NCBI RefSeq assembly: GCF_000519265.1
Contig: NZ_KI912608.1
Location: forward strand, 2,203,313 to 2,267,312
Source: Desulfonatronum lacustre DSM 10312
GTDB lineage: Bacteria; Desulfobacterota; Desulfovibrionia; Desulfovibrionales; Desulfonatronaceae
DNA length: 64,000 nucleotides
Direction of reading: 5' to 3'
In this document: positions 1 to 64,000 of the stretch, one piece after another
Position numbering within the stretch: the first letter of the stretch is position 1
Layout: every line of letters begins with the position of its first letter
The notes under the pieces: model-generated
Databases searched by the model: none
What the model was told of the DNA's origin: nothing
The model's input: only the letters and a program-made list of their open reading frames with translations
Program-made: the position numbers and the translations under genes

Positions 1-2
1 CC

Positions 3-1046
3 GAGCGTAACGGCCCCCTGGACTGCGCCTCCTGTCACGGCGGGCCGCAGCGCCTGGAAATGCAGGCCAAATTCGCCGACAAACTGGAAGAGCTGGACGG
101 TGTGTTGCCCCGCCTGCCCCGCAATCAGCCCGACGCCGTGCTGCTGGCGGCCAAGCTGCCCGAATTGCCCGAGGACGCCACCCGGCCGACCTTGATGTAT
201 CCCGTGCCCTTCAACCATGAACTGCACGAACAGGCCACGGACGCCTGCCGGGACTGCCACCATGAAACCCTGAAGAGTTCCTGCACGGATTGTCATACCC
301 TGCAAGGCTCTGAGGAGGGCGGCTACATCACCCTGGAGCGGGCCATGCACGCCCCGGACAGCAAGTCCAGCTGCGTGGGCTGCCATAACGAAATGAAGCA
401 GGATCCCACCTGCGCCGGCTGCCACACCGCCATGCCTCGCGGCGCCGAGCCCCCGGCTTCCAGTTGCGCCCTGTGTCACGTCAACCCGGACGTCCTCGCC
501 CAGCGTCCCGCCGGGCATCAGTCAACGGATTACGCGGACTACACCGAAATGCTCATTCCGGCCCAAGCCGACGGCAGACAGCCCGCCGGAGAGCCGGTGA
601 TCGTTCCCGAGGACAAGGAAGGCCGCGCCGCTCTGGCTCAACAACTCATCGACCAGCGTCCCAAGGAAGCCCTGCTCATCGCCGAGGAAGACATTCCAGA
701 CGTGGTCAAGATCGACGTCCTGGCCGACGAGTACCAGCCGGCGGAGCTGCCTCACCGTAAGATCGTCATGAGCATGATGGAGAGGATGAAGGACGACTCC
801 CTGGCCACCACCTTTCACGCGACGCCGGTGACCATGTGTCAGGGCTGCCACCACAACAGCCCTCTCTCCAAGACCCCGCCGAGCTGCCAATCCTGCCACG
901 ACCAGCGGTCCCAGGAAGGACGTCTTGGCCGACCGGGACTTTTGGCCGCCTACCACATCCAGTGCATGTCCTGCCACGCGGAGATGGGCCTGGAAAAGCC
1001 GGCGGCCACGGACTGCGCCTCCTGCCACAAACAGAAAGAGAACTGA
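3..1046 (+). CDS. hmcA: High-molecular-weight cytochrome c HmcA, 3' part
   Basis: Periplasmic multiheme cytochrome c, the electron-entry subunit of the Hmc transmembrane complex of Desulfovibrio-type sulfate reducers; it takes electrons from cytochrome c3 and hydrogenases. The frame is open from the left edge of the window, so the N-terminus and signal peptide lie outside. The visible ~347 residues hold ten CxxCH heme-c motifs (CASCH, CRDCHH, CTDCH, CVGCH, CAGCH, CALCH, CQGCHH, CQSCH, CMSCH, CASCH). Full HmcA is known to have sixteen hemes, which fits a C-terminal two thirds. A loop without hemes lies between the sixth and seventh motifs. It is followed 23 bases later by hmcB in the same direction. 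The identification rests on heme density plus the complete hmcB-F order behind it. Confidence 0.93.
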   Translation, partial: ERNGPLDCASCHGGPQRLEMQAKFADKLEELDGVLPRLPRNQPDAVLLAAKLPELPEDATRPTLMYPVPFNHELHEQATDACRDCHHETLKSSCTDCHTLQGSEEGGYITLERAMHAPDSKSSCVGCHNEMKQDPTCAGCHTAMPRGAEPPASSCALCHVNPDVLAQRPAGHQSTDYADYTEMLIPAQADGRQPAGEPVIVPEDKEGRAALAQQLIDQRPKEALLIAEEDIPDVVKIDVLADEYQPAELPHRKIVMSMMERMKDDSLATTFHATPVTMCQGCHHNSPLSKTPPSCQSCHDQRSQEGRLGRPGLLAAYHIQCMSCHAEMGLEKPAATDCASCHKQKEN

Positions 1047-1069
1047 CAGCTCGTAAGGAGAACCGACAT

Positions 1070-2164
1070 ATGAAACGCAGATCATTCCTCGGATTGATGG
1101 GCGCGGCCGGGGCCGGGCTGGCGGCTCCGGCCGTCGCTCCGGTCGCCGCCCGGGCCGCGGCCAAGGATTTCAGAGGCTATCACGACACCCCGGGCGTGCT
1201 GTTCGACGGGACGCGGTGCATCGGCTGCCGCAAGTGCGAATTAGCCTGCAACCAGGTCAACAACCTTCCCGAACCGGAAGTGCCCTTCGACAACCTGGAA
1301 ATCCTGAACACCCGCCGACGCACGGACTCGGCCACCTTCACCGTGGTCAACAAGTTCGACACCCCAGGCGGTCCCGTGTATCGGAAGAACCAGTGCAACC
1401 ACTGTCTGGAACCGGCCTGCGCCTCCTCGTGCTTTGTCAGCGCGTTCCAGAAAAAATCAGACAGCGCAGTGGACTACGACGAAACCGTCTGCGTCGGCTG
1501 CCGGTACTGCATGATCGCCTGCCCCTTTGAAATTCCGACCTACGAATACCACAAGGCCTTCACCCCCCGGGTGATGAAGTGCACGCTGTGCGGTCCGCAG
1601 ATGCGCTCCGGCGAACTGCGCCTGCCGGGTTGCGTGCAGGCTTGTCCCATGGAGGCCATGATCTACGGCCCCCGCCATGAACTGATCAACCTGGCCCGCC
1701 GTCGATTCGCCGCCTTCCCGGGCCGCTATGTGGAGCAGATATACGGGGAGCATGAAATGGGCGGCACCAGCTGGATGTACATCTCCGGAGTGCCCTTCAC
1801 CCAGGTCGGCTTGCGCGAGGACCTGGGCACCAAGTCCGCTCCGGAACTCACCGCCGGCGCCCTGGCCGCGGTCCCCGTGGTGGTGGGCGTCTGGCCCGTG
1901 CTGCTTGGCGGAATCTACGCCATCAACAAGCGCAAGGAAAAAATCGCGGCCCAGGAACAGCAAGAGGCCGTGGCCGCCGCCCTGGCCAAAGCCAAGGCCG
2001 AGGCCGAGGAAAATCTGACCACCTCCCTGAGCAAGGCCGAGGAAGCCGCCAACCGCCGCCTGGACAACGAGGTCAAGAAGGCCGTCAAGGAAGCCCTGGC
2101 CAAGAAGGAAGAAGAACTCAAAGCGGCTGACGCGACCAAAACGGACGAGGAGGAGGGCAAATGA
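1070..2164 (+). CDS. hmcB: Hmc complex Fe-S subunit HmcB
   Basis: Ferredoxin-like subunit that passes electrons from HmcA to the membrane part of Hmc. The 364-residue protein starts with a twin-arginine-like leader (RRSFLGLMGAAGAG). It has four cysteine groups typical of PsrB/DsrO-type proteins with four [4Fe-4S] clusters (CIGCRKCELAC, CNHCLEPACASSC, CVGCRYCMIAC, and CTLC with a distal CVQAC). After about residue 270 comes one hydrophobic segment that probably anchors it, then a long Lys/Glu/Ala-rich helical tail of about 75 residues, which looks like a coiled coil. The start at 1070 is preceded by TAAGGAG. It overlaps hmcC by four bases (ATGA), indicating translational coupling. Confidence 0.95.
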   Translation: MKRRSFLGLMGAAGAGLAAPAVAPVAARAAAKDFRGYHDTPGVLFDGTRCIGCRKCELACNQVNNLPEPEVPFDNLEILNTRRRTDSATFTVVNKFDTPGGPVYRKNQCNHCLEPACASSCFVSAFQKKSDSAVDYDETVCVGCRYCMIACPFEIPTYEYHKAFTPRVMKCTLCGPQMRSGELRLPGCVQACPMEAMIYGPRHELINLARRRFAAFPGRYVEQIYGEHEMGGTSWMYISGVPFTQVGLREDLGTKSAPELTAGALAAVPVVVGVWPVLLGGIYAINKRKEKIAAQEQQEAVAAALAKAKAEAEENLTTSLSKAEEAANRRLDNEVKKAVKEALAKKEEELKAADATKTDEEEGK

Positions 2165-3333
2165 GCACCGTGACCAATGACGACTTCAAGTCATATTTGA
2201 CGCCATTCAATATCGTAACGGGCCTGATCATCATCGCGGGCCTGATCGTCACCGTGATCCGCTTCACCGGCGGGCTCGGGGCCGTGACCAACCTGGACGA
2301 CAACTACCCCTGGGGCATCTGGATCAGCTTCGATCTGCTCTGCGGCGTCGCCCTGGCGGCCGGCGGCTACACCACAGCCGCGGCCTGCTACGTCTTCGGC
2401 TTCAAGAAATACCATTCCGCGGTCCGCCCCGCGGTTCTGACCGCCTTCCTGGGCTACGCCCTGGTGGTCATGGCCCTGCACTACGACGTTGGTCGTCCCT
2501 GGCGGCTGCCCTACCCGATCTTCGTCCAGCAGGGCACGACATCCCTGCTCTTCGAAGTAGGTCTGTGCGTGTTCCTGTACCTGACCGTCCTGTTCATGGA
2601 GTTCCTGCCCACCCTGTTCGAATGGACCGGGTGGCGGAAGCTGCGGGACGCCCTGGTCAAAATGACCCTGGTGCTGGTCATCTTCGGCGTGGTCCTCTCC
2701 ACGCTGCACCAGTCCTCGTTGGGAGCTTTGTACACTATCGCCCCGTCCAAGCTGCATCCCTTGTGGTACTCGGCTTATCTCCCGGTTTTCTTCTTCGTCT
2801 CCAGCATCGCGGCCGGGTTGTCCATGGTCATTTTTGAAGGTTCACTGTCCCACAAGTACCTGCACCGGATGATGGACGAGGAATACAACAGGAACCACAA
2901 CGATGTTGTTCTCGGTTTTGCCAAGGGCTGCTCCTGGGTGTTGTTCGGCTACTTTGCCTTGAAGATGGTCGGCCTGACCTACGACAACAACTGGCACTAC
3001 CTGGCCAGTGGCTTTGGCGCATGGTTCCTGGTGGAAATGCTCTGCTTCGTCGCCCTGCCGGCCTTCCTGTACGCCGTGGGCGCGCGGGACAAGAACTTCG
3101 CCCTGATCAAGTGGACGGCGATCCTGACCGTTCTGGGCATTGTCCTGAACCGGTTCAACGTTTCCCTGGTCGCCTTCAACTACCACCTGCCCTCGGAGGC
3201 CAAATACTTCCCTGCCTTCATGGAGATCATCATCTCCGTGTTCATCGTCACCGTGGGCGTGGTTGTGTTCCGATTCGTCTCCACCAGGATGCCCGTCTTT
3301 TTCGAGCACCCTGATTACAAAGGCCAACACTGA
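2161..3333 (+). CDS. hmcC: Hmc complex integral membrane subunit HmcC (NrfD/PsrC family)
   Basis: Polytopic membrane protein of 390 residues with about ten hydrophobic helices, of the NrfD/PsrC/DsrP family. Members bind menaquinone or link periplasmic Fe-S subunits to the membrane and usually lack heme. The conserved early block WGIWISFDLLCGVALAAGG is clear. It lies between HmcB (four-base overlap) and the tiny HmcD, the standard hmc order. Length and topology match the family, so the assignment is secure from context and sequence. Confidence 0.94.
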   Translation: MSTVTNDDFKSYLTPFNIVTGLIIIAGLIVTVIRFTGGLGAVTNLDDNYPWGIWISFDLLCGVALAAGGYTTAAACYVFGFKKYHSAVRPAVLTAFLGYALVVMALHYDVGRPWRLPYPIFVQQGTTSLLFEVGLCVFLYLTVLFMEFLPTLFEWTGWRKLRDALVKMTLVLVIFGVVLSTLHQSSLGALYTIAPSKLHPLWYSAYLPVFFFVSSIAAGLSMVIFEGSLSHKYLHRMMDEEYNRNHNDVVLGFAKGCSWVLFGYFALKMVGLTYDNNWHYLASGFGAWFLVEMLCFVALPAFLYAVGARDKNFALIKWTAILTVLGIVLNRFNVSLVAFNYHLPSEAKYFPAFMEIIISVFIVTVGVVVFRFVSTRMPVFFEHPDYKGQH

Positions 3334-3353
3334 GCATAAGGGAGGCTATACCA

Positions 3354-3530
3354 ATGGAATTCAACTCATTGCACGAGTTTTTCATGCATACCAAGACCAT
3401 GACCTACCTGCTCATGGGCGGCATCCTGGTCGGCGCCGTACTCTGGTGGCAGTTTTTGATGGGCGAAAAGAAGCCCATCGACAACCCACACCGGACCGGT
3501 GAGGGACATGGCAATGGCCATGGTCATTAG
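3354..3530 (+). CDS. hmcD: Small Hmc membrane subunit HmcD
   Basis: A 58-residue reading frame that gene finders can miss. It starts MEFNSLHEFFMHTKTM, has one hydrophobic helix (TYLLMGGILVGAVLWWQFLMG) and ends in a His/Gly-rich tail (GEGHGNGHGH). A GGGAGG site stands 9 bases before the ATG. The known HmcD is a similarly tiny single-helix protein at this place in the operon. Its function in the complex is unknown; the His-rich end could bind metal, which is only a guess. Confidence 0.88.
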   Translation: MEFNSLHEFFMHTKTMTYLLMGGILVGAVLWWQFLMGEKKPIDNPHRTGEGHGNGHGH

Positions 3531-3555
3531 CAAAGCGGCAAATCGGCGGAGCGGA

Positions 3556-3581
3556 TATCCGGTACGAGAACGTGCCGGATA
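3556..3581 (+). other. Intercistronic hairpin between hmcD and hmcE
   Basis: An inverted repeat of about ten base pairs (ATCCGGTAC against GTGCCGGAT, one G-U pair) with a six-base loop, in the 153-base gap between hmcD and hmcE. No T run follows, so it is more likely an mRNA stability or partial attenuation element than a full terminator. Confidence 0.45.
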
Positions 3582-3683
3582 CCTCCGAAACGAGCCCAAT
3601 TGCTCATGATCCCAACCCTCTGGATCGACGGACGAAACACTGTCCGACTTGCAACAACATAAGTGATGCTCGAGGAGACGCAT

Positions 3684-4361
3684 ATGTATAATTTCTTGAC
3701 TGGACCCATGGTCTGGATCACGTTTCTGGTCGTGGTCGTTGGATTGACGTACCATGTGGTGACGTACATCCGCGGCCTGGACTGGCGACTGGACCGCGTG
3801 GGCTATCGGCCCAACATGCAGCACGGCCTGAAAGGGGCCGCCAGATCCATCTTTTTCTGGATCCTGCCCTGGGGCTCCCACGGTTGGCGGGCCAAGCCGC
3901 TGTTCACCCTGCTCTTTTTCAGCTTTCACATCGGCCTGCTGTTCACGCCGATTTTTCTCGAAGCGCACAACATCATGCTCAAGGACAGCTGGGGCATCCG
4001 CCTGCCGGGTATTTCCGCCGGTCTGGCCGACTTTCTGTCCTGGGTCGTGGTCATCGGCGGCATCTTCCTGATCCTGCGCCGGATCGCCTATCCCGAGGTT
4101 AGGATTCTCACCTCGGCCTACGACTACATGCTGATCGTCATCGCCGTGTCCCCCTTCCTGACCGGCCTGATCGCCCGATACAACGTGGGCAACTACGACT
4201 TCTGGCTGCTCATCCACATCATTACCGGCCACGTCTGGCTGCTCAGCCTGGTCTTCACCAAGCTGAACCACGTGGTCCTCTTCTTCCTGTCCCGCGCGCA
4301 ACTGGGCATGGACTACGGCATCAAGCGCGGCGGGATGAAAGGCACCCAGATGACCTGGTAG
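3684..4361 (+). CDS. hmcE: Hmc complex cytochrome-b-like membrane subunit HmcE
   Basis: Integral membrane protein of 225 residues related to NarI/DsrM heme-b subunits, believed to carry electrons through the membrane to HmcF. It has about five hydrophobic helices and several His residues within or near them (in FFSFHIGLLF, LIHIITGHVWLL and NHVVLFFLSR). The N-terminus MYNFLTGPMVW recurs in TmcC (23369) and in the third paralog (26899), marking one family with three members in this window. The start at 3684 follows GAGGAG. hmcF begins 39 bases downstream. Confidence 0.93.
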   Translation: MYNFLTGPMVWITFLVVVVGLTYHVVTYIRGLDWRLDRVGYRPNMQHGLKGAARSIFFWILPWGSHGWRAKPLFTLLFFSFHIGLLFTPIFLEAHNIMLKDSWGIRLPGISAGLADFLSWVVVIGGIFLILRRIAYPEVRILTSAYDYMLIVIAVSPFLTGLIARYNVGNYDFWLLIHIITGHVWLLSLVFTKLNHVVLFFLSRAQLGMDYGIKRGGMKGTQMTW

Positions 4362-4400
4362 GCGTCTGAGAAACACAAGCTCAACGAGAGGGAGAATACA

Positions 4401-5807
4401 ATGCCCGAAGGAATTCTTTGCAACAAGCAGCCCATTGTCACGGACGAGCAGCTCAAGCTGACGCTCGGGGACAAGAGTGGCAAGCAATACTACGCGGAAA
4501 TGGAACAACTGGAGGTGGATACGGACAAGCTCTGGTCCACGATCCAAAACACCATGAAATCCCGACTGAAAACATGGTTGAACATCTGCGCCAAATGCGG
4601 ACTCTGCGCGGACAGCTGTTTTCTCTATGAATGCAACGACAGGGATCCTCGCCAGGTCCCTTCGGCTAAAATCCACGCCACCTTGGGTGAGATCGTCAAG
4701 CGCAAGGGCAAGGTGGACAACGCTTTCATGCGCAAATGCATGGACATCGCCTGGAGCTGGTGTACCTGCTGCAACCGTTGCGGCCAGTTCTGCCCCCACG
4801 GCATCGACATGGGCGTGATGTTCTCCTACACGCGCGGCCTGCTCTTTTCCCAGGGATTCGTGCCTTGGGAACTGAAAATAGGTTCCGGGATGCACCGGGT
4901 GTACAAGGCCCAGATGGACGTGACCACCGAAGACTGGGTGGACACCTGCGAATGGATGGCTGACGAGAACTCCGAGGAGTGGCCGGGCCTGGAAATTCCC
5001 GTGGACAAGGAAGACGCGGACATCATGTACACCCTCAATGCCCGCGAAGCCAAACACTATCCGGAAGACATCGCTGAAGCTGCGATTTTATTCCATGTGG
5101 CCGGTGAAAACTGGACTGTACCTTCGGAAGGGTGGGAGCAAACCTCCCTGACAATTTTCGCCGGGGACTGGGAAGGCTGCAAGCAACAAGTTCTGCATGT
5201 CTATGACGCCATCGAACGTCTGCGCCCCAAGCGGGTCGTGGGCACGGAATGCGGCCACGCCCACCGGGCCACGGTCATCGAAGGGCCCTATTGGGCCGGA
5301 CGCGAAGATGGCCAACCCCCCAGACCCTACATCCATTATGTGGAATGGCTTGCGGAAATGCTGCGCACCGGGCGAATCAAAATCGACCCGGCCAAACGGA
5401 TCAAAGAACCGGTCACACTCCAGGACTCTTGCAATTACGTCCGCAATCAGGGTCTGAAAAACATCACCCGGGAAATCATGAGCTATCTTGTTGAACCCGG
5501 CTATTTCGTCGAAATGGCGCCGAACAAGGAATACAACTATTGTTGCGGCGGCGGCGGCGGATTTAACGGCATCGGCAAGTATCGCCCCCAGCGAAACATT
5601 GCTCTGCTTAAAAAGAGGGAGCAGATTTTAGCCACAGGGTGCAAGCTCGTGGTCGCGCCCTGCCACAATTGCTGGGACGCCATCCGCGACCTGGAGGAAG
5701 AATATCCCATAGGCATCCGCTGGAGCTTCCTCAAGCCGTTGGTGATCAAGATGATGATCGTCCCGGATCACCTCAAGCCCCAGGACGAGGAAGGCGAAGA
5801 GGAATAA
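4401..5807 (+). CDS. hmcF: Hmc complex cytoplasmic CCG-domain Fe-S subunit HmcF
   Basis: HdrD/DsrK-like cytoplasmic subunit, 468 residues, which receives electrons from HmcE and is thought to reduce a cytoplasmic disulfide-type or other acceptor. Two ferredoxin motifs ([11 protein letters not shown] and [11 protein letters not shown]...P) lie in the first third. The C-terminal half has an E-C-G-H motif near residue 284, then a canonical CCG domain (QDSC, 36 residues, CCGGGGG, about 36 residues, CHNC), predicted to bind a noncubane [4Fe-4S] cluster. The start at 4401 follows GAGGGAG. This gene is the reference for the UGA-containing paralog at 25629-26873, where the Cys of ECGH is replaced. 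Confidence 0.94.
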
Positions 5808-5849
5808 TCCGCCTTGTCGCACCAACAGTCAGCACATACGAGGTATCTC

Positions 5850-6749
5850 ATGAAGAAAAAGATTCTTTTGGCGACAACCGGCTCTCCGGCAAGTTTCGGG
5901 GCCGCGCGGGTGGCCTTTGAGATGGCCAAGCGCTACGATGCGGAACTGCTGCTCTTTCACGTCGCCGGCGTACCGAAAAAAGGCTTTTCCTACCAGGAGG
6001 TCAACGACGTCCGCTCCCAGGAGACCGTTCAGGTCGACGACGACTACATGGCCTGGGTTGAGGAAGAACTGAAGAACACCTACGCCAAGCAGCTTGAGGA
6101 ATGCAAAAACGCGCGCATCATCCTGGCCACGGGTCTGCCGCACCGGGAAATCCTCCGGGCGGCCCGCGACGAGGACGTGGATATGATCATCATGGGCGCG
6201 CACTCCGGGGACTCCAGCGACATCTACTCCAAGGGCTACCCCGGCAGCACCCTGCAACGCGTGGCCAAGGCGGCCAAGTGCCCGGTGATGACCGTGCACC
6301 GCGAATCCGCGTCGTATATGGGCGGTTTCTCCCATATCGTCTTTGCCACAGACTTTTCCAAGCAGTCGGAAAGCGCCTTCAAGTACGCCCTGTCCATGGC
6401 CAAGGAGTTCGACTGCGAAATGACCCTGTTCCATGCCCTGGACATCACCAGCAAGGTATTGGCTCAGAGTGACATCGAGGACAAACTGATCACGCTTCGC
6501 AAACGACTGCGAGACGTGTACGGACCCAAGATGGGAGATTTCAAGAACTTTGAAGTTGACGTCTGGGAAGGCAATCCCTACGTGGAAATCGTCAAGATCG
6601 CCCGTGAGCGCATGGCCGATTTGATCGTCCTGGCCCACAACACCAGGGAACTGGACCCGGAACAGGCCCGCATGGGGTCGACCCTGGAACAGGTGCTCCT
6701 GCGGGCCAACTGCCCAGTGGTCAGCGTCAACAGACCGGACAAGGTTTAG
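5850..6749 (+). CDS. Tandem universal stress protein
   Basis: 299 residues made of two UspA-type domains (about 1-150 and 158-299). Each domain begins with a beta strand (KKKILLATTGS; FSHIVFATDFS) and carries a nucleotide-loop region (MIIMGAHSGDSSD in the first; LIVLAHNTRELDPEQ in the second). It follows hmcF by 42 bases and is probably co-transcribed. In D. vulgaris, as I recall, hmcF is followed directly by the regulators rrf1 and rrf2, so a Usp at this spot is a variation. The ATG at 5850 was chosen because the Usp fold starts there. Its role near Hmc is unknown. Confidence 0.85.
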   Translation: MKKKILLATTGSPASFGAARVAFEMAKRYDAELLLFHVAGVPKKGFSYQEVNDVRSQETVQVDDDYMAWVEEELKNTYAKQLEECKNARIILATGLPHREILRAARDEDVDMIIMGAHSGDSSDIYSKGYPGSTLQRVAKAAKCPVMTVHRESASYMGGFSHIVFATDFSKQSESAFKYALSMAKEFDCEMTLFHALDITSKVLAQSDIEDKLITLRKRLRDVYGPKMGDFKNFEVDVWEGNPYVEIVKIARERMADLIVLAHNTRELDPEQARMGSTLEQVLLRANCPVVSVNRPDKV

Positions 6750-6769
6750 GCAAGTCGCGAGCATTGCGT

Positions 6770-6802
6770 CCACCGCCCGATGTCTCCGAACCCGGGCGGT
6801 GG
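6770..6802 (+). terminator. GC-rich hairpin after the usp gene
   Basis: Perfect ten-base-pair inverted repeat (CCACCGCCCG / CGGGCGGTGG) just after the stop codon of the universal stress gene. No strong T run follows (GAATTG), so it could be a weak terminator or an mRNA 3' end stabiliser that uncouples the hmc transcript from the response regulator downstream. Confidence 0.5.
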
Positions 6803-6917
6803 AATTGTAAAGCGGCGCATGCGAGACGAAAAAACTTCGCATGCATGCCAAGTTCTCGTTGATTTCGGCAACCTCAAGGATTGGAAGTTCATTCCGAATC
6901 TCACCAGGAGGTGTACT

Positions 6918-7271
6918 GTGGCGAAGAAAATCATGGTCGTCGACGACGACAAGGAAATCACCTCGTACCTGACCCAATTGTTCAAGGACAACGGCTATGA
7001 AACGGTAGAAGCCAACGACGGCTCTGAAGCCCACGACATCGTGGCCAAGGAAAAGCCGGACCTGATCACCCTTGACCTGGAAATGCCCAATGAATGGGGT
7101 CCGCGCTTTTACCGCAAACTGACCCAGAACCCGGAACTGAAAAAAATCCCGATCATCGTGATCAGCGGCCTGCCGTCCAACCAGTATGCGATCCAAAAGG
7201 CCGTCGCCAGCCTGACCAAGCCTTTCGACCGCGACGAGCTGATGAAGATCGTCAAACAGACCATCGGCTGA
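6918..7271 (+). CDS. Single-domain response regulator (Rrf1-like receiver)
   Basis: 117-residue CheY-like receiver with no output domain. It shows the acidic pair (VVDDDKE), the phospho-acceptor Asp (LITLDLEMP) and the conserved Lys (SLTKPF). The start codon is GTG at 6918, preceded by an ideal CAGGAGGTG. The hmc operon of D. vulgaris ends with the receiver rrf1, so this is plausibly its counterpart. A close paralog is at 31436, also next to a receiver-kinase gene. The likely partner is the kinase at 7615. Confidence 0.9.
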   Translation: MAKKIMVVDDDKEITSYLTQLFKDNGYETVEANDGSEAHDIVAKEKPDLITLDLEMPNEWGPRFYRKLTQNPELKKIPIIVISGLPSNQYAIQKAVASLTKPFDRDELMKIVKQTIG

Positions 7272-7289
7272 GCCGGCCCCTCGAATATC

Positions 7290-7327
7290 CGTCCACCCTT
7301 ATCCCGCTCGCGGGGCAAGGGTGGACG
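7290..7327 (+). terminator. Rho-independent terminator after the receiver gene
   Basis: Eleven-base-pair stem (CGTCCACCCTT / AAGGGTGGACG) with a GC-rich loop, followed by TTTTC. It lies 19 bases after the stop codon of the receiver, so it would end the hmc-usp-receiver transcript. Confidence 0.7.
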
Positions 7328-7614
7328 TTTTCACTTTCTTCGCTTTCCAATACCGCCCGCCTATCATCCACGGGGTGTTTTTTCGCCATGCGTGGATTGC
7401 CTTTTCCGTCCGTCCCTTTTACTCCTTTTTTTCCACCACTGGAGCTGTATCAGTACATTCCGTGCGTGGTCTCATTCCGATTCCGGATCCCTGTCTTCAC
7501 GGGCATGACTGACTCGGAAACAAAAGGGTCGGTATGGCAAGAAAAAACCGTCCTTTTAGCCTGGGATGCGCTGCATGGCCCGCTTTACGTCTTCATCTTC
7601 ATAATGGAGCAAAC
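7328..7614. other. Intergenic region without recognisable gene
   Basis: About 290 bases between the terminator at 7290-7327 and the ATG of the receiver-kinase. Open frames run through it but show no family signal and no ribosome site. It presumably holds the promoter of the 7615 gene; a GGAGC precedes that ATG. Confidence 0.5.
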
Positions 7615-9564
7615 ATGATCACGGACAAGAAATTACTCCTCGTCGACGACGAGGAGGGAATCAGACGGTTTCTGGGACTGACCCTGGAAGACATGGGGTA
7701 CGAGGTCAAAACCGCCGAGAACGGAAGCATCGCTCTGGACGTAATGCAAGATTTTCAACCGTCCATCGTGCTTACCGACATCAAGATGCCGGTCATGGAC
7801 GGGATCGAGTTAATGCGGCGGGTCAAAAAAGATTACCCCGACGTGGAAGTGGTGATCATCACCGGCCACGGGGATCTGGAACTGGCCATCGAGGCCCTGA
7901 AGCACGAAGCCGCGGACTTCATCACCAAGCCGATCAACGACGACGTGCTGGAAATCTCCCTGAACCGCGTTCGGGAGAAAATCGTGATGAAACGCCAGTT
8001 ACGGAACTACACGGAAAACCTCGAACGGCTCGTGGAAGAAAAAACCCAGCACATCGTCAAGCTGGAACGCCAGACCGCCGCCGGCCAGATGGTGGAAAAA
8101 TTCAGTGATTTTTTATCCGGAATCACCACCGAGGTGGAGAACCGAACCGGGCTCTTCAACGAACTGCCCTGCCTCGTTTCCCTGCACAACAAGGACCTGC
8201 GGGTCGTGGCCTGCAACAGCCTGTTCAGGGAGCGCATCGGTGATTGCAACGGCATGAACACGCCCCAGATGTACGCCCAGGAGGCCTTTGCCGAATCCGA
8301 ATGCCCCGTCCAGGCGACCTTCCTGTCGGGAAACGGTCAACGCCTCAAGGCAACGCTGGCCGGAAAGGACGGAACGCCGATCCCGGTCACGGCGCATACC
8401 TCCCCGGTCCTGGACAAGGGCGGGGAGGTCGGGCTGGTCCTGAGCATTGCCGTGGACATGACGGAACTCAGCCGCCTCCGGGACGAACTGCTGGCCACCC
8501 AGCGCAAATACCAGCGCCTTTTCGACGAGGTGCCCTGCTACATTACGGTGCAGAACACGGACTTCACCGTGGCGGAGACCAACCGCCGTTTCAAGGAAAA
8601 GTTCAACGAGGCCGAGGGGTTGCTGTGTTATCAAGAAAAAAAGGGCCGCGAAGCGCCCTGCGCGGACTGCCTGATGCAGCAAACGCTCCAGGACGGTGAG
8701 TCGCATCAGATGGAAACCGTGGTCACCACCAAGGACGGCGAACAGCTCAACGTGCTGGCGATTTCCTCGCCCATTCGCAACGCCCAGGGTGATATTCATC
8801 AGGTCATTGAAATGTACACGGACATCACCGAAATTCGCCGCCTCCAGGACCATCTGACCTCCCTGGGCATCATGCTCGGCTCCATGTCCCACGGGGTCAA
8901 AGGGCTGCTCACGGCTTTGGACGGCGGCATGTACCGCCTGGAATCCGGACTGAAAAACGACCAGCCCGACCAGATTGCGGACGCCATGAACACCTTGAAG
9001 AACATCATCGGCAAGGTCCGCAAGCTGGTGCTGGATATCCTGTACTACGCCAAGTCCAGGGATCTGGATGTCCAAGAACTCGACGCGGCGAAATTCCTGG
9101 CCGACACGGCCGCACTGATCCGCCTGCGAGCGGACAAGGCCGACGTTCGGTTCGCCTTTCATGCCGAAAAAAAACTCGGCACCTTTGAGATCGACGCCGC
9201 CGCCCTGTCCGCGGCCCTGGTCAATTTCCTGGAAAACGCGGTGGATGCCTGCGAGGGAGTTGAAGACGAGCAACGCCAGGTCGAGTTTTCAGCCTCGGGA
9301 ACCCCGGATCACGTCGTCATCACGGTCAAGGACCATGGCCAGGGCATGGACAAGGAAACCCGCGACAAAATCTTCACCCTCTTCTTCTCTTCCAAGGGCA
9401 GCAAGGGTACCGGCCTGGGCCTGTTTATCTCCAACCAGACCATCGAAAAACACGGCGGCTCCATCACCGTGGAATCCGAACCCGGCAAGGGCAGCACCTT
9501 CACCATCACCCTGCCTCGAAAACAACCTGCGCCCTGCCCCGACCGACAGTCGCCGAGAAGCTGA
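7615..9564 (+). CDS. Soluble hybrid sensor: receiver, two PAS domains, histidine-kinase ATPase
   Basis: 649 residues, no membrane helix. Order: receiver domain (1-125, LLVDDEEG, LTDIKMP, ITKPI), coiled-coil linker (125-165), PAS domain 1 (180-295), PAS domain 2 (300-410) and an ATPase domain (500-640) with N box (NFLENAVDAC), DHGQGM and GTGLGLF. PAS 2 has the cysteine signature C-x29-C-x10-C-x2-C that is shared with three other kinases of the window. The H box is unusual: instead of H-E-L-N-Q-P it reads SMSHGVKGLL, a form shared with the kinase at 31859. The probable target is the receiver at 6918. The ATG at 7615 is chosen because the receiver fold begins there. Confidence 0.88.
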   Translation: MITDKKLLLVDDEEGIRRFLGLTLEDMGYEVKTAENGSIALDVMQDFQPSIVLTDIKMPVMDGIELMRRVKKDYPDVEVVIITGHGDLELAIEALKHEAADFITKPINDDVLEISLNRVREKIVMKRQLRNYTENLERLVEEKTQHIVKLERQTAAGQMVEKFSDFLSGITTEVENRTGLFNELPCLVSLHNKDLRVVACNSLFRERIGDCNGMNTPQMYAQEAFAESECPVQATFLSGNGQRLKATLAGKDGTPIPVTAHTSPVLDKGGEVGLVLSIAVDMTELSRLRDELLATQRKYQRLFDEVPCYITVQNTDFTVAETNRRFKEKFNEAEGLLCYQEKKGREAPCADCLMQQTLQDGESHQMETVVTTKDGEQLNVLAISSPIRNAQGDIHQVIEMYTDITEIRRLQDHLTSLGIMLGSMSHGVKGLLTALDGGMYRLESGLKNDQPDQIADAMNTLKNIIGKVRKLVLDILYYAKSRDLDVQELDAAKFLADTAALIRLRADKADVRFAFHAEKKLGTFEIDAAALSAALVNFLENAVDACEGVEDEQRQVEFSASGTPDHVVITVKDHGQGMDKETRDKIFTLFFSSKGSKGTGLGLFISNQTIEKHGGSITVESEPGKGSTFTITLPRKQPAPCPDRQSPRS

Positions 9565-9606
9565 CAGCTTCCCAGCTCTGGAACATACGGAGGATACATT
9601 CACATC

Positions 9607-9999
9607 CTAGCCGGAAACAGCGCCAACGCCCACCATGAACCGTTTCATGCGTCGAGCCAAAGCCACTCCGTCCTCAAAACTGGGTTCCACGGGCAGTGGC
9701 GCGAAGATTCCCAGCCCTTCACCGGCTTCATGAAAAGCGTCGACGTCCAGGTCAGTGATTACGATGCAATTCACCGCCGCGTTCACCGACATCAATTTAC
9801 GCACCAGATGCAAAGGCTCGCCTTCGGGCAGTCCCTGGTCCAAGATCAGGAATCCCGGCGGCATGACCTTCACCGCGGCCAGGACGTTGGTCCCGTTGTT
9901 GGTGAACAATAACTCCACATTCTCCATCTCTTGCCGCAACGCTTCGCAAAAGCGGGCGAATATATCCTCTGAACGGTTGGTGGCTATCAGTATTTGCAT
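9607..9999 (-). CDS. Degenerate receiver-like protein
   Basis: 130 residues with the size and alternating pattern of a CheY fold (MQILIATNRSED, LILDQGLPEGEPL, CIVITDLD). The normal acidic pair at the N-terminus is not obvious, and the conserved Lys before Pro is missing (FAPLPVEP). It may be a pseudo-receiver that does not take phosphate. It lies downstream of the NifX-like gene on the same strand, 138 bases away, and could be the last gene of the ORP-type cluster. I do not recognise a specific family. Confidence 0.6.
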   Translation of the reverse strand: MQILIATNRSEDIFARFCEALRQEMENVELLFTNNGTNVLAAVKVMPPGFLILDQGLPEGEPLHLVRKLMSVNAAVNCIVITDLDVDAFHEAGEGLGIFAPLPVEPSFEDGVALARRMKRFMVGVGAVSG

Positions 10000-10137
10000 G
10001 CAATTCCTTCCTTGATCCCGATACCTCGCGACGAGACGATTTAAAACTACTTCCTGAAAAAGATGATCCGACGCTTCCCGTGCAAAGAGCGACTCAAGGA
10101 AACACCGGATTATCGGCGTGGCAATGTGGAAGATCGG

Positions 10138-10521
10138 CTAGTGCTGCACTCCCCCGCCGCACGTATTCTCGGTGCTGAAGGTCGGCAGGGAATCCATCAG
10201 AAAAGCTTGCACCGCATGCCCCACGGAAGGTGCGCCGGCTCCGTGGACGACCCGCACTCCAGCCTGCTGGAATCCCATTAGCGGACGCAGCCCCATGCCA
10301 CCGGCAATGAGCACCTTCACGCCGTTGCGGGCCAGGTGGTTGACCGGGGCCATGCACCCACCCTGCTGGTGAGGAACATTGGGCAGTGTGCGCACGTCCA
10401 CGATCTCCCCGTTTTTGGCTTCCACGATGGTGTACAGATCGCAATGGCCGAAATGCATCCCGACGGCGGCATCCAGGCCGCCGGGGGTTTCGGACGGGAC
10501 GGCGATAATCAACGTGTCCAT
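10138..10521 (-). CDS. NifX/NifB-type cofactor-binding domain protein
   Basis: 127 residues of the dinitrogenase iron-molybdenum cofactor domain family, which in sulfate reducers includes the Orange Protein (Mo-Cu-S cluster carrier). Family features: N-terminal strand IIAVPSE, then GMHFGHCDLYTIV, and the LIAGGMGLRPLMGFQQAGV block. A cysteine-containing end (FSTENTCGGGVQH) could bind metal. The start is preceded by AAGGAGATG. It lies 67 bases after the Fe-S ATPase gene and ends the run of same-strand genes beginning at 13252. Which NifX-like protein here is the true ORP cannot be settled by eye. Confidence 0.85.
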   Translation of the reverse strand: MDTLIIAVPSETPGGLDAAVGMHFGHCDLYTIVEAKNGEIVDVRTLPNVPHQQGGCMAPVNHLARNGVKVLIAGGMGLRPLMGFQQAGVRVVHGAGAPSVGHAVQAFLMDSLPTFSTENTCGGGVQH

Positions 10522-10588
10522 GGTGACATCTCCTTATTCATATCGAAGCGGTTAGCAATTTTAAATCCAATATGTTGCGTTGCAACAG

Positions 10589-11476
10589 TCAAGCGAGACG
10601 CAACGGCCCAACGGGATACGCGACAATCTTTGCCCATATCCCACGCAATTCGTCGCCAAAGGGAGAGGCCGGCATTTCCGTGATGCACTTGCCCAGAATC
10701 ATGGCCTTGGTCATCTGCTCATCGTAGGGCAGCATGCCCAACAGGCCATGCCCCTGCTCGCGGCAGTACGCGCCGATCTCCCGGCTGTTCTCGGGATTCA
10801 GGTCAAACTTATTCACGATTACAGCCACGGGGATGCGGAAATGGAGGCACAGGTCGGCCACACGCTCCAGGTCGTGCCGTCCGGACGGGGTCGGCTCAGT
10901 GACCACCACCGCCAGATTCGCCCCGGAAAGCGAGCTGATGACCGGACACCCGATTCCCGGCGTTCCGTCGCACAGGATCAAGGACAATCCCTGTTTTTTC
11001 GCATGCTGTCGGGCCTCCTTCTTAAGCAGGGCCACGAGCCGTCCGGAATTTTCTTCCCCTGGAAACAACTGTGCATGGATCATCGGCCCGAAACGCATGG
11101 TCGAGGAAAACCACTGTCCACAATGCTTTTCCACAAAATCCACGGCCTGATCCGGACAGAAATGGACACAGACCTTGCAGCCTTCGCACCGCAGGGAGTC
11201 GACCACATACCTCCCCTGGTCTTCGCGCACGGCCCCGAAGCGGCAGAACTCGGCGCATACCCCACATTTCGTGCATCGCTCTTGATCGATGACTGCTTCG
11301 TTCCCGGAGCGAAACGCATGCTCTTCCTCGACAACCGGGGCCAACAACATGTGCAGGTCCGGCGCGTCCACATCCAGGTCGCAGACCATGGCGTTGTCCG
11401 CCAAATGCGCGAACGCTGCCGTGATGCTGGTCTTGCCCGTGCCGCCCTTGCCGCTGATCACAACGATTTCACGCAC
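10589..11476 (-). CDS. MinD/Mrp-type ATPase with ferredoxin insert (ORP cluster)
   Basis: 295-residue P-loop ATPase with a deviant Walker A motif (SGKGGTGKTS) and, inserted at about residues 60-110, two [4Fe-4S] motifs (CTKCGVCAEFC and CEGCKVCVHFC). Such ferredoxin-ATPases come in tandem pairs in anaerobes and belong to the D. vulgaris ORP complex. They resemble Nbp35/Mrp cluster carriers. I chose GTG at 11476 (VREIVVISGKGG) because AGGAGG stands six bases before it; it overlaps the upstream gene's stop by eight bases. Likely role: cluster or cofactor loading onto the NifX-like proteins. Confidence 0.88.
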   Translation of the reverse strand: MREIVVISGKGGTGKTSITAAFAHLADNAMVCDLDVDAPDLHMLLAPVVEEEHAFRSGNEAVIDQERCTKCGVCAEFCRFGAVREDQGRYVVDSLRCEGCKVCVHFCPDQAVDFVEKHCGQWFSSTMRFGPMIHAQLFPGEENSGRLVALLKKEARQHAKKQGLSLILCDGTPGIGCPVISSLSGANLAVVVTEPTPSGRHDLERVADLCLHFRIPVAVIVNKFDLNPENSREIGAYCREQGHGLLGMLPYDEQMTKAMILGKCITEMPASPFGDELRGIWAKIVAYPVGPLRLA

Positions 11477-12386
11477 GGCCCACCTCCTGGGATGCACTGA
11501 CAGCGGCCCGCATGCGCTCTTTCAACTCCTGAAAAAGCCCTCTCAGTTCAGGCAGCTCCCTGGCGACGATCTCCCCCCGCGAATAGGCTTTGGCCGCGAG
11601 GATGCTGTTGGGAATGTGGGCCCAGATCGGAATGCCGGCGGCCCGACAGTAATCGTCCACGCCTTGGTCCCCGATCCCGACCCGGTTGATCACCGCGCCC
11701 ATGGGCTTGTTCAGCCCGGAAAAGGCCTCCACGGCCAGACGAAAATCATACAGGCCGAAGGGCGTTGGCTCGGTGACCAGCAGGATCGCGTCGGCGTCCA
11801 TCACGGCGTGCATCGCCGGACAACTCACCCCTGGAGGGGCGTCAATCAGCACGTCGCCCAGTACGTCACCCTCTACGCCGCCCTCTGCGACTTCAGGCAT
11901 CCCAGCATGACTCGCTTGCTCCTTTACCAGCTGCTTGACCTGCTGCATCAGTGGCGGACTCATGGCTTCCCCCACCCGCAACCGGCCCATCACAAAACGT
12001 CCGAACTCCGTTTGGCCATCAACGATCCGGCCCAGCTCCCGTCCGCCCGGACTGAGAGCGCCCTCGGGACAGATTCTCAGACACCCGCCGCAACCGTGGC
12101 ACATTTCCGGATAGAACAGCATGGTTTTGCCCATGATTGCCAAGGCCTTGTATTGGCAAAACGTAGCGCACTCGCCGCACAGGGTGCACGTGTCCGGATT
12201 ATGGACCGGAACCTCCAGCATGGCCGCTGACTCTCTCGTTATTTCGGGATTCAGGAAAAGGTGCAGATTCGGTTCTTCCACGTCCAGATCCACGAGAGTC
12301 AGCGGTCCCTCCCAGATGGCGGCCAGGGAGGCGGTGACCGTGGTTTTTCCCGTCCCCCCCTTGCCGCTGGCAACAGCGAAGATCAC
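11469..12386 (-). CDS. MinD/Mrp-type ATPase with ferredoxin insert, first of the pair
   Basis: 305-residue partner of the previous ATPase. Walker A (SGKGGTGKTT) opens the protein, and two [4Fe-4S] motifs (CTLCGECATFC, CHGCGGCLRIC) occupy about residues 65-105. A second conserved block (DVLIDAPPGVSCPAM) corresponds to Walker B/switch II. It overlaps the NifX-type gene upstream (ATGA at 12383-12386) and the second ATPase downstream, so the three are translationally coupled. The two ATPases are paralogs and could form a heterodimer. Confidence 0.88.
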   Translation of the reverse strand: MIFAVASGKGGTGKTTVTASLAAIWEGPLTLVDLDVEEPNLHLFLNPEITRESAAMLEVPVHNPDTCTLCGECATFCQYKALAIMGKTMLFYPEMCHGCGGCLRICPEGALSPGGRELGRIVDGQTEFGRFVMGRLRVGEAMSPPLMQQVKQLVKEQASHAGMPEVAEGGVEGDVLGDVLIDAPPGVSCPAMHAVMDADAILLVTEPTPFGLYDFRLAVEAFSGLNKPMGAVINRVGIGDQGVDDYCRAAGIPIWAHIPNSILAAKAYSRGEIVARELPELRGLFQELKERMRAAVSASQEVGRA

Positions 12387-13252
12387 CGCCGCGCTCCCCG
12401 GCCGCGTCCTTGGCCGCTCCCTTGGCCACTGCCTCGACCTGTCCCGCCATGCGCCTGGGAGTTGGGCGCATCGGCCACGGTCAGTTCGCCGCGCTTGAAC
12501 CGTTCCACGGCCTGCCCCACGGTTACGCCCTCCACATTTTGGATGATCTGGATTCCCGCGGCGGACAAAGCTTGAAAGGCTTTGGGCCCGACAAACCCAC
12601 TGATCACCAATTCCACGTCGGCGTTGGCAAGATTTTGCGCCGCCTGGATCCCCGCGCCTTGGGCCATGACCTGGGACGCGCCATTGTCGATGTAGCTGGA
12701 AGCGTCTCCGGCCGCCGGGTCCACGATGACGAAGCCCGCCGCCCTGCCGAACCGTGGATCCACCATGTCGTCCAGGCGCGGGCCCTCACTGGAAACAGCA
12801 ATCCGTTTCATTTTCATTGTACAAGCTCCTTTTGTAGTTCGTCGCCGTCCCCGCCGTGCGGCACAGTCAAGCCGTCCAAGGCCGGGCATTTTGAAAGACC
12901 GAATACGGCCCGAAAACCAGGCTTGCGCCACCTCATCCGTCCTGCCGCGAATCCACGGCTCCACCTGTATCCCGGCGAAATGCAGGACTTCCCTGTCCGG
13001 GCATGCCAAGCCGCCGCAGAGCAACCATTCGACATCCAGTTGCACCAGGGTCCGCGCAAAACCCATCACGCCAAGGTCCCGCACCGTACTCGGCAATACG
13101 TGAATTTCCGGCTCACGGTTCGGTTCCGGATGCACCTGTTCCGGAGTGCCGCGCATCACCGCTTCGGGCTGTTCATGATAGAGATGAAGCGATGTGGCCG
13201 TATCCAGTAATGTTGCGATACGGTTTCCGTAGCAGGCCAAACACACTCGCAT
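12383..13252 (-). CDS. Two-domain NifX-like protein (ORP-type), possibly two fused genes
   Basis: The reading frame is 289 residues with no stop between two related parts. Residues 1-145 (MRVCLACYGNRIATLLD to FKMPG) look like the small NifX-like protein usually encoded separately. Residues 146-289 (MKMKRIAVSSEGPRLDD, VDPRFGRAAGF, GFVGPKAFQAL) look like the Orange Protein itself. An ideal ribosome site (AAAGGAG) stands just before the second Met (ATG at 12817-12815), so the second part may also be made alone (144 residues). The C-terminus is a Gly/Arg/Gln tail (GRGSGQGSGQGRGRGARR). Either a true fusion or loss of one stop codon explains this. Confidence 0.82.
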   Translation of the reverse strand: MRVCLACYGNRIATLLDTATSLHLYHEQPEAVMRGTPEQVHPEPNREPEIHVLPSTVRDLGVMGFARTLVQLDVEWLLCGGLACPDREVLHFAGIQVEPWIRGRTDEVAQAWFSGRIRSFKMPGLGRLDCAARRGRRRTTKGACTMKMKRIAVSSEGPRLDDMVDPRFGRAAGFVIVDPAAGDASSYIDNGASQVMAQGAGIQAAQNLANADVELVISGFVGPKAFQALSAAGIQIIQNVEGVTVGQAVERFKRGELTVADAPNSQAHGGTGRGSGQGSGQGRGRGARR

Positions 13253-13291
13253 CGCCGATTCTCCGAAATGCTTCGGGGGGGAAGAAAATCG

Positions 13292-13469
13292 GTAACTACT
13301 CAGTACATTTGTGTCCGATCTTGCTCCGGCAATCGGTGTCGGGGTCGGTATCGGAGTCGGTATCGAAACAGGAAGAATTTAGAACGCATCCCAGCGTTTT
13401 CGATCCCGATCCCGATCCCGATTCCGATTCCGATTCCGGCAACAGAATGACGCTGTGCGGAGTAGTTAC
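13292..13469. repeat. Palindromic dispersed repeat, family A copy 1
   Basis: 178-base element with inverted ends (GTAACTACTCAG at the left, GGAGTAGTTAC at the right). Inside are runs of GGTCGG/TATCGGAGTCGG on one arm and GATCCC/GATTCC hexamers on the other, which can pair into a long hairpin. Near-identical copies are at 13710 and 18811; copy 4 at 40280 shares only the ends. It lies between the orp-type gene start and a candidate promoter at 13496. Confidence 0.85.
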
Positions 13470-13709
13470 GAAAATCGCACCATTTATTCCTTCACTTGGC
13501 ATATTGCATGCCAAGCAAAAATAATCATTCGTTCCAGCCTGTAAGACGAAATCAGACGAACCGGCGCAAAGCGATGGACGTATAATTCGCCCGAATCACG
13601 GCGTGAAAAGAAGTTGGACGCCGGGCTCAAGGTTCCGAACCCGGCACGACGGAAAATGAGGAAAGGGAGGATATAACAGGGAGAGGTCGAGGCGAATCTC
13701 CAAATATTG
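13470..13709. other. Spacer between two repeat copies
   Basis: About 240 bases between family A copies 1 and 2. Apart from the palindrome at 13496-13514 I see no gene with a ribosome site or family signal. Confidence 0.5.
13496..13514 (-). promoter_or_regulatory. Candidate sigma-54 promoter or activator site for the ORP operon
   Basis: A perfect inverted repeat (TTGGCAT, five bases, ATGCCAA). Read on the minus strand it gives TTGGCATG-N4-ATGC, with GG and GC ten bases apart as sigma-54 needs. Because it is symmetric the same spacing exists on the plus strand, so it could instead be a binding site for the activator encoded at 13961. It lies about 245 bases upstream of the ORP-type gene start, with repeat copy 1 in between. 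Confidence 0.4.
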
Positions 13710-13875
13710 TATCTACTCAGCGAATTTTGCGTCCGATCTTGCTCCGGCAATCGGGGTCGGTATCGGAATCGGTATCGGAACAGGACTAAATCAGAACATA
13801 TCCCAGCGTTTTCGATCCCGATCCCGATCCCGATTCCGACCCCGGCAACAGAATGACTCTGTGCCGAGTAGTTAC
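13710..13875. repeat. Palindromic dispersed repeat, family A copy 2
   Basis: 166 bases, same orientation as copy 1, 240 bases away. The left end is altered (TATCTACTCAG), the right end is GAGTAGTTAC. One GGTCGG and some GATTCC hexamers are missing compared with copy 1, so hexamer number varies between copies. Confidence 0.85.
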
Positions 13876-13885
13876 GAATAAAAAA

Positions 13886-13915
13886 CCTGGATTCCCTCCT
13901 TCGCGGGAATCCAGG
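13886..13915 (-). terminator. Hairpin downstream of the sigma-54 regulator
   Basis: Eleven-base-pair stem (CCTGGATTCCC / GGGAATCCAGG) with an eight-base loop, followed on the minus strand by a T run (complement of AAAAAA at 13880-13885). It lies 46 bases after the stop of the regulator gene and is well placed as its terminator. The sequence is of the common 'ggattcccgc...gcgggaatcc' repeat type, also seen in altered form within 40310-40400. Confidence 0.6.
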
Positions 13916-13960
13916 CCATGGTTACCTCATTTTTTTTTTAACGGTTACGAAATTCAATCG

Positions 13961-15274
13961 TCACCGACGCAGCAACCGCCGCAGGGTATCCTTGGACACA
14001 TCCAGTTCGCGGCAGGCGGCCATGACCCGGCCGTTGTTGCGGGCCAGCGCCTGGGCCGCGGCCTGTTGTTTGATTTCATCCATGGTGCCGCGCAAGGCCA
14101 TGGTCGGCGTGGCCGGAGTGTCGGGGCACAGACCATCGGGCAGATGCTCCGGCTTGATCAAGCCGCCGGGACAAAGGATGAACGCGTATTCAATGATGTT
14201 TTCCAACTCCCGGACATTGCCCGGGAACGGATGACGCACCAGCAGACGCATCACTTCTTCCGTCACTCCCTGAATGTCCTTGCCGGTCAATACGTTCTGG
14301 CGCTTAACCACATGCCGGACCAGCAGCGGGACGTCCTCCGGTCGCTCCCGCAAGGGCGGCAGGACCAGGCGAACCACGTTCAAACGGTAATAAAGATCCC
14401 CCCGGAACTCCTGGCGGGCGACCATATCCTCGAGATCCTTGTTGGTGGCCGCGACGACCCGGACGTTCACCGGCACGCCGCGTACCGCGCCCAAAGGCTC
14501 AACCACCTTTTCCTGCAAGACGCGCAAAATCTTGACCTGCAGGGCCAGGGGCATGTCGCCGATTTCGTCGAGAAACAGCGTCCCGCCGTCGGCAGCCTGG
14601 AACCTGCCCGGCTTGTCCCGCTTGGCGTCCGTAAAAGCCCCGGCCTTGTGGCCGAACAGTTCGCTTTCCAGCAACTGCTCCGGCAGAGCCCCGCAATTCA
14701 CGGCCACGAACGGTTCGCCGTTGCGGCCGCTCAGATTGTGGATCGCCCGGGCCACCAACTCCTTGCCCGTTCCCGACTCGCCGAGCAAGAGCACCGTGGA
14801 TCCGCTGGTCGCGATCTGAGGCAGGATGCTCAAGGTCCGCTGAAACACCGGGCTTCTGCTGATGATATCCTCCACCCGGTACAACCCGTCCAGCTTCTTC
14901 TGAATCTGACGCAGCGCCGAAAGGTCGCGAAACGTCTCCACCCCGCCCACGATTTTGCCGCGCCGGTCCCGCAACGGAGCGGCGTTGATGCTGATGGGCA
15001 CCCTGGTTCCATCGCTGCGCACGAAATACAATGACCGATTGGCACGGCTTTCGCCGGCCTCCAGAGAGGCCTTCAGGGCACAGGCTCCGTCGCAGATGCT
15101 GGATCGAAAAACTTCCCAGCACTTCCGCCCCAAGGCCTCGTCCTTCAACACCCCGGTAATGGCGCAGGCCGCTCGGTTGAAAAAGGTGATGTTCCAGTCC
15201 TTGTCCACGGTGAACACCCCGTCGGCCAGGCTGTCCATGATATGTTCACAGGAAATGTCGTGTAAAAAATGCAT
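13961..15274 (-). CDS. PAS-containing sigma-54-dependent activator of the ORP cluster
   Basis: 437 residues: PAS domain (about 10-110), AAA+ sigma-54 interaction domain (about 130-365) and a Fis-type helix-turn-helix at the end (LARNNGRVMAACRELDVSKD). Walker A is GESGTGKE, the sigma-54 loop reads GAFTDA (a variant of GAFTGA), and Walker B is GGTLFLDEIGD. The PAS has a cysteine group C-x8-C-x3-C similar to, but not the same as, the one in the nearby kinases. In D. vulgaris the divergent ORP operons are controlled by a sigma-54 activator encoded among them, matching this position. The start at 15274 has GAGG upstream; an earlier in-frame Met gives no domain. Confidence 0.9.
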   Translation of the reverse strand: MHFLHDISCEHIMDSLADGVFTVDKDWNITFFNRAACAITGVLKDEALGRKCWEVFRSSICDGACALKASLEAGESRANRSLYFVRSDGTRVPISINAAPLRDRRGKIVGGVETFRDLSALRQIQKKLDGLYRVEDIISRSPVFQRTLSILPQIATSGSTVLLLGESGTGKELVARAIHNLSGRNGEPFVAVNCGALPEQLLESELFGHKAGAFTDAKRDKPGRFQAADGGTLFLDEIGDMPLALQVKILRVLQEKVVEPLGAVRGVPVNVRVVAATNKDLEDMVARQEFRGDLYYRLNVVRLVLPPLRERPEDVPLLVRHVVKRQNVLTGKDIQGVTEEVMRLLVRHPFPGNVRELENIIEYAFILCPGGLIKPEHLPDGLCPDTPATPTMALRGTMDEIKQQAAAQALARNNGRVMAACRELDVSKDTLRRLLRR

Positions 15275-15416
15275 AATCGCCTCACTCGATAAGGAATCTC
15301 CCCCACCGGGAGAATATTGCGTCCAGCATAACATATCGGGCAAATTTTACGCCCAAACCATTTCTATGAAAAAACCCGAAAGTGTCAACCCATCAAAAAT
15401 ACAGGCAACTCCCAGG

Positions 15417-15433
15417 CGGCATGAAAGCTGCTT
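15417..15433 (+). promoter_or_regulatory. Candidate sigma-54 promoter
   Basis: CGGCATGAAAGCTGCTT matches the sigma-54 pattern (YGGCRYG-N4-YTGCW) with GG and GC ten bases apart. It ends 39 bases before the ATG of the small Gly-rich gene at 15473. The neighbouring activator at 13961 is the obvious candidate regulator. Confidence 0.55.
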
Positions 15434-15472
15434 AGGCAATGTCAGACGGATAGCAACCAAAGGAGGTCGTTT

Positions 15473-15682
15473 ATGCCGAATCAAGATGGAACAGGCCCCA
15501 TAGGCCAAGGGAAAAACAAAGGCGGCGATAAAAGTGGTGGTTGGGGCCGTGGACCATGCCGCCAAGGTGAACAGGAAGCCAGTGGGCAAGGTTGCGGACG
15601 CAAGAGAGGGCGTTCTTCAGGCGGTACCCGGCGTGGCCCTTCGAGCACGTCTCCGGGTGCTGCGTCCAAACCGGCTGCATGA
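15473..15682 (+). CDS. Small Gly/Arg-rich protein, DUF5320-like
   Basis: 69 residues beginning MPNQDGTGPIGQGKNKGG. The GDGTGP-type start and low-complexity Gly/Arg/Ser content recall the small DUF5320 proteins that accompany NifX and Mrp-type ATPases in anaerobes. Two Cys (GPCRQ, GCGRK) are present. A strong ribosome site (AAAGGAGG) precedes it, and a candidate sigma-54 promoter lies upstream, which supports real expression as part of the ORP regulon. Function unknown. Confidence 0.7.
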   Translation: MPNQDGTGPIGQGKNKGGDKSGGWGRGPCRQGEQEASGQGCGRKRGRSSGGTRRGPSSTSPGAASKPAA

Positions 15683-15781
15683 ACCATCGGCTCGGGGCAG
15701 GACCAACTGCTCCGAGGCGGAGCGGCAAAACCGCCCCAAATACCGATACAATAAATGTGAACAGTTCCGCGGGAGGCGCAA

Positions 15782-16711
15782 ATGTTCAAGCTGGTACTCC
15801 TGGCCCTGACGGACAAGGCCGACGGTACGTCCGCCCTCCGGTTGGCGACCGCAATCGCAGCCCGACACAAGTCGGGCTTCATGGTCCAGCATGTCAGCGC
15901 TCCACATGAGCGTGAGCAAAGTTGCGTGCTCCAGCTTTCCGATGAGCGGGAACTCTCGGCCCGACGGGCCGAAATCGAGGCATTCTGCCGGGCGAACATG
16001 CCCGAGAGATTGACGGCGGACGTGATGCTCGGCTCCGGCTTTGTCCATGTGGAGGTTCTCAAGACCATCCGCCTCATGGAGCCGGACCTCGTGGTCATCG
16101 GCGACCAGGGCGACGCCGAGCACTGCAGACGGGAGCTTTCCGCCTCGACCATGGACACCGCTCTGCTCATCGCCTGGGAAGCCGCCTGTCCGGTGCTCGT
16201 TCTTCCGCCGGGAATGCCGACGGCTTCGAATCGATCCTTGTCTGGAACGTTCCGCCGCATCGTCGCCGCGACCGACCTTCGGGATGGGAAACAGGACTCC
16301 CTGACCATGGCGGCGAGCATCATTGAGGCGGATGCCGGAACCCTGTTCGCGTTCCATGCCCTGCCGCTGGACGACGCCGCGCCCGACCGGGCCGTCCTGG
16401 CCAACGCACTGCACCAAGCCGCAAACCGGTTGGCTTATCTTGGCCGAAATCTGGGCCTGCCCGCTGAAACGGAATTCGTCGTTCGCGAGGGCGATCCGTC
16501 CGTGGAAATCCTGAAGTACGCTCGGGAAAACGAGGCCGACCTGATCGTCCTGGCTTCGGACTGTTACGCCGGCCCCCAGGACTCTTCCCAAAAGAAACCC
16601 GATACCTCGTCCCAAGTCATCGCCGGAGCGCGTTGCCCGGTGATGCTCGTTGGTCCGGACGCACCGGCCGCTCATTTTCGAAAACCACGTCAGACTGGGA
16701 GGAAGGCGTAA
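15782..16711 (+). CDS. Tandem universal stress protein
   Basis: 309 residues with two UspA-like halves: MFKLVLLALTDKADG to about residue 145, and FRRIVAATDLRDGK to the end. Each half ends in the usual strand near CPVLVLPP or CPVMLVGP. It starts 100 bases after the small Gly-rich gene, with GGGAGG before the ATG, and the next gene (persulfide reductase) follows after 3 bases, so those two are certainly co-transcribed. Similar in architecture to the Usp after hmcF but divergent in sequence. Likely a stress or redox-linked nucleotide-binding protein. Confidence 0.85.
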   Translation: MFKLVLLALTDKADGTSALRLATAIAARHKSGFMVQHVSAPHEREQSCVLQLSDERELSARRAEIEAFCRANMPERLTADVMLGSGFVHVEVLKTIRLMEPDLVVIGDQGDAEHCRRELSASTMDTALLIAWEAACPVLVLPPGMPTASNRSLSGTFRRIVAATDLRDGKQDSLTMAASIIEADAGTLFAFHALPLDDAAPDRAVLANALHQAANRLAYLGRNLGLPAETEFVVREGDPSVEILKYARENEADLIVLASDCYAGPQDSSQKKPDTSSQVIAGARCPVMLVGPDAPAAHFRKPRQTGRKA

Positions 16712-16714
16712 GCC

Positions 16715-18430
16715 ATGCCACAACACATCGTCATCATCGGGGCTGTGGCCTTGGGCTCCAAAGCCGCCGCCCGCTTCAAGCGCCTGGAACCGGAAAGCCG
16801 GGTCACGCTCGTGGATCGAGACAAACGCATCGCCTACAGCGGCTGCGGCATCCCCTTCTATGTTTCCGGCGAGGTCAACGACGTCCCGGAACTGGAAAGT
16901 ACGTCATTTCATGTCCTTCGGGACACTGAATATTTCCGAAAAAGCAAAGGCGTAGACGTGCGCACCGAAACAGAGGCCGTGGCCATAGACCGCGAGGCCA
17001 AGACCGTGACGCTTGCCCACGTACCCACGGGACGCCGCGAGGTGCTGGCCTACGATCAGCTGGTGCTGGCCACGGGCAGCAAACCGGTGGTTCCGCCCTT
17101 TCCGGGAAGAGATTTGGCCGGTGTACATACCGTGCATAACCTGGACTCCGCCGAAAGCATCCGCTCCCTCGTTTCCAGTGGAAGCGTGAAGCGGGCCGTG
17201 GTGGTTGGCGCGGGATTCATCGGCCTGGAAATGGCCGTGGCCCTGGTCGATCTCTGGGGGGTGGAGACCACGGTCATCGAACTCCGAGAGCAGATCCTGC
17301 CCGGCGTGATCGGGGGCAATTTGTCCCTCACGGCCCTGCGGCACATGCGGGACAAGGGCGTACGGTTCCAACTGGGCGACCAGGTGCTCAGCCTGGAGGG
17401 CGACGACCAGGGCCGGGTAACCCGTGTACGCACCAAAGACGACGAGATCCCGGCGGACCTGGTCATCGTTGCCGTGGGCGTTCGACCCAATACGGAACTG
17501 GCCCGTGCCTCGGGTTTGGCCGTCTCTGAGCGCGGTGGAATCACGGTGGACGAGTACCTGCGGACTTCCGATCCGCACATTTACGCCGGAGGAGACTGCG
17601 TGGAACTGCGCCACCTGCTGACCAACGCCAACGTCTTCCTGCCCATGGGCTCATTGGCCAATCGCCAAGGCCGGGTGATCGGCGACAACCTGGCCGGCGG
17701 CGCGACCCTTTTTTCCGGCGTGGTGGGCTCCTGGTGCGTCAAGCTGTTCGACCTCGCCGCCGCGGGTACCGGTCTGACATTGCAGGCCGCTCGGTCCGCG
17801 GGCTTCGATGCCCTGAGTGTCCACGTCAGTCAACTGGATCGGGCTCACTTCCACCCTGACAAAGGGGTGATGAACCTGGACTTGGTTGTGGAGCGCCAAA
17901 CGGGTCGCGTCCTGGGAATGCAGGGAACGGCGGACAAAGGCGATGCCTTGGTGGGCAAGGTGAACGTGGTCGCCGGGTTGCTGCCTTCGGGCCTGAGGGT
18001 AGAGGCCTTGAGCAACTTGGAAGCGGCCTACTCACCGCCATTTTCCGCCGCGCTGGATATTCTGAACGTGCTGGGCAACGCGGCGGAGAACATCCTCGCG
18101 GGACGGAACATGGCCATTCAAGCGGATGAGTTCGCGGCCCTCTGGAAGCAGCGGGAAAGAAACACGCATTTCTTCCTGGACTGCCGCGAACCATCCGACG
18201 CCAAGGAAGAAGCCCTGGCCCATCCTGAGCACTGGGTCAACATTCCCCAGGGAGATCTGGCCGAAAACCTGGACAAGCTGCCGCGAGACAAGGGCATCGT
18301 CGTCATCTGCGGCACCGGGGCGCGCTCCTATGAAGCGCTCATAACCCTGGGTCACGAAGGTTTTCAGAATGTGGTCAGCGTGGAAGGCGGCACAAGCGCC
18401 GTCAATGCCATGGGATTCAGCGTTTCCTGA
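16715..18430 (+). CDS. CoA-disulfide / NAD(P)H persulfide reductase with rhodanese domain
   Basis: 571-residue flavoprotein of the pyridine nucleotide-disulfide family. It has an FAD-binding start (HIVIIGAVALGSKAAARF), the single active Cys in SGCGIPFYVSG (about residue 44), an NAD-binding GAGFIGLEMA motif, FAD block HIYAGGDCVEL, a dimerisation domain, and a C-terminal rhodanese domain (about 470-571) whose active loop CGTGARS carries Cys. This CoADR-Rhd architecture reduces CoA persulfides or polysulfide, linking it to sulfur-zero metabolism. Note that the first glycine motif reads GAVALG rather than GGxAGG. Confidence 0.88.
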   Translation: MPQHIVIIGAVALGSKAAARFKRLEPESRVTLVDRDKRIAYSGCGIPFYVSGEVNDVPELESTSFHVLRDTEYFRKSKGVDVRTETEAVAIDREAKTVTLAHVPTGRREVLAYDQLVLATGSKPVVPPFPGRDLAGVHTVHNLDSAESIRSLVSSGSVKRAVVVGAGFIGLEMAVALVDLWGVETTVIELREQILPGVIGGNLSLTALRHMRDKGVRFQLGDQVLSLEGDDQGRVTRVRTKDDEIPADLVIVAVGVRPNTELARASGLAVSERGGITVDEYLRTSDPHIYAGGDCVELRHLLTNANVFLPMGSLANRQGRVIGDNLAGGATLFSGVVGSWCVKLFDLAAAGTGLTLQAARSAGFDALSVHVSQLDRAHFHPDKGVMNLDLVVERQTGRVLGMQGTADKGDALVGKVNVVAGLLPSGLRVEALSNLEAAYSPPFSAALDILNVLGNAAENILAGRNMAIQADEFAALWKQRERNTHFFLDCREPSDAKEEALAHPEHWVNIPQGDLAENLDKLPRDKGIVVICGTGARSYEALITLGHEGFQNVVSVEGGTSAVNAMGFSVS

Positions 18431-18810
18431 TCCAGAAGATCATGGTTTCGGGCATGACGCCGTCAAGGGAGATCAGTCGGATTTCCTTGGGGGGATTGCC
18501 CGAAACCTTTTTATGCGTTTCTTTACAGAAATTATTTCCATTCACTTTCTATTCCTGCATTTTTCCTTTTCGCAACCATCAAACCCTTGACCATCCTCCT
18601 CTTGCAGTCCCCTGAAAGAGAAGTTTTCCGCCTGGTTATCAAAAGAGAACGTTCCGATTTCTCCCTCTTGCATTACTTTAGAAAGTATGTGTATTATGTC
18701 ACAAACTAAAAAACACAAAAAAGTACGCGCATATACGACAAATGCAGTCCAGATTGGATCATTCCATGTATAAATCCGCTCAAAAAGAACGTGGAAGAGA
18801 GAAAATAAGA
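18431..18810. other. Intergenic region, A+T-richer, no gene seen
   Basis: About 380 bases between the persulfide reductase and repeat copy 3. Base composition drops compared with the flanks (stretches such as 18660-18730). I see no ribosome-site-led frame; a promoter for the kinase at 19060 may lie here or after the repeat. Confidence 0.5.
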
Positions 18811-18983
18811 GTAACTACTCAGTACATTTTGTGTCCGATCTTGCTCCGGCAATCGGTGTCGGGGTCGGTATCGGAGTCGGAATCGAAACAGGAAGAATTC
18901 AGAACGCATCCCAGCGTTTTCGATCCCGATCCTGATCCCGATTCCGACCCCGGCAACAAAATTACTCTGTGCTGAGTAGTTAC
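18811..18983. repeat. Palindromic dispersed repeat, family A copy 3
   Basis: 173 bases, ends GTAACTACTCAG and CTGAGTAGTTAC (perfect twelve-base inverted termini). The interior is nearly identical to copy 1 over most of its length. It lies 76 bases upstream of the heme-motif kinase start, so it may sit within or next to its promoter. Confidence 0.87.
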
Positions 18984-19059
18984 CGCGATTCCTCCTTAAA
19001 ACAATGAATCAACAAATGCTACTGATTTTATCAACATTGCTTCGCGTCAAGGAATGTCC

Positions 19060-21441
19060 ATGAAAATTCGAAGCATGTTCCAGAATTTGACGTTCAAGAT
19101 GCTTCTCTCCGGCGGAGTAACGTTCTTCATTTGCGCCGGTCTCTGGACCGCTTTCAATATCGTCTACCTGCGCGACTTCATCCTGCGCAGCGTTAAATCC
19201 GACATCGTCATCCTTTCGGACACCATTCTTCTCGGCTTGGACTATGCCATGCTCCTGGACTCCGAGGACGACATCAAGCAGATCATCAACAACATCAGCC
19301 GACAGGAAGACATCAAGGCCATCCGTCTCTTGGATAAGAAAGGCCGGATCGCCTATTCCAGCAAAAGCGAAGAGGTCGGGACCTACCTGGACATGCGTGA
19401 CGCGTCCTGTTGGACGTGCCATGCCCAATCGCCGCCCCCGGCGACCATGAGTCAGGAGAAACGCAGCAGAATCATCGAGGCCGATGAGGCAACCATCGTC
19501 GGCACCATCACTCCTGTTCCGAACAAGCCCGGGTGCTACGGCCCGCCGTGCCACGTACATTCCGAGGACGAGCAACTGCTCGGCCTGCTGGACATGGAGG
19601 TGAGCACGGAGATTAAAGGCACGAAACTGCGCGATTTTGAACGCGCCAACATGCTCATTTCCTTGCTGGTCTTTCTGGCCACCTTTCTGGTCCTGTTCCT
19701 GAACTACCACATCCTCATCTTCAAGCCCATCCGTCGGCTGATCAACGTGACCAGGGACATCTGCTCCGGAGAGGACTACACGGGCATCAACATCAAGCAG
19801 GCCGACGAAATCGGAGTCCTGGCCGACTCGTACAACACCATGTGCCGCAAGGTGGCGGAGAAGGAAACGCTCCTGGTCGCCCAGCGCGAGGAATATCGAA
19901 ATCTTTTCCAGAATGTTCCCTGCCTGCTCAGCGTCGTGGACAAGGACTACAAAGTCATCCGCCACAACATGAAGTACGAGGATCACTTCGGCAGCAATAT
20001 CAGAGATCGGCATTGCTTCGAGATCAACAAGGGCCGCACGGAGCGATGCACGGTCTGTCCCGTGGAAAAGACCTTTTTATACGATTCTCCCCATGTCAGT
20101 GAGGAAGTCGGGCTTTCCAAGGAAGGCAAAACCATCCACTGGATCGTCTATACGGCTCCGGTCAAGGACGCCGGGGGCAACACCGTGGCGGCCATGGAAA
20201 TGATGCTGGATATCACGGCGCGCAAGGAACTCGAATTCAAACTGGCCGCCTCCGAGTTGTTCTACCATTCCATTTTCGAGGCCATTCCCAGTGCGCTGTT
20301 CGTTCTCAACGCCCAAAATCTGTCCATCATGAACTGCAACGACGCGGTCCTCAAAATGTACGGATACAAGCCCGAGGAATTATTGAGCAAGCCATTTACG
20401 TCGTTGTTCAAGGAAGAAGAGCGAGAGTATTGGACGCGGAACCTGCGAACCACCCATGAAATCAACCAGACATCGCAGCTCACCAAGGACGGTCGAAGCA
20501 TCTTCGTCTCCATGCGCATTTCTTTGTCCACGTTCGAAGCCTACGAAGTGTTGATCGTCTCGTGCAGCGACATCACCAAGCGCCTGGAGGCGGAACAGCA
20601 GTTCATCCATGCCAGCAAAATGACCACCCTGGGCGAAATGGCCACCGGGGTGGCCCATGAACTCAACCAGCCGTTGACGATTCTCAAATCCATCAGCGGA
20701 TTTTTGGCCAGAAAGGTCGGCAAGGGCCACGAGATCGACATGGCGATGTTGGAGGAGATATCCCAGAGCATCAGCACCCATGTGGATCGGGCCGGAAAAA
20801 TCATCTCCCACATGCGCGAATTCGGCCGCAAGTCGGAACTCAAGACCATGCCCGTCCAGATCAACGACGTCATCAAGCGCGGATTCGAGTTCTTCAGCCA
20901 ACAACTCAATGTCCGCAATATTTTCGTCGACTGGCGACTGCAAGAGGACCTGCCCCTGATCATCGCTGAACCGAATCGCCTGGAACAGGTCGTCATCAAT
21001 CTTCTGGTCAACGCCCGGGACGCCATTGAAGAACGCTGGAACGGCAAGGACGTCAAAGCCGGCGACAAGACCATCACCATCGTCACCGACTCCACGGACG
21101 CCGTCGTGATCATCAAAATCTGCGACACGGGCTCGGGACTGCCGCAGAACATGAATGAAAAAATTTTCGAGCCGTTTTTCACGACCAAGGAGGTGGGCAA
21201 GGGTACGGGCCTGGGGCTTTCCATCTCCTACGGCATCATCCAGGACTACAATGGAACCATTGTCGCCGAGAACCGGAAAACCGGCGGCGCCTGCTTCACC
21301 ATCACCTTTCCCGTGGCCGATGAAGAAAACTGTCTGTGGGTGGACGACCGGTGCGTCTGCTCTCGAGCGGAACTCAATGGAAGAGGAGATCTCCGACAAG
21401 AGGACAAGCCTGAAGACCGCAACAAGGAGGACCATGCCTGA
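19060..21441 (+). CDS. Membrane histidine kinase with two periplasmic heme-c motifs
   Basis: 793 residues. Helix 1 about 12-34; periplasmic domain 35-195; helix 2 about 196-216; HAMP; PAS 1 (about 285-395) with signature C-x30-C-x10-C-x2-C; PAS 2 (about 405-510); HisKA with HELNQP near residue 535; ATPase domain (NLLVNARDAIE, DTGSGL, GTGLGLS). The periplasmic part contains CWTCH (residues ~117-121) and CYGPPCH (~158-164), forms that attach heme c in c3-type cytochromes. It precedes tmcA by 140 bases, so it probably senses periplasmic redox state or the tetraheme cytochrome itself. ATG 19060 was preferred over 19054 because AAGGA abuts the latter. Confidence 0.88.
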   Translation: MKIRSMFQNLTFKMLLSGGVTFFICAGLWTAFNIVYLRDFILRSVKSDIVILSDTILLGLDYAMLLDSEDDIKQIINNISRQEDIKAIRLLDKKGRIAYSSKSEEVGTYLDMRDASCWTCHAQSPPPATMSQEKRSRIIEADEATIVGTITPVPNKPGCYGPPCHVHSEDEQLLGLLDMEVSTEIKGTKLRDFERANMLISLLVFLATFLVLFLNYHILIFKPIRRLINVTRDICSGEDYTGINIKQADEIGVLADSYNTMCRKVAEKETLLVAQREEYRNLFQNVPCLLSVVDKDYKVIRHNMKYEDHFGSNIRDRHCFEINKGRTERCTVCPVEKTFLYDSPHVSEEVGLSKEGKTIHWIVYTAPVKDAGGNTVAAMEMMLDITARKELEFKLAASELFYHSIFEAIPSALFVLNAQNLSIMNCNDAVLKMYGYKPEELLSKPFTSLFKEEEREYWTRNLRTTHEINQTSQLTKDGRSIFVSMRISLSTFEAYEVLIVSCSDITKRLEAEQQFIHASKMTTLGEMATGVAHELNQPLTILKSISGFLARKVGKGHEIDMAMLEEISQSISTHVDRAGKIISHMREFGRKSELKTMPVQINDVIKRGFEFFSQQLNVRNIFVDWRLQEDLPLIIAEPNRLEQVVINLLVNARDAIEERWNGKDVKAGDKTITIVTDSTDAVVIIKICDTGSGLPQNMNEKIFEPFFTTKEVGKGTGLGLSISYGIIQDYNGTIVAENRKTGGACFTITFPVADEENCLWVDDRCVCSRAELNGRGDLRQEDKPEDRNKEDHA

Positions 21442-21581
21442 AAACGCTTCGAAACGACCGACAAGAGGGAGACTCAGTGATGTGGCCCTCACCGGCCTTG
21501 GGCAACGTGCACCAGTCTGGAGACGACGGTGAACGTCATCAACAACCAGGACACAATACAACCGTAACAACGGAGGAGTGC

Positions 21582-21983
21582 ATGCAAAGCAGAGTTCTTT
21601 TCATCTGTTGCCTTGCCCTGAGCGTCTTCATCGCCGGGACTATCGTCGCTCAAGAGGATCGATACTTCATCGAAAGCAAGGACTTTGAAAACCGGCAACG
21701 CCCCGGCGTGGAGTTCAACCATCTGTTACACTATGAAATCATCGACTGCATGGACTGTCATCATGATTACGTCTACGTCAACGAGAAAAAAGAAAACTAT
21801 TGGGACATGTTTTCCGGCAAAAACCATTGCTCCGACTGTCATACGGTGAGTGGAGAGGACGAGACGGGCGTTGGATTGATGCAGGCCTTTCACGAGCAGT
21901 GCGTCGGCTGTCACCAGGAATACCTCCGTCAGGACAAGACAACCGGATATATCATGTGCGGGGAATGTCACGTCAGGCCATAA
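21582..21983 (+). CDS. tmcA: Tetraheme cytochrome c3, Tmc complex subunit TmcA
   Basis: 133 residues with an N-terminal signal peptide (MQSRVLFICCLALSVFIAGTIVA) and four CxxCH motifs (CMDCHH, CSDCH, CVGCH, CGECH). It is acidic and Glu/Asp-rich, as known for TmcA (type II c3), the periplasmic electron acceptor of the Tmc membrane complex. All four motifs are of the CxxCH form. The start was set at 21582 because GGAGGAG precedes it and the signal peptide begins there. It heads the tmc genes. Confidence 0.9.
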   Translation: MQSRVLFICCLALSVFIAGTIVAQEDRYFIESKDFENRQRPGVEFNHLLHYEIIDCMDCHHDYVYVNEKKENYWDMFSGKNHCSDCHTVSGEDETGVGLMQAFHEQCVGCHQEYLRQDKTTGYIMCGECHVRP

Positions 21984-22089
21984 ACACGGATCATGACGTT
22001 ACGGTCCGACAGCATCCCGCCGAACGGCGGTGACGCCCGAGCATTTCCCGAACTTCGGCATTCCAACAGAAACAAAGTGAGGAGTGATT

Positions 22090-23364
22090 ATGCAAGATGC
22101 TGCATCATCCTGGGATTGGCAGCCGGGTGAGCGGGTCATTCTGGATTCGACCACCTGCGGAGTTGCGCACCAGTGGCAGGAGGAGCCCTACGTCGCTCCG
22201 GACGGCGAGAGTCTCGCCGCCGTGGTCCGCCTGGAAGACGACACGTTTTCCATGTGCGTAAACGGCAAAACCTGGGAGTCCGCTTTTGAAAAATTGTGGA
22301 AGCCCGGATTCTCCCCTGACGGACGCCTTGTGGTCATCGCCCAGCAGGACGGCGAATGGACTCTGGCCGTGGACGGAGAGCCTTGGGAGGAATTCTACGC
22401 GTATCTCTGGCATCCCTGCTTTTCAGCGGACGGCTCGGTCATCGCCGCGGCCATCCAGAACGACGGTCAATACGGCATGAGCGTGAACGGCGCGGTCTGG
22501 GCGAACCTGTTCGACAACGCCAACGAGTACGCCGTCAGCGCCGACGGGCAAGGCACGGCCGCCGTGATCCAGACCGAGGCCATGGCCGCCGCGGACCTGG
22601 TCGCCTTCCGTCGCGGGGTCTACACCGTGGCCGTGAACGGGGAGGCCTGGAAAAAAACGTTCATGAACGTCTGGACCCCGACCTTCGATTCCCAGGGCCG
22701 GAAAGTGGCCGCCCAGGTTCGCCTGAACCTTTATGAATACTCCATTGCCGTGGACGACGCGGTCTGGGGGCAAACCTACAACTGCGTTTGGGAACCACGC
22801 TTCAACCCGGCCACCGGCGCGGTGGTCGCCCCGGTGCGCATCGCCGGAGCCTGGGGCATGGCCCAGGACGGCAAGACCATCTGGGAACCGAACTTTTTTC
22901 AGTGCTGGCACCAGCAGTTCAGCGCGGACGGCAAAACCCTGGCCGCCATCGTGGCTCCCACCTTCGGCGCGTTCACCGTGGCCGTGAACGCCAAGCCCTG
23001 GTCCGCCACGTTTCCCGTTCTCTTGGATCTGACCCTGTCCGCGGACGGCAAACGGGCCGCGGTCCTGGCCAACAACAACAATATCGACTGGCGGATAGTC
23101 GTGGACGGCAGCCCATGGAGCGGAACCTACGACATGGCCTGGAAGCCGGTCTTCAGCGCCGACGGAACCCATGTCGCCGCCAAGGTGGAAAAAGCGGGCC
23201 GACATGCCGTGTTCGTGGACGGCAAGGCCTACAAGCGGGACTTTGACCGCGTCTGGGCCCCCGTCTTCAGCCCCGACGGCTCCAAGGTGCTCATCCGGGC
23301 CGTGGACAAGGGCGCGTTCGTGCGCATCGTCGCCACACTTTCGGACTTCTCGTCAAGGGGGTAG
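22090..23364 (+). CDS. tmcD: Tmc complex subunit TmcD, tryptophan-rich repeat protein
   Basis: 424 residues built of about nine repeats with a period near 45 residues, each having a turn like A-V-D-G-x-P-W and the strand pattern W-x-P-x-F-S-x-D-G-x-x-V-A-A. This suggests a beta-propeller-like fold. There is no signal peptide or membrane helix, so it should be cytoplasmic, as proposed for TmcD. Its position between tmcA and tmcC is unlike the A-B-C-D order I recall for D. vulgaris. The start at 22090 has GAGG upstream. Its function is not known beyond association with the Tmc complex. Confidence 0.85.
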   Translation: MQDAASSWDWQPGERVILDSTTCGVAHQWQEEPYVAPDGESLAAVVRLEDDTFSMCVNGKTWESAFEKLWKPGFSPDGRLVVIAQQDGEWTLAVDGEPWEEFYAYLWHPCFSADGSVIAAAIQNDGQYGMSVNGAVWANLFDNANEYAVSADGQGTAAVIQTEAMAAADLVAFRRGVYTVAVNGEAWKKTFMNVWTPTFDSQGRKVAAQVRLNLYEYSIAVDDAVWGQTYNCVWEPRFNPATGAVVAPVRIAGAWGMAQDGKTIWEPNFFQCWHQQFSADGKTLAAIVAPTFGAFTVAVNAKPWSATFPVLLDLTLSADGKRAAVLANNNNIDWRIVVDGSPWSGTYDMAWKPVFSADGTHVAAKVEKAGRHAVFVDGKAYKRDFDRVWAPVFSPDGSKVLIRAVDKGAFVRIVATLSDFSSRG

Positions 23365-23368
23365 CCAT

Positions 23369-24028
23369 ATGTACGGCCTATACAACTTCGTCACCGGACC
23401 CCTGGTCTGGGCGTCCTTCGCCATCTTCATTCTCGGGTCCATCTATCGCCTGGTTTCCATGTACGCCCTGGCCAAAAAGAAGGACGCCGTCTCCCTGGCC
23501 TACATGGACTGGAAATTCTCTTTCCGATCCATCTTCAACTGGTTGATTCCCTTCAACGCCCTGGGCTGGAAAAAGAACCCGGTCCTGACCGTGGTCACGT
23601 ACGTGTTCCACATCTGCCTGCTGGCCACGCCCATCCTGCTCTCGGCTCACATCATCCTGATCGAGGAATCCTGGGGCGTCAGCTGGTGGACTCTTTCCGA
23701 TTCCACCGCGGACATCATGACCATCCTGGTCATCGTTGCCTGCGCGTTTTTCGCCGGACGCCGCCTGTACCAGAAGGACGTCCGCTTTCTGACCACCGGC
23801 CAGGACTGGCTTATTCTGACCATCGCGGCCCTGCCCTTCATTACCGGCTTTCTGGCCTATCACCAGCTCTTCAACTACCAGGTGCTGATCATCGCCCACG
23901 TGCTGGCCGGCAACATCATGATCGCCGCGATTCCGTTCACCCGCCTCAGCCACATGTTCTTCTCGGTGTTCACCCGCGCTTACATGGGCTCCGAGTTCGG
24001 CGGGATCCGCAAAGCCAAAGACTGGTAG
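23369..24028 (+). CDS. tmcC: Tmc complex cytochrome-b-like membrane subunit TmcC
   Basis: 219-residue membrane protein with about five helices, paralogous to HmcE (start MYGLYNFVTGPLVW versus MYNFLTGPMVW). Conserved His residues occur in FHICLLATP, LSAHIILIE, AHVLAGN and LSHMFFSVF, candidates for b-heme ligands. It starts 4 bases after the tmcD stop and is followed by tmcB after 18 bases. It should carry electrons from periplasmic TmcA through the membrane to TmcB. Confidence 0.92.
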   Translation: MYGLYNFVTGPLVWASFAIFILGSIYRLVSMYALAKKKDAVSLAYMDWKFSFRSIFNWLIPFNALGWKKNPVLTVVTYVFHICLLATPILLSAHIILIEESWGVSWWTLSDSTADIMTILVIVACAFFAGRRLYQKDVRFLTTGQDWLILTIAALPFITGFLAYHQLFNYQVLIIAHVLAGNIMIAAIPFTRLSHMFFSVFTRAYMGSEFGGIRKAKDW

Positions 24029-24046
24029 GACCACAAGGAGAAACAT

Positions 24047-25366
24047 ATGGGCATTCAAGACAGACTGATCGAGGACGTGGGGCTCCGCGAAGGGGTTTCG
24101 CGTCTGACCGAAGACAAGATCCAGAAGACCGTCAACGCGGTGATTCAGGGCGAGACCGGGGCGCGACTCAAGGCCTACGCCGAGATCTGCCTGCGTTGCG
24201 GGATGTGCACCGAGGCCTGTCACTTCTATCTTTCCCACGACCAGGACCCCTCCTACGCCCCGGCGGCCAAGGTCAAACAGACCATCGGCACGCTGCTGGC
24301 CAACAGCGGGAGGGTCAGTCCGGATCAAATCTACAACATGGCTCAGATCGCCTACTCGGAATGCAACCTTTGTCGGCGCTGCGTTCATTTCTGTCCCGTG
24401 GGCGTGGACACGGCCTACATGATGATCACCATGCGCCGGATCTGTCACAAGCTGGGGGTCACCCCGCAGTACATTCAGGACACGGCCCACAGCCATTCCG
24501 CCACCTTCAACCAGATGTGGGTCAAGGACGATGAATGGACCGACACCTTGCAGTGGCAGGAGGACGAGGCCCGGGACGAGTTTCCGGATCTGCGCATTCC
24601 CTTGGACAAGGAAGGCGCGGACGTCTACTACTCGGTCATCGCTCCGGAGCCGAAATTCCGAACCCAGCTCATCTACCAGGCCGCGGCCATCCTGCACACG
24701 GCCAAAATCGACTGGACCATGCCCGCGGAGCCGGGCTGGGACAACTCGGACATGTGCATGTTCACCGGAGACTTCGAGATGATGGGTCGGCTGAAACGCA
24801 AGCACTTCGAGTCCGCCCAGAAGCTGAAGGTCAAGCGGATCGTCATGGGCGAATGCGGCCATGCCTTCCGCTCGGTTTACGACGTGGGCAACCGCTGGGC
24901 CGGATGGAAGCACTACCCCGTGCCCGTGGTCCACTCCGTGGAGTTTTTCTGGGAACTGCTGACTCAGGGCAAGATCAAGCTGGTCTCCAAATACCCCGGC
25001 CCGGTCACCCTCCAGGACCCCTGCAACATCGTCCGCGGCCGGGGGCTGGGCGACAAACTGCGGGAAGTGATCCGCATCCTGGTGGACGGCGAGATCGTGG
25101 AGACGGCCTCCAACCGGGAGCACAATCTGTGCTGCTCCGCCGGCGGCGGGGTGATCAACTGCGGCCCGCCCTTCAAGAACGCTCGGGTCGCGGCCTGCAA
25201 GGCCAAGGCGGACCAACTCCGGGCCACCGGCGTCAAGACCATCATCGCCCCCTGCCACAACTGCCACGGCGGCCTGGACGACACGGTGCATAAGTACGAG
25301 CTGGGCATGGAGATCAAGTTCCTGGGAGACATCATCTACCAATGCATGGAACGCCCGGAGACGTAA
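24047..25366 (+). CDS. tmcB: Tmc complex CCG-domain Fe-S subunit TmcB
   Basis: 439-residue HdrD/DsrK-like cytoplasmic subunit. Two [4Fe-4S] motifs (CLRCGMCTEAC, CNLCRRCVHFC) lie in the N-terminal half. The C-terminal half has the E-C-G-H motif and one canonical CCG domain (QDPC, CCSAGGG, CHNC). AAGGAG precedes the ATG. As the acceptor side of Tmc it is thought to act on a cytoplasmic disulfide carrier; DsrC is a candidate by analogy to DsrK, which is inference. It is a close paralog of HmcF and of the UGA-containing protein convergent to it. Confidence 0.93.
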   Translation: MGIQDRLIEDVGLREGVSRLTEDKIQKTVNAVIQGETGARLKAYAEICLRCGMCTEACHFYLSHDQDPSYAPAAKVKQTIGTLLANSGRVSPDQIYNMAQIAYSECNLCRRCVHFCPVGVDTAYMMITMRRICHKLGVTPQYIQDTAHSHSATFNQMWVKDDEWTDTLQWQEDEARDEFPDLRIPLDKEGADVYYSVIAPEPKFRTQLIYQAAAILHTAKIDWTMPAEPGWDNSDMCMFTGDFEMMGRLKRKHFESAQKLKVKRIVMGECGHAFRSVYDVGNRWAGWKHYPVPVVHSVEFFWELLTQGKIKLVSKYPGPVTLQDPCNIVRGRGLGDKLREVIRILVDGEIVETASNREHNLCCSAGGGVINCGPPFKNARVAACKAKADQLRATGVKTIIAPCHNCHGGLDDTVHKYELGMEIKFLGDIIYQCMERPET

Positions 25367-25431
25367 GGAAGCAGCAAAATTATCCTGATGAGTGTGGTAG
25401 TTATTCCCGTGACGCGTTTGACCTTCCGTAG

Positions 25432-25452
25432 GGGCGGCCCTTGCGGCCGCCC
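25432..25452 (+). terminator. Short GC-rich hairpin after tmcB
   Basis: Eight-base-pair stem (GGGCGGCC / GGCCGCCC) with a five-base loop, 65 bases after tmcB. No T run follows, so termination strength is doubtful. Confidence 0.35.
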
Positions 25453-25550
25453 TGGATGGGCGTGACAATGCGGGGGGTAGCAGTAATTTCCTCACATTCC
25501 ATGAAATCGCGTCGACAAAACACCGAACAGGACGTCAACCTTCAACCAAA

Positions 25551-25595
25551 AAGCGCACGGCCCGGCAAGCTATCAGCTTGCCGGGCCGTGCGCTT
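25551..25595. terminator. Long perfect hairpin between convergent tmc and selenoprotein operons
   Basis: A 21-base-pair perfect inverted repeat with a three-base loop (ATC at 25572-25574), starting AAGCGCACGGCC. On the minus strand it is followed by TTTTTGG, so it should terminate the operon whose last codon is at 25629. It may serve both directions. Confidence 0.75.
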
Positions 25596-25628
25596 ATGTA
25601 AGCGATCCTCGAGCCTTTCCGCGAACGA

Positions 25629-26873
25629 TCAATCCGCCTCGGGCACGTCAACCGCCTCCGCCAGATAGGCGCTGAACAGCTCGACCTTGGCGTCCAGGTC
25701 ATAGTTTTTGCAGGTTTCGTGAATTCCGTCCTCGCAGTTGTGGCAGGCCACCACGACCACCTGAGCCCCCGTGGCCCGGATGCAGTCGGCCTTGGCCTTG
25801 AGCGCGGCGATCTTGGCCTGCTTGTATTCCGGCATCAGCCCCTGACCGCCGCCGTTGCCGCAGCAGTACGTCGCGTTGCCGTGGGGGTGCATCTCCCGAA
25901 AGTCCGCGGCCACCACGGACATCAAATCCCTGGATTGCTGGAACATGCCAGCGTTGCGGATAAAATTGCAGGAATCCTGAAACGTGACCGGAGCTTCATG
26001 AAAACCGGATTTCAGCTTGAGCGTTCCGGCATGCAGGCACTCCGCCCAGACCTTGATCGGCGGCATGGCCTCGAAGGAAAATTTTCTGCCCAACCAGTAT
26101 GGCGCCTCGAACCCGAGGGCCTTCATGGAGTGCCCTCACTCCGCGGTGATCACCGCCTTGGCCTTGAGTTTTTCGGCCGTGTCCGCCACGTTGGCTGCCA
26201 GCCTGGACGCCTTGGCCACGTCCCCGGCGAAAAGCCCGAGGTTGGTCGAGTCCCAGGCCTTGGAGGACAGGGTGAAATCGATCCCAGTGGCGTTGTAAAG
26301 CTTGAGATAGTTGAAGAGATTTTGCGGATAGAACTTGATGTCCCGCGGATGAAAGGTCAACAGGTAGTCCGCGCCCTCTTTGTCCATGGGCGCCCGAGCC
26401 CCGGGCATTTCCTCCTGAAGCTCCTCCAGTTGCCACTCCACGGTTTCCAGAAAATCTTCCTCGGTCACCCCGAGGTTGTTGCCGAATTCCAGGGCGTTCT
26501 CCAGCCCCTTGGCCAGACCGGGCGGAGTCAGACCCATGGCCACGGCCACGCCCCGTGCCGCGTGGACCAGGGAGGCGATGCCGATGCCGTGCGGGCAGTA
26601 CATGGTGCAGCGCTGGCACATGGTGCAGGTGCCGTAGCAGACGTCGCGCAACGCTTCGAGCACAGCGGCGTCCACTCGACCGCGCCTCTTGTACAGGTTC
26701 AGCAGCGGCTTGATGCGGTAAGCCGGAACATGCTCCGGCCTGGGATTGGATGCGTAGTAATGGCACCCCTCCGCGCACATCCCGCACCGGGAACAAATGG
26801 ACAGCCACATTTCCAGCCGTGCTCCGGCCTTGTCGGCCAGGACGCGGGAAAGGGCCCGAGAATCGATGCTCAT
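25629..26873 (-). CDS. CCG-domain Fe-S protein with in-frame UGA (selenocysteine candidate)
   Basis: HmcF/TmcB/HdrD-like cytoplasmic protein, 414 residues if UGA at 26138-26136 is read as selenocysteine (residue 246). Two [4Fe-4S] motifs are at the N-terminus (CSRCGMCAEGC, CTMCQRCTMYC). After the UGA the frame continues in family sequence: QDSC, CCGNGGG and CHNC of the CCG domain. The UGA stands exactly at the Cys of the E-C-G-H motif conserved in HmcF and TmcB (ITAE-U-GHSMK). A SECIS-like hairpin follows. The start at 26873 has GAGGAG upstream, 25 bases after the membrane subunit. Without readthrough it would be two broken pieces. Confidence in the CDS is high, in selenocysteine fairly high. 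Confidence 0.85.
26101..26138 (-). promoter_or_regulatory. Bacterial SECIS-like element at the in-frame UGA
   Basis: Directly 3' of the UGA (26138-26136) the mRNA can fold as left arm GGCCCUCG, four-base loop GGUU, right arm CGAGGCGCC with one bulged C: eight pairs. The loop begins 22 nucleotides after the UGA, within the 16-37 range known for bacterial SECIS, and carries the GGU that SelB recognises. An alternative six-pair stem (GAGGGC / GCCCUC) would include the UGA itself. Confidence 0.7.
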
Positions 26874-26898
26874 GGATTGCTCCTCATGTAGATGAAGG

Positions 26899-27555
26899 TC
26901 ACCATGCCCCCACCCGACGTTTTCCGAAATCGCTGCCCGTGGCCGCGCGGGAGACAAAAAAGAGCGCCATGTGCGAAAGCTTGGTGAACGGAATGAGCAT
27001 CAGGAGAGTGTTGGCGCTAAGCACATGCAAAGTCAGCATCAGCGGATAATCGCCCCACTGCCGGTGCGCGGCCAGCCCGGTGGCCAGGGGCAGGGCGACC
27101 AGCAACAGGATCAGCAGATCCTTGGGTTCCGTCAGCCCGCGCAACGCCGGATGGAATAACCGTTTCGCGGCCAAAAACGCCAGGGCGGCCAGGGCGATGA
27201 TGGTCAATCCATCGGCCCAGACATCGGGGATCGTCGGCCAGGACACGCCCCAGCTTTGCTCCAGCATGATCACGTGGGCCGAGAGAAAAAAGGCCACCAC
27301 GAGCAGGGGGATATGCAGCGCGAATCCGGCTGCCGTGGACCAGGGGCTGCTTTTAGCTGTCCGGTTCAGCGGCAGAAGATAATGCGCCAGTGAGCCCACG
27401 GCCCAGACTGTCTGAAAATCCGAAGGCAGGCCTTTGCTCGCGGCAACGGCCTTGCGGCGATAGCGGATCAGACGATAGCTCAGGCCCGCGATACATACCG
27501 TAAACGCCAGCCAGACCATCGGTCCCGCGGCAAAATTGTAGACGACATAAATCAA
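26899..27555 (-). CDS. Cytochrome-b-like membrane subunit paired with the selenoprotein
   Basis: 218-residue membrane protein, third paralog of HmcE and TmcC. It begins LIYVVYNFAAGPMVW and has about five helices with His residues in GFALHIPLLV, LSAHVIML, TLHVLSAN and LSHMALFF. I place the start at a TTG (27555-27553) because GGAGG stands six bases before it; an upstream extension of the open frame has no family sequence. It is co-transcribed with the CCG selenoprotein 25 bases downstream. No multiheme cytochrome or NrfD-type gene lies beside this pair, so its electron donor is probably the soluble c3 pool or quinol. Confidence 0.85.
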   Translation of the reverse strand: MIYVVYNFAAGPMVWLAFTVCIAGLSYRLIRYRRKAVAASKGLPSDFQTVWAVGSLAHYLLPLNRTAKSSPWSTAAGFALHIPLLVVAFFLSAHVIMLEQSWGVSWPTIPDVWADGLTIIALAALAFLAAKRLFHPALRGLTEPKDLLILLLVALPLATGLAAHRQWGDYPLMLTLHVLSANTLLMLIPFTKLSHMALFFVSRAATGSDFGKRRVGAW

Positions 27556-27858
27556 GGTTTTCCTCCAACACCGTCGCGAACGTGACAGGCTCCGCACATC
27601 ATCGGGTGCCGTCAGGGCATCCGATCCGTATCGGGAAAGGCGTCCGTTTGGCCGGTGGCACGTTATCGAAGACCCATTGGGGTGTCCAGTATGCCTGCGT
27701 GAGCTTTCAAGTGGTGTTTCCTGAACGCGGAATAATTCCTTGACTTGCCTGGATTCGGAACCTACACCCGAAACCAGTGTCAAGAACGAAGGTCCCTGCG
27801 AGATGGAGACTTCCGTATCCAGTTCCCGACAAACGTCGCGACGAATGGGAGATGCATC
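27556..27858. other. Divergent promoter region between the selenoprotein operon and an Rrf2 gene
   Basis: About 300 bases separating two divergent start codons. It holds a small perfect palindrome GGAATAATTCC (27729-27739), followed at once by TTGACT, which may be a -35 element for the Rrf2 gene. The layout suggests that the Rrf2 protein at 27859 controls the selenoprotein pair, but no operator can be proved by eye. Confidence 0.4.
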
Positions 27859-28335
27859 ATGAAACTGTCCGCCCGCTCACGCTATGCCACCCGCATCCTG
27901 CTCGACTTGGCCGAGCACACCGAGGACAGGCCGCTATGTGCGTCCGCGATCTCCGAAAGCACGGACATTTCAGTGCCGTTCATCGAGCAAATTCTCCGCC
28001 CCCTGAAAAAAGCCGGGTATATCAAAAGCGTTCGCGGGGCCTACGGGGGGCATATCTTTCTCAAGGAACCTTCCTGCATCACCCTCGGCGACATCGTGCG
28101 CGCCATGGAAGGCGAAATCAACATCAGCCAGTGCTGTTCGACCCCGGAGTCCTGCGAGCGCAGCGGCGATTGCCGCACCCGGTTTGCCTGGGGCCATATA
28201 TCGCGGACCATCGAGCGTGAACTGGACGCCATTACCTTGGCGGACCTGATGTTCAATCCGGAACAGATCGCCGTAAAGTCCGGGACGTCTTCCCCACCTC
28301 GAGTTCACTGTCCTGAGGACGCCCAACCGAACTGA
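27859..28335 (+). CDS. Rrf2-family transcriptional regulator
   Basis: 158-residue winged-helix regulator of the Rrf2/IscR family: MKLSARSRYATRILLDLA start, recognition region SVPFIEQILRPLKKAGYIKSVRG, and a cysteine loop (CC-x5-C-x5-C, near residue 92) fit to bind an Fe-S cluster. It is divergent from the selenoprotein operon and 36% or so (by eye) like the second Rrf2 protein at 28845. The founding Rrf2 lies behind the hmc operon in D. vulgaris; here no rrf2 follows hmc, so one of these two may serve that role. Confidence 0.88.
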   Translation: MKLSARSRYATRILLDLAEHTEDRPLCASAISESTDISVPFIEQILRPLKKAGYIKSVRGAYGGHIFLKEPSCITLGDIVRAMEGEINISQCCSTPESCERSGDCRTRFAWGHISRTIERELDAITLADLMFNPEQIAVKSGTSSPPRVHCPEDAQPN

Positions 28336-28614
28336 TCCCCGCAAAGGATTCCTTGTTGGCGCATGGACGCGCCCCACGTCACCATCCCCCCGGATATCCG
28401 ACCCGGTGAGTCACCCGGGCTTGGCCTGCCAGCCTTTCCTCCGTTGTCGACGCCTTCCGCTGTTGAGCCGATCTGTGCCCGAGCGCTGCGGCCGAGAGCG
28501 GTCCAACCGAAAACAGCCGACTTTGAACGTTTGAAGGTTCAAACCAGACCTTGACAGGCTTTCGCATTCGGCCTATGAGCCCTCATCATTTGTCGACGTT
28601 TTTACTTCATATTA
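28336..28614. other. Intergenic region after the first Rrf2 gene
   Basis: About 280 bases with no ribosome-site-led frame or obvious terminator hairpin. The A+T content rises towards the operator-like palindromes that precede the second Rrf2 gene. Confidence 0.4.
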
Positions 28615-28632
28615 ATTTAGTCTAGATTAAAT
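28615..28632. promoter_or_regulatory. Operator-like palindrome upstream of the second Rrf2 gene
   Basis: ATTTAGTCTAGATTAAAT is an inverted repeat matching at 16 of 18 positions around TCTAGA. It stands about 210 bases upstream of the regulator's ATG. A related sequence is at 28771. Autoregulation by Rrf2-type repressors is common, which makes this a candidate binding site. Confidence 0.5.
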
Positions 28633-28770
28633 CGGTTGCCTTTCTCCTGACAAACACCATCGCTCACGGCATCAGGACGTGGTGTTTTCATCTCCTTAGG
28701 CCCTTGCTGACTTTATCAAATGGGACAAGGTTTCACGCCAATAGCGTGCGAAAAAACACGACACAATCAA

Positions 28771-28785
28771 TCTAAATTAAACCTA
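28771..28785. promoter_or_regulatory. Second operator-like site near the Rrf2 start
   Basis: TCTAAATTAAACCTA resembles TCTAGATTAAATCGG of the first site (28621-28635) and lies about 60 bases before the ATG at 28845. Two similar A+T-rich motifs in one upstream region support cooperative binding by the same regulator. Confidence 0.4.
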
Positions 28786-28844
28786 TCGATTATACCGGGA
28801 TTCGCCGCTTTCTCAATCCGGCGAACAACCAGAAGAGACACGAC

Positions 28845-29321
28845 ATGCAACTCTCCTCGCGAACACGCCATGGCGCACGCCTGCTGATGAATCTGGCCCA
28901 CTTTTCCCAAAAAGGCCCTCTCCGGGCGAGCCACATCTCCAATAATATCGGAATCTCCGTCAAATATCTGGAAAAAATCATCAAGCCCTTGCGCCAAGCC
29001 GGATTGATCAAGGGATTGCGCGGCCCGGGCGGCGGTTACTTTCTCGGTCGGGCTCCCGAAGACATTACGCTCGGTGAAATTGTCCAGGCCTTAGACGGCG
29101 GGCCGCACTTGTCCTGCTGCGCCGACCCGGACGCCTGCTTGCCATCGGATTTCTGCGGCTCCCCAGCCCTTTGGGCCGACCTTACCAGCACGCTCCAAGG
29201 CAAGCTGAACTCCATCACCCTGAGCGGGATGATGCGCCAGGATTCCATTTTCAAATCCGCGCCGGCGGCACGGAAAACCAAGGCGGACGTGCACCGACGC
29301 GACACGGCCCAAGCGGCCTGA
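28845..29321 (+). CDS. Rrf2-family transcriptional regulator
   Basis: 158-residue Rrf2/IscR-type protein: MQLSSRTRHGARLLMNLA, recognition block SVKYLEKIIKPLRQAGLIKGLRGPGGGYFL, and cysteines in SCCADPDAC-x5-C suited for an Fe-S cluster. It precedes the sulfide:quinone reductase-like gene by 131 bases on the same strand, so it is a candidate sulfide- or redox-responsive regulator for that operon. Confidence 0.88.
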   Translation: MQLSSRTRHGARLLMNLAHFSQKGPLRASHISNNIGISVKYLEKIIKPLRQAGLIKGLRGPGGGYFLGRAPEDITLGEIVQALDGGPHLSCCADPDACLPSDFCGSPALWADLTSTLQGKLNSITLSGMMRQDSIFKSAPAARKTKADVHRRDTAQAA

Positions 29322-29452
29322 ACAACCGCCAAAGCAACTGCCGACACACCGAGGCGATAACGCATTCACAAGTCGTTTTCGACTTTTTGAACACGGACCG
29401 TTCCACGGGGATCCATCAAAAATCATAAACCTTTCAACAGGAGATGCTCGTC

Positions 29453-30691
29453 ATGAAAAAATTGCTCATTCTTGGTTCCGGCTCCGGTGGAACCATGGTT
29501 GCCACGAAGATGCGCGAAAAGCTTCCGGAAAAGGAGTGGGAGATCACGGTCATCGACCGCGATTGGGAACACCACTACCAGGCCGGATGGCTCTTCGTCC
29601 CCTTCGGCGTCTATACCCTGGACGATTGCAAGAAGCCCAAGGCCGACTTCATTCCCAAGGGCGTCAAGCTGGTCATGGATTCCATCGAGTCCATCGACCC
29701 GGCGAAAAAGGTCGTCACATGCAAGAACGGCAAGTACACCTACGACTGGGTGGTCGTGGCCACGGGGTGTCGCATCGCGCCGGAAGAAGTTGAAGGCATG
29801 ATGGACGACTGGGGCGGAAACATCCAGAACTTCTACACTCCGGACGGCGCGGTGGCTCTGTTCAAGAAGTGGAAGAACATGAAGGAAGGGCGCATCGTCC
29901 ATCATATTTCCGAGATGCCCATCAAATGTCCGGTAGCCCCGTTGGAGTTCGTCTACCTCGCCGACTGGTTCTTCACCATCAACGGCGTGCGTGAGAACAT
30001 CGAAATCGAGCTGGTCACCCCCCTCACCGGCGCCTTCACCAAGCCCGTGGCCGCACAGATCCTGGGCAAGGTCTGCGAGGACAAGAACATCAAGGTCACG
30101 CCGAACTTCGTGGTGGACAACGTCAACGTGGGTAAGAAGGCCATTGAATCCGTCTCCGGCGAAGAAGTGCCCTACGACCTGCTGGTGGCCATTCCCCCAA
30201 ACTTCGGCCAGCAGGTGATCATTGATTCAGGTATGGGCGACGCCATGGGCTACGTGGATACGGACAAGCACACGTTGAAGGCCAAGAACTTCGAAAACAT
30301 GTACGTCATCGGCGACGCCACCAACGTACCCACCTCCAAGGCCGGCAGCGTGGCCCACTACCAGTCCGACATCGTGGTGGATAACCTGATCCGGGAAATG
30401 GAAGGCGAGGAACCGCGTCCGGACTTTGACGGCCACTCCACCTGCTTCATCGTCTCCGGGTACGAGCAGGCCTATCTGATCGACTTCAACTACGAGGTCC
30501 AGCCGCTTCCGGGCAAGTACCCCTTCCCCGGGGTCGGCCCGTTCTCCCTGCTCGGCGAATCGCACATGAACTACTGGGGCAAGATGATGTTCAAGTGGGT
30601 CTATTTCGACCTGATGCTCAAGGGCAGTGAACTGCCCCTGGAGCCGCAGATGTTCATGGCCGGAAAAATGCGCCACTTGGCCAAAGCCTAA
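29453..30691 (+). CDS. Sulfide:quinone oxidoreductase-like flavoprotein
   Basis: 412-residue FAD protein of the SQR/FCSD family. It has an N-terminal FAD fold (LLILGSGSGGTMVA), a Cys at ATGCRIAP, the family motif Cys-Pro-x-Ala-Pro-x-Glu in IKCPVAPLEF, the second FAD block MYVIGDATNVP, and a third Cys in STCFIV. Three cysteines in these places are those used by SQRs to bind sulfide/polysulfide. In a sulfate reducer it could oxidise sulfide or run towards polysulfide reduction. Start at 29453 with CAGGAG. The DUF1641 gene follows after 18 bases. Confidence 0.8.
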   Translation: MKKLLILGSGSGGTMVATKMREKLPEKEWEITVIDRDWEHHYQAGWLFVPFGVYTLDDCKKPKADFIPKGVKLVMDSIESIDPAKKVVTCKNGKYTYDWVVVATGCRIAPEEVEGMMDDWGGNIQNFYTPDGAVALFKKWKNMKEGRIVHHISEMPIKCPVAPLEFVYLADWFFTINGVRENIEIELVTPLTGAFTKPVAAQILGKVCEDKNIKVTPNFVVDNVNVGKKAIESVSGEEVPYDLLVAIPPNFGQQVIIDSGMGDAMGYVDTDKHTLKAKNFENMYVIGDATNVPTSKAGSVAHYQSDIVVDNLIREMEGEEPRPDFDGHSTCFIVSGYEQAYLIDFNYEVQPLPGKYPFPGVGPFSLLGESHMNYWGKMMFKWVYFDLMLKGSELPLEPQMFMAGKMRHLAKA

Positions 30692-30709
30692 GGCGGGAGG
30701 TTGATGCAT

Positions 30710-31357
30710 ATGTCCAAAGAAGACCTCATCCTCAAACGCCTTGACGAGATCGAGGCGAAGGTGGCCTTGGTGCATGATCGCGCCGTGGCCGCCCAGAACC
30801 TCAGGCATGAGCTGCAGCCCATCATGAACGACGCGTTCAAGGTCATGCTCCACGAGTTGGGCGATATCGAGACCGGCTTCCAACTGGAAGATCTCTTCGA
30901 TATGGTCAAAACCACCATGCGCAACGTCAAGAACCTGACCTACATGATGAAGCAGATGGAAAACATCATCGATCTCTGGCACACTTCCGAACCCTTGTTA
31001 AAGCACACGGTACCCAAGGCCATCGCCTATCTCGACGACTTGGAACAAAAGGGCGTCTTCCGCACCTACCAGGCCATGCTCTCCTTGCGTGCCAAGGTGG
31101 CCCAGGAATACGGCCCCGAACAGATCGAGGAAATGGGCGACGCCTTCGTGTTCCTGATCGGCATGTTGAACAAGTTCAAGGATCCCAAAGTCCGGGAGAT
31201 GATCGAAAAGGCTTCCGACGCGTTCACCTCCATGGACCTGAAAGACTGCGAACCTTGCGGCATGTTCGGCATGATGAAGGCCATGTCCAGTCCGGAAGCC
31301 AAACAAGGCCTGGGCGTGATGCTCGAAATGACCAAGACCCTTGGCAAGCTGAAATAG
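30710..31357 (+). CDS. DUF1641 protein, SQR partner
   Basis: 215 residues, helical, without signal peptide or membrane helix (MSKEDLILKRLDEIEAKVAL). The C-terminal part GMFGMMKAMSSPEAKQGLGVMLEMTKTLGKL is the DUF1641 core, a family often encoded next to SQR-like flavoproteins. A GGGAGG site stands nine bases ahead of the ATG at 30710; an ATG at 30704 is too near. Its function is unknown; a partner or membrane-docking role for the flavoprotein is likely. Confidence 0.8.
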   Translation: MSKEDLILKRLDEIEAKVALVHDRAVAAQNLRHELQPIMNDAFKVMLHELGDIETGFQLEDLFDMVKTTMRNVKNLTYMMKQMENIIDLWHTSEPLLKHTVPKAIAYLDDLEQKGVFRTYQAMLSLRAKVAQEYGPEQIEEMGDAFVFLIGMLNKFKDPKVREMIEKASDAFTSMDLKDCEPCGMFGMMKAMSSPEAKQGLGVMLEMTKTLGKLK

Positions 31358-31366
31358 ACGTTTCGC

Positions 31367-31397
31367 GGCCACGGACCAGGACGCTTGGTCCGTGGCC
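31367..31397 (+). terminator. Hairpin between DUF1641 gene and receiver gene
   Basis: Perfect twelve-base-pair stem (GGCCACGGACCA / TGGTCCGTGGCC) with a seven-base loop, ten bases after the DUF1641 stop. A short T-rich stretch (TTCCTTGC) follows. It would reduce readthrough from the SQR operon into the signalling genes. Confidence 0.6.
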
Positions 31398-31435
31398 TTC
31401 CTTGCTTCACGACACCCGTCATAAAGGAGTATCCC

Positions 31436-31789
31436 GTGGCCAAGAAAATTCTGATTGTCGACGACGACCCGGAAATTCTGGACTATCTGAGCGAACTCTT
31501 CGAGGATAACGGCTACCAGACCGTAACCGCCATCAACGGCGTCGAAGGGTTGGACAAAGTCCGCGCCGAGCAGCCGGACCTGATTACCCTGGACATGGAC
31601 ATGCCCGAAAAGGGCGGAACCAATTTCTATGCCGGACTGCGCAAAGACCAGGCAATCCGGGATATCCCGGTGATCGTGGTCAGCGGCGTGGGTCCGCGCC
31701 CGCCGGTGCTGACCAAGGACGTCCCGACCATCTCCAAGCCCATCGACAACGCCAAGCTGCTCCAGCTTGTCGCCGAGATGGTTCAGTAA
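31436..31789 (+). CDS. Single-domain response regulator
   Basis: 117-residue receiver, close paralog of the one at 6918 and also starting with GTG (GTGGCCAAGAAAAT). Acidic pair VDDDPE, phospho-acceptor LITLDMDMP, and Lys in ISKPI are present. AAAGGAG stands before the start. It is sandwiched between strong hairpins and followed by the receiver-PAS-kinase at 31859, repeating the receiver plus receiver-kinase order found after the hmc operon. Confidence 0.9.
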   Translation: MAKKILIVDDDPEILDYLSELFEDNGYQTVTAINGVEGLDKVRAEQPDLITLDMDMPEKGGTNFYAGLRKDQAIRDIPVIVVSGVGPRPPVLTKDVPTISKPIDNAKLLQLVAEMVQ

Positions 31790-31800
31790 TCTCGCTTTGC

Positions 31801-31838
31801 GCCGCGACCGATCCACGTCCAGTCGGATCGGTCGCGGC
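31801..31838 (+). terminator. Hairpin after the receiver gene
   Basis: Perfect fourteen-base-pair stem (GCCGCGACCGATCC / GGATCGGTCGCGGC) with a ten-base loop, eleven bases after the receiver stop, then CTTTC. It resembles the hairpin after the paralogous receiver gene (7290) in position. Confidence 0.6.
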
Positions 31839-31858
31839 CTTTCAGCCGCCTCAGTCCC

Positions 31859-33853
31859 GTGAGTGAATCACTTCTCCCTTCCGGTCCGTCATCCGAGACC
31901 TTGTCCGTCCTGATCGTGGACGACGAGCAGGATATCCGCGAAATGCTGGAGATCCTGCTCCAGGAACTCGGATTCACGACCCATCTCGCCGCCGACGGGG
32001 TCAAGGCCTTGGAAGCGTTTAACCGCCACCAGCCCCATATCGTGCTCACGGACATCAAGATGCCCGGCAAGGACGGCATCGGCGTGCTCCGGGAGATCAA
32101 GGCCGCGCGCCCGGAAACCGAGGTAATCATGATTTCCGGCCACGGCGACATGCATCTGGCCATTCAAAGCCTCAAGCACGACGCCGCGGACTTCATCACC
32201 AAGCCCATCGACGAAGAGCTGCTGGAAATCGCCCTGGGCAAGGTTTCGGAACGGATTGGCCTGCGGCGTCAGGTACGCGAACATACGGAAAATCTGGAAG
32301 CCCTGGTCCGCGAAAAATCCGCGGCCCTGGTGGAAATGGAGCGTAAGCTGGCCGCGACGCAGATCATGGAAGGCATGGGCCGGGCCTTGACCATCCTGGC
32401 CGGAGACCCTGCTTCCGGAGACTATTTTCCGGAATTGCCGTTCCATGTCGCCATTCATGACGGCAACTGCCAAGTCGTGACCACCAACGAAGGCTATCGC
32501 GACCGCTTCGGCGACCGCTCCGGGCTGGCCAGTTGCGGCGCGTACGAACGTTGCGGCGAGTCGGGATGGAAAAGTCCGGTGCGCGAGGCCGCCGAGGCCC
32601 GGGCCAGCATCCATCGCCACGAGACCATGGTTGCCACGGACGGAACCGTGGTGCCGGTGATGACCCATGTCTCTCCGGTCATCGGCGCGGCGGGCGAACT
32701 GGAACTGTTGCTGGAAATCGCCGTGGACGTCTCGGAAATACGCCGCCTCCAGAAAGAACTGTCCCGCACCCAGCGCAAATTCGAATATTTCTTCAACATG
32801 GTGCCCTGCGCCATCAGCGTCCAGGACCGCGAACTGCGCGTCGTGGAGGCCAACGCCACCTTTCGCCGGGACTTCGGCGACCCCGCGGGCCGGGCCTGCC
32901 ACGAACTGTACAAGCACCGCGACGCTCCCTGCGACGACTGTCCGGTCCTGGCCAGTTTCGCCGACAACGCCCCGCACCAGTACGAAACCGTGGTCGCCAC
33001 CCGCGGCGGCGAGCAGCGCAACATTCTGGTCTGGACCGCGCCCCTGGCCGATAGTGACGGCACGGTGAACCACGTCCTGGAAGTTTCCACGGACATCACC
33101 CAGATTCGCCAATTGCAGGACCATCTCGCTTCCCTGGGCATCATGCTCGGCTCCATGTCCCACGGCGTCAAAGGCCTGCTCATGGCCATCGACGGCGGGG
33201 CCTATCGGGTGGACAAGGGTCTGGAAAAGGGTGACTTGCCACGTGTCGCCGCGGGTTGGAAAACCGTTCGCCACAGACTGGACCACATGCGCCGGACCGT
33301 GATGGACATTTTGTATTACTCCAAGTCCCGCGAACCAAACCTCGCCCCGCACCCTCTGCACGGCGTGGCCGAACATTTGGCCGAAACCGTTTCCGCCAAG
33401 GCGAGCAAGTCGGAGATCATCTTTCTAACGGACTTTTCCCAAGCGGACGGCCAAATCCTGATCGACGACGTCGCGTTTTACTCGGCCATGGCCAATATTC
33501 TGGAAAACGCCGTGGACGCCTGCCTGTTCAACCGTGACGCGGCGGAACACCGAATCGGTTTTCACGTCGCTCGAGCCGACGGCCACGCCGTCTTCACCAT
33601 CCGGGACAACGGCATCGGCATGGACCGGGAGACCATGGACAACATGTTCACCCTGTTCTTCTCCTCCAAGGGCGCTCTGGGCACGGGCATCGGCATGTTC
33701 GTCTCCCATGAGATCATCACCGGGCACGGCGGAACCATCACCGTGGACTCCGCCCCGGGAAAAGGAACCACGTTCCGAATCACGCTTCCCCTGGCTCAAC
33801 CTTCGGTTTCCGAGGACGAGCCGACCAGCGACCATGCCTCACCCCTCTCCTGA
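31859..33853 (+). CDS. Soluble hybrid sensor: receiver, two PAS domains, histidine-kinase ATPase
   Basis: 664 residues, no membrane helix. Receiver domain 15-140 (LIVDDEQD, LTDIKMP, ITKPI), coil, PAS 1 (about 200-300), PAS 2 (about 310-420) with C-x29-C-x10-C-x2-C-P-V, atypical H box SMSHGVKGLLMA, and ATPase domain (NILENAVDAC, DNGIGM, GTGIGMF). It is a paralog of the 7615 protein over the full length. The start is GTG at 31859, with only a weak ribosome site, so the exact start is uncertain. It overlaps the next kinase gene by 20 bases. Confidence 0.85.
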   Translation: MSESLLPSGPSSETLSVLIVDDEQDIREMLEILLQELGFTTHLAADGVKALEAFNRHQPHIVLTDIKMPGKDGIGVLREIKAARPETEVIMISGHGDMHLAIQSLKHDAADFITKPIDEELLEIALGKVSERIGLRRQVREHTENLEALVREKSAALVEMERKLAATQIMEGMGRALTILAGDPASGDYFPELPFHVAIHDGNCQVVTTNEGYRDRFGDRSGLASCGAYERCGESGWKSPVREAAEARASIHRHETMVATDGTVVPVMTHVSPVIGAAGELELLLEIAVDVSEIRRLQKELSRTQRKFEYFFNMVPCAISVQDRELRVVEANATFRRDFGDPAGRACHELYKHRDAPCDDCPVLASFADNAPHQYETVVATRGGEQRNILVWTAPLADSDGTVNHVLEVSTDITQIRQLQDHLASLGIMLGSMSHGVKGLLMAIDGGAYRVDKGLEKGDLPRVAAGWKTVRHRLDHMRRTVMDILYYSKSREPNLAPHPLHGVAEHLAETVSAKASKSEIIFLTDFSQADGQILIDDVAFYSAMANILENAVDACLFNRDAAEHRIGFHVARADGHAVFTIRDNGIGMDRETMDNMFTLFFSSKGALGTGIGMFVSHEIITGHGGTITVDSAPGKGTTFRITLPLAQPSVSEDEPTSDHASPLS

Positions 33854-35702
33854 CCGCCCCCTCCCGCCTTTTTTTCGCTCCCTGACGTTCAAACTCTGCC
33901 TGGCCATGGGGCTTGGGATGGCGGCGCTCATGGGTGCCTTTTTCCTTATCGCGCTCGGCCAAGCCGAGCCGACGGAGCCTTGGGTCTCGGCCGGCCGGGA
34001 CCTGCTCAAAGTCCTGCCCATATTCCTCCTTATTCTGACCGGATTCGGATTTCTGGTCGCCCATCGCCTGACTCGACCTTTGGCCGCGTTGCAAGAGGCG
34101 CTGGAGGCCAAAGCCCTCGGTTCCGCGTGGGCGGAGCTGGACGAAGCCAAGGCGGGGGAACTGCGTGACATGACGAAGACGGTCAACCTCATCGCCGCTT
34201 CGGTCCGCCAACGTCGCTTGGCTTTGGACGAACAACTGAACATGTATCAAAGCCTGTTTCACAACGTCCCTTGTCTGATTACGGTTCACGACCGTGAATA
34301 CAGGCTGCTTCGATACAACAAAATGTTCAGGGAATTGTTCGACGCCAAACCCATGGAGCATTGCTACAAGGTCTATAAAAGCCGGATCACGCAATGCGAG
34401 AACTGCCCGGTTGAGCGGACCTTCAACGACGGAAAGTCACATACCACGGAGGAAAAAGGATTTTACAAGGACGGCACTCCGGCGCACTGGATCGTCCGCA
34501 CCGCTCCCATCCGGGATGCCGACGGCGAAATCACCGCCGTGATGGAGATGTGCCTGGACATTACCGACCGGAAGCTCTTGGAGCAAAAACTCAGAAAATC
34601 GGAGAAAAAGTACTCCACCATTTTTGACAATATCCCCGTGGCCGTCTTTGAACTCAACGCCGAAACCCTGGACGTGCGCAACTGCAACCGCGGCATGTCC
34701 CAGCTCTACGGCTACTGCAAGGGAGAAGTGATCGGCAAATCCTTCTCCATGCTCTTCGCGCTGAACTCCACGGACGCCCACCTCACGGCCCTGCGCAACT
34801 CCGGGCACATCCCCCAGGCCAAGCACATGGACAAGGACGGCCAGGAGTTTTTCGTCTCCATCGACACTTCACGGACCGCCCTGGAGGGCAAGGAACTCCT
34901 TCTCGCCGTGGTTTCCGACGTCACGGACCGCATCAGGGCCGAACAGCAGGTCATCCAGTCCAGCAAGATGGCCACCTTGGGCGAGATGGCCGCCGGGGTG
35001 GCCCATGAACTGAATCAACCCCTGGCCGTCCTGAAGATGGTCGCCAACTTTTTTACCCGCCAGACGAACAAAGGCCTGACTCCGAATCAAGACCAACTGC
35101 GCCAGATGACCGCCAAGATCATCAACAACGTGGACCGAGCCACCAAGATCATCGAGCACATGCGCGAGTTCGGCCACAAGCCCAACCTGGAAAGCACCGA
35201 CGTTCAGGTCAACGACGTCCTGCGCCGAGCCTGCGACTTTTTCAGCGAGCAGCTCAAAATCCGGGACATCACCGTCATATGGGAACTGGACGCGGACCAG
35301 CCGCCTGTACTGGCCGACCCGAACAGGCTGGAACAGGTGTTCATCAACCTGCTGGTCAACGCCCGGGACGCCATTGAGGACAAATGCTCCGGCAAGGACT
35401 GCGCTGAATCCGACCGGATGATCACCCTGCGGACAAGATCCAACGCCCGACACGTGGTCGCTGAGGTCTTGGACACCGGACCGGGCGTACCCAAAAACGT
35501 CATTGGACGGATCTTCGAACCGTTCTTCTCCACCAAGGAAGTCGGTCGCGGAACCGGCCTCGGCCTATCCATCTGCTACGACATCATCACGGACTATGAC
35601 GGCACCATCCATGTCTTCTCCAAACCAGGCCACGGCGCCCGCTTCGTCGTCACCCTGCCCATCGCCGGAACCACGCGCAATGGCTCCAAGACATCCGCAT
35701 AA
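33834..35702 (+). CDS. Membrane histidine kinase with HAMP and two PAS domains
   Basis: 622 residues. Two helices (about 20-42 and 58-80) flank a very short periplasmic loop, so it probably does not sense an external ligand with a large domain. Then HAMP, PAS 1 with C-x29-C-x10-C-x2-C-P-V, PAS 2, HisKA (HELNQP) and ATPase domain ([25 protein letters not shown]). From PAS 1 onward it is closely similar to the heme-motif kinase at 19060, which differs in its N-terminal sensor. It overlaps the preceding kinase gene and closes the SQR-side signalling cluster. Confidence 0.87.
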   Translation: MPHPSPDRPLPPFFRSLTFKLCLAMGLGMAALMGAFFLIALGQAEPTEPWVSAGRDLLKVLPIFLLILTGFGFLVAHRLTRPLAALQEALEAKALGSAWAELDEAKAGELRDMTKTVNLIAASVRQRRLALDEQLNMYQSLFHNVPCLITVHDREYRLLRYNKMFRELFDAKPMEHCYKVYKSRITQCENCPVERTFNDGKSHTTEEKGFYKDGTPAHWIVRTAPIRDADGEITAVMEMCLDITDRKLLEQKLRKSEKKYSTIFDNIPVAVFELNAETLDVRNCNRGMSQLYGYCKGEVIGKSFSMLFALNSTDAHLTALRNSGHIPQAKHMDKDGQEFFVSIDTSRTALEGKELLLAVVSDVTDRIRAEQQVIQSSKMATLGEMAAGVAHELNQPLAVLKMVANFFTRQTNKGLTPNQDQLRQMTAKIINNVDRATKIIEHMREFGHKPNLESTDVQVNDVLRRACDFFSEQLKIRDITVIWELDADQPPVLADPNRLEQVFINLLVNARDAIEDKCSGKDCAESDRMITLRTRSNARHVVAEVLDTGPGVPKNVIGRIFEPFFSTKEVGRGTGLGLSICYDIITDYDGTIHVFSKPGHGARFVVTLPIAGTTRNGSKTSA

Positions 35703-35734
35703 CTGGGTGTTGAAGCGACTGCGCCCAAATCTTA

Positions 35735-37213
35735 TCAGGGTCCGCTCTGATCGCCGCAGGCCCGGCCCTTGAAACCGAAGAAAAACTTCAGGGTCTTTTT
35801 GACGCCGTCCGAGAAAATTTTCTCGCTCAGATGCTTTCCGGCGACCCGCTTGTTGATCTCGGCCAGAGTCGGATAGGGGTGAACCGCTCCGGCCAGGGTG
35901 CTCAGCTTGACCTTGCCGCCCAGCACCGCGACCCATTCGGCCAAAAGCTCCCCGGCATGCGGCCCGACAATCTGCACGCCCAAGGGCTTGTTCTTCCTGT
36001 CCAGCAGCAGCTTGATCCGCCCTTCCCGCTCCTCCTCGGCCAGACCGCGGTCGTTCTCAGCGAACTCCTCGGTCCAGACCGTATACTCCAGCCCCTGTTG
36101 ACGAGCCTGCTTCTCGTTCATCCCAATGCTGGCGAATTCCGGGTCCGTGTAGGTGCAGGCCGGCATCCAGGTGTAGTCCGCCTTGCGCGGCAGATGAAAT
36201 ACGGCGTTGGTCACCACCACCCCGCCCTCATATCCCGCGGCATGGGTGAACTGGTACGCTCCGGTCACGTCCCCGCAGGCAAAGATGTGCTTCTGGGAAG
36301 TGCGCAACCGGGCGTCCACCTGGACACCCTTGCGGTCAAACACAACTCCCGCGTTCTCCAGCCCCAGGCCGTCCACGCTCACGCTCCGCCCCAGGGCCAC
36401 CAGCAGGGCCGTTCCCCGCAACGACATTTCAACGCCCTCGCCGTTCTTGAAAAAAATCTCACGTTCCCGGCCCAAATCCTGGACCCGCAGCATTTCGGTC
36501 CCCAAGTGAAACGTCACGCCTTCCTGTTCCATGACGCCCTGGACCAGCCCGGCCATGTCCGCGTCCTCCCTGGACAAAATCTGCGGGCTGCGCTGGATCA
36601 CGTCCACCTTGGACCCCAGGCGGGCAAAAGCCTGGGCCATCTCCACGGCAATGGGCCCGCCGCCGATGATCACCAGGGAGGACGGCAGTTCGTCCAGAAA
36701 AAAAATCTCCCGGTTCGTCAGACAGGGCGTACGGTCCAGCCCCTCCAACTTAGGCAAGGCCGCGGTGGAACCGGTGGCCACGACCCAGGTCTTGGCCGAG
36801 ACGGTCCGGACATCCCCGGCATTGGTCTCGATACGCGCCTGGTGCTCATCCACGAACACGGCCCGGCCGAACTCCACCTCCGCACCGAGTTTGCAAAACC
36901 GCTCCGGGGAGTCATGGGGCTGGATCGCGGCGATGACCCGCTGGATGCGGTCCCGAACCTGGCGAAAATCCACCTCCGGCACCGCGACCTCGGGCAGACC
37001 GTACCGGGCCGCCTGGCGCATCTGGTGGTAGACCTTGGCCGACTTGATCAACGTCTTGCTGGGCACGCATCCATAGTGCAGGCAATCCCCGCCCATGGCC
37101 GACTCCTTTTCCACGATCAAAACCCTGGCTCCGGCCTGAGCCGCCCCAGCGGCCACGGTCAACCCGGCGGCCCCGGCCCCGATCACGGCGATGTCATAGT
37201 CGTATTGCGGCAT
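35735..37213 (-). CDS. Mercuric reductase-like FAD/NAD(P) oxidoreductase
   Basis: 492 residues of the class I flavoprotein disulfide reductase family: FAD motif GAGAAGLTVA, redox disulfide GGDCLHYGCVPSK (C-x4-C), NAD fold GGGPIAVEMA, FAD block HIFACGDVTG, and the catalytic HPYPTLAE near the C-terminus. It lacks the extra HMA domain and the terminal Cys pair of true MerA, so mercury reduction is unlikely. Such MerA-like proteins lie beside TVP38 proteins and ArsS in arsenosugar clusters, as here. AAGGAG precedes the ATG. Confidence 0.85.
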   Translation of the reverse strand: MPQYDYDIAVIGAGAAGLTVAAGAAQAGARVLIVEKESAMGGDCLHYGCVPSKTLIKSAKVYHQMRQAARYGLPEVAVPEVDFRQVRDRIQRVIAAIQPHDSPERFCKLGAEVEFGRAVFVDEHQARIETNAGDVRTVSAKTWVVATGSTAALPKLEGLDRTPCLTNREIFFLDELPSSLVIIGGGPIAVEMAQAFARLGSKVDVIQRSPQILSREDADMAGLVQGVMEQEGVTFHLGTEMLRVQDLGREREIFFKNGEGVEMSLRGTALLVALGRSVSVDGLGLENAGVVFDRKGVQVDARLRTSQKHIFACGDVTGAYQFTHAAGYEGGVVVTNAVFHLPRKADYTWMPACTYTDPEFASIGMNEKQARQQGLEYTVWTEEFAENDRGLAEEEREGRIKLLLDRKNKPLGVQIVGPHAGELLAEWVAVLGGKVKLSTLAGAVHPYPTLAEINKRVAGKHLSEKIFSDGVKKTLKFFFGFKGRACGDQSGP

Positions 37214-37235
37214 GGCGTCTCCTTGTTGCCGGAAT

Positions 37236-37943
37236 TTATGTGACGATTTTCGGCTTATTCCGCCTGGTCCGGTACCAGACCATGATCTTTTTCGTGGCCA
37301 GGGGAAAAAGGCCCAACAGGACGAAGGACAGGATCAGCCCCGGCGAGAGTATCCCTCCCAGGGAATCGATCCGCCCCAGTTCCCGACCGGCGTTGACGTA
37401 GACCAGGGTGCCGGGGAGCATGCCGACCTGGGAGACCCAGAAGAAAGTGCGCAGCTTCATCCGGGTCAGGCCCATGACCAGATTGATTATCCAGAATGGA
37501 AAAATGGGAACAAGGCGCAACGTGAACAGATAAAACGCCCCTTCCTTCTCTATGCCCTGGTTGACCGCAACCAGACGTTGTCCGAACCGGCGCTGGACCC
37601 AGTCCTGAAGAACGAAGCGGGAAACGAAACAGGCCAGCGTGGCCCCGATGGTGCTGGCAAAGGAGACCACCACCGTCCCCACCAGCAGACCGAACAAGGC
37701 CCCCCCTGCCAGGGTCATGATCGCGGCCCCGGGCAGAGACAGGGCGGTGACCAGAATGTAGACCCCCATGTACACGGCGATCACCGTGGCGGTCTGTTCC
37801 GCGTACAGGGTCTGAAACCGCTGCTGGGAATCCTTGATGTAGTCCAGGGAAAGAAACTGCCCCAGGTCAAAGAGGAAAAACGCCCCAACCAGGGCGGACA
37901 GGGCAAGAATAAGGAAGATTTTCTGGATGGATTTTGATTGCAT
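37236..37943 (-). CDS. TVP38/TMEM64 (DedA-like) membrane protein
   Basis: 235 residues, about six hydrophobic helices. It shows the SNARE-associated/VTT core: ALSLPGAAIMTLAGGALFG, FVSRFVLQDWV, and the conserved RLVPIFPFWIINLVMG block. It is 22 bases upstream of the MerA-like gene and in the same direction. Its biochemical role is not settled; lipid scrambling or small-molecule transport have been suggested for the wider family. Confidence 0.88.
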   Translation of the reverse strand: MQSKSIQKIFLILALSALVGAFFLFDLGQFLSLDYIKDSQQRFQTLYAEQTATVIAVYMGVYILVTALSLPGAAIMTLAGGALFGLLVGTVVVSFASTIGATLACFVSRFVLQDWVQRRFGQRLVAVNQGIEKEGAFYLFTLRLVPIFPFWIINLVMGLTRMKLRTFFWVSQVGMLPGTLVYVNAGRELGRIDSLGGILSPGLILSFVLLGLFPLATKKIMVWYRTRRNKPKIVT

Positions 37944-38034
37944 CTGGTTGCCGCAATTGTTGTGCGTTTCAAATGTGGACTGCTGTGTGTGGGCGACCGA
38001 CCGGCCGCCTCTACGTTGCTGCGATGCTCCCCCC

Positions 38035-39030
38035 TCAGGTGAACCCGGCGCCCGCGGTACAGGCGTAGCAATACTCGGCCGTGGCTATGGGCGTGCCGGG
38101 AAGGGGCGGGCCGCTCATTGTCGCGACGTGCCGTCTTGTCCCGTCCAGGGGAATGGCCTTGGCCAGATGAAAGTCGCAGTCGTGCAGATCTCCTTTCCAG
38201 TCCACGGAAACCAGGCTCCGGCACATCAGACCGGCCACGGCCTCGGGATTGAAGGTCTCGGTCAGGCGAGTCATGTACTGTTCGTAATTGCCTGAAGCCT
38301 CAAGCCATGTCCGAAACCGGCCCAACGGCACATTGGCAAAGGTGTACAGGTTGTTGAAAACAATACCCCACTTGCGTTGCAAATCCCGGCGAAAACGCTC
38401 CTCTGTCCGACCCTGGTCCGGCGGCATGAACGCCCCGGCCGGGTTGGACACCAGGTTCAACTCCAGCCCGGTTCCGGACTGTCCGTAACCCAAAGTGTTC
38501 AGCCATTGCAGCGTGCGCACGCTGGCGTCCATCACCCCGCCGCCGCGCTGGGCGTCGGTCTGGGAAGCGTGGGTCGCCGGGAGGGAGCAGACGAGAACGA
38601 TCTTCAAATCGCGGCAGAGCAGGCCGAGATGTTCCCGGGCCGAGTCCCTGATGGCGGTTAAATTGGAACGGAGCATGACTCTTGGAACCGCTTCGGCCAG
38701 ACGGGTCAAAAGGTGATCGATCTCGGGGACCATTTCCGGTGCGCCACCGGTCACGTCGGCCGACTGGAATCCGCCCCGCTCCGCGTAGTCAGCGACCTGA
38801 TCCATGGTTTCCCGGTCCATGATCTCCGTGCGTTTCGGCCCGGCCTCCAGGTGACAGTGCCGACAGGCCTGGTTGCAGAGCAAACCGGTGTTGATCTGCA
38901 GGGTGTGGGTCTGCTCACGTTCCAGGCGCAATCCATGCCGGGCAAGGGTTTGGGCAAAACCGACACAGGTCGAAGGGCAGAGCGCTGACCGGGCTTCCTG
39001 CATGAGACAATCCCGCGGTTCCAACGTCAT
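38035..39030 (-). CDS. arsS: Radical SAM protein ArsS (arsenosugar biosynthesis type)
   Basis: 331 residues with the radical SAM triad CNQACRHC (C-x3-C-x2-C), the SAM-binding DVTGGAPEM block, and the C-terminal DUF3641 region with conserved cysteines (LMCRSLVSVDW, DCDFHLA, CYACTAG). ArsS is proposed to join adenosyl to methylated arsenic in arsenosugar formation. The final stretch ends AGAGFT, a little shorter than the Cys-ending tail I know in some homologs. The start was taken at 39030 (MTLEPRDCLMQ). No arsenic methyltransferase is visible next to it. Confidence 0.85.
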   Translation of the reverse strand: MTLEPRDCLMQEARSALCPSTCVGFAQTLARHGLRLEREQTHTLQINTGLLCNQACRHCHLEAGPKRTEIMDRETMDQVADYAERGGFQSADVTGGAPEMVPEIDHLLTRLAEAVPRVMLRSNLTAIRDSAREHLGLLCRDLKIVLVCSLPATHASQTDAQRGGGVMDASVRTLQWLNTLGYGQSGTGLELNLVSNPAGAFMPPDQGRTEERFRRDLQRKWGIVFNNLYTFANVPLGRFRTWLEASGNYEQYMTRLTETFNPEAVAGLMCRSLVSVDWKGDLHDCDFHLAKAIPLDGTRRHVATMSGPPLPGTPIATAEYCYACTAGAGFT

Positions 39031-39050
39031 GTCCAAATCACCCGGAATGC

Positions 39051-39383
39051 CTACAAGGAAAGCTTGTCCGCCGCGTTGCGCATCTGCAAGCCATGGACGA
39101 GCGAGGCCCCCCCGCGGATCGCCGCGGCCACATGCACGGCCTCGGTCATTTCCGCCGTATTCGAACCCTGCTCCAGGCATTCCTTGGCATAGGCGTCGAT
39201 GCAGTAAGGGCACTGCACGGCATGGGCCACGGCCAGGGCGATGAGGCTCTTTTCCCGGACCGTGAGCTCCCCCTCGGCCATGACCGCGCCGTAGTACTCG
39301 AAGAATTTCTTGGCCAGTTCCGGGGCGTCCTTGCCGATTTCCGAAAAGCGCGGCAGATCTTTGGGATCATAGTAGGATTGCAT
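39051..39383 (-). CDS. Carboxymuconolactone decarboxylase-like protein, arsenosugar-associated
   Basis: 110 residues, AhpD-like fold with the redox motif CPYCIDAYAKEC (C-x2-C and His nearby replaced by later residues). It matches the small peroxidase-like proteins that accompany ArsS. GGAG precedes the ATG and arsS follows 20 bases downstream, so the two are co-transcribed. Likely an alkylhydroperoxidase-type or thiol-reactive protein; the exact reaction is unknown. Confidence 0.85.
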   Translation of the reverse strand: MQSYYDPKDLPRFSEIGKDAPELAKKFFEYYGAVMAEGELTVREKSLIALAVAHAVQCPYCIDAYAKECLEQGSNTAEMTEAVHVAAAIRGGASLVHGLQMRNAADKLSL

Positions 39384-39422
39384 TCCCAGCTCCTTGGAGT
39401 TTGTTAGTGCGAAGAGATTGAT

Positions 39423-40241
39423 TCACTCGTTAAGGTCCCAATCGTAATCATACGAGATGCGACCGCTGTAGCCGCGCAATGTCGCGGCCAGGGGGGGCTC
39501 GGCGTATTGGGCGATATGCTCCAGAATCTCCTGGTCGTTTTCCCCGAAATCCTCCGAAAACCAGTCATAAATGGAGGAAAGACGCAGATGTCGGCCCGTT
39601 GCGTCAACTCCCCTGGGATGGTTGATGTATTCCCGGGCCGCGGCCTCCAGCATGGATTCCAGGTTCTCGGCGGTAAAAGCCCTTGGTTGCAGGTTCGGGC
39701 AGCCGATGCTGGCGCAGTTCACGGCGTAGTGGATGCGCGGGTCTTGCCAGATCGGGCGCAGGATGCGGTGCTCGATGTCGTTCAGGGTCAGGGATTCCCC
39801 CTCGACTTCCACCAGGGGCGCGTCCCAGGGTCCGCGGGTGAAAAAACCGGGGGAAACGTTGATCCGCCGTATACTGACGACCGGATAGTGTTCCAGGACC
39901 ACCTCCAAGGTCAAGGCGTTGTAGAAATTGATCCAGTAGGCCATCTGCTCGTCGCGGTTCAACGCGGACACAGTCGTTCCCTGGAGGCTTTCGATATATG
40001 CCTGCAAGGCTTTTCGGTCCGCCGGGGTTACGTCGGCGTACCGGACCATGTTCACCCCTGATGGGTGGTCGGTCACGAGATAGGCGGCCAGAAACGCGTC
40101 CCATGCTCCGTGGTCCACCTGTTGCGAAGACACGGACTCGTATGTCTCCCAGCGCGGCCAGAGGTCGGCCTTGGGCGCGGCCCAGGCCATTTCGGCGGCC
40201 AAGAGCAGGCCGATGACGATCATGATTTTGATCACGTTCAT
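39423..40241 (-). CDS. DUF547 protein, exported
   Basis: 272 residues starting with a signal peptide (MNVIKIMIVIGLLLAAEMAWA). It has the DUF547 core with AYWINFYNALTLEVVLEHYPV and IHYAVNCASIGCPNL, where the Cys pair (NCASIGCP) is invariant in the family. Located in the periplasm. It is 39 bases upstream of the peroxidase-like gene on the same strand and therefore probably belongs to the ArsS operon. The family has a transglutaminase/papain-like fold by published prediction; function unknown. Confidence 0.85.
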   Translation of the reverse strand: MNVIKIMIVIGLLLAAEMAWAAPKADLWPRWETYESVSSQQVDHGAWDAFLAAYLVTDHPSGVNMVRYADVTPADRKALQAYIESLQGTTVSALNRDEQMAYWINFYNALTLEVVLEHYPVVSIRRINVSPGFFTRGPWDAPLVEVEGESLTLNDIEHRILRPIWQDPRIHYAVNCASIGCPNLQPRAFTAENLESMLEAAAREYINHPRGVDATGRHLRLSSIYDWFSEDFGENDQEILEHIAQYAEPPLAATLRGYSGRISYDYDWDLNE

Positions 40242-40279
40242 TTGTATACTGCTTTTGGTTGAGTGTTAAATATTTATGG

Positions 40280-40440
40280 AAACTATTCAGCACATCCTGG
40301 GCAAAGCCTCATTCCGGCACTGGATACCCGCCTTCGCGGGTATGACTGATTTAGAGACGGCATTGAAAAACACGTCATTCCCACGAAGGCTGGAATCCAG
40401 CGCCTGGGTACTGCCAAGCGCGAAATATGCTGAGTAGTTA
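40280..40440. repeat. Dispersed repeat with family A ends and a different interior
   Basis: 161 bases with termini AACTATTCAGCACAT and ATATGCTGAGTAGTT, the same inverted ends as the three family A copies. The interior is unrelated: it carries parts such as GGATACCCGCCTTCGCGGGTATGA and CATTCCCACGAAGGCTGGAATCC, the type of hairpin at 13886-13915. It sits just upstream of the DUF547 gene start. Confidence 0.7.
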
Positions 40441-40578
40441 TGAAAAAACAATCTTTGTCGTTCAGGACAAGCGAGATCATTTCAGCCGTGGCAAGGAAAA
40501 GCAACACCCGCCCCGTGACAGCGCGTGCGTCGATGATTTATCGGGCGACTCCGCCGACGCTCTTTTCAGGACAATATG

Positions 40579-40625
40579 AAAAACAAAACGGCGGCCTACT
40601 GGATGTAGGCCGCCGTTTTGTTTTT
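40579..40625. terminator. Rho-independent terminator after the molybdopterin oxidoreductase gene
   Basis: A 21-base-pair perfect stem (beginning AAAAACAAAACGGCGG) with a five-base loop; on the minus strand it ends in a run of T. It lies 34 bases past the stop of the minus-strand oxidoreductase gene. Confidence 0.8.
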
Positions 40626-40659
40626 CATTCATCTCCGCGCTTAGACGCTGATCAGCTGC

Positions 40660-42744
40660 TCAAACCTTGCGCACCGTGACGAAGTGCTCCTGCATGGCGA
40701 TGGCCCCGCCGGCCGGATCCCATTTTTCAATGCCGCCGGGCATCAGCATGTGGTCCGCCACGCCCTTGCCTTTGGCCCGGCTTTCCACCGGGAGGGTATG
40801 CCCGAACCCGTGGACCATGAACACGGCTTCGGGGTGAATGAACTCGGTCAAAAAGGTCTTGATCTTTCCGGAATAGCCGTTGGCCGCAACTTCCACGGTC
40901 TGGCCGTCGGCGATGCCCATGGCCTTGGCCGTCTCGTCGTTCATCCAGAGCACGTTCTCCGACATCTGGCCAGCCAGGATCGCGTTGTTCACGGTATGGC
41001 CCTGGGTATGCACCCCGCAGCGGCCAAAGGTGATCCGGAACTGGCCGTCACCCGGCTTTTCCGGGCTGACGTAGGGCTTGAGCGAGGGCAGGCCCTGCTT
41101 TTCCCATTTCTGGTTGATCATCTCGATCTTTTTGGACGGCGTCTTGAAGGCGTACTCGTCCGGGGTGAAGTACTTGGGCTTGTCGGCCAAGGAGACCGAG
41201 CCCTTGGCCTGGAAGTCCTCGATCTTCACTCCGGTTCCGTCCAGTTGATAGGCCCAGATGTCTTCGATGGAGTCGAAGGCCAGCTTGTCCATGCCCAAAC
41301 GCTTGGCCAATCCGCACAGGATTTCCCAGTCCGCCTTGGTTTCGAAACGTGGCGCAACAGCGCGATGCCGGACGAACATGGACGGCTTCAGACCACCCTT
41401 TCCGGCCAGGATGCTTTCCCGCTCCAGGTAGGTGGACAGCGGCAGAACCACGTCCGAATACCAAGCCGTGTCCGACCAGCTAAAGGTCACGGAAACCATC
41501 AGATCCAGCTTGTCAAAGACCTTTTTCAAGGCCTCGGGGTCGGGGTAGGCCATCAGCGGGTCGTGGCGATAGGCGATGTAGGCCTTGACCGGGTAGGGAT
41601 CCTCGGACTCGATGGCCTTGAAGGCCAGATGCAGCAGTCCGGGACCGGCGTCGAAATGCGGGTATTTCCAGCCCACTCCGTCCGCGCGCTTTTCTTCGGG
41701 TTTTGGATAGAGGTCGACCAGCTTTTTCAAGCCTTTGCGATCGACATCCTTGGGCGTGGCGGCGATGGGCAGCCCACCCTTGGCTCCGATGGAGCCCAAC
41801 AGGGCGTTGATGATGTAGGCCGTGCGGGACATGTAGAAGGAATCCGAATAGCGGGCGTTCATCCAGCCGGGATGCCAGATCACGGACGAGCCGGCCGCGG
41901 CCAGTTCCCGGACAAAGACGCGCAGTTCCTTGGCAGCAACCCCGGTTTCGGTCTCGGCCCATTCCGGAGTGTACTGGGCGGTGAAGGCCCGAAGCGCGTC
42001 CAGATCTTGGATGAATCGGGAGGCGTACTCCGCATCGAAGAGCTGCTTGTTCAAAATTTCGTGAATAACCGCCAGGTTGAACGCATAGTCCGTGCCGGGC
42101 CGAACCATGAAAAACCGGGTGGCTTTGCTGGCGGTAACAGTGGCCCGGATGTCAATGACCGTGAGTTTGCATCCGTTGTCCAAGGCGTCCAGGGTATCAT
42201 TGACCTCCTTGACATTGATGGCCTCGAACAGATTCCGGGTTTGCAGCACGATATGCTTGGCGTTCTTGTAGTCATAGACCACGGCCTTGCGGCCGAAGCC
42301 GAACACGGACAGAGCGGCGTGCTGGACGTTGCGGGCGCAAGCTGAATCGTGGTTGCAGTAGTTGGGGGAGCCCAGGCCGCGCATAAAGGCTTGGTGCAGA
42401 TCAATGAACGGGCCGCCCCGATCGCTCCAGAGCACGCCCTTCCCGCCGTGAACGTCCGTCACGGTCTTGATCTTCTCCGCGACATAGTCCAGGGCCTCGT
42501 CCCAGGTCGCCCGTTTCCACTTGCCCTCGCCACGCTCGCCTTGACGGATCATGGGAAACTGCGGGCGCTCTGCGTCGTTGAGCAAGGCCAGCCCCGCTCC
42601 GCCCCGTGCGCACAAGGCTCCCTGCAAGCCCGGCGCATGGGGATTACCCTGGATATATGTACATTCGCCGTCTTCCACGTCCACCTGGATGGGACAACGC
42701 ACCGTGCACATCCCGCAGACACTGAAAACTTTTTCCCTGGCCAT
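40660..42744 (-). CDS. Molybdopterin oxidoreductase, PhsA/PsrA-like, cytoplasmic
   Basis: 694 residues of the DMSO reductase family: N-terminal [4Fe-4S] motif C-x2-C-x3-C with a distant Cys (VCGMCTVRC, LCARGGAG), a molybdopterin-binding core (WHPGWMNARYSDSF, YIAYRHDPLMAYPD), and C-terminal MoCo domain (RCGVHTQGHTVNNAI). HDSAC near residue 130 may hold the Mo ligand. No twin-arginine signal is seen, so it should be in the cytoplasm, unlike periplasmic Psr/Phs. The start at 42744 follows GGGAGG. The Fe-S gene at 43657, divergent, could be its electron-transfer subunit. Substrate unknown; a sulfur oxyanion is a reasonable guess given the TauE permease. Confidence 0.85.
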   Translation of the reverse strand: MAREKVFSVCGMCTVRCPIQVDVEDGECTYIQGNPHAPGLQGALCARGGAGLALLNDAERPQFPMIRQGERGEGKWKRATWDEALDYVAEKIKTVTDVHGGKGVLWSDRGGPFIDLHQAFMRGLGSPNYCNHDSACARNVQHAALSVFGFGRKAVVYDYKNAKHIVLQTRNLFEAINVKEVNDTLDALDNGCKLTVIDIRATVTASKATRFFMVRPGTDYAFNLAVIHEILNKQLFDAEYASRFIQDLDALRAFTAQYTPEWAETETGVAAKELRVFVRELAAAGSSVIWHPGWMNARYSDSFYMSRTAYIINALLGSIGAKGGLPIAATPKDVDRKGLKKLVDLYPKPEEKRADGVGWKYPHFDAGPGLLHLAFKAIESEDPYPVKAYIAYRHDPLMAYPDPEALKKVFDKLDLMVSVTFSWSDTAWYSDVVLPLSTYLERESILAGKGGLKPSMFVRHRAVAPRFETKADWEILCGLAKRLGMDKLAFDSIEDIWAYQLDGTGVKIEDFQAKGSVSLADKPKYFTPDEYAFKTPSKKIEMINQKWEKQGLPSLKPYVSPEKPGDGQFRITFGRCGVHTQGHTVNNAILAGQMSENVLWMNDETAKAMGIADGQTVEVAANGYSGKIKTFLTEFIHPEAVFMVHGFGHTLPVESRAKGKGVADHMLMPGGIEKWDPAGGAIAMQEHFVTVRKV

Positions 42745-43242
42745 TCGTTCCTCCCTGACTATTTTATAATCCCATGAACCTTGCACCGGGAACGGCGCGA
42801 CGTAACAATGGACAATAAGTCGAAAAAACAATCCGTACTATTTAAGTACAAAATAAATAATATCACAAATCGACTCGCCAACGCAATATGGTTTCTTAAA
42901 AACCACTTAAAATATTTTTTTCACAAACTGACACCCCCTTGACATCGATTTCCAAAATATGCTTAACACTGCTTACTCCAGAAACAACAAAATTTTAGAC
43001 TATTAACGCATTAATATTATTTACATTCATATAAACACTCCCACCAAGCTCATACATTGAAGACATTTCTTGTTATTTTCTTTTTTCTTATTCCATAAAC
43101 AAGAAGTGGACATCGCCATATTTTTGTGCATGATGGCTTGCTTTTTTAGTTGTGTAAGATTTTGATACGTTATTTTTTAAAGTGTATTTTGTCCAAAAAA
43201 ATTTCTTCAACATAAACATACTCTTTTATAAAAAGGCTCATC
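42745..43242. other. A+T-rich divergent promoter region
   Basis: About 500 bases with many A/T runs, markedly richer in A+T than the rest of the window. It separates the minus-strand oxidoreductase from plus-strand genes. A TTGACA (42939-42944) could be a -35 box. Two TCACAAA motifs (near 42863 and 42921) are seen but do not form a clear palindrome. No gene with a ribosome site was found. Confidence 0.55.
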
Positions 43243-43512
43243 ATGGTTTTTACTTGGTTTGACTTCGCCATATTGCTCTTTTTTATCGCCGGAACTCTGT
43301 TTGCCGCCGTTCCGTTGCTTGTATCCCGCCTCATCGCACCCCGTTACAAAGGCGGCGACCTGCCCTTTCCCTATGAATGCGGCTTACCGCCCCACGGTTC
43401 CGCATGGACCAGATTCGGGGTCAACCACCTACGAGGATCAGTACGCCACCACCGAGGACGTGGACAAACCGTCCAGAACCGCAACGCCTGTTTCGTCCTC
43501 AACCCCTCCTGA
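43243..43512 (+). pseudogene. Truncated nuoA-like gene
   Basis: The first ~62 residues (MVFTWFDFAILLFFIAGTLF, LLVSRLIAPRYKGGDLPFPYECG, GSAWTRFGVNH) match the N-terminal half of NADH:quinone oxidoreductase subunit A: first helix, then the conserved Tyr-Glu-Cys-Gly loop. After NH the protein should go into helix two, but the sequence becomes an Arg/His-rich stretch with no helices and stops at residue 89. Helices two and three are gone. No other complex I gene is nearby in intact form; a short frame at 43528-43620 (MRTLAYVAFGVHLGAQ) may be a further fragment. An AAGG ribosome site exists, so it might still be translated. Confidence 0.6.
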
Positions 43513-43656
43513 CGGCAGGACAATCTGATGCGGACATTGGCCTACGTCGCCTTCGGCGTCCACCTTGGAGCCCAAATCCTTGGCACCTCACTCTCGCGGC
43601 AGTTCTGTCGCGGATTATCGTAAAAGACTCTTAACCCTTTTGAAGGAGATGTCCTC

Positions 43657-44181
43657 GTGAGTAAATATTTCATCAAGACCAACCAGAACCGCTGCATCGA
43701 CTGCAGGGCCTGCGAGATTCACTGCCAGGCCAAGAACGAGCTGCCGCCCGGAGTTCGGTTCGGCAAGATGATCAACGCCGGACCGGTCATGAAGAAAGGG
43801 CTACCCAGGATCATGAACATGTTCATCCCCTGCTTTCATTGCGATCCGGCCTGGTGCATCCTGTCCTGCCCCACAGGAGCCATGACCAGGCGAGGCCAGG
43901 ACGGTATTGTTTATGTTCAAACAAATCTCTGCGTCGGGTGCAAGGCCTGCATCCAGGCCTGTCCCTGGAATGTCCCGGCCCTGAACAAAGACACGAAAAA
44001 GGCCTTCAAGTGCGATTTGTGCATGGATCGACTGGATCAAGGCTTGAAGCCAGCCTGTGTAAGCGGATGTACGGCGCATGCCTTGGAACTTTTGCCAGCC
44101 GCGGAGATTTCCTTCAAAAAAACCGAGGCGACTGCAGTCGGGTTGCTTCTTCAGAAGCATCGATCATTGCCCAGGCAGTAA
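43657..44181 (+). CDS. 4Fe-4S dicluster electron-transfer protein (PsrB/PhsB-like)
   Basis: 174 residues with four cysteine groups (CIDCRACEIHC, CFHCDPAWCILSC, CVGCKACIQAC, CDLCMDRL...CVSGC), matching the four-cluster subunits of molybdopterin reductases. No signal peptide, so cytoplasmic like its presumed partner at 40660. The start is GTG at 43657 with TGAAGGAG before it. It is divergent from the catalytic gene and followed after 61 bases by the TauE permease. No NrfD/PsrC membrane anchor is present in the cluster. Confidence 0.87.
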   Translation: MSKYFIKTNQNRCIDCRACEIHCQAKNELPPGVRFGKMINAGPVMKKGLPRIMNMFIPCFHCDPAWCILSCPTGAMTRRGQDGIVYVQTNLCVGCKACIQACPWNVPALNKDTKKAFKCDLCMDRLDQGLKPACVSGCTAHALELLPAAEISFKKTEATAVGLLLQKHRSLPRQ

Positions 44182-44242
44182 GGCGAGGCAGGGCAATACG
44201 CAGGATTTCGTGAACAGTGTAACATGCAGGGGGAGGTATGGA

Positions 44243-45412
44243 ATGCACGGAAAAACATTTTTGATTGCAGCGTTACTGCTGACATTTGGGACGATCATGA
44301 TAGCATCCGAATCGGGCTGGGCCCAGGTGTCCAACCTCCAGGAGGCCATTGACGCAGCTCCCAGAGGCACGGAACGGGGCGAAATCGATCCCGCCGCGCC
44401 CCTCGGCTATCTCGGCATTCCGGGCGGTCCTCAGATCAATCTGATCCTGGCCTTCATCTGGGCCATCTGGGTCGGCTGGATTTTCTCCACCGTGGGCGCC
44501 TTCGGCGGGATCATGGCCGGCGTCGGACACATCACGGTCTACGGGCTGGGCAACTATGCCGGTACGTTCCGGCAGACCGCCCCGACCATCAACAGGGCCG
44601 TCACGGACTCCATCCGTGTTTCCAACCAATTCATGGTCGGAACCAGCGCTCTGATCTCCTCCATCAACTACTACAAGATGGGCCGGCTCGTGTTGCCGGT
44701 GGCCGCGGCCTTGGCCATCGGGTCCATCGCGGGAAGCTATCTGATTCCCTTGCTGACGGCCGGTAAAGTATCCTTCCGCGATTATGTCGGGTATTTCGGA
44801 ATCTTCGTCTTGTTCCTGGGCTGCTATATGCTCTACGAAACCACGCCGCGCGGCGCGGCCGGCAAGAAAAAGGCCAAGCAGGCCGCGGACGCTTTTGAAT
44901 CCACGATGAAAAAGAAACGATCCGGCGAAAAAGTGGACACCAGCGAACTGGGCGTGAAGATGACCAAGTTTTCTCTCGGCAAGATCGCGTTCACCTTCTA
45001 CGGCGTCGAATTCTCCTTCAACCCCTTGTTTCCGGTTCTCGGCGGCTTCGTCATCGCGGCCATCGCGGCCTTCCTGGGCGTGGGCGGCGGGTTCATGCTC
45101 GTGCCCTTCCTGACCAGCGTCACCGGCCTGCCCATGTACCTCTCCGCCGGCACGTCCGCCCTGGCCGTGCTCATCGGGATGATCACCAGCATCCTGAGCT
45201 ATCTGCAGCAGGGCGTTCTTGTTCACTGGCCGCTCATCGGCACCCAGCTGGTGGGCATTGTCGTCGGCTCCATGGTCGGTCCGTACACTTCCCAGTACAT
45301 CCCGGACAAATGGCTGAAACGCGTGTTCATCGTCCTGGCCTTCTACGTCGGTCTGGACTTCATGGCCCGCGGCTTTCTGGGCAAGAACATCATGACCATG
45401 TTCTTCGGCTAG
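44243..45412 (+). CDS. TauE/SafE-family permease (sulfite/organosulfonate exporter type)
   Basis: 389 residues with an N-terminal hydrophobic segment (MHGKTFLIAALLLTFG) and about eight further helices in two halves. The family signature is repeated: GGIMAGVGHI and VGGGFMLVPFLTSVTGLP, LSAGTSALAVLIGMITS. A charged loop of about 60 residues (KKKAKQAADAFESTMKKKRSGEK) separates the halves. Family members export sulfite, sulfoacetate or related anions, which fits the sulfur metabolism of the organism. GGGGGAGG stands before the ATG at 44243. Confidence 0.87.
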   Translation: MHGKTFLIAALLLTFGTIMIASESGWAQVSNLQEAIDAAPRGTERGEIDPAAPLGYLGIPGGPQINLILAFIWAIWVGWIFSTVGAFGGIMAGVGHITVYGLGNYAGTFRQTAPTINRAVTDSIRVSNQFMVGTSALISSINYYKMGRLVLPVAAALAIGSIAGSYLIPLLTAGKVSFRDYVGYFGIFVLFLGCYMLYETTPRGAAGKKKAKQAADAFESTMKKKRSGEKVDTSELGVKMTKFSLGKIAFTFYGVEFSFNPLFPVLGGFVIAAIAAFLGVGGGFMLVPFLTSVTGLPMYLSAGTSALAVLIGMITSILSYLQQGVLVHWPLIGTQLVGIVVGSMVGPYTSQYIPDKWLKRVFIVLAFYVGLDFMARGFLGKNIMTMFFG

Positions 45413-45431
45413 ATCGACAACCTTCTTGGAG

Positions 45432-45465
45432 AAAAAGGCTGGCGGCTACCGCCAGCCTTTTTTTT
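45432..45465 (+). terminator. Rho-independent terminator after the TauE gene
   Basis: Nine-base-pair GC stem (GGCTGGCGG / CCGCCAGCC), three-base loop, flanked by A5 on the left and eight T on the right. A textbook terminator 19 bases past the stop codon. Confidence 0.9.
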
Positions 45466-45493
45466 CCCTTCAATCTGGGATATGTAATCCTGT

Positions 45494-46114
45494 ATGCAAG
45501 AAATTCACGAAATCCTCGGCTCCATCCATCTCTGGCTGGATGCCTTCCTCATCTCCGCCTTTCGCCTCCTTTCCAATCCCGTCAGCGGTTTTTTCTTCGG
45601 CACATTTATTTTGACCGTCTGGTGTACCCTGGTCGGCGAGCTGACTTCTCTCGGGGTCGGGCGCATGAACCGTAAGTATATCAAGAAATTGGAACAGGAG
45701 TCCATCCGCCTGCACAACCTTTCCGTGAAGGCGATCATTCACAAGGACAAGGAGAGCTACCGGGCCTGCAACAAGATGGCCAATGAAGCCTGGGGCAAGT
45801 ACTTTTTCGCCACCATTTCCCAGGGCGCGGCTTCGGTCTGGCCCGTGCCCTTCGCCCTGGCCTGGATGCACACCCGGTTCGCGGCCGTTGAATTCGAACT
45901 GGCCTATCCTATCCCCTTGCTTCCCGATGTCGTGGGCTACTCGGCCGTGTTCATCCCCATGTACATCCTGGTCCGGATCTGCTTTGCCAAGCTCAAACCC
46001 TGGCTGCCTTTTTTCCATGGCGACGACGCGCCCAAACTGCGCCGTCCAGGGCAGGAAGAGGAAAAAATGATTACCTGGGCGGATGTGGACAAGCACAAGG
46101 GGTTGCCGGGTTGA
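45494..46114 (+). CDS. Uncharacterised membrane protein
   Basis: 206 residues. Three or so helices (about 16-50 with FLISAFRLLSNPVSGFFFG and TFILTVWCTLVGEL; 97-115; 130-160) with a charged, helical cytosolic segment of 50 residues between the first pair (RMNRKYIKKLEQESIRLHNLSVKAIIHKDKES). This layout of helix, coiled loop, helix pair is similar to the Oxa1/DUF106 insertase superfamily, but I see no firm signature. It starts right after the TauE terminator and precedes the PhnD-like lipoprotein by 86 bases. Confidence 0.7.
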   Translation: MQEIHEILGSIHLWLDAFLISAFRLLSNPVSGFFFGTFILTVWCTLVGELTSLGVGRMNRKYIKKLEQESIRLHNLSVKAIIHKDKESYRACNKMANEAWGKYFFATISQGAASVWPVPFALAWMHTRFAAVEFELAYPIPLLPDVVGYSAVFIPMYILVRICFAKLKPWLPFFHGDDAPKLRRPGQEEEKMITWADVDKHKGLPG

Positions 46115-46200
46115 TCGCTTCGCCGACGTGCTCCCGCAACCGTCCTCCCTATCCCAAGGTTCCGCTGTCGCAGCGGCCACGTTCCGCCGGAGGCCCCGTA

Positions 46201-47124
46201 ATGCCCAGACATCAGCTGATGATCCTGCCCGTCTTGTTGTTTCTTTTCTTCCTGACGGCGTGTGGCGATCAGCCAGAACCCGTCAAAGTAGACTTGACCT
46301 TGCGCGAGGAACAGGCATCCGGAGAGCGCCAGCCGGTAATCACCTATGCCTACCTGCCCCAGTTCTCGCATACCGTTTCCTTCGAGCGGCATCACAAGCT
46401 GGTCCAGCATCTCTCTGAAACCACGGGACTGAACATCCAGCAGATCTTTCCTGAAACCTTCCATGAGCACATGCTCATGGTCGCCCAGGGCAAGATCGAC
46501 ATTTCCTACGCCAACCCCTTTGTCTACGCCCTGACAGCGGAGCATTCCGGAGCCAAGGTCTTTGCAAAAATCGTGGAGCCCAGCGGCGAAGCGACCTTTG
46601 GGGGGCTGATCATCGCCCGGGCGGACAACCCGGACATCCGCACCCTGCAAGACTGTCGAGGCAAACGCTGGATCGCCGTGGACCAGTTCTCAGCAGGAGG
46701 TTATCTGTTCGGCCTCGGTCATTTCATGGATAACGGTATCCGGCCCGAGGACTTTGCGGAAATCGTCTTCGCTCCCGGACCGGGCGGCAAACAGGAAAGC
46801 GTCATCCTCGGCATCTACGCCGGGCGCTACGACGTGGGCACGGTTCGTGAGGGTGCGTTGGAACTGCTGCAGGACAAGATCGACCTGGACCAGATCACCA
46901 TTCTGGCCCGCACCCCGCGCTACCCGGGCTGGAGCTTTGCGGCCCGGGCCGGATTGGCTGACGAGGTCGTCCGGGACATCAAGGAGGCCATGTTCGCCCT
47001 GGACATCGCCGACCCGGAACACCGCCTGATCCTTGAAAGCGCGGCCATGCGCGGCATCCTCCCGGCCGCTCCCGAAGATTTCGACGCCGTGCGCGAGCTG
47101 GTCCGGCGGGCCGGGCTGGAATAG
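46201..47124 (+). CDS. PhnD-like phosphate/phosphonate-type substrate-binding lipoprotein
   Basis: 307 residues with a lipoprotein signal (LFFLTAC, Cys about residue 20) and the PhnD/transferrin-like periplasmic-binding fold: TYAYLPQFSHTVSFERH, GKIDISYANPFVYAL, GLIIARADNPDIRTLQDCRGKRWIAVDQFSAGGYLFG. No ABC ATPase or permease is next to it; instead a membrane histidine kinase follows 96 bases downstream. So it likely acts as the periplasmic ligand sensor for that kinase rather than in transport. GGAGG precedes the ATG at 46201. Confidence 0.85.
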   Translation: MPRHQLMILPVLLFLFFLTACGDQPEPVKVDLTLREEQASGERQPVITYAYLPQFSHTVSFERHHKLVQHLSETTGLNIQQIFPETFHEHMLMVAQGKIDISYANPFVYALTAEHSGAKVFAKIVEPSGEATFGGLIIARADNPDIRTLQDCRGKRWIAVDQFSAGGYLFGLGHFMDNGIRPEDFAEIVFAPGPGGKQESVILGIYAGRYDVGTVREGALELLQDKIDLDQITILARTPRYPGWSFAARAGLADEVVRDIKEAMFALDIADPEHRLILESAAMRGILPAAPEDFDAVRELVRRAGLE

Positions 47125-47148
47125 CCGCCGACGGGGGCGCCCTCAGTC

Positions 47149-47218
47149 CGTTGAAAAACGCCCAATTGCTGCGTCGCTGCAATTGTTTTTGCCAACAAAG
47201 GACTTTTCCAGCACTCAG
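47149..47218. repeat. Dispersed repeat, family B copy 1 (short form)
   Basis: About 70 bases beginning CGTTGAAAAACGCCCAATTG and ending AAAGGACTTTTCCAGCACTCAG, two bases before the ATG of the kinase at 47221. The start and end of family B copy 2 (54578-54780) are the same sequences with a longer middle. Ends are partly inverted (GTTGAAAA / TTTTCCA). Confidence 0.75.
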
Positions 47219-47220
47219 CC

Positions 47221-49314
47221 ATGCACGCCGTTCTCCAGTACCTTTCCCGCCTTTCCTTCCAGACCAAGATCAATCTCGGCCTGGCCCTGATCATCGTCTG
47301 TTTCGGCTTTCTCCTGGGGGCCATCAACTACGCGGTCAGTTCCAGGGCCGTGCTTCGGGAAGCCCTGCTCCGGGGTGAAGTGCTCTCCGTGAACCTCTCG
47401 GCCCGCTCCACGGAGTCCATCCTGTCCATGAATTTCCTGCGACTGACCAACCTGGTGACCGAAATGGTGGACAGGGACGACCAAAAGGACCTGGTCTACG
47501 CCTTCATCGTCGACCGCCACGGCCAGGTCATGGCCCACACCTTTCGCGACGGGTTTCCCGTGGCCCTGCTCCAGGTCAATCAGGTGGAGGACCACCGGCC
47601 CTTCGCCATGCGCTTTCTGGATACCGGGCGGGAACGGCTGTACGACTTCGCCGCGCCGGTGATGGTCGGAACCTCGCGGCTGGGCACGGTGCGCATTGCC
47701 TTGTCCCACACCACCATCAAGGCGGCCATCGACCGCCTGATGTGGATCAACCTGGCCGCCACCGCCGGGGCGACCCTGCTGGCCCTGATCGGCGGAAGCT
47801 TCTTCGCCCGCACCGTGACCCGACGGATCAACGCATTGCGCCACTCCGCGGAGCAAGTGGTCAAGGGCAACCTGGATGTGCAGATCAGCCCCGCTCCGGG
47901 CAGGAACTGCTGGGAAATCATGAACTGCAAGGAGCAGCGTTGCCCGGCCCACGAAGACCGTCTGCGCCGTTGCTGGTACCTCGCCGGAACCTTTTGTCCG
48001 GACTGCTCCCCGGGCAGCTTTCCGGAAAAGCTCGACGACTGCCGGAACTGTCCGGTCTACCGCCGCAACGCCGGCGACGAGATCCAGAGCCTGGCCGAAT
48101 CCTTTGACTTCATGGCCCTGACCTTGAAGAACCACATCGAGGAACTCCGCCGTTCCGAGCGCAACCTGGCCCGACAAAAACAGCTGTTGAACACCATTCT
48201 GGACGTCACTCCGGACATGGTCACCCTCCAGGACGAAGAGCTGACCTATCTCGCCGTAAACAAGGCCTTTTGTCGCCATGTGGGCCGGGAGGAGTCCGAG
48301 ATCATCGGCAGTACGGACTTCGACATCTTCAGCGACGAGCAGGCGGACCGAAATTTTCACGAAGACATGCAGATCCTGCTCACCAGCCATCCCCTGTCCA
48401 AGGAAATCATGACCCGGGGGAGCAAGGGCAAAAAATGGCACCATGTGGTCAAGGTTCCGGTGGTGGAGAACGACAGGATCATCGGACTCCTGACCACGGC
48501 CCGGGACATCACCGTGGTCAAGCAATACCAGGAAAAACTGATCCATTCCCAGAAAATGGAGGACCTGGGACGGCTGGCCGGAGGCGTGGCCCATGAAATC
48601 AACACCCCGCTGAGCATCATCCTCGGCTACTCCCAATTGCTGCTCAAGGATTTCCCCACCGACGCCCCCGTGGCCCAGGACATCGGGATCATCGAAAAAC
48701 AAGCCCAGGTCTGCCGCAAGATCGTGGCCGACCTGCTCAGTTTCTCCCGAACCACGGAACAGGCCGCCCAGCCCATGGACATCAACGACTCGCTGCGGGA
48801 GGTGTCCGCGTTGGTGGAGCACATCTTCAGGCAGAACCGGATCGTCATCAATCTGCGTCTGGACGACCGCATCCCCCCCATTTCCGGGGACAAGGAGCGC
48901 CTGAAACAAGTCTGGATAAATCTGTTCAACAACGCGGCGGACGCCATCGGGATGGACGGATGCATTTCCGTCACCTCCAAGCTCTGCGCCCATCGTCGCC
49001 GGTTGGTGGTGGCCGTGGCCGACACCGGCGGCGGGGTGGCCGAAGACGACCTGGACAAGATCTTCGAGCCGTTTTTCACCACCAAGCCCGTGGACAAGGG
49101 CACGGGCCTGGGACTGTCCGTAACCTTCGGCATCATCAAGGATCATGGCGGCCGGATCAGCGCCATCAGCCCGGTGCCCAGCGAATATGTGGACGTCTCC
49201 CCGAACTGCTCCGGCTATTCCGGACCGGGAACGGTCTTTTTCGTGGAGCTGCCCCTGGAAGGCAACGAACTCCCCCCGGACGAGTGCATTGAAATTCCCA
49301 AAAAGGAGGCATGA
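47221..49314 (+). CDS. Membrane histidine kinase with eight-cysteine insert
   Basis: 697 residues. Helix 1 (about 15-38), periplasmic domain (about 40-175), helix 2 (about 180-200), HAMP, a Cys-rich stretch (about 229-285: [38 protein letters not shown]; eight Cys), PAS (about 320-430), HisKA (HEINTPL) and ATPase domain ([24 protein letters not shown]). The eight Cys just inside the membrane could bind an Fe-S cluster or zinc. The partner receiver at 49314 overlaps by its ATGA. There is no clear ribosome site, because repeat copy B1 abuts the ATG. Confidence 0.87.
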
Positions 49315-49676
49315 TGGCCGAAATTCTGGTTTTGGACGACGTCTTGGACGTGGGCGTGATGCTGCGCCGCATCCTGACCCGCAAGGGCCATCAGGTTCAT
49401 GTGTTCAGCGACGAGGAGCCTGCCTTGGAGCATGCCCGCAAAAACCCGGTGGACATGGCCATCCTGGACATCAAGCTGAAGAAGATGAGCGGCGTGGAAG
49501 TCCTGGATGAGCTGAAAAAAATCAACCCGAAGATCCGGGTGATGATGCTCACCGGCTACCCCACCCTGGAAACGGCCAAGGAAGCCTTGCAACTGGGAGC
49601 GGACGAATACTGCGTCAAGCCCATCGACATCGACGAGTTGGAAGAGAAAACCGCCGAGATTCTGGGCAAGGGGTGA
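49314..49676 (+). CDS. Single-domain response regulator
   Basis: 120-residue receiver (VLDDVLDVGVMLRR, phospho-acceptor MAILDIKLKKM, Lys in CVKPIDID). It starts in overlap with the kinase stop (ATGATGG, AAGGAGG before), so translation is coupled. No output domain. Its partner is the kinase at 47221; a downstream target could be the PEP-synthase-like enzyme that follows after 13 bases. Confidence 0.9.
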   Translation: MAEILVLDDVLDVGVMLRRILTRKGHQVHVFSDEEPALEHARKNPVDMAILDIKLKKMSGVEVLDELKKINPKIRVMMLTGYPTLETAKEALQLGADEYCVKPIDIDELEEKTAEILGKG

Positions 49677-49689
49677 GGGGGGCACCACC

Positions 49690-52281
49690 ATGGCTCTTGC
49701 ATCCATCAAGCGCTGGGCTGAACGGGTCTTTACCCCGGATGAGGCGGTGCGCCGCCAATTCAGTCTGTTTCGCGAGTTGCTGCATGAAGACAAGCTCTGC
49801 CTGAAAGCCATTGCCCGCCTGGAAGAAATCGGCCGGGAACCGATTTTGGTCGACTGGTCACGGGTGGAACTGCTGACGCGTCACCTTCTGGACGGTATGG
49901 ACCGACTGGCGGACCGACTCCAGGGCATGGCCCCGGACGGCTACCCGGGCCTTGCTCCGGCTTGCGGGCGCATCCGCGAGGAGATTGAAATTCTGCTTGG
50001 CCGGGAAGACTGGCGACCGGAAGGACCGTACGTGCTGCATCTCGAAAAAGGCCCCGCCACGGAGGGCGACCACGAAGTCATGGGCGGCAAGGCCCGTGGG
50101 CTGGCCCGGATCATCGCCCAAACTGAAATTCCGGTGCCCCCGTCCCTGGTGGTTACCACCAACGCCTACCAGCGCTTTCTGGAGTCCAACGGGCTACGAG
50201 AGATGATTCGCAAGAAGCTCCTGACCCTGGACTTTCGCCGACCCGAACGCCTGGAGCGGATCGCGGCCCGGATCCGGGAAGTTATCCTCCAGGGCGACGT
50301 TCCCGAGGACATGACAGAGGAGATCGAAACGGCCCTGGACCGGCTCAGCGCCCAGGCCAAAGCCCTGTCCGGAAGCACCGGCAAGACGCCGGTGGAACTG
50401 CTACTCGCCGTACGTAGCAGCGCCTTGGCCGAGGACGGCGACGCCTCCTTCGCCGGGCAGTACGCCACGCGACTCAACGTCTCCCGTCGGGATTTCTGGT
50501 CCGCTTACAAGGACGTCCTGGCCGGAAAGTTCACTTCCAAAGCCCTGACCTATCGCCTGCACTACGGACTGAGCGACGCCCAGACGGCCATGGCCGCGCT
50601 GGTTCTGCCGATGGTCGAGGCCAAAGCCAGCGGCGTGGTCTACAGCCGCGACCCGCTGGACCTGTGCAAGGGCGCCTGTCTGGTGATCTCCGCCGTGGCC
50701 GGGGCGGGAAGCAGATTGGTGGACGGCAGCGCGGTTCCGGACACCTTTCTGGTCTCCCGCCAGGATCCGGCCCGTTTTCTGGCCAAGCAGGCCGCTCCGG
50801 AACAGGACGACCGCCCCCTGCCCACCTTGCGACGCGACGAACTCTGCCTGGACGACGCCTCCGCCACGACCCTGGCCCGGTGGGGCTTGGAACTGGAGCA
50901 GGTCTTCGGTTGTCCCCAGGACATCGAATGGGCCCAGGATCACTCCGGCAACCTGATGATCCTTCAATCCCGCCCGATCCACGTCACAGCCACGGGGGAA
51001 GACAACGACAGCGCTCCGTCGGGAGTCATGGACGAGGCGGACCGCGCCACCCCCCAGCCCTCGGACCACGTGGCCTCGATCCTGGACCTGGGCACTCCGG
51101 CCAGCACCGGGGTCGCTTCGGGCCGGATACACCGCATCACTTCGGAAGCGGACCTGGACGCCGTGCCCCAGGGGGCCGTGGTCCTTGCTCCGGGCATTCC
51201 GCCCTCCCTGGTCCAAATCGTCCACAAGGCGGCCGGCGTGATCGCCGAGCAGGGCGGCAAAGCCAGCCATTTCGCCTCCGTGGCCCGGGAGTTCGGCCTG
51301 CCGGTGATCGTCGGTATCGGCAGCGGGGCCGCGATCCTGGAACAGGACCGCCTGGTGACCATGGACGCCCACCGCGGCGTGGTCTACGACGGCGAAGTCC
51401 GGGAGCTGCTTCAATGGCAACAAAAGCAGCGGGCCAAGCCGCCCACACCCTTCCAGCGACGGATGGCCCCGCTGCTCAAGCTGATCGCGTCCCTGAATCT
51501 GACCGATCCGGAGGCCGATACCTTCACCCCGGAGCACTGCCGCAGCGTGCACGACGTGGTCCGGTTCGTTCATGAGCACGGCACCCGGGAAATGTTCTCC
51601 CTGATGGACGTCAAGGGCCGGGGCATGCGCCGAGCTAAGCCGCTGGAAAGCGAGATTCCCATCGTCATGCACGTCCTGGACCTGGGCGACGGGCTTCACG
51701 CCGGGGCCGAGAACGAGCGCGCCCTGACCCTGGAGCACGTCCATAGCGGGCCGATGCTGGCCGTGTGGGCCGGACTGACGGACAAAGACGTGGCCTGGTC
51801 CGAAGGGCTACTGCATCTGGACTGGGAACGCTTCGATCAGGTCAGCGGCGGCATCTTCAGCCTCAAGTCCTCCCTTTTAAGCAGCTATGCCCTGCTGGCC
51901 CGCCACTACGCCCACCTGCTACTGCGCTTCGGCTACCATTTCGCCGTGCTGGACTGCCTGGCCGGAGAACGGGCCGAGGAAAACTACATCCAGTTCCGGT
52001 TCAAGGGCGGAGGCGGAGCCGACGATAAAAAAGCCTGGCGCCTGGAGATGATCCGGGCCGTGCTCCGGGCCTTTGACTTCCAGGTCCGAATCCGGGAAGA
52101 CCTCCTGGAAGCCAAATGCACCCGCCAGGACCAGCGCCGCACCGAGCTGCGGCTGAACATCCTGGGGTACCTCCTGGGACGCACCCCTCTGCTGGACATG
52201 GCCCTGGAAAGCCGCGAACATGCGCTACGCTTGGCTGAGGAGATGCGGACCAAATGGAGCCGGCCCGAGGAGCGATCATGA
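49690..52281 (+). CDS. PEP synthase / pyruvate phosphate dikinase-like protein
   Basis: 863 residues. N-terminal helical part (1-115), then a PEP/pyruvate-binding ATP-grasp domain (about 120-440: MGGKARGLARI, LLAVRSSALAEDGDASFAGQY, PMVEAKASGVVYSRDP, LMILQSRPIHV), then a phosphohistidine swivel domain (about 475-570) with the catalytic His in GGKASHFASVAREFG, then a 290-residue unique C-terminal region. The usual PEP-binding TIM barrel of PpsA is missing, so it can form a phosphohistidine but lacks the standard pyruvate site. It may be a phosphotransfer protein. Start preceded by GAGGGGGG. Overlaps the next gene by ATGA. Confidence 0.82.
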   Translation: MALASIKRWAERVFTPDEAVRRQFSLFRELLHEDKLCLKAIARLEEIGREPILVDWSRVELLTRHLLDGMDRLADRLQGMAPDGYPGLAPACGRIREEIEILLGREDWRPEGPYVLHLEKGPATEGDHEVMGGKARGLARIIAQTEIPVPPSLVVTTNAYQRFLESNGLREMIRKKLLTLDFRRPERLERIAARIREVILQGDVPEDMTEEIETALDRLSAQAKALSGSTGKTPVELLLAVRSSALAEDGDASFAGQYATRLNVSRRDFWSAYKDVLAGKFTSKALTYRLHYGLSDAQTAMAALVLPMVEAKASGVVYSRDPLDLCKGACLVISAVAGAGSRLVDGSAVPDTFLVSRQDPARFLAKQAAPEQDDRPLPTLRRDELCLDDASATTLARWGLELEQVFGCPQDIEWAQDHSGNLMILQSRPIHVTATGEDNDSAPSGVMDEADRATPQPSDHVASILDLGTPASTGVASGRIHRITSEADLDAVPQGAVVLAPGIPPSLVQIVHKAAGVIAEQGGKASHFASVAREFGLPVIVGIGSGAAILEQDRLVTMDAHRGVVYDGEVRELLQWQQKQRAKPPTPFQRRMAPLLKLIASLNLTDPEADTFTPEHCRSVHDVVRFVHEHGTREMFSLMDVKGRGMRRAKPLESEIPIVMHVLDLGDGLHAGAENERALTLEHVHSGPMLAVWAGLTDKDVAWSEGLLHLDWERFDQVSGGIFSLKSSLLSSYALLARHYAHLLLRFGYHFAVLDCLAGERAEENYIQFRFKGGGGADDKKAWRLEMIRAVLRAFDFQVRIREDLLEAKCTRQDQRRTELRLNILGYLLGRTPLLDMALESREHALRLAEEMRTKWSRPEERS

Positions 52282-53423
52282 GCGAGACAGGAGCATACCC
52301 CCTCTACTGGGTCACCCCGAACCTAGCCACCGGACCGGCTCCCATGTCCTACGACCACCTGGACCATCTCCGGGCCGAAGGCGTGGATGCTATTCTGAAT
52401 CTGTGCGCCGAATACTGCGACCTGCACGACATCGAATTCAAGCAGGGCTTCGAGGTCCACTATCTGCCCATCGAGGACGAGGAAGCACCCCAACTCCAGG
52501 CATTGGAAGAAGCCCTGGCCTGGCTGGACGAGGCCATCTACCTGGGCAAGAAGGTCTACGTCCATTGCCGCCACGGCATTGGGCGGACCGGAACCGTCAT
52601 CTCGGCCTACCTCCTGCGGCGAGGCCTGGGCAGCAAGCTGGTCAAGCAGAAGATCAAAAAGCTGCGCTCCCAGCCGGCCAATTTCGATCAATGGTGGCTG
52701 GTGCGCAAAATCGGCAAGAAGGAAGGCCGACTGACCATCCGGGAACCCTCTCTGGAATGGAAGTCCCTGGTGGACCTGAGCCCGTTCTTCGCGGACCATG
52801 AAGCCCTGCTTTTCGAGATCGACAATCGCCTGCGGGAGCAGGGCGTCGACGCCCTCTGCGGGGCCGACCATGCCGTGTGCTGTTCACGCTGCGACGTGGA
52901 GGTATCCCTGGTCGAAGCGGCCCATCTGACACACCATTTGAACCGGAAAATGCATAGCGCCCAACGGTTGGAGGTCATCAAGCAGTGCGGAGAGATTTCC
53001 AGGGCCTGTCGCGCCCTTCGCAAGCGCTCCAGAGAGCAAGGCGAGATCGACACACGGCTCAGCGCTCCGCAAGGTCACATCTGTCCGCTGTCCAGAGACG
53101 AACGCTGCCTGATTTTTTCCTCTCGCCCGCTGTCTTGCCGGTTTTCCGACCTGCCGGAAACCTCCTCCGAAACCGCGTTCATCAAGCACTGCCAAGACCG
53201 TACCGAGGAATTGTCCCAGGGGCTGTTCCTGGCCCTGGCCGGAAAATTTCCCCACCGCAAACACGTCTCCTTTCCTCTGATCGACGTGGTTTCCGGGAGG
53301 TTCATCCAGTCTTTTTTTCATCTGTTGTCCGGCCAGAACGCAGTGCCTGATGCCGGAACGAGCCAGACTGGAAGGATTGAACAGCCTCTTCCAGGCAGCA
53401 CGCTCACGAGCCAGGGGGAATAG
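52278..53423 (+). CDS. Dual-specificity phosphatase fused to YkgJ-type cysteine cluster domain
   Basis: 381 residues. N-terminal half has the Cys-based phosphatase signature HCRHGIGRTG (H-C-x5-R) at about residue 100 with a preceding Asp (IEDEE). C-terminal half (about 190-320) has the YkgJ-like zinc/iron-chelating cysteine pattern (CCSRCDVEV, HICPL, ERCLIFSSRPLSCRF). Fusion of these two is unusual. It overlaps the PEP-synthase-like gene by four bases, so the pair may form a phosphorylation-dephosphorylation system with the receiver and kinase upstream. Confidence 0.8.
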   Translation: MSETGAYPLYWVTPNLATGPAPMSYDHLDHLRAEGVDAILNLCAEYCDLHDIEFKQGFEVHYLPIEDEEAPQLQALEEALAWLDEAIYLGKKVYVHCRHGIGRTGTVISAYLLRRGLGSKLVKQKIKKLRSQPANFDQWWLVRKIGKKEGRLTIREPSLEWKSLVDLSPFFADHEALLFEIDNRLREQGVDALCGADHAVCCSRCDVEVSLVEAAHLTHHLNRKMHSAQRLEVIKQCGEISRACRALRKRSREQGEIDTRLSAPQGHICPLSRDERCLIFSSRPLSCRFSDLPETSSETAFIKHCQDRTEELSQGLFLALAGKFPHRKHVSFPLIDVVSGRFIQSFFHLLSGQNAVPDAGTSQTGRIEQPLPGSTLTSQGE

Positions 53424-53445
53424 AAATTAGGCGACGTTCATTTCC

Positions 53446-53478
53446 CTGATCTACCTGATCTACCTGATCTACCTGATC
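53446..53478. repeat. Short tandem repeat
   Basis: Three exact copies of CTGATCTAC plus a partial fourth, in the gap between the phosphatase fusion gene and mtgA. No function is evident. Confidence 0.8.
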
Positions 53479-53634
53479 AGAGCACCCATCAAGGAGCTAC
53501 TCGGCCCACAGCAATTCCACGTCCAACGTCCAAGAACCCGGAATTGCTGGAGTAAGCAGAAAATCTGTATCAATCCAGCTCTAGATTTACAGAGCGCACA
53601 GTTTTCAGCCATCATGACATCCCTTCCTCAACGT

Positions 53635-54384
53635 TCAGAGATGCTTCAGGTAGGACGCACCGAGATTGTTCATCTGCCTCTCAATTTGCCGGGTTCTTTG
53701 CTGCATGTACCCGGAAGGGGCAACAATGCTGAACCTTTTTGGATTGGGCAACACGGCGGCCATGAGCGCAGCCTCTCTCCTGGTCAGCTGAGAAGGCTCC
53801 TTACCGAGGAATATTACTGCCGCTGATTGCACCCCATAGACGCCGTCCCCAAACTCCGCGATGTTGAGATATATTTCCAGAATCCGTCTCTTGGACCAGA
53901 GCATCTCCATCAATAACGCAAACCAAGCTTCAAAACCTTTGCGCACAAAACTTTGGCCTTCCCACAGAAAAAGATTCTTGGCTGCCTGCTGTGTTATAGT
54001 GCTGGCTCCACGAATTCGCCCTTTGGTTCGCCTTTCTTCCAGAGCGTCACTAATGGATTGAAAATCAAACCCTCTGTGGTGTGGAAACTTCTGGTCCTCA
54101 GACGCAACCACGGCAAGGCCCATGTGCGGCGATATGAACTCCCAGTCTACCCATTGGTAATGGATTCGTGCAGACTTGTCCTGCTGAAACAAGCCGTCCA
54201 ATTGTCTTTTGACCATGAACGCACTGGTTGGGGGAGGAACAAAGCGAAGAATTCCTATCAGGAAAACTGAAACAATCACCAAGGTAAAAACCGTAAACGC
54301 AACCATTCGTACGATAAATTTAGCGAGAATTAGCCGCTTCTTCGCTTTTGAGCTTGTTTTTCTTGATTTATTTCTTTTAAACAT
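53635..54384 (-). CDS. mtgA: Monofunctional peptidoglycan glycosyltransferase MtgA
   Basis: 249 residues: Lys/Arg-rich N-terminus, one membrane helix (FIVRMVAFTVFTLVIVSVFLIGIL), then the GT51 domain with SEDQKFPHHRGFD (catalytic Glu), GASTITQQAAKNLFLW, and LEIYLNIAEFGDGVYG. No transpeptidase domain. It polymerises lipid II into glycan chains. The start was set at 54384 (MFKRNKS). Convergent with the phosphatase fusion gene; codon use is A+T-richer than the neighbours. Confidence 0.92.
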   Translation of the reverse strand: MFKRNKSRKTSSKAKKRLILAKFIVRMVAFTVFTLVIVSVFLIGILRFVPPPTSAFMVKRQLDGLFQQDKSARIHYQWVDWEFISPHMGLAVVASEDQKFPHHRGFDFQSISDALEERRTKGRIRGASTITQQAAKNLFLWEGQSFVRKGFEAWFALLMEMLWSKRRILEIYLNIAEFGDGVYGVQSAAVIFLGKEPSQLTRREAALMAAVLPNPKRFSIVAPSGYMQQRTRQIERQMNNLGASYLKHL

Positions 54385-54577
54385 TTTCAAAACTTGATTA
54401 TTTGTCGATTGCTGCAGCTCACCGAATCGCCAGCCAAGCCGTGAACGTCTTCCGGAGCCAGGGATTATCAAAACCAGGACGAGCCGCATGGCGTTCCTTG
54501 ACCTTCAGCCAGCCGTCTTCTAGGGAAAGCTCGCTTGTTACCACCCTGATGCGCATGTCGTTTCCGTGAAACCATAA
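54385..54577. other. Intergenic region upstream of mtgA
   Basis: Nearly 200 bases with no gene visible. Presumably holds the mtgA promoter on the minus strand. It is followed by family B repeat copy 2. Confidence 0.4.
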
Positions 54578-54780
54578 CGTTGAAAAACTCCCAATTGCTG
54601 CGTCGCGGCAAAAAGTTCAAACTCTCACGTATCAATAAATACGCTTCGACCTTGATTCGATTGCCAGGATGGCAAATCGATAATGTGGCGAAGCCACAGC
54701 CCGTAGGGGCCGGACACAGGACGTGTCCGAATAGCTTTTTCTTGAACGGACTGCCGACAAAGGACGTTTTCAACACTCAG
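54578..54780. repeat. Dispersed repeat, family B copy 2 (long form)
   Basis: 203 bases with starting CGTTGAAAAACTCCCAATTG and end AAAGGACGTTTTCAACACTCAG. The termini are inverted relative to each other (GTTGAAAA / TTTTCAAC). The middle contains GGCCGGACACAGGACGTGTCCG, itself a hairpin. It lies 18 bases upstream of rdgC. Copy 1 is at 47149-47218. Confidence 0.75.
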
Positions 54781-54798
54781 ATAAAGGAGAAATATTTC

Positions 54799-55920
54799 AT
54801 GGGATTTTTCAGTTCCTCTTCGCAAATATCGCGTTTTGCCCTGCCTAGCCTGGATGTCGCTGACTTCAAGGAAAGGCTGACCGCCTTCGCTTTCCAGGAT
54901 ATCGAGAAATCAGCCGAAGAGCTTTCCGTCGGCTGGACCTCCATCGATGACATGGACGATACGACGTTCGCCCTGACCCCGATTCAGAAGGGGGTGCTGT
55001 ACACCTGGGCCTTGCGCATCGATACGCGCAAAGTCAAGCCCGCTGTGTTGAGCCGTCTGGCCAAGAAACGCATCACGGAAGAAGCCGACCGGGAGGGCAA
55101 GGCCGTGCCCAAGGACCGGCGTCAGGAGATCAAGGAACAGACCAAGCTGCACCTGCTGATGAAGACCCAGCCCGAGGCCCGGACCATCGACGTGCTCTAC
55201 GCTCCGCAGGAAGAGGTGGTCTATTTCTTCTCCAACAACAAGTTCGCGGTGGAAACCTTCACCGAGCTTTTCGAGCAAACCTTCGGCGTGGAACTGGAAC
55301 GCCTGACTCCAGCCTGGCTGGCCAGACGCCTGGCGGGTCAAAAACGGGCCGAAGAGGTGTTCGAGGCTGGCATCGACGCCTATGACGCCCCTTTGCCGAC
55401 CACAGTCCCCTCGTTGTTCCTGGCCCACTTGTTGCGCACAGCCGTGGATGGCGGGTCCATCAACGGGGTGCACCTGGAGTCCGGCGGGAAAGTGGCTTTG
55501 GAAAAGCTCGTCGGCGACGGTCTGGAAAAATGCACGGTCTCCGGCTGGCAGGGCGACCCCATGGATGAACTGCTCATCGCCATGGCCGACGCCAAGCGCA
55601 TCTCAGCGGCCAACCTGACCCTGAACGACGAAAACACCCAGGAATCCTGGTCGGCCAGCGTGAGCGCAAACTTCGAGATGAACGTCAAAACGCCCAAGGT
55701 CGATGTTCAGGACAAGGAAGACCTGGACGGAGTATTTCTGGAAAAATTCTTCCTGGTCGAACGGTTCTTTCAGATGTGGGACGACCTGTACAAGGAGTTT
55801 CTCGCTGCCTGGACCCCGGCCCTGGAAAGAGAGATCGCTGCATGGGCAAATCGATTAGCGCCGGGCAAGCAGGATGAAGGTAAGGAAGTAGGAGCAACTC
55901 CGGACACCCGTGCAGTATAG
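54799..55920 (+). CDS. rdgC: Recombination-associated protein RdgC
   Basis: 373 residues similar in layout to RdgC, a ring-shaped DNA-binding protein that modulates RecA: N-terminal FSSSSQISRFALPSLDVADFKERLTAFAF, a Lys-rich helical segment (RLAKKRITEEADREG), and a C-terminal half rich in alternating strands. AAAGGAG stands before the ATG. It is flanked by a family B repeat on one side and the tRNA gene on the other. The call rests on recognisable segments, not on a precise active site. Confidence 0.75.
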   Translation: MGFFSSSSQISRFALPSLDVADFKERLTAFAFQDIEKSAEELSVGWTSIDDMDDTTFALTPIQKGVLYTWALRIDTRKVKPAVLSRLAKKRITEEADREGKAVPKDRRQEIKEQTKLHLLMKTQPEARTIDVLYAPQEEVVYFFSNNKFAVETFTELFEQTFGVELERLTPAWLARRLAGQKRAEEVFEAGIDAYDAPLPTTVPSLFLAHLLRTAVDGGSINGVHLESGGKVALEKLVGDGLEKCTVSGWQGDPMDELLIAMADAKRISAANLTLNDENTQESWSASVSANFEMNVKTPKVDVQDKEDLDGVFLEKFFLVERFFQMWDDLYKEFLAAWTPALEREIAAWANRLAPGKQDEGKEVGATPDTRAV

Positions 55921-56019
55921 GGCACAGCGTCGGCCATCGTCGGAAAGCCGAGTACGCCGGAGGTGAAGTGGACCCCATTCTTTGGACAGGAGTTGGACAA
56001 AATACTTCCAGCATTAAAA

Positions 56020-56049
56020 AAGGGTTTGCGATTTTCATCGCAAACCCTT
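56020..56049. terminator. Bidirectional terminator between rdgC and tRNA-Thr
   Basis: Thirteen-base-pair stem (AAGGGTTTGCGAT / ATCGCAAACCCTT) with a four-base loop, a run of A on the left and nine T on the right (56052-56060). It can stop rdgC on the plus strand and the tRNA on the minus strand. Confidence 0.85.
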
Positions 56050-56062
56050 GATTTTTTTTTCC

Positions 56063-56138
56063 TGGAGCCGACGAGGAGATTTGAACTCCTGGCCTGCTGA
56101 TTACGAATCAGCTGCTCTACCAACTGAGCTACGTCGGC
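56063..56138 (-). tRNA. tRNA-Thr (CGT anticodon)
   Basis: 76 bases including encoded CCA. Acceptor stem GCCGACG/CGTCGGC, D arm GCTC-AGTTGGTA-GAGC, anticodon stem-loop GCTGA-TTCGTAA-TCAGC with anticodon CGT, T arm AGGAG-TTCAAAT-CTCCT. All helices pair fully. Confidence 0.97.
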
Positions 56139-56265
56139 GTTGGTGGTGGCGGTATATTCAAAAAGCCGACAAGTCGCGACCGGCAATATGCTCCTTGCCG
56201 GTTTCTTTCATCTTTTCCCGGAAGCCAGCCGGCGCTCACCGGGATGGCCGCACCGAAGCGGCGGA

Positions 56266-56724
56266 TTACAGTTCGGCTTGGACTTCCTCAAGCATTTTCT
56301 GGATCTCTTGCAGCTTGGACTGCTGAGCCTGCGTTTCCACCTGGGTGCTCAGGTAGTTGATCTTATTCGCGGACTCGGTGAGCATGCTGGAGAGAACCAC
56401 GCGCTTGGCTTCCTTGGGCAGGTCCTTCAGGCTCTCAACCAGGGCTTCCATTTCGCCTTCCAAGTCGGCCATCTGGCCCTGAACCGCGACCAACTCTTGC
56501 TTCACGCCTTGAACTTCATCCAGCTTTTCGGTCACGCCGGTGATGCTCTGCTGCTGGGAGAAATAGAGAATGACCATCAGGACGACGGCCAACAGGGCGA
56601 CGAACAGGGCGGCCTTGCCCAGATCACTGCCGGTTTTCATTTCGAAAGCTTCTTCGTCGATAGGTTTGTAACCAGCCTTGGGGGCTTCGGCTGTTGAAGC
56701 GGCTTGATGTTCCGCGGCACTCAT
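56266..56724 (-). CDS. Single-helix membrane protein with coiled coil, unknown
   Basis: 152 residues: a cytosolic N-terminus with Ala/Glu/Lys (MSAAEHQAASTAEAPKAGYKP), one membrane helix (GKAALFVALLAVVLMVILYF, about 35-55), then ~95 residues of heptad-like helix (VTEKLDEVQGVKQELVAVQGQMADLEGEMEAL and on to the end). It resembles small conserved coiled-coil membrane proteins of Desulfovibrio whose function is unknown. AGGAG precedes the ATG. It lies between the tRNA and mqnA, on the same strand as both. Confidence 0.75.
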   Translation of the reverse strand: MSAAEHQAASTAEAPKAGYKPIDEEAFEMKTGSDLGKAALFVALLAVVLMVILYFSQQQSITGVTEKLDEVQGVKQELVAVQGQMADLEGEMEALVESLKDLPKEAKRVVLSSMLTESANKINYLSTQVETQAQQSKLQEIQKMLEEVQAEL

Positions 56725-56803
56725 TGAGATCCTCCTTATTCCATTGTTGATGAGACGGGGTCCGTAACCGTTTTGCGCTCAGTACTCAAAGATTGGTCGT
56801 TTA

Positions 56804-57676
56804 TCAAGCAGCCAAGGCGAAATCACTCTTGCTCGGGCGGCTCCAGGTCAATCCGGGGACCGCGGGAATCATGCCCAGGCGGCGAACGAAATCGCCGAAC
56901 AACACCAGTCCGGCCTGCTCTTTCGGGCCGAACGTATAGCGAATGCACTGCCAATATTCCTGTAAATCCTTCACGGTCAGCCAGTCCGGCCGTTCCAGCC
57001 GGGCGGCCAGCGGAAAAGGGTCGTCCCGAAATTCCCGAGACGCCGCGTAGAGCGCCTCGGCGGCGCACGTTAAAAGATGTTCGACACTGGGTGACAGATT
57101 GCGCCGAACCATCCAGACTCCGAAAACAAAGGGGAGGTTCGTGAACGCTCGCCACGCCTGACCGAGATCGATCAAATGCCATCCTCGCGGCGGATCGCAA
57201 TGCAGCCGCAAGGCGAAGTCTCCTATTTCCAGAAACGGCATACCCTTGTCCAGCTCTTGACCGGGGTGCCGCTCGACCCATTCCGGCTCCGGCCATTGCC
57301 AGTGAAACCGCCATAAAACCCGCAGCAACGCCGTGGAACTTGCCGATGCGGAGGAAAGCCCCACCCGGAGCCCGGATGCCAAACGTTTCGGCATTTCCGA
57401 AACCGGAAACGGGCAGGCCAGCAGGACGCTGCGGACCGGCCCGTCGGAACTGATACTCAAGTCGGGCAGCAAGGTGTATCTGTCCGCCCGGGACAAGTAT
57501 TCAAAAGAGGAAGAGGGCGCGACGTCAAGTCTTGCTTCAGCCAGGGCCTTGTTCAGGTCCGCGGGATGTCCGGCCACGATCCGGGTCAGGGCCTGTGTTT
57601 CGGGATCCAGGCGCTGCTGAAGCCCGTGAAACAGGGGCCAGACGTTCAGGTAGTCGATCCGTCCGATGCGGAGCAT
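56804..57676 (-). CDS. mqnA: Chorismate dehydratase MqnA (futalosine menaquinone pathway)
   Basis: 290 residues of the periplasmic-binding-like MqnA/MqnD family. Start MLRIGRIDYLNVWPLFHGL and the blocks LDVAPSSSFEYL and GLSSASASSTALLRVL are the family signature. It makes 3-enolpyruvyl-benzoate from chorismate, the first step of the futalosine route to menaquinone. This supplies the quinone used by Hmc, Tmc and related membrane complexes. No other mqn gene is adjacent. Confidence 0.88.
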   Translation of the reverse strand: MLRIGRIDYLNVWPLFHGLQQRLDPETQALTRIVAGHPADLNKALAEARLDVAPSSSFEYLSRADRYTLLPDLSISSDGPVRSVLLACPFPVSEMPKRLASGLRVGLSSASASSTALLRVLWRFHWQWPEPEWVERHPGQELDKGMPFLEIGDFALRLHCDPPRGWHLIDLGQAWRAFTNLPFVFGVWMVRRNLSPSVEHLLTCAAEALYAASREFRDDPFPLAARLERPDWLTVKDLQEYWQCIRYTFGPKEQAGLVLFGDFVRRLGMIPAVPGLTWSRPSKSDFALAA

Positions 57677-57744
57677 GGCCTTCTTCCTCTCGCCGTCGGC
57701 CCCGCCCCGCAGCGGGCGAAGGCCGAGGCCGACGGGAGATCGGG

Positions 57745-58416
57745 CTAGGGCAGTTGGGACAGCAGGGTGTCCTTGATGGAGTCGATGCTGCCTTCGCCGT
57801 TGAGTTCAATGTAGTTGGTCTGCCCCTTGGCGGCCAAATCCTTGTAGAAATACGCCGCGGCCAGGGTGCCGGTGGTGGTGTCGTAGTAGATGTCGTGCCG
57901 TTTGTTGATGGCGCCTTCATCCTGGTCGTCGGCCCGGGCCTTCAGGTCGCCGCCGCAGACGCGACACTTGTCGCCGTCGGGTTTAATGGCGTCGATGAAG
58001 ATGTTGTTGGGGTGGTTGGGATCGTTGGCGCAGAGGCGACGGCCCATGATCCGGTTCTTGGCCGTTTCGCGGGGAAGCAGGATCTCCACGACGTAGTCCA
58101 GCTTCATGCCGGCCTGTTGCAGGGCTTCCCAGAGCTTCTGGGCCTGGACCATGTTCCGGGGAAAGCCGTCCAGCAACCAGCCGTCTTTGCCCTGGGTCTT
58201 CAGGGTCTCCAGGACCATGGGAATGGTCACGTCGTCCGGGACCAGGTCGCCGCGGTCGATAAATTCCTTGGCCTTCTTGCCCAGGTCCGTGCCCTTTCCG
58301 ATGTGCTCCCGGAAAATGCCGCCGGATTCGATGTGCGCCAGACTGTACTTCGATTTGATCAGGGACCCCTGGGTGCCCTTTCCACTGCCGTTGGGACCAA
58401 ACATCAAAATATTCAC
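57745..58416 (-). CDS. adk: Adenylate kinase
   Basis: 223 residues: P loop GPNGSGKGTQ, NMP-binding segment, conserved DGFPRNMVQA, and a LID region (about 125-165) carrying Cys in RRLCAND and CRVCGG, of the metal-binding type common in anaerobes. The start is GTG with AAGGAGG before it. Equilibrates ATP, AMP and ADP, which in sulfate reducers takes part in recycling AMP from sulfate activation. A 68-base gap separates it from mqnA. Confidence 0.93.
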   Translation of the reverse strand: MNILMFGPNGSGKGTQGSLIKSKYSLAHIESGGIFREHIGKGTDLGKKAKEFIDRGDLVPDDVTIPMVLETLKTQGKDGWLLDGFPRNMVQAQKLWEALQQAGMKLDYVVEILLPRETAKNRIMGRRLCANDPNHPNNIFIDAIKPDGDKCRVCGGDLKARADDQDEGAINKRHDIYYDTTTGTLAAAYFYKDLAAKGQTNYIELNGEGSIDSIKDTLLSQLP

Positions 58417-58604
58417 GCCACAATCCTCCTTGTGATAAAAGTTACAAGGCGATACCTTGACCTCCGTCAGCTGTCAATGTCAATGAACCGGGTCGCCAAA
58501 CTTACCCCATTGATTGATTTTTCTTTTTCGCGATTACGAATCCATCTTGCGGACATGCTTCTCGTCCGTCGCCAATCCATACCGTTCCAGGGAGAATACC
58601 AACC

Positions 58605-61544
58605 ATGCCCCACGATTTCACGTTGCTCAAGGAAACCTTCATCACCGAACTTCAGTCCCGGGCCTTTCTGTATCGCCACGACCGAACCGGGGCCAGACTG
58701 TTGTCCCTGGTCAATAACGACGAGAACAAGGTTTTCGGGATCAGTTTTCGGACCCCGCCGGCCGACTCCACCGGGGTGGCGCATATCCTGGAGCATTCCG
58801 TGTTGTGCGGGTCGCGCAAATACCCCGTGAAGGAGCCGTTCGTCGAGCTGCTCAAAGGCTCGCTGCAAACTTTTTTGAACGCCTTCACCTATCCGGACAA
58901 AACCTGTTATCCCGTTGCCAGCCAGAACAGCAAGGATTTTTACAACCTGATCGACGTCTATCTGGACGCGGTCTTTCATCCCCGTCTGACCCCGGAGGTC
59001 TTCGGCCAGGAGGGCTGGCATTACGAAGTGGACGCGGACGGAGCCTTGTCCATCCAGGGCGTGGTCTATAATGAAATGAAGGGCGCCTACGCCTCCCCCG
59101 ACGGCCTGCTGTCCGAATACTCCCAGCAATCACTTTTTCCGGACACCACCTACGGACTGGATTCCGGAGGCAACCCGGAACGCATCCCGGAGTTGACCTT
59201 CGAGCAATTTCTCGACTTCCATCGGCGCTACTATCATCCTTCCAACGCGTTCATTTATTTTTCCGGTGACGACGACCCAGAGCAGCGGCTGGCCCTGATC
59301 AGCGAAGCCTTGCGCGAGTTCGACCGCCTGGAGGTGGATTCCCACGTTCAGCGCCAAGCTCCATTTACCGCGCCGACCCGTCAAACCCGTGGATATCCGG
59401 TCAGCGCCGGGGAAAAGAGCGACGGTCAGGCCATGCTCACCCTGAACTGGGTGGTGGGAGACGCCCTGGACGTGCGCGACGCCTTGGCCTGGCAGATTCT
59501 GGAATTCCTGCTGGTGGAGATGCCCTCCTCGCCCTTGCGCAAGGCATTGATCGACTCCGGCCTGGGCGATGATCTGGCCGGGGTCGGTCTGGAGGCGGAG
59601 CTGCGCCAGCTTTATTTTTCCACGGGTCTGCGAGGGATGCGGGTGGAGGACGCCGACCGGGTGGAGAGCCTGATCCGGGAGACACTGGCAGAGCTGGTTC
59701 GCGACGGCGTCCCCGCGGATCTGATCGAGGCGGCCCTGAACAGCGTGGAGTTCCGGTTGCGCGAGCGCAACAGCGGACGCTTTCCACGTGGCTTGGCGGT
59801 CATGCTTCAGGCCTTGATCCTCTGGCTGCACGACGCCGACCCCCTGGAAGGGCTGGCCTTTGAAGCGGATCTGAAGCGGCTGAAGGAGGATCTCCTGTCC
59901 GGGAAACGCATCTTCGAGACCATGATCCAGGACCGACTGCTGGACAATCCGCACCATGGCATCGTGCTCCTGACGCCGGACCCCGCACTGGGCGAAAGAA
60001 TGCGCCGGGACGAGGAAGCGCGGCTGGCCGAGGCCCGGGCCTGCCTGGACGCGGCGGGTTTGGAGGCTGTTCGGCGACAAACGGAAAAGCTCAAAGCCTG
60101 GCAGGAAACTCCGGATTCGCCGAGGAGTTTGGCGACCATTCCGGGGCTGACCCGGGCCGATCTGGACCACTCCGGCAAGCACATTCCGCGGGCCGACCTG
60201 GACTGGGACGGCTGCCGCGTCCTGTTTCACGACCAGTTCACCACCCGCATCGTCCACCTGGAACTGGGGCTGGATCTGCGTCGTTTGTCCCCGGAAGACC
60301 TGCCCCACGCCGCCCTGCTGGGCAAGGTTCTGGTGGAGATCGGCACGGAAAAGGAAGATTACGCCGCCCTGGCCACCCGGATCAGTCGCAAAACCGGCGG
60401 GATCTGGCCGGAGTTGTTCACCTCGTCGAAACGCGCCGCGGATGACGATGATCCCGCGGCGTGGCTTTTCCTGCGAGGCAAGGCCATGGACCACGGGGTG
60501 GATGAGCTGCTGGCCATTTTCACCGATATGCTGCTGGCGCCGGCCCTGGATGACCGTCGCCGCTTCACCCAGCTCATCCTGGAAGAAAAGGCCGGATTTG
60601 AGAGAATGCTCATCCCTCGCGGCCATACCCTGGTCAACACCCGACTGCGGGCCGGTTTTTCCCTCGCGGACCAGGCCGGGGAGCAGATGAACGGCATTTC
60701 CTATCTCTTCTTTCTTCGGAAGTTGATCCAGGAAGTCGAAACCGACTGGGAACGGGTCCAAGACCGGTTGCGATCCGTTTTGGGTCGCCTGTTGGACAGG
60801 ACCTCGATGGTGGTCAACGTGACCACGGAACAGGAGCTTTTCACCGCCATGGAGCCGAAGCTCAAGAGCTTTTTGGACGGTCTACCAAGCCGCGCAACCG
60901 TCGAATCACTCAATTCCGCCTGGAAGCTTCTGCCGGCTGAGAAAGGCGAGGCCCTGACCATCCCCGCGCCGGTGAACTACGTGGGCAAGGGAGCACGGGC
61001 TCCCAAGGATCTGCCTTGTTCCCTGGGCGCGCTGATGGTGGTGACCCGGTACCTGCGTACAGCGTGGCTCTGGGACCGGATTCGGGTCAAAGGCGGGGCT
61101 TACGGCGCGTTTTGCATTTTCGACGCCTTGAGTCGCGGGCTGACCATGGTTTCCTATCGGGACCCAAATATCGTCAAAACCTTGGAGGCCTTCGACACAA
61201 CGGCCGGCTATCTGCGCACGAACCCCATCGGCGAGGACGAGTTGAACAAGGCCGTGGTCGGGGCCATCGGCGATCTGGACGCTCACCTGCTGCCGGACGC
61301 CAAAGGCCATGTCTCTCTGCGCCGCTTTCTGACCAACCAGGACGACGCGTTCCGCCAACGGGTCCGCGAGGAAATCCTGGCTTGCTCCGCGGCGGATTTT
61401 CGGGCCGTGGCCGACGTCCTGGACGCCTTCGGCGAACAGGGCCGGGTGGTGGTCATGGGCGGGGAGACGGCCCTCAACGAGGCGGCCGCCTCGCAAACAG
61501 GCCGCGACCTGCTCCAGGATTTGCGTACGACCAGTGTCCTCTGA
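58605..61544 (+). CDS. M16C metallopeptidase (PreP/Cym1-like presequence protease family)
   Basis: 979 residues, the full length of the family (two halves forming a closed chamber). The inverted zinc motif H-x2-E-H is in HILEHSVLCGS at about residue 59, with the distant Glu in NEMKGAY about 80 residues later. The C-terminal half has the family blocks RVKGGAYGAFC and SYRDPN. It digests unstructured peptides in the cytoplasm. Start at 58605 with GGGAG; no signal peptide. It is divergent from adk. Confidence 0.92.
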   Translation: MPHDFTLLKETFITELQSRAFLYRHDRTGARLLSLVNNDENKVFGISFRTPPADSTGVAHILEHSVLCGSRKYPVKEPFVELLKGSLQTFLNAFTYPDKTCYPVASQNSKDFYNLIDVYLDAVFHPRLTPEVFGQEGWHYEVDADGALSIQGVVYNEMKGAYASPDGLLSEYSQQSLFPDTTYGLDSGGNPERIPELTFEQFLDFHRRYYHPSNAFIYFSGDDDPEQRLALISEALREFDRLEVDSHVQRQAPFTAPTRQTRGYPVSAGEKSDGQAMLTLNWVVGDALDVRDALAWQILEFLLVEMPSSPLRKALIDSGLGDDLAGVGLEAELRQLYFSTGLRGMRVEDADRVESLIRETLAELVRDGVPADLIEAALNSVEFRLRERNSGRFPRGLAVMLQALILWLHDADPLEGLAFEADLKRLKEDLLSGKRIFETMIQDRLLDNPHHGIVLLTPDPALGERMRRDEEARLAEARACLDAAGLEAVRRQTEKLKAWQETPDSPRSLATIPGLTRADLDHSGKHIPRADLDWDGCRVLFHDQFTTRIVHLELGLDLRRLSPEDLPHAALLGKVLVEIGTEKEDYAALATRISRKTGGIWPELFTSSKRAADDDDPAAWLFLRGKAMDHGVDELLAIFTDMLLAPALDDRRRFTQLILEEKAGFERMLIPRGHTLVNTRLRAGFSLADQAGEQMNGISYLFFLRKLIQEVETDWERVQDRLRSVLGRLLDRTSMVVNVTTEQELFTAMEPKLKSFLDGLPSRATVESLNSAWKLLPAEKGEALTIPAPVNYVGKGARAPKDLPCSLGALMVVTRYLRTAWLWDRIRVKGGAYGAFCIFDALSRGLTMVSYRDPNIVKTLEAFDTTAGYLRTNPIGEDELNKAVVGAIGDLDAHLLPDAKGHVSLRRFLTNQDDAFRQRVREEILACSAADFRAVADVLDAFGEQGRVVVMGGETALNEAAASQTGRDLLQDLRTTSVL

Positions 61545-61715
61545 TTACGGCATGAGTGGTTCAGCAAGAATGAAGACGTGTTCAATGATTACCCGAGAGA
61601 CGAGGCACGATCATGCGCCGCCGGTTTTCCACCTTGACTTCATCCGGAGTCCTGCCATAATGCTTTCAGGCAAGTTCTTTTTTACACAATCCCACGAAAA
61701 AGGAGGTGAATCACG

Positions 61716-62111
61716 ATGAAAAAGTCTATCATTTCGATTTTGGCCGCGGTTGCTCTGGTGTTCGCATTTGTTCTGCCGAACCTGAACGCCGCCGACGTAC
61801 CTGGCGACGACTACATGATCCCCAAGCCTGGCGGAGATTATGAGCCGAAGCAACAGTCCATTCCCTTCCCGCACTCCGTGCATGCGGACATTGATTGCTA
61901 CGACTGTCACCACACCGGAGACGTCAATGAAGGCTGTATGGACGCCGGCTGTCACGACCTGATCTACCCGGAGACGCCCGAAGAGCGCAGAGACATTCTC
62001 TACTTTGAGAAGGCCTATCACGATTCGTGCATTGGTTGTCACCGCGACCTGCGTCAGCAGGAACTGCCCACCGGTCCAGTGGCCTGCACCGGTTGTCACC
62101 CCAGGGACTAA
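61716..62111 (+). CDS. Tetraheme cytochrome c3 (type I)
   Basis: 131 residues: signal peptide (MKKSIISILAAVALVFAFVL, cleavage after LNA), sixth-ligand HSVH, then heme motifs CYDCHH, C-x4-CH (CMDAGCH), CIGCH and CTGCH. This periplasmic electron hub shuttles electrons from hydrogenases and formate dehydrogenases to Hmc, Tmc and other complexes. A strong AAAGGAGG site precedes it. Unlike TmcA it is less acidic and has one CX4CH heme, so it is the general c3, not part of a complex. Confidence 0.93.
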   Translation: MKKSIISILAAVALVFAFVLPNLNAADVPGDDYMIPKPGGDYEPKQQSIPFPHSVHADIDCYDCHHTGDVNEGCMDAGCHDLIYPETPEERRDILYFEKAYHDSCIGCHRDLRQQELPTGPVACTGCHPRD

Positions 62112-62247
62112 TCGTTTTCCCTGACGGCTTCCGCAATTCAGGAGGGGCCGCGGTCAGCCGCGGTCCCTCTTGTTTTTTGCGGTGGTCATGGTTTATGCAG
62201 ACGCTGTCCAAGACGCAACGACCGTCACTTTTGCCAAGGAAGGGACC

Positions 62248-63972
62248 ATGCCCAGTGCCGCCAAAGACGAAATCATCGACCTGACCGACATCGTTGAAGA
62301 GGGTCACCCCGAAACGCCGAACCTCAAGACCGCCAAGCCTTCCGCCGCGACGGACGAAACCCTGGACGATCTGGATCTGGAAAGGGAAATCGACCAGATT
62401 TTCGCGGACCTTGGCCCCCCCGAGAAGGATGGTCAGGGTGGCGCGTCAGGCAAGAAAGGCGAACCGGACTCGGATACGCTGGACCTGGACGACCTGTTCG
62501 AGGACAAGGGCGACCAAGCCCCGGAGGCTTCGGACCAGACTGACGGCATGTCCGCTGGTGAAGATTCGGCCCTGGATTTCGGGGAGGATTTCGAAAAATT
62601 ATTCGATGAGGACGCCCAACCGAAACAAAAGAACGAACGGGATTCAGACGCGTCCACCGAGGCTGCGCCGCAATCGACGGATGAACCGGACTGGTTGGCG
62701 GAACTGGACGGTCTGGGTCTGGACGAGGCCAAGCCCGAAACGGCGAGTGCCCCGACGGCCACTTCAGTTGATGTCTCGCCGGATCTCTCGGATGCCGCGA
62801 CCGCTGACTCCGAAATGAAGGCTGAAACAGACCTTCAGGACGTGCCGGAAACAGATCCGGAGTCAGGCTTGGAACCGGAAACCGCCCTGGAAACGGACCT
62901 GGGCACGACCGATGAAGTCCTTGAAGACGTTGCCTCCATTACCGAGAAAACCGCAAACCAGGACCCCGCCTTGGACGAGGCCTCCACGCCCAAGGCAGCC
63001 TCGCCTGAATCCGTTTTACAGCGTCTGCAAGAATTTGAAGATCGTTTGGCCGCTTTGGAAAATCGGGAGTCGCCCCAAGTCGACGTCCCTGAACCTGATC
63101 TGGACGGCCTGCTGGTCCAAATGGACCAGCGAATAGACGAACGTGTCGGGTCGCGGGTGGACTCCGTGCAACGGACGGTGGACGGCATGGCGGAACAAAC
63201 GGAGACCGCCGTCGCCAAACTCGTCGACGCCGAACTGGCCAAACTTTCCGAGTCCATGTCCGCTGAGGTCGAGCAGCGACTGAAAGAACGCCTTGAAGAG
63301 AGCTTTGCGGAGCACTTGGAAAAACGGCTGGAAGAATACAAGGCGTCCATCCAGGAAGACATCGCACAAAAGCTTGCGTCCTCATTGGATGAACTGAAAC
63401 AAGACGACGGCGATCAACCGGAAGACCCGCGAATAGCCGAACTCGCCGCGGGCCAGGATGCGCTCAGGGAACGGATTGAGGAATTGGCCCAGAGTCAGGT
63501 CGCTGCCTCCGCCCCGGAGGAAAATCCGGACGAATCACTTGCTTCCACGCTTCAGGAGCGGGAAGACCATCTCGAAGCGCGCCTTTTGGAGACGATCCGT
63601 CAAGAAATGGGGAGCATGCGCGAGGACTGGGACGGGCAGAAGAACGCCCTGGCCAAGGACCTGGAAAACTCCTTGAACTACTGGGCCAAACTCCAAGACA
63701 AGTTCAAGGCGTTACAGGGTGAATGGCAAGCCCTGCGTCAGGAACAGGAATCGCCCCGGACCGGCGAGCAGGAAGCGGACGTCGCCGCGTTCCCGGATGG
63801 ATGGCGGGATGAACTGGCCGCGCTGCTGGACGAGCGTTTGGGATCCTTGCGGACGGAGCTGCGAAGAGAACTGACGGACGAGATGGACAAGGCCGTCCCG
63901 CTGGCCGCCGCGCGGATCATCCGTGAAGAAATCCAGGCCATGAGCCGGGAAGAGGAAGAGGCTGAACAATAG
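62248..63972 (+). CDS. Large acidic protein with C-terminal coiled coil, unknown
   Basis: 574 residues. Residues 1-255 are extremely rich in Asp/Glu/Ser/Thr/Pro and probably disordered, with a short repeated motif like LDLDDLFEDK and LDFGEDFEKLFDED. Residues 256-574 form long helices with heptads (RLQEFEDRLAALEN, EQRLKERLEESFAEHLEKRLEEYK), ending IIREEIQAMSREEEEAEQ. No membrane helix or enzyme motif. Start at 62248 after AAGGAAGGG; an earlier in-frame Met gives an unlikely N-terminus. It follows cytochrome c3 by 136 bases. It may be a scaffold or polar-organising protein, which is speculation. Confidence 0.8.
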   Translation: MPSAAKDEIIDLTDIVEEGHPETPNLKTAKPSAATDETLDDLDLEREIDQIFADLGPPEKDGQGGASGKKGEPDSDTLDLDDLFEDKGDQAPEASDQTDGMSAGEDSALDFGEDFEKLFDEDAQPKQKNERDSDASTEAAPQSTDEPDWLAELDGLGLDEAKPETASAPTATSVDVSPDLSDAATADSEMKAETDLQDVPETDPESGLEPETALETDLGTTDEVLEDVASITEKTANQDPALDEASTPKAASPESVLQRLQEFEDRLAALENRESPQVDVPEPDLDGLLVQMDQRIDERVGSRVDSVQRTVDGMAEQTETAVAKLVDAELAKLSESMSAEVEQRLKERLEESFAEHLEKRLEEYKASIQEDIAQKLASSLDELKQDDGDQPEDPRIAELAAGQDALRERIEELAQSQVAASAPEENPDESLASTLQEREDHLEARLLETIRQEMGSMREDWDGQKNALAKDLENSLNYWAKLQDKFKALQGEWQALRQEQESPRTGEQEADVAAFPDGWRDELAALLDERLGSLRTELRRELTDEMDKAVPLAAARIIREEIQAMSREEEEAEQ

Positions 63973-64000
63973 TTAAAATACGGGAGGGCCATCCGGTTTT

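Follow-up and report, generated by a model that had tools for sequence, protein, structure and literature searches.

The window analysed here, a stretch of 64,000 nucleotides from Desulfonatronum lacustre DSM 10312, holds an open reading frame on its minus strand that runs from an ATG at 26873, preceded by an AGGAG ribosome site, to a terminal UGA at 25631-25629 (Table 1). Its only interruption is another UGA, at 26138-26136. An earlier note on this DNA recognized that single interruption, and rightly placed it at the Cys of the E-C-G-H motif of HmcF and TmcB: the aligned codon is TGC in both HmcF (4401, GTECGHAHR) and TmcB (24047, MGECGHAFR) of the same window. The extent it gave for the gene, 26101-26873, was too short, as the frame continues to 25629 and, read through the UGA, encodes a full-length protein of 414 residues, named SecF in this report. 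The canonical TmcB is a Cys-containing paralog of SecF, and since the window already holds Hmc and Tmc genes, the SecF module is an additional paralog.

Table 1. Features at and around the SecF locus, in positions of the window
Feature	Positions	Strand	Remarks
SecF, predicted Sec-containing CCG/4Fe-4S protein	25629..26873	minus	414 aa reading through UGA
In-frame UGA, predicted Sec246 of E-U/C-G-H	26136..26138	minus	codon 246
SECIS-type hairpin, GGC-CCUCG-GGUU-CGAGG-(C)-GCC	26101..26121	minus	loop 26113-26110
TmcC/HmcE-like cytochrome b (Nitrate_red_gam)	26899..27558	minus	TTG start; same operon, upstream
Intrinsic terminator past SecF stop	25548..25593	minus	18-bp stem, UGAUA loop, U5; found by eye
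Canonical Tmc operon (TmcA, D, C, B)	21477..25366	plus	convergent with Sec operon
Canonical HmcF, Cys paralog (GTECGHAHR)	4401..5807	plus	
Type III sulfide:quinone reductase (SQR), Cys (HSTC) form	29444..30691	plus	adjoins Sec operon

By Pfam, SecF contains 4Fe-4S dicluster and CCG domains. It has two cubane cluster motifs (C27, C30, C33, C37 and C83, C86, C89, C93) and a single complete CCG set (C302, C337, C338, C377, C380). A second complete CCG set, as found in HdrB or HdrD with their two noncubane clusters, is absent, the first site having shrunk to ECGH. The best NCBIfam models are HmcF (NF045711, 359.6 bits against a curated cut-off of 750), TmcB (NF045724, 297.5 against 735) and DsrK (NF045796, 185.1 against 400), each reached at less than half of its cut-off. 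As judged by these scores, SecF is related to all three proteins, yet is none of them.

The gene for the cytochrome b ends 25 nt before the ATG of SecF, and its product scores 198.9 of the 240 bits asked by the TmcC model. A homolog lies immediately upstream in all 22 contexts examined. In six of these (L106, L107, L109, L110, L118 and L054) a TmcA-like gene precedes the cytochrome b gene, and in five of the six, four heme motifs were counted. Neighboring genes were identified by homology and by scans for CxxCH; a greedy map of longest open reading frames proved unreliable in these GC-rich genomes and was dropped. The complete set of TmcA, TmcB, TmcC and TmcD is not found in the Sec operon, which consists at this locus of just the TmcC-like gene and SecF; TmcD is not part of it, nor is DsrC or another substrate gene linked to it. 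Because a TmcC-like cytochrome b adjoins SecF and a TmcA-like gene accompanies it in six relatives, the operon is best read, from its gene content, as a transmembrane thiol-redox module like those of Tmc, Hmc and DsrMK.

SecF is almost certainly a selenoprotein whose synthesis depends on SelB to read through the one UGA, and the comparative evidence for this comes from several directions. The selenium machinery is present: selA, selB, selD and one tRNA-Sec with a UCA anticodon all lie on the single 3.76-Mb contig, so the search of the genome that the earlier note had called for found all four genes. (The gene for SelD, G000:C1:15288-16199, L101, is itself a selenoprotein gene with one in-frame TGA.) SecF orthologs were found in 18 of the 348 genomes of the class searched, the full-length ones 56-95% identical and one a fragment of 63% identity. 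Codon 246 is TGA in 18 of 18 and a Cys codon in none. UGA is present also in L054 and L055, both of which may duplicate genomes already counted. Thus close relatives lacking the UGA and the hairpin, which the earlier note had named as grounds for abandoning its claim, did not turn up; every ortholog keeps both, and in the wider collection of homologs the UGA aligns with the Cys of relatives. The residues E, C or U, G and H are invariant across 57 of 57 aligned homologs. One incomplete assembly (L067, G244:C175) has an extra in-frame TAG at residue 55, at the position of Lys55, through error or otherwise.

It might be supposed that the UGA is a true stop, separating two proteins, since a reading frame with an ATG start, at 26126, opens four codons beyond it. 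That ATG is not conserved among orthologs, however, being ATC or CTC in several of them, and re-initiation there was rejected on this ground. Codon 246 is never UAA or UAG within the clade, and the covariation within the hairpin, described below, counts against a true stop as well. In nine comparisons, purifying selection was alike on either side, dN/dS being 0.054-0.355 after the UGA as compared to 0.069-0.375 before it, and translation ending at the UGA would not give so close a parallel. Two proteins are hardly credible, then, and a sequencing error or a pseudogene is even less so, for 18 genomes, each assembled separately, share the identical UGA, and the coding sequence is still under selection both before and after it.

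The SECIS-type hairpin has eight pairs, a single bulged C and GGUU in the loop. The earlier note had described the pairs and the loop as they are, but its distance of 22 nt from the UGA is that to the loop; the stem begins at 14 nt. The folding energy of the window sequence taken alone is not unusual (z of -0.15 to -1.49), so the hairpin is by itself a weak proof, and comparative evidence was used instead: a fixed position, a G as the first or second base of the loop, and base changes that compensate each other. The orthologs have the forms CCUCG-GGUU-CGAGG, CCUCA-AGUU-UGAGG and CCUCA-GGUU-UGAGG. In six of 12 distinct ortholog sequences the closing pair has changed at both of its bases, G-C in some and A-U in others, the partner base being the silent third position of a Phe codon. 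In a second group of UGA sequences, the stem again has eight pairs, the loop has three bases, four pairs change on both sides, and shifting the register abolishes pairing. With pairs counted separately for the two loop registers, GGUU and GGU, at least four of five pairs plus a G as first or second loop base are found at the fixed position in 24 of 24 UGA members, while more than three pairs are found there in only two of 51 Cys members. These two, L079 (about 2209-2262) and L056 (6754-6807), each have a hairpin resembling a SECIS where one would be expected, and are possibly relics of a change from Sec to Cys.

A tree built with a quick method gathers the orthologs, all with Sec, in a single clade of 17 rows with full support. 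Further UGA-bearing groups are L033/L035/L036/L045/L071/L096 and L073/L075/L076, and the nearest sisters of the latter (L077 and L078) carry TGC. The tree requires at least five changes between Sec and Cys, and well-supported branches compel four of these. A second UGA clade (L119, L124) has its genes in the order TmcC-like, Sec-type TmcB/HmcF-like, TmcA-like, apparently an independent Tmc-like operon with predicted Sec.

The same D. lacustre genome has a second, distant gene of the CCG selenoprotein type (G000:C1:2859720-2861027; L004, L125), with NTE-U-GHE and a hairpin. Proteins of the L004 type stand alone, and relatives are found in 92 of 345 genomes of the class, mostly with TGA. I think it probable that this type is the 'GlpC' selenoprotein reported for Desulfovibrio vulgaris. 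Tandem pairs of the L004 type occur at G237:C5:229156-231755 and G292:C12:480810-483405 and in G290, G291 and G338, one copy with TGA and its neighbor without, presumably natural adjacent Sec and Cys paralogs.

What might the selenium do? The AlphaFold (AF2) model of SecF (pLDDT 93.9, pTM 0.91) finds as its closest fold in the PDB the mycobacterial EtfD (9ojn; E 6e-16, TMq 0.75), followed by LutA and HdrB, though sequence identity with EtfD is low (18%). In EtfD, Cys581 is a ligand of a linear cluster, D1, together with Cys503, 538 and 584, while His583 and five Cys hold a noncubane cluster, D2, which the His ligand is said to render non-catalytic (PMC13083937). A profile alignment places E-U246-G-H248 of SecF on T-C581-P-H583 of EtfD and C302, C337, C338, C377 and C380 on Cys637, 672, 673, 709 and 712. 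All five Cys of D2 are thus conserved, Sec246 stands two residues before the His aligned to a noncubane 4Fe-4S ligand, and the equivalents of Cys503, 538 and 584 in D1 are not Cys. SecF is thus unable to build D1, and Sec246 is expected to remain a free selenol, close to a noncubane cluster that has a His ligand. The earlier note's idea of a selenol near that cluster would fit the alignment with EtfD.

I propose that SecF and the cytochrome b form a minimal Tmc-like complex in which Sec246 is reactive. Menaquinol would be the redox partner of the cytochrome b, or in some genomes a tetraheme c3 of the periplasm. Electrons would then travel by way of the two cubane clusters to a noncubane [4Fe-4S] cluster, with C302, C337, C338, C377, C380 and His248 as its ligands. 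Beside it, at the position of the EtfD D1 ligand, Sec246 is most likely a free selenolate, since the other D1 ligands are missing. It would attack its substrate or relay electrons to it, the substrate being a disulfide or persulfide in the cytoplasm or a trisulfide like that of DsrC. According to current thinking, DsrC in the cytoplasm is reduced by Tmc and DsrMKJOP (PMC10553843). A thiol-redox role is suggested by the invariant ECGH together with the predicted free selenol, and Sec would make the disulfide step faster and more reversible than does the Cys of the paralogs. Taken whole, this is the best explanation available and rather probable; the mechanism within it I hold with no more than even confidence.

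A view opposed to this proposal is that Sec246 is a permanent Fe-S ligand or a tuner of the noncubane cluster's redox potential, SecF passing electrons on as EtfD does with no disulfide chemistry at all. Position 246 does align with a cluster ligand of EtfD, Cys581, and His248 with the ligand to which the lack of catalysis at D2 is ascribed, so that Sec could simply tune electron transfer. Against this view, the other D1 ligands are missing, and Sec in other proteins serves mostly at reactive sites, not as a structural Fe-S ligand. On balance I consider that view somewhat unlikely. A more specific form of the proposal is also unlikely as it stands: that this is a Tmc-like transmembrane complex specialized for, and dependent on, selenium, that catalysis would fall to the selenol beside the His-ligated noncubane cluster and not to the cluster iron, that its substrate would be a persulfide or of the DsrC type, and that in DsrK, TmcB and HmcF the invariant Cys would have the equivalent function.

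The neighborhood offers yet another thought, that the Sec module handles sulfide with the type III SQR beside it, in the reduction or oxidation of poly- or persulfide rather than through DsrC. In the genus, and in G024 from one other family, the Sec operon has type III SQR and Rrf2-type regulators as neighbors, and type III SQR is present in 15 of 18 SecF genomes as against 67 of 327 others, a difference (Fisher p 7e-8) that serves as a lead only, the genomes being phylogenetically dependent. Outside of six loci, however, the SQR and Sec genes are not adjacent, and most genomes with SQR have no Sec module. A partnership with SQR is thus doubtful, although the proximity of the two could point to sulfide oxidation in place of the disulfide reduction proposed above. 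The SQR at this locus matches NCBI's 'selenoprotein subtype' model, with HSTC where the published motif is HxxU, and no in-frame stop occurs in type III SQR among the matches listed in the class.

Sec at U-G-H in Fe-S oxidoreductase-like proteins (GlpC/COG0247/PTHR43551) has been listed as a predicted selenoprotein family since 2006 (PMC1794560, PMC13188914). SecF has the defining feature of that family, a U-G-H motif in a deltaproteobacterial CCG-domain protein. The family is listed without subtypes, and its reference, WP_174406253.1, may or may not belong to the SecF subfamily; within the class, the UGH protein met most often is the stand-alone distant homolog, unlike SecF with its cytochrome b. 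With TmcB, HmcF and DsrK, SecF shares domain order, cluster motifs, the ECGH site and a cytochrome b partner, but Sec replaces Cys, the operon has no TmcD, and a TmcA-like gene is present in only some relatives. EtfD shares the D2 ligands, His included; unlike SecF it has a linear [3Fe-4S] cluster D1, a fused membrane domain and no Sec. By the matched passages of its genome paper, Desulfobacterium autotrophicum HRM2 has two Sec-containing HdrD-type CCG proteins, HdrD4 and HdrF2, annotated as selenoproteins (PMC2702500), HdrF2 also with transmembrane segments; HdrF is there a fused membrane protein, while the cytochrome b of SecF is a separate TmcC-like subunit.

The earlier note knew of no HmcF/TmcB-type module with Sec. 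That seems to hold for the subfamily: literature searches found no HmcF or DsrK with selenocysteine, the matched passages of genome papers report no Sec TmcB, and those of the literature searched give no description of a cytochrome-b-linked, TmcB/HmcF-like, all-Sec subfamily. It does not hold for Sec at the UGH site as such, already a listed family. SecF and its orthologs appear, then, to be a separate, undescribed, all-Sec and cytochrome-b-linked subfamily, a new branch of a known kind.

Genes like SecF are split or truncated by standard gene calling. The invariant ECGH Cys of DsrK, TmcB and HmcF is not known to have an established role, nor is there a settled account of how these proteins reduce their cytoplasmic disulfide. 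The natural swap of Cys for Sec at ECGH, constant in one clade and exchanged with Cys in its sisters, makes it likely that the site is chemically reactive, and Sec246 offers a spectroscopic and kinetic handle on it, through 77Se and Sec-to-Cys mutants.
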